From Methanocalculaceae archaeon (GTDB taxonomy: Archaea; Halobacteriota; Methanomicrobia; Methanomicrobiales; Methanocorpusculaceae): 12,992 nt of DNA. Shown in pieces: positions 1-12,992 of this stretch. Each line of letters opens with the position of its first letter. The stretch's first letter is position 1. Below the pieces are notes generated by a model. It ran no database searches. It was given only the letters and a program-made list of their open reading frames with translations, and had not been told where the DNA came from. The translations under genes and the position numbers were made by a program. The stretch lies in the NCBI GenBank assembly GCA_031255895.1, contig JAIRRQ010000014.1:1-12992 (forward strand), in the 5' to 3' direction.

Positions 1-132
1 AAAAGGAGTTTTATCTGAACAAATCCATTTGCGGACAATGTCGCGGGCAGCTCCTTCATCAATCTGCGGAGAGATCACTCGTGCGCAAACCGGTCGTTCA
101 CACGATGTTGTTTTTTCTCCTGTATCTGCCAT
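1..132 (-). CDS. Unrecognised protein, N-terminal 44 residues only (runs off the left edge)
   Basis: A minus-strand reading frame opens at an ATG (132-130) and stays open to base 1, giving 44 residues beginning MADTGEKTTSCERPVCARVI. The fragment is polar and contains three cysteines. It includes a helix-like stretch, DEGAARDIVRKWI, at about residues 25-37. I do not recognise the family. The codon choice resembles that of the confident genes and not the AT-rich spacer next to it, which is the main reason to call it. There is no clear ribosome binding site. A TATA-like TATATTC lies at 141-147, too close to the ATG for a standard leaderless start, so the true start could be slightly different. 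The rest of the gene lies outside the window. Confidence 0.5.
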   Translation of the reverse strand, partial: MADTGEKTTSCERPVCARVISPQIDEGAARDIVRKWICSDKTPF

Positions 133-314
133 AAATACGTGAATATATGCGTGTTTTGGATGATAGATGTTTTGCAAGTGATAGGATTTCTTCCTGTCGG
201 AAAAGTTGATGCGAGTGATAGACACGGTTTTACACGGAATAATCATGGATCATCTTTGATTTGTCACTCTTTCACAGAAATGCATGGAAAGAGTATGGAT
301 GTTCTTCTTCCCGA

Positions 315-862
315 TCACACGTAGGATCCTCTCAATTCTTCCATGACATTTTGTAAATGAAGCTGTGATGCAGCAATCACAATGGAATGGTGTTCGAAAC
401 TGTATTCTATGCTTTCTTTGTGATATTTATGTTGATACATCGGTATTTCGGAACTGATCCGGAGGATGTTTGGGAATGTCCACTGGGTATTATGAAAAAT
501 GTGAACATATTATGTTTCGAATATTTTAAAGCATTTTCTATCTATTTTTCAACGATATCATTGTTTTTACTACTGTTTCATGGTCGTTTTTCATCATCTG
601 ATGAATGTGTTTCTGGAAAAATGCGTTCCAAAATCGAATGTTGTCTCGCATGGTGCCTATTTCATATATTACAACACTATAGTGTTGCGAGGATGTGGAC
701 AAGTATTTTGTCCTCTGGTAAATGTTCGTCTGCAGGAGTAATCAAATATTGTGCAGCATTTGATAGTAAAGAATGATTATCTCTGTGGGAATGATTTTCG
801 CCACAAGAAGTCTCGGTAAAAAGCAAATCTGCAATCAATGTGGTTAATTTCAAATTAGACAC
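315..862 (-). pseudogene. Possible decayed gene, three pieces in three frames
   Basis: Reading leftward on the minus strand, three protein-like stretches follow each other in different frames. The first is 862-677 and ends LPEDKILVHILATL. The second lies around 690-538 and contains HYSVVIYEIGTMRDNIRFWN. The third is 509-315 and ends in VIAASQLHLQNVMEELRG plus four more residues and TGA. Their composition (mixed charged and aliphatic, helix-like ends) is more natural than that of the plus-strand frame across them (387-776), which is unusually rich in F, C and I. Together they would give a protein of roughly 170-180 residues interrupted by two frameshifts. I do not recognise the family. This could be chance, because no homology search was possible. 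Confidence 0.3.
672..687. repeat. Perfect 16-base palindrome
   Basis: CAACACTATAGTGTTG is exactly self-complementary and sits immediately beside a TATA-like AATATATGAA on the minus strand (661-670). A palindrome next to a TATA box is a common arrangement for an archaeal repressor site. However, no intact gene is positioned to be controlled by it, so its role is unknown. Confidence 0.5.
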
Positions 863-1120
863 TCTTTTATCCGTGCTAGATTGCTAGAATGGATTCGATT
901 GAATGTGGATTCCGGAGATAACTGATCTTGTGGTAGACATTGATCTCGACGAGATCACGTTCGTCTATTTCACCTTGTTTGGAAGTGATCTCGATTTTTA
1001 AACTTTTGTTCAATAGACGAGGTAAATGTCAGAGTAGTTTTTGATCATATTACTAAATTGGCAAAAATTCATGGTATCTCTCGTTTATCATCTGTACTTA
1101 GTTTACAAAAATATTCGTAA
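773..1120 (+). pseudogene. Possible decayed gene on the plus strand
   Basis: Three successive stretches read like protein but lie in different frames. At 773-925 the frame contains GKKQICNQCG, a TAA at 845-847, then RHSFIRARLLEWIRLNVDSG. At 903-1001 it reads ITDLVVDIDLDEITFVYF and ends at TAA. At 989-1120 it reads VFDHITKLAKIHGISRLSSV and ends at TAA. If joined they would form roughly 110 residues with one stop and two frameshifts. No family was recognised. It overlaps the minus-strand candidate by about 90 bases, so at most one of the two can be right in that overlap. Low confidence. Confidence 0.25.
941..957. repeat. Inverted repeat with 8-base arms and a 1-base centre
   Basis: TGATCTCG, A, CGAGATCA forms a near-continuous palindrome. 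A second copy of the half-site TGATCTCGA occurs at 986-994. A separate 9-base inverted repeat brackets this area: TCGTCTATT at 961-969 and its complement AATAGACGA at 1012-1020. No function can be assigned. Confidence 0.4.
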
Positions 1121-1137
1121 TCCTCTGATAATATTCT

Positions 1138-1160
1138 AAAAAATTTAGTTTTTCAAAAAA
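1138..1160 (-). terminator. Possible oligo-U terminator behind methionine synthase
   Basis: About 100 bases beyond the methionine synthase stop, the minus strand carries two runs of six T (1155-1160 and 1138-1143). Archaeal transcription commonly ends at such U-tracts without a hairpin. The distance from the gene makes this tentative. Confidence 0.35.
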
Positions 1161-1261
1161 TAATCAAACATTTCTCTCATTTATTTGTTCAGATAGTTTA
1201 TATTATTGCGTACCAGATGGATAATTGCAGTATGCTCTTATTTTTTTCTTCACAAGATATT

Positions 1262-2167
1262 TTATCTGTATTTTTGCAATTCATCCCGTACATTCTTCGT
1301 TGCATCACACATGTTTTTCAGCTTTGCAAATGCCACCTCCGGTGTGTGCATCCGCAGGCCACAGTCTGGATCGATCAGAACATTTTCCTCGCCGAACACC
1401 TCCACGCATGCTCGAATTCGCTTTTCGATTTCTGCTACCGATTCTACGTTCGGATCGGAACTCTTCACGCAACCGCATCCTATCTTTTTGTTCCGAAGAT
1501 CATGGCGCGAGAGTTCAAACAAATTTTCTGGACTTACTGAGTACTCGAAATCGATTATGTCCACTGGAAGTTTGATCCATTCTGAAGAGATCTTATTCAG
1601 GTACCCACAAGTGTGAATACACGATGCTGTTGTAATTCCTTTGAAGATTATTTTTAATGCTTCCCTTGCTAGATCGACATCCATCGCACCTGTTGAAAGA
1701 ATCGGCTCGTCCACCTGAATCATATACACGCCTTTAGCTGCAAGAAATTTTGCCTCTGAATGAAGTGCAGTCGCGAGATCCAGTGCGAGTTCGTCCTTGT
1801 TTCTGTAAGCATGTGTTTCGATCTTCAGTGCATATGCCAAGGTGCACGGTCCGGTCAGAATACCTTTCACGTACTTCGTTTGAGTCAACGCATATCGAGT
1901 GTCTGCAATCGTGATCGGTTTTTCTGAGATGCCAATCGTTCCTGTAACAGTATTTCCGGTGATCCCGGGAAGTTTCGAGGCGAATGTTTGTATCATATCA
2001 TCCCGTACCTGTCCATCGGATATGATGTCCACGCCTGCCCGAAGCTGTTCGGCAACCGCAAACTGTAATGCTTTCTTGTACTGATCAAAAACTGAGAAAA
2101 GGCCGGTGCCTTTCACACACGGGAAGGAGCCGACGACGGTGGTCGGAAGAAGTTTTGGAAATTGCAT
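1262..2167 (-). CDS. metE: Methionine synthase, archaeal core-MetE type (folate-independent)
   Basis: This 301-residue protein corresponds to the C-terminal catalytic half of cobalamin-independent methionine synthase, without the N-terminal folate-binding half. Such short archaeal enzymes (the MesA-type group) methylate homocysteine using a methyl-corrinoid donor instead of methyltetrahydrofolate. The N-terminal TTVVGSFP (residues 9-16) is typical. The zinc and homocysteine ligands seen in MetE are all present: His185 and Cys187 in CIHTCG, Glu208 in DFEYS and Cys269 in DPDCG. The substrate-loop motif QVDEP is at 151-155. No Shine-Dalgarno sequence precedes the ATG. A TATA-like CATAAAAAAAG about 28 bases upstream instead suggests a leaderless transcript starting at the ATG. 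It lies downstream of the coenzyme M operon on the same strand but is separated by 0.7 kb and has its own promoter. The family call is firm; the identity of the methyl donor is family knowledge. Confidence 0.9.
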   Translation of the reverse strand: MQFPKLLPTTVVGSFPCVKGTGLFSVFDQYKKALQFAVAEQLRAGVDIISDGQVRDDMIQTFASKLPGITGNTVTGTIGISEKPITIADTRYALTQTKYVKGILTGPCTLAYALKIETHAYRNKDELALDLATALHSEAKFLAAKGVYMIQVDEPILSTGAMDVDLAREALKIIFKGITTASCIHTCGYLNKISSEWIKLPVDIIDFEYSVSPENLFELSRHDLRNKKIGCGCVKSSDPNVESVAEIEKRIRACVEVFGEENVLIDPDCGLRMHTPEVAFAKLKNMCDATKNVRDELQKYR

Positions 2168-2189
2168 ATCTACTGCATTCGGGAAGGAA

Positions 2190-2200
2190 CATAAAAAAAG
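2190..2200 (-). promoter_or_regulatory. TATA-like box for methionine synthase
   Basis: On the minus strand, CTTTTTTTATG is centred about 28 bases before the A of the start codon at 2167. That spacing places the transcription start at or beside the ATG, consistent with a leaderless archaeal mRNA and with the lack of any ribosome binding site. Confidence 0.4.
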
Positions 2201-2280
2201 TTTGTATTGTTGTTTTTACCATCGAGACTGCAAAATCGTCACTGTTAGTACTAAAAAAAGATTTGATCGGTTATTTTTGC

Positions 2281-2724
2281 TCATGTAATATCGTCACAAA
2301 ATCGTTTATCAAACAAATAATTATTGTTTTTCGTGATATGTTCGCATTTTTCATGGAATTTTGTCATTTTAGGGATAAATTCATCTTCTGTGCAGATCAT
2401 GAGATTCGTATCATCCAAAATGATGTAGATATGTTTTCTATTGTATTTGCTTTGATGTCTGTTCATATTTGTGCAGAAAATGATTCGTCGTACCAAGACG
2501 GTGTCTCTTAGAAGTGATCAACAAGTGAAATTTGGGAAATGAGATAGCAAAGTGTTGCCTAAACGTCTCATTGCAGGACGGAAGCATGTTTTGTGATAAC
2601 TTCAAACCAGTTCATAAACACGTCCACTCGTAATGTGGTATGTCGGCACAATTTGAACAATAAGAGAACATCAATTAGTCATTAGAGTGATAATTTTGGT
2701 GATTTCATCTTGATTCAGATTCAT
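2281..2724 (-). pseudogene. Probable decayed gene interrupted by three in-frame TGA codons
   Basis: One continuous minus-strand frame runs from an ATG at 2724 to a TGA at 2281, 148 codons including the final stop, with three internal TGA codons. The start reads MNLNQDEITKIITLMTN and the middle contains FRPAMRRLGNTLLSHFPNF. The end contains KHIYIILDDTNLMICTEDEF. All three pieces look like protein, keep the same frame, and use codons like those of the intact genes. Each TGA could derive from CGA (Arg) or TGG (Trp) by one transition. TGA is a genuine stop elsewhere in this window (cysteate synthase, thiE), so recoding is unlikely. Family not recognised. Confidence 0.35.
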
Positions 2725-2747
2725 TTTATATGATTGATCAGATAGGT

Positions 2748-2781
2748 GAAAAACTACTAGTATTTTTGTGTTATCACACAA
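2748..2781 (-). terminator. Hairpin plus U-tract after ComDE
   Basis: On the minus strand, TTGTGT, a 4-base loop and ACACAA (2781-2766) form a 6-base-pair stem, followed within 20 bases by five T at 2753-2749. It lies about 110 bases after the ComDE stop, at the end of the six-gene operon. A second hairpin, GAAGTTG/CAACTTC with an 8-base loop (2791-2812), lies just before it. Confidence 0.4.
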
Positions 2782-2891
2782 TGGTCCGTGGAAGTTGGCA
2801 GCGATCAACTTCAATATCGTTGAACAAACTATGGCTCAAATTCCGTTCACAACTTCAACCACAATGGAAATAATTCAAATTTTTTTCAATA

Positions 2892-4001
2892 TCATTCCCT
2901 ACAAAACTGCAAAAATCGATTCCGAATCTCTGCCGGAGACAAAGGTATATTCGGCAATGCAGAATTACCTGGCGAAAGAATCACATGCACAAATTCCGTC
3001 TTCCGGTTTAGAGCACTCCGCAACGTGTCAGCTGAATGCACCCGTTCAACTGAGTTAATTCCTGCTGCAAGGGCCAAAAATCCAAGATCCGCAGTCTCGT
3101 ATGCAGGACTCATCTGATTTCCAGTACTCCCGAATACTCCGTTATCAAGGGCGATAATCGTCAGATTCAGACATTTCGCTGCAGCAACAACTGGTAAAAC
3201 CGCAGATCCAAGAATACTCCCGTCACCGTCAATCACCAGTATCTGTCTCTCCGGCATCGCAATGGCGCAACCGAGACCGATTGCCGACGCTTGTGTATAA
3301 CTTCCCAGCATGTAGAAATTTCCCGCACGATCCTTTGATGCATACAATTCTTTTGACGGAACTCCAATGTTGGAAATAATCACTGTTTTTGCATCCACTA
3401 CCTCTGTAACAACCCGGATAGCATCTAATCGCTTCATATGTGACTTCGCATATCCAGGAAGGGCCAGTATTCGCGCTGCAGTCTCTCTAGGTGGATACGC
3501 AATCTCAACTGGATCCTGTGGTTCCCAGCAAGATGGCTTGATCAGCGCAACAAACGGCGTATGTCTCTTATATGCTCCTGCAATCACTTCATCGAGACAG
3601 GTCAAATCTTCTCCTGTTGAAAATATTCGATACGGAATCTCATATATATCAAGAATTTTTGGCAACGGTTTGTTGAATGGAATTTGTGCACAAATAGTTT
3701 CGTTGCACACGCCTCGCCAGCTTGCAAAAATCGGTATCGGTAGTTCGTACATCCACGAAAGCGACATCAACGCATTCAGCATATTGCCAAGACCAGAACT
3801 CTGAATCGACATAATGGGCCTGCGACCACCGAGATACGCACCTGCACAAATACCTACACCATCCTCCTCGCGGGCGAGATCAATTACCTGAAATTTCGTC
3901 GAAAACAGAGCTGTCAATCGTTTGTTTTTATCGCATGGGAGTGACACAACAAGATCAATGCCTTGTTCCGCAAGAATATTGAGAACAATCTCTTCGTTCA
4001 T
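2892..4001 (-). CDS. comDE: Sulfopyruvate decarboxylase, fused alpha and beta subunits (ComDE)
   Basis: This thiamine-diphosphate enzyme decarboxylates sulfopyruvate to sulfoacetaldehyde in coenzyme M synthesis. Residues 1-160 match the ComD half, including the acidic EED (45-47) that supplies the catalytic glutamate contacting the cofactor pyrimidine ring. Residues about 185-369 match the ComE half, with the cofactor-binding motif starting GDGS (259-262) and ending at Asn287, followed by VFGSTGNQ (289-296). Methanococcales encode the halves separately. The single 369-residue chain resembles the fused form of Methanosarcinales and Methanomicrobiales. Its ATG overlaps the cysteate synthase stop in an ATGA, implying translational coupling, and it is the last gene of the operon. 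The linker between halves is about 25 residues (160-185). Both active-site halves look intact. Confidence 0.95.
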   Translation of the reverse strand: MNEEIVLNILAEQGIDLVVSLPCDKNKRLTALFSTKFQVIDLAREEDGVGICAGAYLGGRRPIMSIQSSGLGNMLNALMSLSWMYELPIPIFASWRGVCNETICAQIPFNKPLPKILDIYEIPYRIFSTGEDLTCLDEVIAGAYKRHTPFVALIKPSCWEPQDPVEIAYPPRETAARILALPGYAKSHMKRLDAIRVVTEVVDAKTVIISNIGVPSKELYASKDRAGNFYMLGSYTQASAIGLGCAIAMPERQILVIDGDGSILGSAVLPVVAAAKCLNLTIIALDNGVFGSTGNQMSPAYETADLGFLALAAGINSVERVHSADTLRSALNRKTEFVHVILSPGNSALPNIPLSPAEIRNRFLQFCRE

Positions 4002-5239
4002 ATCTCTGGCATTTCATCAACATTTACTGTTTCTGCGATTGGTATCGGAAAGATGTCGAAGTCCTCGCGAACCCGTACATACCCCCCGCCTGTGATGTTC
4101 AGCAGAATTGTATCTCGTGGATCAACTGTTCCGTTATTGACTGCAGATATTAGTGCAGCGGTCGCAACTGCTGCTGCCGGATCCAAGTCGACGCCATTTT
4201 CCGCATCAGAGAAGAGGCGGCCTGCATCTGCAGCCTTAGCGTTGTCGATAGCATACATATCATTGCCGCAGTACGTCATCGCCTCAAACACACCACCTGG
4301 TATGCTATAGGGAGGCGACCGGTTCGTTAGAACTGGTGCCGATACTTGTGCAATTGCCTCTTCTGCGTCTGGCATATCTCGTTCCAGTAGCAAAATTCGC
4401 CGTTCCTTCCATGCATTCACCATCGGGATGAATGGTAGATTCTGTGCCAGGTGTAGTTGAGGTACATTCTGACCGAATCGCCCGTCAGCCACGAGTCGCA
4501 TCGCCGCCTCCCAGGTTGCAATACCACCTGTTCCGGAACCAACTGCCTGGAAATAATGATCTGGCATGCGACGAATCGTGATTGCCGCGTCCAACAGAAC
4601 CGTTCCCATTCCGTCACGACGGGCAACATTTTTTGCCCCTCCTTCTGGCACATATCCCTGATGTTCAGTGATCCTGTTTGCAACCGTAATCGCATCAGTA
4701 TAATCTCCATGAACGGTGATCAATTTGATCATGTTTGGTTGTTTGGGTTCTGTCACTGTCCAGAGATTTTTTGTTGATGACTCCGGTACAACAATAACAA
4801 CCGATGTCCCAAATTCAGCAGCCATCTGGGCAAATGCCCTGCCTGTGTTTCCAGCGGATGCAATGACCATTGTTCCCCCGCCGTTTTCGGCGAATCGAAC
4901 GATGGTTGGCAGTGCTTCCAGCTCTTTGAACGATCCTGTTGTAACGAAACATTTTCGTTCGGGATAATAACCTGTAAACGTTACCCAGAGATTTGGCAAA
5001 CCAATTTCGCGACAGAGTGTCTGGCTATGAAATGTTATCGGTCGTGCCCTGGTAGACAATGTCCCGTGTACCGGTAGCCAGTCGATGTACCGGAATATTC
5101 CTGGTAGTTCGGGACGAACGATCAGCTGACGTGCTGCATACTCTGTTCGAATGAGACCGACATGTTTGTTGCAGGAAAGCGTGTAATGTTCAGGAAGAAT
5201 CTCTCCGCCTGCAACACATCGAAGCGTATAGTCTCCCAC
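3998..5239 (-). CDS. Cysteate synthase (threonine synthase-like, PLP-dependent)
   Basis: This 413-residue fold-type II PLP enzyme replaces the phosphate of O-phosphoserine with sulfite to give L-cysteate, the entry step of the Methanosarcinales/Methanomicrobiales coenzyme M pathway. The PLP lysine is Lys105 in TTGSFKE. The SAGNTGRAF (128-136) and GSGTGG (234-239) loops bind substrate carboxylate and cofactor phosphate. It resembles threonine synthase in length and motifs, and the cysteate assignment rests on direct coupling to ComDE. The start is GTG, not ATG: the preceding stop TAG abuts GTG directly, and a perfect AGGAGG lies 10 bases upstream. It ends in an ATGA overlap with comDE. A threonine synthase role cannot be excluded from motifs alone but is unlikely in this operon. 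In Methanosarcina acetivorans the same two genes are neighbours. Confidence 0.92.
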   Translation of the reverse strand: MGDYTLRCVAGGEILPEHYTLSCNKHVGLIRTEYAARQLIVRPELPGIFRYIDWLPVHGTLSTRARPITFHSQTLCREIGLPNLWVTFTGYYPERKCFVTTGSFKELEALPTIVRFAENGGGTMVIASAGNTGRAFAQMAAEFGTSVVIVVPESSTKNLWTVTEPKQPNMIKLITVHGDYTDAITVANRITEHQGYVPEGGAKNVARRDGMGTVLLDAAITIRRMPDHYFQAVGSGTGGIATWEAAMRLVADGRFGQNVPQLHLAQNLPFIPMVNAWKERRILLLERDMPDAEEAIAQVSAPVLTNRSPPYSIPGGVFEAMTYCGNDMYAIDNAKAADAGRLFSDAENGVDLDPAAAVATAALISAVNNGTVDPRDTILLNITGGGYVRVREDFDIFPIPIAETVNVDEMPEI

Positions 5240-6472
5240 CTAGAGCGGTCCTCCTATTTTCCATTCTCCTGTTCTGATTTTGTTGCGCAGCATCAAAGCT
5301 GCAATCTCTCCTCGTGTCCGATCGGATTGTCGCAGAACAATCGGAATGTTGCCTGTTGTTGTGTGAAGCGTGCTATTTTTCGTCGAAAAAACATGATTGG
5401 GGCAGACCACAGTACAGGTTAGGCAGCCCATGCAGGATTTCGTAATCGACAGATCGTGGTGTATTGCCCCACGGGGACAAAGATCGCGGCATCTGTTGCA
5501 GTCCAGAGTTTTGCATTTGTCCGGTTCGACGCTGATGCGGGGATCACCACTCCACGCTTCGGAATATGTTGCGACATCGAATGTTGTCCTGTTTAAAACG
5601 TTGGCAATCGGCAGAGGTATATTTTCATCGAGAATGGACAATGCCGCAATCGCGGTATCGTCTGTTACGGGGATCGCAGTCGCAACTGATGTGAGACACT
5701 CACATCCGGATTTCATTTTGAATCCCCCCATGAGATTCGGATCCATCTGCCACATGTCGGCGGCGAGGGAGAGGTTTGGTCTTACTGCAGAGGTTCGTGT
5801 ACCGGTGCCGATGATTATACCTGGTGCACCATTGACGAGGGCTGCCGTTCCAGGACTGTGATACTTGAGTTCTGGATCGTTTTCCAGTGGATTGATCTCA
5901 CCGCATCCGGAAAATGTTGCTTCACGCATGTTTCCTTGCATCGGCAGAACGGAAAAGATCGTGGTGATCTCTTCTTCACCAGGATTCACGAAGGCCATGT
6001 AATTTTTGAATGCGCCGCGAGTGATGATTATCTTTGCCGAGGACATGTCTGAGAGCGTGATCTGTTTAACGATTGTTCCTGCATCGGTTTCGATCACTGC
6101 CTCGACGGATTTCCCTGTAACGAGATCGGCGAACAAATGACCGCCTCCATATCCCGAATCGCTCGATTGTGCGGTCCCGTACACCATGGCATCTACATGA
6201 CCGTTATTTTCGTTTGGACATGGGCCAATATGTGCCGGGATGCCGTTCAGTGTCAATTTGCATGCATGAATAAACGACCCCGTAGGGGCTGCCTGGAAGG
6301 CAAGAATTGCTGCGGTACCTGACATAACGCCGAATGTTCCGCAGGTGACAACGTCAACGTCTTCGGGTGTTATTGTCTCTCCGGAGCGGATATGCTTTTT
6401 GAATTCGGATGCCGTCCAAATGACTGCTGTTCCATTGGATATTTTCGTATTGATATTTTCGATTGATTTCAT
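5240..6472 (-). CDS. mmp16: Methanogenesis marker protein 16 (DUF39 domain plus two-cluster ferredoxin)
   Basis: This 410-residue protein belongs to the family found only in methanogens, biochemical role unproven. Residues about 1-300 form the DUF39/COG1900-type domain, with GTFGVMSG (45-52), GCGEINPLENDP (189-200) and cysteines at 44, 71, 85, 190, 257 and 259. The C-terminal region holds a ferredoxin domain: Cys320, 325, 328, 332 followed by Pro, and Cys347, 350, 353, 357 followed by Pro, enough for two [4Fe-4S] clusters. The related aspartate semialdehyde sulfurtransferase makes homocysteine by reductive thiolation of an aldehyde. Because it is fused to the coenzyme M operon, I infer an analogous step on sulfoacetaldehyde. 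I chose the ATG at 6472, which overlaps the upstream stop (ATGA) and follows a GGAGGG. A frame extension to 6565 would overlap the neighbour by about 97 bases. Confidence 0.92.
   Translation of the reverse strand: MKSIENINTKISNGTAVIWTASEFKKHIRSGETITPEDVDVVTCGTFGVMSGTAAILAFQAAPTGSFIHACKLTLNGIPAHIGPCPNENNGHVDAMVYGTAQSSDSGYGGGHLFADLVTGKSVEAVIETDAGTIVKQITLSDMSSAKIIITRGAFKNYMAFVNPGEEEITTIFSVLPMQGNMREATFSGCGEINPLENDPELKYHSPGTAALVNGAPGIIIGTGTRTSAVRPNLSLAADMWQMDPNLMGGFKMKSGCECLTSVATAIPVTDDTAIAALSILDENIPLPIANVLNRTTFDVATYSEAWSGDPRISVEPDKCKTLDCNRCRDLCPRGAIHHDLSITKSCMGCLTCTVVCPNHVFSTKNSTLHTTTGNIPIVLRQSDRTRGEIAALMLRNKIRTGEWKIGGPL
5250..5255 (-). promoter_or_regulatory. AGGAGG ribosome binding site deciding the GTG start of cysteate synthase
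   Basis: On the minus strand AGGAGG lies inside the end of the marker 16 gene, 10 bases before GTG (5239-5237). It is the strongest Shine-Dalgarno match in the window and supports the GTG start directly abutting the upstream TAG. Confidence 0.75.
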
Positions 6473-7113
6473 AAGATCACGATTCCCTCCACTCTCACAT
6501 GAAGACCATAGGATTTCTGCATGATCGTGTTGACAAGACCTGTATGTGTTCGATGCATCATGCAAACTCCTGGGAGAAATGGCATTCGAGTGCCGAATTC
6601 AGGCGTTTTTCGGACGACATTTGCAACTCCTTCAAAACCTATCATATGGTAATGTCTGAGTTCAATGGCGTTTCTGTTTTCTCGTGCAAATGCAGGTCCG
6701 ACGACGTTACCGGTGATGAGACCCGATACCGGGTCTGTTTCGAGAACTTTGATTACATGCTGGACGGGGCAACCCGCACCGATCGGTCTGCCGGTGACAA
6801 TGTCACCTGCAGTTATGTTGAGAGTTTCAACGAGATCTGGCCTGAATGGCAGAACTATCTTTCGTGCTGAGGGTTCTCCAGGAAATGCGGTGATGATGAA
6901 GTCGTATGGTGCTCCTATTACATCAATGCCGGTGTAATCGGCTTCAAGACCACAGAAATTGCTAGTGGTGAAAGTCGCTTGTTGGTTATCCTCTGGTGTG
7001 TAGTAAGGGCACTGATCAACATGTTTGATGCCTTTTATCACCGCGGTGGTAAATGCGTCACAGTTGTCCATGCCGCAGGCACCGCAATTTTTGTTTGGTG
7101 GAGTCCAGATCAT
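6469..7113 (-). CDS. [4Fe-4S] protein of unknown function in the coenzyme M operon
   Basis: A 214-residue protein opening with NCGACGMDNCDAF, where Cys10, 13, 18 and 35 form a C-x2-C-x4-C-x16-C pattern. This resembles the small [4Fe-4S] domain (PF04060 type) of corrinoid iron-sulfur proteins and related redox proteins. The remaining about 170 residues are unfamiliar. They contain possible metal or cluster ligands in GRPIGAGCPVQHV (Cys115), ELRHYHM (His154, His156) and PGVCMMHRTH (Cys184, His187, His190). No signal peptide or membrane segment is visible, so it is probably cytoplasmic. A strong GGGGAG precedes its ATG, which directly follows the GTPase TAG, and its own stop overlaps the marker 16 start (ATGA). 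That coupling suggests a 1:1 partner of marker 16, perhaps an electron or cluster donor. This role is an inference. Confidence 0.85.
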   Translation of the reverse strand: MIWTPPNKNCGACGMDNCDAFTTAVIKGIKHVDQCPYYTPEDNQQATFTTSNFCGLEADYTGIDVIGAPYDFIITAFPGEPSARKIVLPFRPDLVETLNITAGDIVTGRPIGAGCPVQHVIKVLETDPVSGLITGNVVGPAFARENRNAIELRHYHMIGFEGVANVVRKTPEFGTRMPFLPGVCMMHRTHTGLVNTIMQKSYGLHVRVEGIVIL

Positions 7114-7821
7114 CTACTCTCCCCTGAACAGATTGTCAGGTGCGGTGAGTGGTCGGATAACACCGAAGTGTTCCTGCCAGCCTGTTTCTTTTTTACCGAT
7201 GCACACGGTGCAGACTCCAAGCGGTGGAATTCCACGGAGTGTGTCTTTTTCACTTTCCGCGGGTTTCATCCTTTTGATGACCTGCATGAGGTAACGCATA
7301 CCCGTCCCTTGGATGGCGTTGGTTTCGATGATGTCTACCTCTGGGGCAACCTGGCGAATTCCTTCGCGGAAGACTTCTTTTTCGACTTGAGATATGAGAT
7401 CGATTTTGGTGACTACAGCAACGTCCGCGAAGGCGATCATTGGTGCCATTTTCAGCGGTGCATGCGTGCCGGAAATTGAGGAAAGAACACATATGCCTAA
7501 GGAATGGGTGGTGTATGGTGTACATCGCAGACAAAGTCCAGCACTTTCGTAGAGAAGGTATTCGGCACCGAGTTTATCGGCCCAAAGGAGTGCGTCACGG
7601 ATCACCATGATACCCATGTGGTCCGGGCACATATCCCCTGAGTACACTTTTTTGGTGGGAATTCCGAATTCTGCGGCAAGTTCTTCGTCCTCCCATGCCT
7701 GCACAACGTCGATTTTGAGGTAGGCGATTTTTGAGGTTCCGAGGTTTCTGATGATCTGTTTGACAACTGCTGTTTTACCGGCGCTAGGGGGTCCTGCGAT
7801 TGCGATGAGTCGGACGTTCAT
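7114..7821 (-). CDS. P-loop GTPase of the HypB/CobW-like (SIMIBI) kind, unknown target
   Basis: A 235-residue protein with Walker A GPPSAGKT (10-17) near the N-terminus and a guanine-specificity motif TKID (138-141). This arrangement is typical of SIMIBI-class metallochaperone GTPases such as HypB, UreG and CobW. Cysteines are paired: Cys65 with a nearby His in MCPDH, Cys97 and Cys100 in GLCLRC, and Cys204 and Cys207 in GVCTVC. These could bind a metal or Fe-S species. Sequence around ESAGLCLRC (92-100) sits where HypB has its own ENxGNxxCP-like segment. The ATG overlaps the ABC ATPase stop (ATGA), and the gene abuts the [4Fe-4S] gene. The context suggests metal or cluster delivery to neighbouring Fe-S proteins; the client is unknown. 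Confidence 0.85.
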   Translation of the reverse strand: MNVRLIAIAGPPSAGKTAVVKQIIRNLGTSKIAYLKIDVVQAWEDEELAAEFGIPTKKVYSGDMCPDHMGIMVIRDALLWADKLGAEYLLYESAGLCLRCTPYTTHSLGICVLSSISGTHAPLKMAPMIAFADVAVVTKIDLISQVEKEVFREGIRQVAPEVDIIETNAIQGTGMRYLMQVIKRMKPAESEKDTLRGIPPLGVCTVCIGKKETGWQEHFGVIRPLTAPDNLFRGE

Positions 7822-8612
7822 GCTTCGATTTCCCTTGAAACAGTGAGGAGCTCACCGGATCGAATACGTTCTCGCAGTTTCATTATGTCACTGTCCATTT
7901 TTGCGATTTTGGTCAGTGTGGCGTGTTCAGCACCTGCGGGCGTGAGGATTTTTTCGACAGCACCGCATTTCATGACGATTCGCTTTTCTGTGAGGAGTGC
8001 GACGTAAGGATCGTGGGTGACAAAGATGATCGTTTTGTGTTTTTCCCGCAAAATTTTAATGACGCGATCTTTGAAGATCCCGGCATTTTCAACTTCATCG
8101 AGCAGAATAATTGGGGTGTTGGAGATGTTGACGGCGTCGGCAATGAAGAGACTGCGAGTCTGTCCCCCGGAGAGTGAGCTCACGTGCATACGTTCTGTAA
8201 TTTTCTCTCCAGTGAATTGATTGGCAAGATCGATTACACTCGTGATGATACCTTTGTCTTCCATTTTGCGGGAACGCAGATGCATGGCGAGAAATTCTTC
8301 GACGGTGAGGTCGGCAAGGCACTTGTTGTTCTGGGTGATCATAGCGATTGGTTTTTTAGAGGGATCACGGACAAGATCTTCAGCAGGTTCAGATCCATTG
8401 ACGAGGATCTTTCGTCTAGTGATGGTATCTCCTTGTGCGAAAACTTCGATATCATTGATGAATGCGGTTTTACCGGAGCCAGTTGGCCCTACAACGGAGA
8501 TGGTGTCACCTGGATGGATGGTGATTTCGGTGAAATTTTCCGGATCTCCAGTACAGGTGGTTCCGGGAAGTATAGTGAGGGTTTGTACGGGGGATAGAGT
8601 GTTTAGTGTCAT
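7818..8612 (-). CDS. Stand-alone ABC-type ATPase, first gene of the coenzyme M operon
   Basis: A 264-residue single nucleotide-binding domain with Walker A GPTGSGKT (42-49), Q-loop Gln94, signature LSGGQ (147-151), Walker B IILLDE (168-173) and H-loop His200 in VTHD. All catalytic motifs are canonical. The last about 60 residues extend past the core and include a charged, helical stretch. No membrane protein is encoded nearby. It is therefore probably a soluble ABC ATPase, similar in concept to SufC or the AtwA-type activation ATPases of methanogens, and not a transporter subunit. A TATA-like TTATAA 28 bases upstream, with no ribosome binding site, indicates a leaderless operon mRNA starting at this ATG. 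The target is unknown; action on a metalloprotein of the operon is an inference. Confidence 0.88.
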   Translation of the reverse strand: MTLNTLSPVQTLTILPGTTCTGDPENFTEITIHPGDTISVVGPTGSGKTAFINDIEVFAQGDTITRRKILVNGSEPAEDLVRDPSKKPIAMITQNNKCLADLTVEEFLAMHLRSRKMEDKGIITSVIDLANQFTGEKITERMHVSSLSGGQTRSLFIADAVNISNTPIILLDEVENAGIFKDRVIKILREKHKTIIFVTHDPYVALLTEKRIVMKCGAVEKILTPAGAEHATLTKIAKMDSDIMKLRERIRSGELLTVSREIEA

Positions 8613-8636
8613 CTCTTTTTTTTAGGTCGCCCATGG

Positions 8637-8642
8637 TTATAA
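8637..8642 (-). promoter_or_regulatory. TATA box of the six-gene coenzyme M operon
   Basis: On the minus strand TTATAA is centred about 28 bases before the A of the first start codon (8612). This is the spacing expected when transcription starts at the ATG itself. Absence of a Shine-Dalgarno sequence before this first gene, in contrast to good ones inside the operon, agrees with a leaderless transcript. Confidence 0.5.
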
Positions 8643-8694
8643 TCGTTTTCTGGTATCGACTGATCATTCATTGTATATCATGAATTGTCTATGT

Positions 8695-8759
8695 CACAAG
8701 TTGTGTCCCTAAGTATCTTTTTGTGCCATTTGAGTTAATGAGTTATGTTGTAATACAAC
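8695..8759. repeat. Two short palindromes upstream of the operon promoter
   Basis: CACAAGTTGTG (8695-8705) and GTTGTAATACAAC (8747-8759) are both symmetric and use the same TTGT/ACAA half-site in opposite orientation. They lie 55-120 bases upstream of the operon TATA box. They could be regulator sites, but AT-rich DNA yields such sequences by chance. Confidence 0.25.
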
Positions 8760-8844
8760 TCTATGTGGTATTATATGCCATTTTTATACAATTTTTTGAA
8801 AAATGATTTTTTATCAAAAATAATATTTTAATAATCAAATATTG

Positions 8845-9227
8845 TCATCGTATTTCATGATTAATCGCAATAGATGCAAAGAGTGCTATTGTACCAAGTC
8901 TTGCGATTGTGGTGACTACATCGAAATCCAGGGTTGTTGGGATTGTAGTTCCTGTTGTGGTTTGAGTTGCATCGATCTCTCACAGTGCAGAACAACAGTG
9001 GTGTCGAGCATGAGGCTATTCACGTTGTATACGATGATGTATACTTTATCACCATGAATCGTTGTCTGATCTACAGCATGGATCTGAGATCCATTGATCA
9101 CATGTATTTTTCCGCTTTTGGATTGATCAATCCGGTATAAATTAGTATCATTGACGAGACACGGGGTGGATGTATTCACATAGCCTTTCGATAGGTTAGG
9201 TATAACAGCATCTATGATAATGAACAC
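8845..9227 (-). pseudogene. Frameshifted C-terminal fragment of a cell-surface (S-layer-like) protein
   Basis: The minus-strand frame from 9227 contains VINGSQIHAVDQTTIHGDKV, followed by a YIIVYNVNS strand. This resembles the repeated beta-rich domains of methanogen S-layer proteins, in which a TT-x-x-G-D-K-V-like turn precedes a strand. That frame then degenerates and stops at 8916. From about 8980 another frame carries on with EIDATQTTTGTTIPTT, a Thr-rich linker. It continues with LDFDVVTTIARLGTIALFAS and a short basic tail ending IR (stop 8847-8845). A Thr/Pro-rich linker, a hydrophobic helix and a charged tail are the usual C-terminus of archaeal surface proteins anchored near the membrane. 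The two halves fit one protein broken by a frameshift near 8980. The N-terminus and signal peptide are missing, so this is a remnant. Confidence 0.5.
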
Positions 9228-9628
9228 ATTTTGGGTGTTTTTGAGGTATTTATCTTCTTTGTTTTAGGTTTTTCAATATTTTTCAATAAACAGCAACACA
9301 ACGAGAAAAATCTCCAATGCTATCATAGTCTTTGTGTTTTTCGAAGTGTAATCATCCTAAATGATGGTTCAATTATTCGCATGAATCTTTCCGGTGAATG
9401 GTAATATTATGGGGAATTTCAGCAAAAATACAGTACAAACGGCCATTCAAAAATATCTCATTAAAGATCTATCTAATTTGATCCAAAAACGTGCTGAATT
9501 TTCATGAGTTTTCATGACAAAACATTTCATCAATCATCAAATGCAATCATCTCCAATAACAAAAATAGGTTAATTCTCACAAACGAGGTGCCACCTGGCA
9601 AAGCATTAGAAATTGAACAATATTAATC

Positions 9629-9652
9629 AAAAAACCAAAAAAATAGAAAAAA
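9629..9652 (-). terminator. Triple U-tract terminator of HMG-CoA reductase
   Basis: Immediately after the HMG-CoA reductase stop the minus strand has three T-runs of six, seven and six bases (9652-9647, 9643-9637, 9634-9629). Consecutive U-tracts are the main intrinsic terminators of methanogen archaea. No strong stem precedes them. Confidence 0.65.
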
Positions 9653-10882
9653 TTACTGCCTCAAATCTGCAGTCCATCCGCGACCGAGTTCCCTATGGGC
9701 TTTTGCAAGATGTTGTGTACCGAGTGCCCCCAGGAGCGACAATTCACCTGCGAGAACTGCTGTTGCCACAATCTCTCCAAACGCCTTTGCGTGATCTCCT
9801 GGATTTTCTCCACCGTTTGCGACTCCAAGTATCGACAAACACGCCTGTTGTGTCGCAATTCCTGTGCCACCGCCTATCGTTCCCACTTGAAGCGACGGTA
9901 GAGATACTGAGACATACACACCGCCAGGGACCATGTCCACTGTTGTAATCGCATTACTTCCCTCTACAACATGGGCCGGATCCTGACCACACGCCAAAAA
10001 TATTGCCGCGATTGCATTCGCTGCGTGTGCATTAAACCCAAACGACACTGCACGAGCAGATCCTACCAAATTTTTCCGCGTATTCACCTCCAAAAGCGTC
10101 TGTGCATCCGTTTTGAACTGTGCAGCAATCAATTCATCTGACAAAAACACACCTGCAACAATTGACTTTCCTCTCCCCTCAATCACATTAATTGCCGATG
10201 GTTTCTTATCGCAACACATATTCCCAGACGTTGATACCATCCGTGCTCCTGTTTCCGTTTCAATTAATTTTGCAGCAGCCTCGGATGCGATTGTCGCCAT
10301 ATTCATCCCCATTGCATCCTTCGTATCAAACTCAAATCGCACAAATACACTCGTTCCCACCACATACGTCGTGAGGCCGATGAGTTCTCCATAATGCGTC
10401 GTCTTTTCAGCCGCAATTTTCAGTAGTAGTAGATTATTTTCGGTCCAGCGGGCAACCTCTGTTGCATGTGCAACAGATGTCGCTGCAAACACTGGGGCAC
10501 GTGTCATCCCATCACGCAAAATCCTCACCTCCGCCCCTCCTGCTTTCCGGATAGCACCGCATCCACGATTAATCGATGCAATCAGCGCCCCTTCCGTCGT
10601 TGCAAGTGGTAACCAGAACTCTCCTTTCGCGTACTCTCCGTTAATTGTGGCAGGTCCTGCAATTCCTATCGGAATTTGCACACAACCGATCATATTCTCG
10701 ATATTTCGCGTGACCACGCGATCGATTGGAATAGTATACTCTCCGACTGGCGTGAGATCTGATGATGTTTCCTCTTCGATATATTTTCGGCGTAGAGTTA
10801 TAGCCTCATCCGTTGGCATCAATTTTTCCAGAGCGTAGAGTTTCAATTCTCCAGAGCGGATTTTTGCAAGCTGCTCATCCAT
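9653..10882 (-). CDS. hmgA: Hydroxymethylglutaryl-CoA reductase, class I (NADPH)
   Basis: This enzyme reduces HMG-CoA to mevalonate, the committed step to the isoprenoid chains of archaeal membrane lipids. From the chosen ATG it is 409 residues, normal for archaeal class I enzymes. Numbered from that ATG, the catalytic residues are Glu97 in TTEGAL, Lys226 in DKKPSAIN, Asp301 in GQDPAHVVEG and His396 in LAKAHREL. The NADPH motif DAMGMN is at 189-194 and the glycine loop GTIGGGTG at 334-341. The frame also has a GTG at 10906, giving eight extra residues. I preferred the ATG because MDEQLAKIRSGELKLYALEK resembles the usual N-terminus, but neither start has a good ribosome binding site. The gene is divergent from thiM with a short shared promoter region (about 75 bases). 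No signs of decay. Confidence 0.95.
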   Translation of the reverse strand: MDEQLAKIRSGELKLYALEKLMPTDEAITLRRKYIEEETSSDLTPVGEYTIPIDRVVTRNIENMIGCVQIPIGIAGPATINGEYAKGEFWLPLATTEGALIASINRGCGAIRKAGGAEVRILRDGMTRAPVFAATSVAHATEVARWTENNLLLLKIAAEKTTHYGELIGLTTYVVGTSVFVRFEFDTKDAMGMNMATIASEAAAKLIETETGARMVSTSGNMCCDKKPSAINVIEGRGKSIVAGVFLSDELIAAQFKTDAQTLLEVNTRKNLVGSARAVSFGFNAHAANAIAAIFLACGQDPAHVVEGSNAITTVDMVPGGVYVSVSLPSLQVGTIGGGTGIATQQACLSILGVANGGENPGDHAKAFGEIVATAVLAGELSLLGALGTQHLAKAHRELGRGWTADLRQ

Positions 10883-10956
10883 AACATTATACCATTCAAC
10901 ATGCACACTAAAACATTTTTCTGATTGCAGATCTAATAATCAAAAAAAGGTGTTCC
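10883..10956. promoter_or_regulatory. Shared divergent promoter region of hmgA and thiM
   Basis: About 75 bases separate the two divergent starts. TATA-like stretches are visible for each direction: TAAAACA near 10909-10915 for thiM, and GATTATTAG on the minus strand near 10933-10941 for hmgA. A GGTG-type ribosome binding site (AAAAAAGGTG) precedes the thiM ATG. Exact promoter elements are uncertain. Confidence 0.4.
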
Positions 10957-11751
10957 ATGCAAAAATATGCAAGAATTTTTGAATCAGTCAGGGCGGTATC
11001 ACCGCTTGTCCACCAAATCACAAATTACGTTACCGTTAATGACTGTGCCAACATCACGCTCTGTATCGGAGCGTCTCCAGTCATGTCCCACGCTCCAGAG
11101 GATGTCATTGACATGGCAAAGATCGCGAACGCCATCGTGCTCAATATCGGCACTCTCGATCCCGAACAAGTCGAAGGGATGTTCGTCGCTGGCCGTGTTG
11201 CCGCTGATCGAAACATTCCAATCATCCTTGATCCCGTTGGGACAGGTGCCACTCCTTATCGAACGAAAACCGCACAACAGTTGATTGACGAACTTCCAAT
11301 CTCCGTCATCAAAGGAAATGCCGGAGAGATCGGAACCCTCAGAGGTGTAGTCGCGTCGGTTCGTGGAGTGGATTCTGGAGGTGTCGTAGGCGATCGAAAA
11401 ACTATCGTTAAAAGTCTCGCTGTTGAGTTTGGATGTGTCGTTATCATGAGCGGAGAAGAAGATTTGATTAGTGATGGTTCTCGTATTGTGGGTGTTTCAA
11501 ACGGCGTTCCTATGATGGGTAAACTTTCCGGTACGGGTTGTATGGTATCTGCGGTTATTGCAGCGTTCACCGCAGTTGCTTCTGATACGATGGACGGTTG
11601 CATTGCTGCAATGGCCTCGTTTGGGATCGCCGGTGAGATAGCAACAGAAACTTCTGTTGGTCCTGGATCATTTAAATCGGCATTTTTCGACGCAATTTCT
11701 GCACTCACGTCCGAGCAGATTATCGATCGCGCCAGAATTACCGAGTACTAA
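10957..11751 (+). CDS. thiM: Hydroxyethylthiazole kinase
   Basis: This enzyme phosphorylates 4-methyl-5-hydroxyethylthiazole so that the thiazole half of thiamine can be salvaged. The 264-residue length is typical. HQITNYVTVNDCANI (19-33) and ASPVM (39-43, with the thiazole-contacting Met43) line the substrate site. LDPVGTGAT (91-99) and KGNAGEI (119-125) form the ribokinase-like core, and the catalytic Cys195 sits in the GTGCM anion hole. A ribosome binding site AAGGTG lies about six bases before the ATG. ThiE starts five bases after the stop, so the two genes form an operon joining thiazole phosphate to hydroxymethylpyrimidine diphosphate. The pathway product is the precursor of the cofactor of ComDE, encoded 7 kb away on the other strand. 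Confidence 0.95.
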   Translation: MQKYARIFESVRAVSPLVHQITNYVTVNDCANITLCIGASPVMSHAPEDVIDMAKIANAIVLNIGTLDPEQVEGMFVAGRVAADRNIPIILDPVGTGATPYRTKTAQQLIDELPISVIKGNAGEIGTLRGVVASVRGVDSGGVVGDRKTIVKSLAVEFGCVVIMSGEEDLISDGSRIVGVSNGVPMMGKLSGTGCMVSAVIAAFTAVASDTMDGCIAAMASFGIAGEIATETSVGPGSFKSAFFDAISALTSEQIIDRARITEY

Positions 11752-11755
11752 ACCG

Positions 11756-12385
11756 ATGTACGATCTCTACGTAGTTACCGATGAAACGCTATCGCGTGGA
11801 CTCACGCACACAGAAATAGCCTGCTGTTCCGTTGTGGGTGGGGCAAATGTGATTCAACTGCGGGACAAATACAAATCTTCGCGAGAACTGTACGAAATTG
11901 CTTGTGAGATACGGAAATTTTGTCAGAATCGTGCTCTTTTTTTCGTTAATGATCGCCTCGACATTGCTATTGCTGCGGGAGCAGATGGCGTACACCTTGG
12001 TCAGAACGATTTGCCGATCGAAGCTGTCAGAAAAATTGTGCCGCAGAATTTTCTCATCGGCATTTCCGTAGGAAATGTCGATGAGGCTGTGGCTGCTGAA
12101 TCTGCAGGTGCGGACTACGTTGCTGTGAGTCCTGTGTTTTCGACTCTGTCGAAAATGGATGCAGGTGTTGGGTGCGGAATTGAGGCAATCAGAAAGATTC
12201 GTGCTACTGTTAAGTGCCCGGTGATCGGCATTGGTGGCATCAACGCGGACAACGCTGCAGAACTAATCGAGGCAGGACTTGATGGCGTTGCGGTCATTTC
12301 TGCGGTGGTCAGTGCCTCGAATGTGACTGCCGCTGCACAAAATCTTTCGGAGATCATTCGTGATGCAAAGGAGCGTCATGCATGA
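11756..12385 (+). CDS. thiE: Thiamine phosphate synthase
   Basis: This TIM-barrel enzyme joins thiazole phosphate and hydroxymethylpyrimidine diphosphate to thiamine phosphate. In the 209-residue protein the pyrimidine-diphosphate and magnesium site is seen in QLRDK (34-38), NDR (65-67) and GVHLGQNDLP (78-87). VSPVFST (124-130) followed by SKMDAG covers the thiazole-phosphate loop, where many relatives have TK. GIGGI (168-172) binds the phosphate. I chose the ATG at 11756 because MYDLYVVTDE is the usual N-terminus; the frame is open further upstream to an ATG at 11657, but that would overlap thiM by about 95 bases. The stop overlaps the ATG of trm5. No strong ribosome binding site is visible, suggesting translation coupled to thiM. 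Confidence 0.94.
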   Translation: MYDLYVVTDETLSRGLTHTEIACCSVVGGANVIQLRDKYKSSRELYEIACEIRKFCQNRALFFVNDRLDIAIAAGADGVHLGQNDLPIEAVRKIVPQNFLIGISVGNVDEAVAAESAGADYVAVSPVFSTLSKMDAGVGCGIEAIRKIRATVKCPVIGIGGINADNAAELIEAGLDGVAVISAVVSASNVTAAAQNLSEIIRDAKERHA

Positions 12386-12992
12386 CAAAAAGGCAATGGT
12401 GTCTCCGTGTACCGATATTAGATGGTGAGAAAGCACGACGTTCCGCAATTGCAAATGGTATTTTCGACCGAAAGCTTCGTCCTCGTGTTGAAAATGATTT
12501 TCTACTGATACCTGTCCTCACTCCTTATGATGATGAACTGTGGGCAAATTTTTCGGAAAATCATGTGATCGAGGAATTACCTCGTTACGAACAGATAGGT
12601 GGTATTGTCGTTCTGCAGAACGATGATGTTGCAGGCGCAGAAAAAATTATTGCTACCCATCCTTCAATTCATACTGCATTGTTTGCTATGTCACCAGTAG
12701 AGGGCGAGTTCCGCACAAAAACGTTCAAAATTCTCGCAGGTGTCCCGACGACCGAAACTATGTATCGTGAGTACGGACGGTGCATGGCAATCGATCTGGC
12801 CGCTGCGTATTTTTCCGCACGACTTGCAAATGAACGACAGAGAATTTTGTCACAGATGAAAGCTGGAGAAAAAATTCTTGACATGTTTGCGGGAGTAGGT
12901 CCATTCTCGGTGATACTCGGTAGTCTTGCTGATTTTGTGATCGCAAATGACATCAATCCCAATGCGATGCTTTTGCTGCAGAAAAATATCCG
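12382..12992 (+). CDS. trm5: tRNA (guanine37-N1)-methyltransferase Trm5, N-terminal 203 residues (runs off the right edge)
   Basis: This SAM-dependent enzyme methylates G37 next to the anticodon, preventing frameshifts and starting wyosine synthesis in archaea. The visible part includes LPRYEQIGGIVVL (66-78) of the RNA-binding region and the conserved REYGRCMAIDLAAAYFSARL (129-148). It also has NERQR (150-154) and the SAM-binding motif I, LDMFAGVGPFS (166-176). The family usually has PRL before the NER motif; here it is ARL. An AAAGGAG at 12367-12373 precedes the ATG by eight bases, and the start overlaps the thiE TGA in an ATGA. Archaeal Trm5 is about 330-340 residues, so roughly 130 residues lie beyond the window. 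Linkage with thiamine genes seems incidental. Confidence 0.93.
   Translation, partial: MTKRQWCLRVPILDGEKARRSAIANGIFDRKLRPRVENDFLLIPVLTPYDDELWANFSENHVIEELPRYEQIGGIVVLQNDDVAGAEKIIATHPSIHTALFAMSPVEGEFRTKTFKILAGVPTTETMYREYGRCMAIDLAAAYFSARLANERQRILSQMKAGEKILDMFAGVGPFSVILGSLADFVIANDINPNAMLLLQKNI

What the first reader, a model, noticed from the sequence alone, without database searches (positions are those of the whole stretch)
2892..8612. Marker protein 16 embedded in the coenzyme M operon: candidate for the missing terminal step
Seen: marker 16 (5240-6472) lies directly before cysteate synthase and ComDE, with ATGA overlap or abutting junctions throughout the six genes. Known: ComDE yields sulfoacetaldehyde, and to my knowledge the archaeal enzyme that turns it into coenzyme M by reductive thiolation is not firmly established. 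The DUF39/COG1900 relative makes homocysteine from aspartate semialdehyde by the same chemistry with a ferredoxin partner. Inference: marker 16, with its fused two-cluster ferredoxin, is the sulfur-inserting reductive thiolation enzyme of coenzyme M synthesis. Its restriction to methanogens fits.
Basis: partly seen in the sequence, partly recalled or inferred. Interest (0 to 1): 0.85.

Follow-up and report, generated by a model that had tools for sequence, protein, structure and literature searches.

The report
Sulfite-supply module in coenzyme M operon
This methanogen operon carries Mmp16, a relative of an enzyme already shown by others to make coenzyme M, behind three genes that in bacteria accompany a different sulfonate-making enzyme and are predicted to supply the sulfite that both pathways need.

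Summary
In detail: six minus-strand genes (8612-2892) abut or overlap by 4 bases, and Mmp16 (5240-6472) passes its family cut-off. I studied those three genes. They form a module with one gene order in archaea and Bacillota. It follows Mmp16 less well than the sulfite-using enzymes: in archaea it goes with cysteate synthase, also where Mmp16 is absent or elsewhere; in Bacillota it goes with phosphosulfolactate synthase ComA, found in 16 of 17 genomes with the Fe-S protein against 60 of 182 others. Four loci without the module carry sulfate-to-sulfite genes there. Best reading: the module supplies sulfite, a step that papers leave open. This rests on gene context; no chemistry was shown, and 29 of 62 cysteate synthase genomes and 60 of 76 ComA genomes lack the Fe-S protein.

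The parts
7818..8612 (-). ABC-type ATPase without a membrane partner in the operon; first gene of the three-gene module
   Evidence: PF00005 55.9 bits (cut-off 25); 24-row alignment 67% mean column identity; present in 43 of 46 archaeal and 34 of 34 bacterial loci; same order in all 77 loci with the three genes
7114..7821 (-). HypB/UreG-like (G3E) GTPase; conserved CPDH, CLRC and CTxC motifs; second gene of the module
   Evidence: PF02492 47 bits (cut-off 20.7); profile matches UreG 4hi0 and HypB 2hf8; motifs
6469..7113 (-). COG2000-type Fe-S protein (family name taken from PMC12068725): N-terminal CFeSP-like 4Fe-4S motif plus a C-terminal domain without a convincing fold match, with conserved C115, H119, C184, H190; third gene of the module
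   Evidence: PF04060 43.5 bits (cut-off 23); conserved positions; model mean pLDDT 90.3; fold searches
5240..6472 (-). Mmp16 / ComF, predicted coenzyme M synthase with fused two-cluster ferredoxin (410 aa)
   Evidence: TIGR03287 446 bits (cut-off 363.95); PF01837 282 bits; translation; function by PMC12068725
3998..5239 (-). Cysteate synthase (uses sulfite, established), GTG start
   Evidence: TIGR03844 615 bits (cut-off 324.9)
2892..4001 (-). Fused sulfopyruvate decarboxylase ComDE (makes sulfoacetaldehyde)
   Evidence: TIGR03845 206.5 (147.95) and TIGR03846 223.8 (221.5)

Best explanation
The six genes at 2892-8612 form a predicted operon for coenzyme M in which Mmp16 likely does the last step, as published for its M. 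acetivorans relative, while the first three genes (ABC ATPase, HypB/UreG-like GTPase, Fe-S protein) are predicted to work as one module that supplies sulfite to cysteate synthase. Shown by calls: the gene order, the families, the conservation of the module in two domains of life, and its association with the two sulfite-consuming sulfonate synthases rather than with Mmp16. Published: Mmp16 as coenzyme M synthase. Inferred: the GTPase loads a metal into the Fe-S protein, at a site made of the conserved C115, H119, C184 and H190; the ATPase drives assembly or electron transfer; the finished Fe-S protein, alone or with a partner, turns reduced sulfur into sulfite, which cysteate synthase adds to phosphoserine. 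Transamination, ComDE and Mmp16 then finish the coenzyme.
For: Archaea, 148 genomes of the phylum: 33 of 34 genomes with the Fe-S protein have cysteate synthase, against 29 of 114 without it (Fisher 1e-14); in the window's own order the two agree in all 25 genomes (16 with both, 9 with neither); none of the 11 Mmp16 genomes without cysteate synthase has the Fe-S protein. The Fe-S gene is within 5 kb of cysteate synthase in 30 of 34 genomes and of Mmp16 in 23; 7 lie near cysteate synthase but not near Mmp16. G276 keeps module, cysteate synthase and ComDE and has no Mmp16 over the cut-off. Bacteria: all 34 bacterial loci hold the three genes in the same order, none holds Mmp16, cysteate synthase or ComDE; 31 of their 34 genomes hold ComA, within the 10 kb flanks in 8. 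In 199 Bacillota genomes ComA is in 16 of the 17 with the Fe-S protein against 60 of 182 (8e-7); 5 of the 17 have no COG1900 match. Replacement: of 79 archaeal loci with cysteate synthase, 0 of 46 with the module carry an ATP sulfurylase, APS/PAPS reductase or Hdr gene, against 14 of 33 without it there; ATP sulfurylase plus APS reductase sit beside mmp16 in L104, a PAPS reductase beside mmp16 in L123 and L124, CysH plus ATP sulfurylase 1.4 kb from comA in the Bacillota locus L204. Among ComA genomes ATP sulfurylase (PF01747) is in 1 of 16 with the Fe-S protein and 28 of 60 without (p 0.003).
Against: 29 of 62 archaeal genomes with cysteate synthase lack the Fe-S protein, among them all three sampled of genus g60, whose loci show none of the replacement genes; 60 of 76 ComA Bacillota lack it, 32 of these lack PF01747 too, and only one of the 60 fetched ComA loci without it shows sulfate-to-sulfite genes. 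None of 15 archaeal genomes with ComA has it. In four archaeal genomes the Fe-S gene is not near cysteate synthase (G229, G231, G259, G267), and two of the 14 replacement loci (L133 of G231, L134 of G229) lie in such genomes. The ATP sulfurylase contrast in archaea is 2 of 33 against 6 of 29 (p 0.13) with all Fe-S genomes; it is 0 of 31 against 8 of 31 (p 0.005) only if the two f14 genomes, whose Fe-S protein is a side form, are moved across. On a ComA tree the test by independent pairs was not significant either way round: module first, 0 the same way and 1-2 opposite of 4 pairs; ATP sulfurylase first, mostly 0 the same way and 1-3 opposite of 6, with one contrary pair in a few of 200 pairings. 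COG1900 proteins are also enriched among Fe-S genomes (12 of 17 against 54 of 182). Hdr genes beside cysteate synthase may simply serve heterodisulfide reduction. No fold match and no chemistry supports sulfite formation.
Confidence: 0.45

Rival explanations
1. The module matures Mmp16: the GTPase and ATPase insert a metal or cluster into Mmp16, or the Fe-S protein hands it electrons or sulfur.
For: Mmp16 directly follows the Fe-S gene with a 4-base overlap here, and 43 of 46 archaeal loci hold it; HypB/UreG-like GTPases are metal inserters by family (function recalled).
Against: 34 bacterial loci have the module and no Mmp16; 5 of 17 Bacillota genomes with the Fe-S protein have no COG1900 match; G276 and G259 have the Fe-S protein and cysteate synthase without Mmp16 over the cut-off; none of 11 Mmp16 genomes without cysteate synthase has the Fe-S protein.
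Confidence: 0.12
2. The module acts in sulfonate synthesis, but not as sulfite source: it assembles or protects a shared factor of cysteate synthase and ComA, or keeps free sulfite harmless.
For: It fits the co-occurrence results without needing a sulfide-oxidising chemistry; an NMT1/SsuA-like protein beside the module in four loci (one of them scanned against the libraries; the others by my own profile) hints at an oxyanion or sulfonate ligand.
Against: Cysteate synthase and ComA belong to different families (PF00291 and PF02679), so a shared maturation need is unlikely; it does not explain why sulfate-to-sulfite genes stand in four loci that lack the module.
Confidence: 0.25
3. The module is general nickel or other metal trafficking that is tied to methanogens by their metal demand and to this operon by chance of order.
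For: The GTPase has HypB/UreG-like metal motifs, and a paralogous GTPase-ABC pair (type C) lies beside a DUF364/DUF4213 putative heavy-metal chelation protein in L092.
Against: The nine genomes of the window's order without cysteate synthase also lack the Fe-S protein; one of them (G223) keeps only fragments of ATPase, GTPase and ComDE (L098); Bacillota with the Fe-S protein have ComA far above background.
Confidence: 0.1
4. The sulfite for coenzyme M comes from siroheme Dsr-like proteins working in reverse, as proposed in print, and the module does something else.
For: Stated as a possibility in PMC3448663, PMC6286981 and PMC5116941 (passages).
Against: PMC3448663 itself notes that certain methanogens carry neither Dsr-LP nor Fsr. 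Not tested here against module presence.
Confidence: 0.15

Closest known systems
Mmp16 / ComF (TIGR03287, COG1900d) of Methanosarcina acetivorans, PMC12068725
   Same: Same family over cut-off, fused ferredoxin, beside cysteate synthase and ComDE
   Different: Here it stands in one gene row behind the three-gene module and before a fused ComDE
L-aspartate semialdehyde sulfurtransferase (COG1900a)
   Same: Same PF01837 core
   Different: The window protein has no CBS or NIL match and carries its own ferredoxin part; CBS and NIL as marks of L-ASST are from PMC12068725
HypB and UreG nickel-inserting GTPases
   Same: cobW/HypB/UreG domain; profile aligns with 4hi0 and 2hf8
   Different: Far below the HypB and UreG equivalog cut-offs (66.4 of 121.2 and 28.4 of 204.2 bits); extra C-terminal CTxC motif; sits with sulfonate genes
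Corrinoid iron-sulfur protein large subunit (CFeSP)
   Different: The C-terminal 150 residues match nothing convincing
ATP sulfurylase plus APS/PAPS reductase route to sulfite
   Same: Stands beside coenzyme M genes or comA in some loci without the module (both in L104 and L204; reductase alone in L123 and L124)
   Different: Unrelated proteins; starts from sulfate

Membership tests
Mmp16 / ComF | Score over the TIGR03287 cut-off | tested here: met
   446 bits, cut-off 363.95
Mmp16 / ComF | PF01837 core with a fused ferredoxin part | tested here: met
   PF01837 282 bits; PF00037 and PF12838 over cut-off in the C-terminal part; eight cysteines
Mmp16 / ComF | Converts sulfoacetaldehyde to coenzyme M | not testable with these tools
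   Published for the M. acetivorans relative by genetics and transcriptomics (PMC12068725)
L-ASST (COG1900a) | CBS domain on the COG1900 subunit and a separate NIL-ferredoxin subunit | tested here: not met
   No CBS or NIL match in the window protein
Cysteate synthase | Score over the TIGR03844 cut-off | tested here: met
   615 bits, cut-off 324.9
G3E GTPase superfamily (PF02492) | Domain score over cut-off | tested here: met
   47 bits, cut-off 20.7
HypB or UreG proper | Score over the equivalog cut-offs | tested here: not met
   HypB 66.4 of 121.2, UreG 28.4 of 204.2 bits
ABC transporter | Nucleotide-binding domain | tested here: met
   PF00005 55.9 bits
ABC transporter | Membrane subunit encoded with it | tested here: not met
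   None of the six operon genes is a permease by Pfam or NCBIfam
CFeSP large subunit | N-terminal PF04060 cluster motif | tested here: met
   43.5 bits, cut-off 23
CFeSP large subunit | Score over the acetyl-CoA decarbonylase/synthase gamma subunit cut-off | tested here: not met
   30.5 of 306 bits
Sulfite-forming enzymes (siroheme reductases, Hdr-like sulfur oxidation) | Related fold of the Fe-S protein's C-terminal domain | tested here: inconclusive
   No convincing fold match; absence from the list excludes nothing

The most novel reading that the evidence does not exclude
The ABC ATPase, GTPase and Fe-S protein are the unknown route from sulfide (or another reduced sulfur) to sulfite in strictly anaerobic microbes: a new nucleotide-driven metalloenzyme system, shared by methanogens for coenzyme M and by Bacillota for sulfolactate, and exchanged for sulfate reduction genes where sulfate is used.
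Probability: 0.38. Interest if true: 0.85.

Novelty: new variant of a known kind. Interest (0 to 1): 0.6.

Why it matters
Coenzyme M carries a sulfonate group that is made from sulfite, yet methanogens live mostly on sulfide, and sulfite inhibits methanogenesis. Three papers that I saw in passages leave the sulfite source open or hypothetical (PMC3448663, PMC6286981, PMC5116941). A conserved three-gene module that tracks the sulfite-using enzymes in two domains would turn this gap into a gene deletion with a clear chemical rescue. The Mmp16 part itself adds no news beyond PMC12068725.
Full report
What is there. The window holds six genes on the minus strand from 8612 down to 2892 that abut or overlap by four bases: an ABC-type ATPase, a HypB/UreG-like GTPase, an Fe-S protein with a PF04060 motif, Mmp16, cysteate synthase and a fused ComDE. 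Mmp16 starts at the ATG at 6472 and has 410 residues, with eight cysteines in its ferredoxin part. The window lies in a 62% complete genome of 792 kb in 122 contigs; the named relatives of its proteins are mostly titled Methanocorpusculum or Methanocalculaceae, so I take its order to be Methanomicrobiales (inference). Observation confirmed.

PMC12068725 (2025; abstract, introduction, two of the three parts of the results, discussion and passages seen) reports that the Mmp16 deletion in M. acetivorans has a coenzyme M-dependent growth defect, is an auxotroph without sulfide and is complemented, and names Mmp16 the primary coenzyme M synthase. Its Figure 2 legend says that genes for an ATPase, a Ni2+-binding GTPase and a COG2000 Fe-S protein are often colocalised with coenzyme M genes and that their role is unknown. 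In my sample Mmp16 lies within 8 kb of cysteate synthase in 43 of 58 genomes with both, 15 of 15 in the window's own order.

The open part is the three upstream genes. Of 80 loci found with the Fe-S protein in a collection of named genomes (the best 80 of 207), 34 are bacterial by title (among them Heliobacterium, Pelotomaculum, Thermincola and Dethiobacter); one titled Bacilli carries a methanogen operon (L006) and is counted with the other 45 as archaeal. All 34 bacterial loci have ATPase, GTPase and Fe-S protein; of the 46 archaeal loci 43, 45 and 46 do. Where all three are present their order is the same: 34 of 34 and 43 of 43. No bacterial locus has Mmp16, cysteate synthase or ComDE (0 of 34 each), while 43, 41 and 39 of the 46 archaeal loci do.

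What the bacterial module goes with. In eight loci a ComA (phosphosulfolactate synthase) lies within the flanks; the three of these that I scanned score over the curated cut-off. In four loci it is just upstream (L015, L018, L078, L080; in L015 and L018 with a ComB-type phosphatase between it and the module), in four it is 5 to 7 kb downstream (L045, L046, L055, L068). Genome-wide, 31 of the 34 host genomes have ComA. In 199 genomes of that phylum, 17 have the Fe-S protein and 76 have ComA over the cut-off; 16 of the 17 have both, against 60 of the other 182 (Fisher 8e-7). The sample contained 13 genomes that I already knew to have the module; the four new ones all have ComA, and their Fe-S genes lie beside the GTPase and, but for one contig end, the ATPase. 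COG1900 proteins (PF01837), which include Mmp16 and L-ASST, are absent from 5 of the 17.

What the archaeal module goes with. In 148 genomes of the window's phylum, the Fe-S protein is in 34, cysteate synthase in 62, Mmp16 in 69 and ComA in 15 (curated cut-offs, Fe-S at E 1e-20). The Fe-S protein is with cysteate synthase in 33 of 34; the exception is a 70% complete genome. Mmp16 genomes without cysteate synthase never have it (0 of 11). In the window's own order the Fe-S protein and cysteate synthase agree in all 25 genomes. Diverged copies in families f8 and f22 (89 to 111 bits) sit between cysteate synthase and comDE (L084, L087), or after cysteate synthase with Mmp16 elsewhere (L085, L090). 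In four genomes the Fe-S gene is not near cysteate synthase: G267 (none found), G231, and the two f14 genomes G229 and G259 with a side form. In G276 the operon reads ATPase, GTPase, Fe-S, cysteate synthase, ComDE, with no Mmp16 in it and none over the cut-off in a 99% complete genome; two records titled Methanogenium (L019, L037) look the same at the locus. In G223 the operon has decayed: a broken ATPase, and a GTPase start that runs into a ComDE end (L098). So the module follows the sulfonate-forming enzyme more closely than the terminal thiolation.

Why sulfite. Cysteate synthase and ComA belong to different families; by established biochemistry both add sulfite to a three-carbon substrate. 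Sulfite is the simplest shared need. A prediction follows: where the module is missing, another sulfite source may stand in. Of 79 loci with cysteate synthase that I held, 46 have the module (40 of them) and none of these has an ATP sulfurylase, APS/PAPS reductase or Hdr gene in the piece held; of 33 without, 14 do: L104 has ATP sulfurylase and APS reductase beside mmp16; L123 and L124 have a PAPS reductase beside mmp16, just over one equivalog cut-off (154.6 and 162.2 of 154) and under the cysH one; eight have HdrABC and three an HdrB-like protein with an Fe-S part. Two of the HdrABC loci (L133, L134) lie in genomes that have the Fe-S protein elsewhere. The two groups were gathered differently and many module loci are close relatives, so I give no p-value. 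In Bacillota, L204 has CysH and ATP sulfurylase, both over cut-off, 1.4 kb downstream of comA; it is the only one of the 60 fetched ComA loci without the module to show this. Among ComA genomes ATP sulfurylase is in 1 of 16 with and 28 of 60 without the Fe-S protein (p 0.003). In archaea with cysteate synthase the contrast is 2 of 33 against 6 of 29 (p 0.13), or 0 of 31 against 8 of 31 (p 0.005) if the two f14 genomes are counted with the others. On a ComA tree of 75 rows the module needs at least 7 changes, 4 forced by supported branches, so it was gained or lost several times; the paired test with ATP sulfurylase had too few pairs.

Anatomy. Across 87 Fe-S proteins of four forms, the N-terminal C10, C13, C18, C35 and the C-terminal R109, C115, H119, C184, H190, R207 and E209 are kept in at least 90% of each form. 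H119 and H190 each open a predicted strand, with C115 and C184 in the loops before, which suggests a second metal site; I could not measure distances. The GTPase keeps CPDH, CLRC and CTxC, the first aligned with the CPH of UreG (its role in nickel binding is recalled). The C-terminal domain of the Fe-S protein has no convincing fold match.

Related forms. Type B has a cysteine desulfurase-type protein between GTPase and Fe-S gene (L086, L100; in the Heliobacterium genome beside a Cys/Met metabolism enzyme and a nitrogenase-type protein). Type C pairs GTPase and ATPase with a putative heavy-metal chelation protein (L092) or a DUF1858 solute-binding protein (L093), and one copy is in the window's own genome (L091). 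These forms suggest a general machine for metal or sulfur delivery with one branch used for sulfonates.

Limits. Co-occurrence is not chemistry. Many genomes with cysteate synthase or ComA lack the module, the three sampled genomes of genus g60 show no substitute at the locus, and no archaeal genome with ComA in the sample has it. Methanobacteriota were not sampled. Siroheme Dsr-like proteins, the published candidates for sulfite supply, were not mapped.

Noticed in passing
L099 (G276), L019, L037: Two records titled Methanogenium and the unnamed G276 keep module, cysteate synthase and ComDE but have no Mmp16 in the operon; G276 has none over cut-off genome-wide. A natural case for a substitute last step, perhaps L-ASST.
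   Followed up: partly
L098:5870-7295: Decayed operon in G223: ATPase in two pieces and a GTPase start running into a ComDE end; no cysteate synthase or Mmp16 over cut-off in the genome.
   Followed up: no
L110, L111, L115, L130, L131, L132, L133, L134: HdrABC genes beside cysteate synthase in families f7 and f14; HdrA carries an FlpD (MvhD) part in the two copies scanned. PMC12068725 reports hdrABC among the genes changed in coenzyme M starvation.
   Followed up: partly
L086:6283-9628, L100:6676-10139: Type B module with a cysteine desulfurase-type protein between GTPase and Fe-S gene; in L100 beside a Cys/Met PLP enzyme and a nitrogenase component 1-type protein.
   Followed up: partly
L091 (window's own genome, contig C109), L092, L095: Type C pair: GTPase plus ATPase beside a DUF364/DUF4213 putative heavy-metal chelation protein (identified in L092).
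   Followed up: partly
L099:3101-4042, L088:2808-3767, L086:11060-11989, L103:3377-4348: NMT1/SsuA-like substrate-binding-type protein near the module; the L099 copy is below the SsuA family cut-off.
   Followed up: partly
L104:10649-11913: Cysteate synthase of G242 is split into two open frames; real break or assembly error not resolved.
   Followed up: no
L006: Record titled Bacilli bacterium carries a methanogen coenzyme M operon; probably a wrongly binned contig.
   Followed up: no
window 1262-2167: Short methionine synthase-type protein (PRK00957, 368 bits over cut-off 258) downstream of the operon on the same strand.
   Followed up: no
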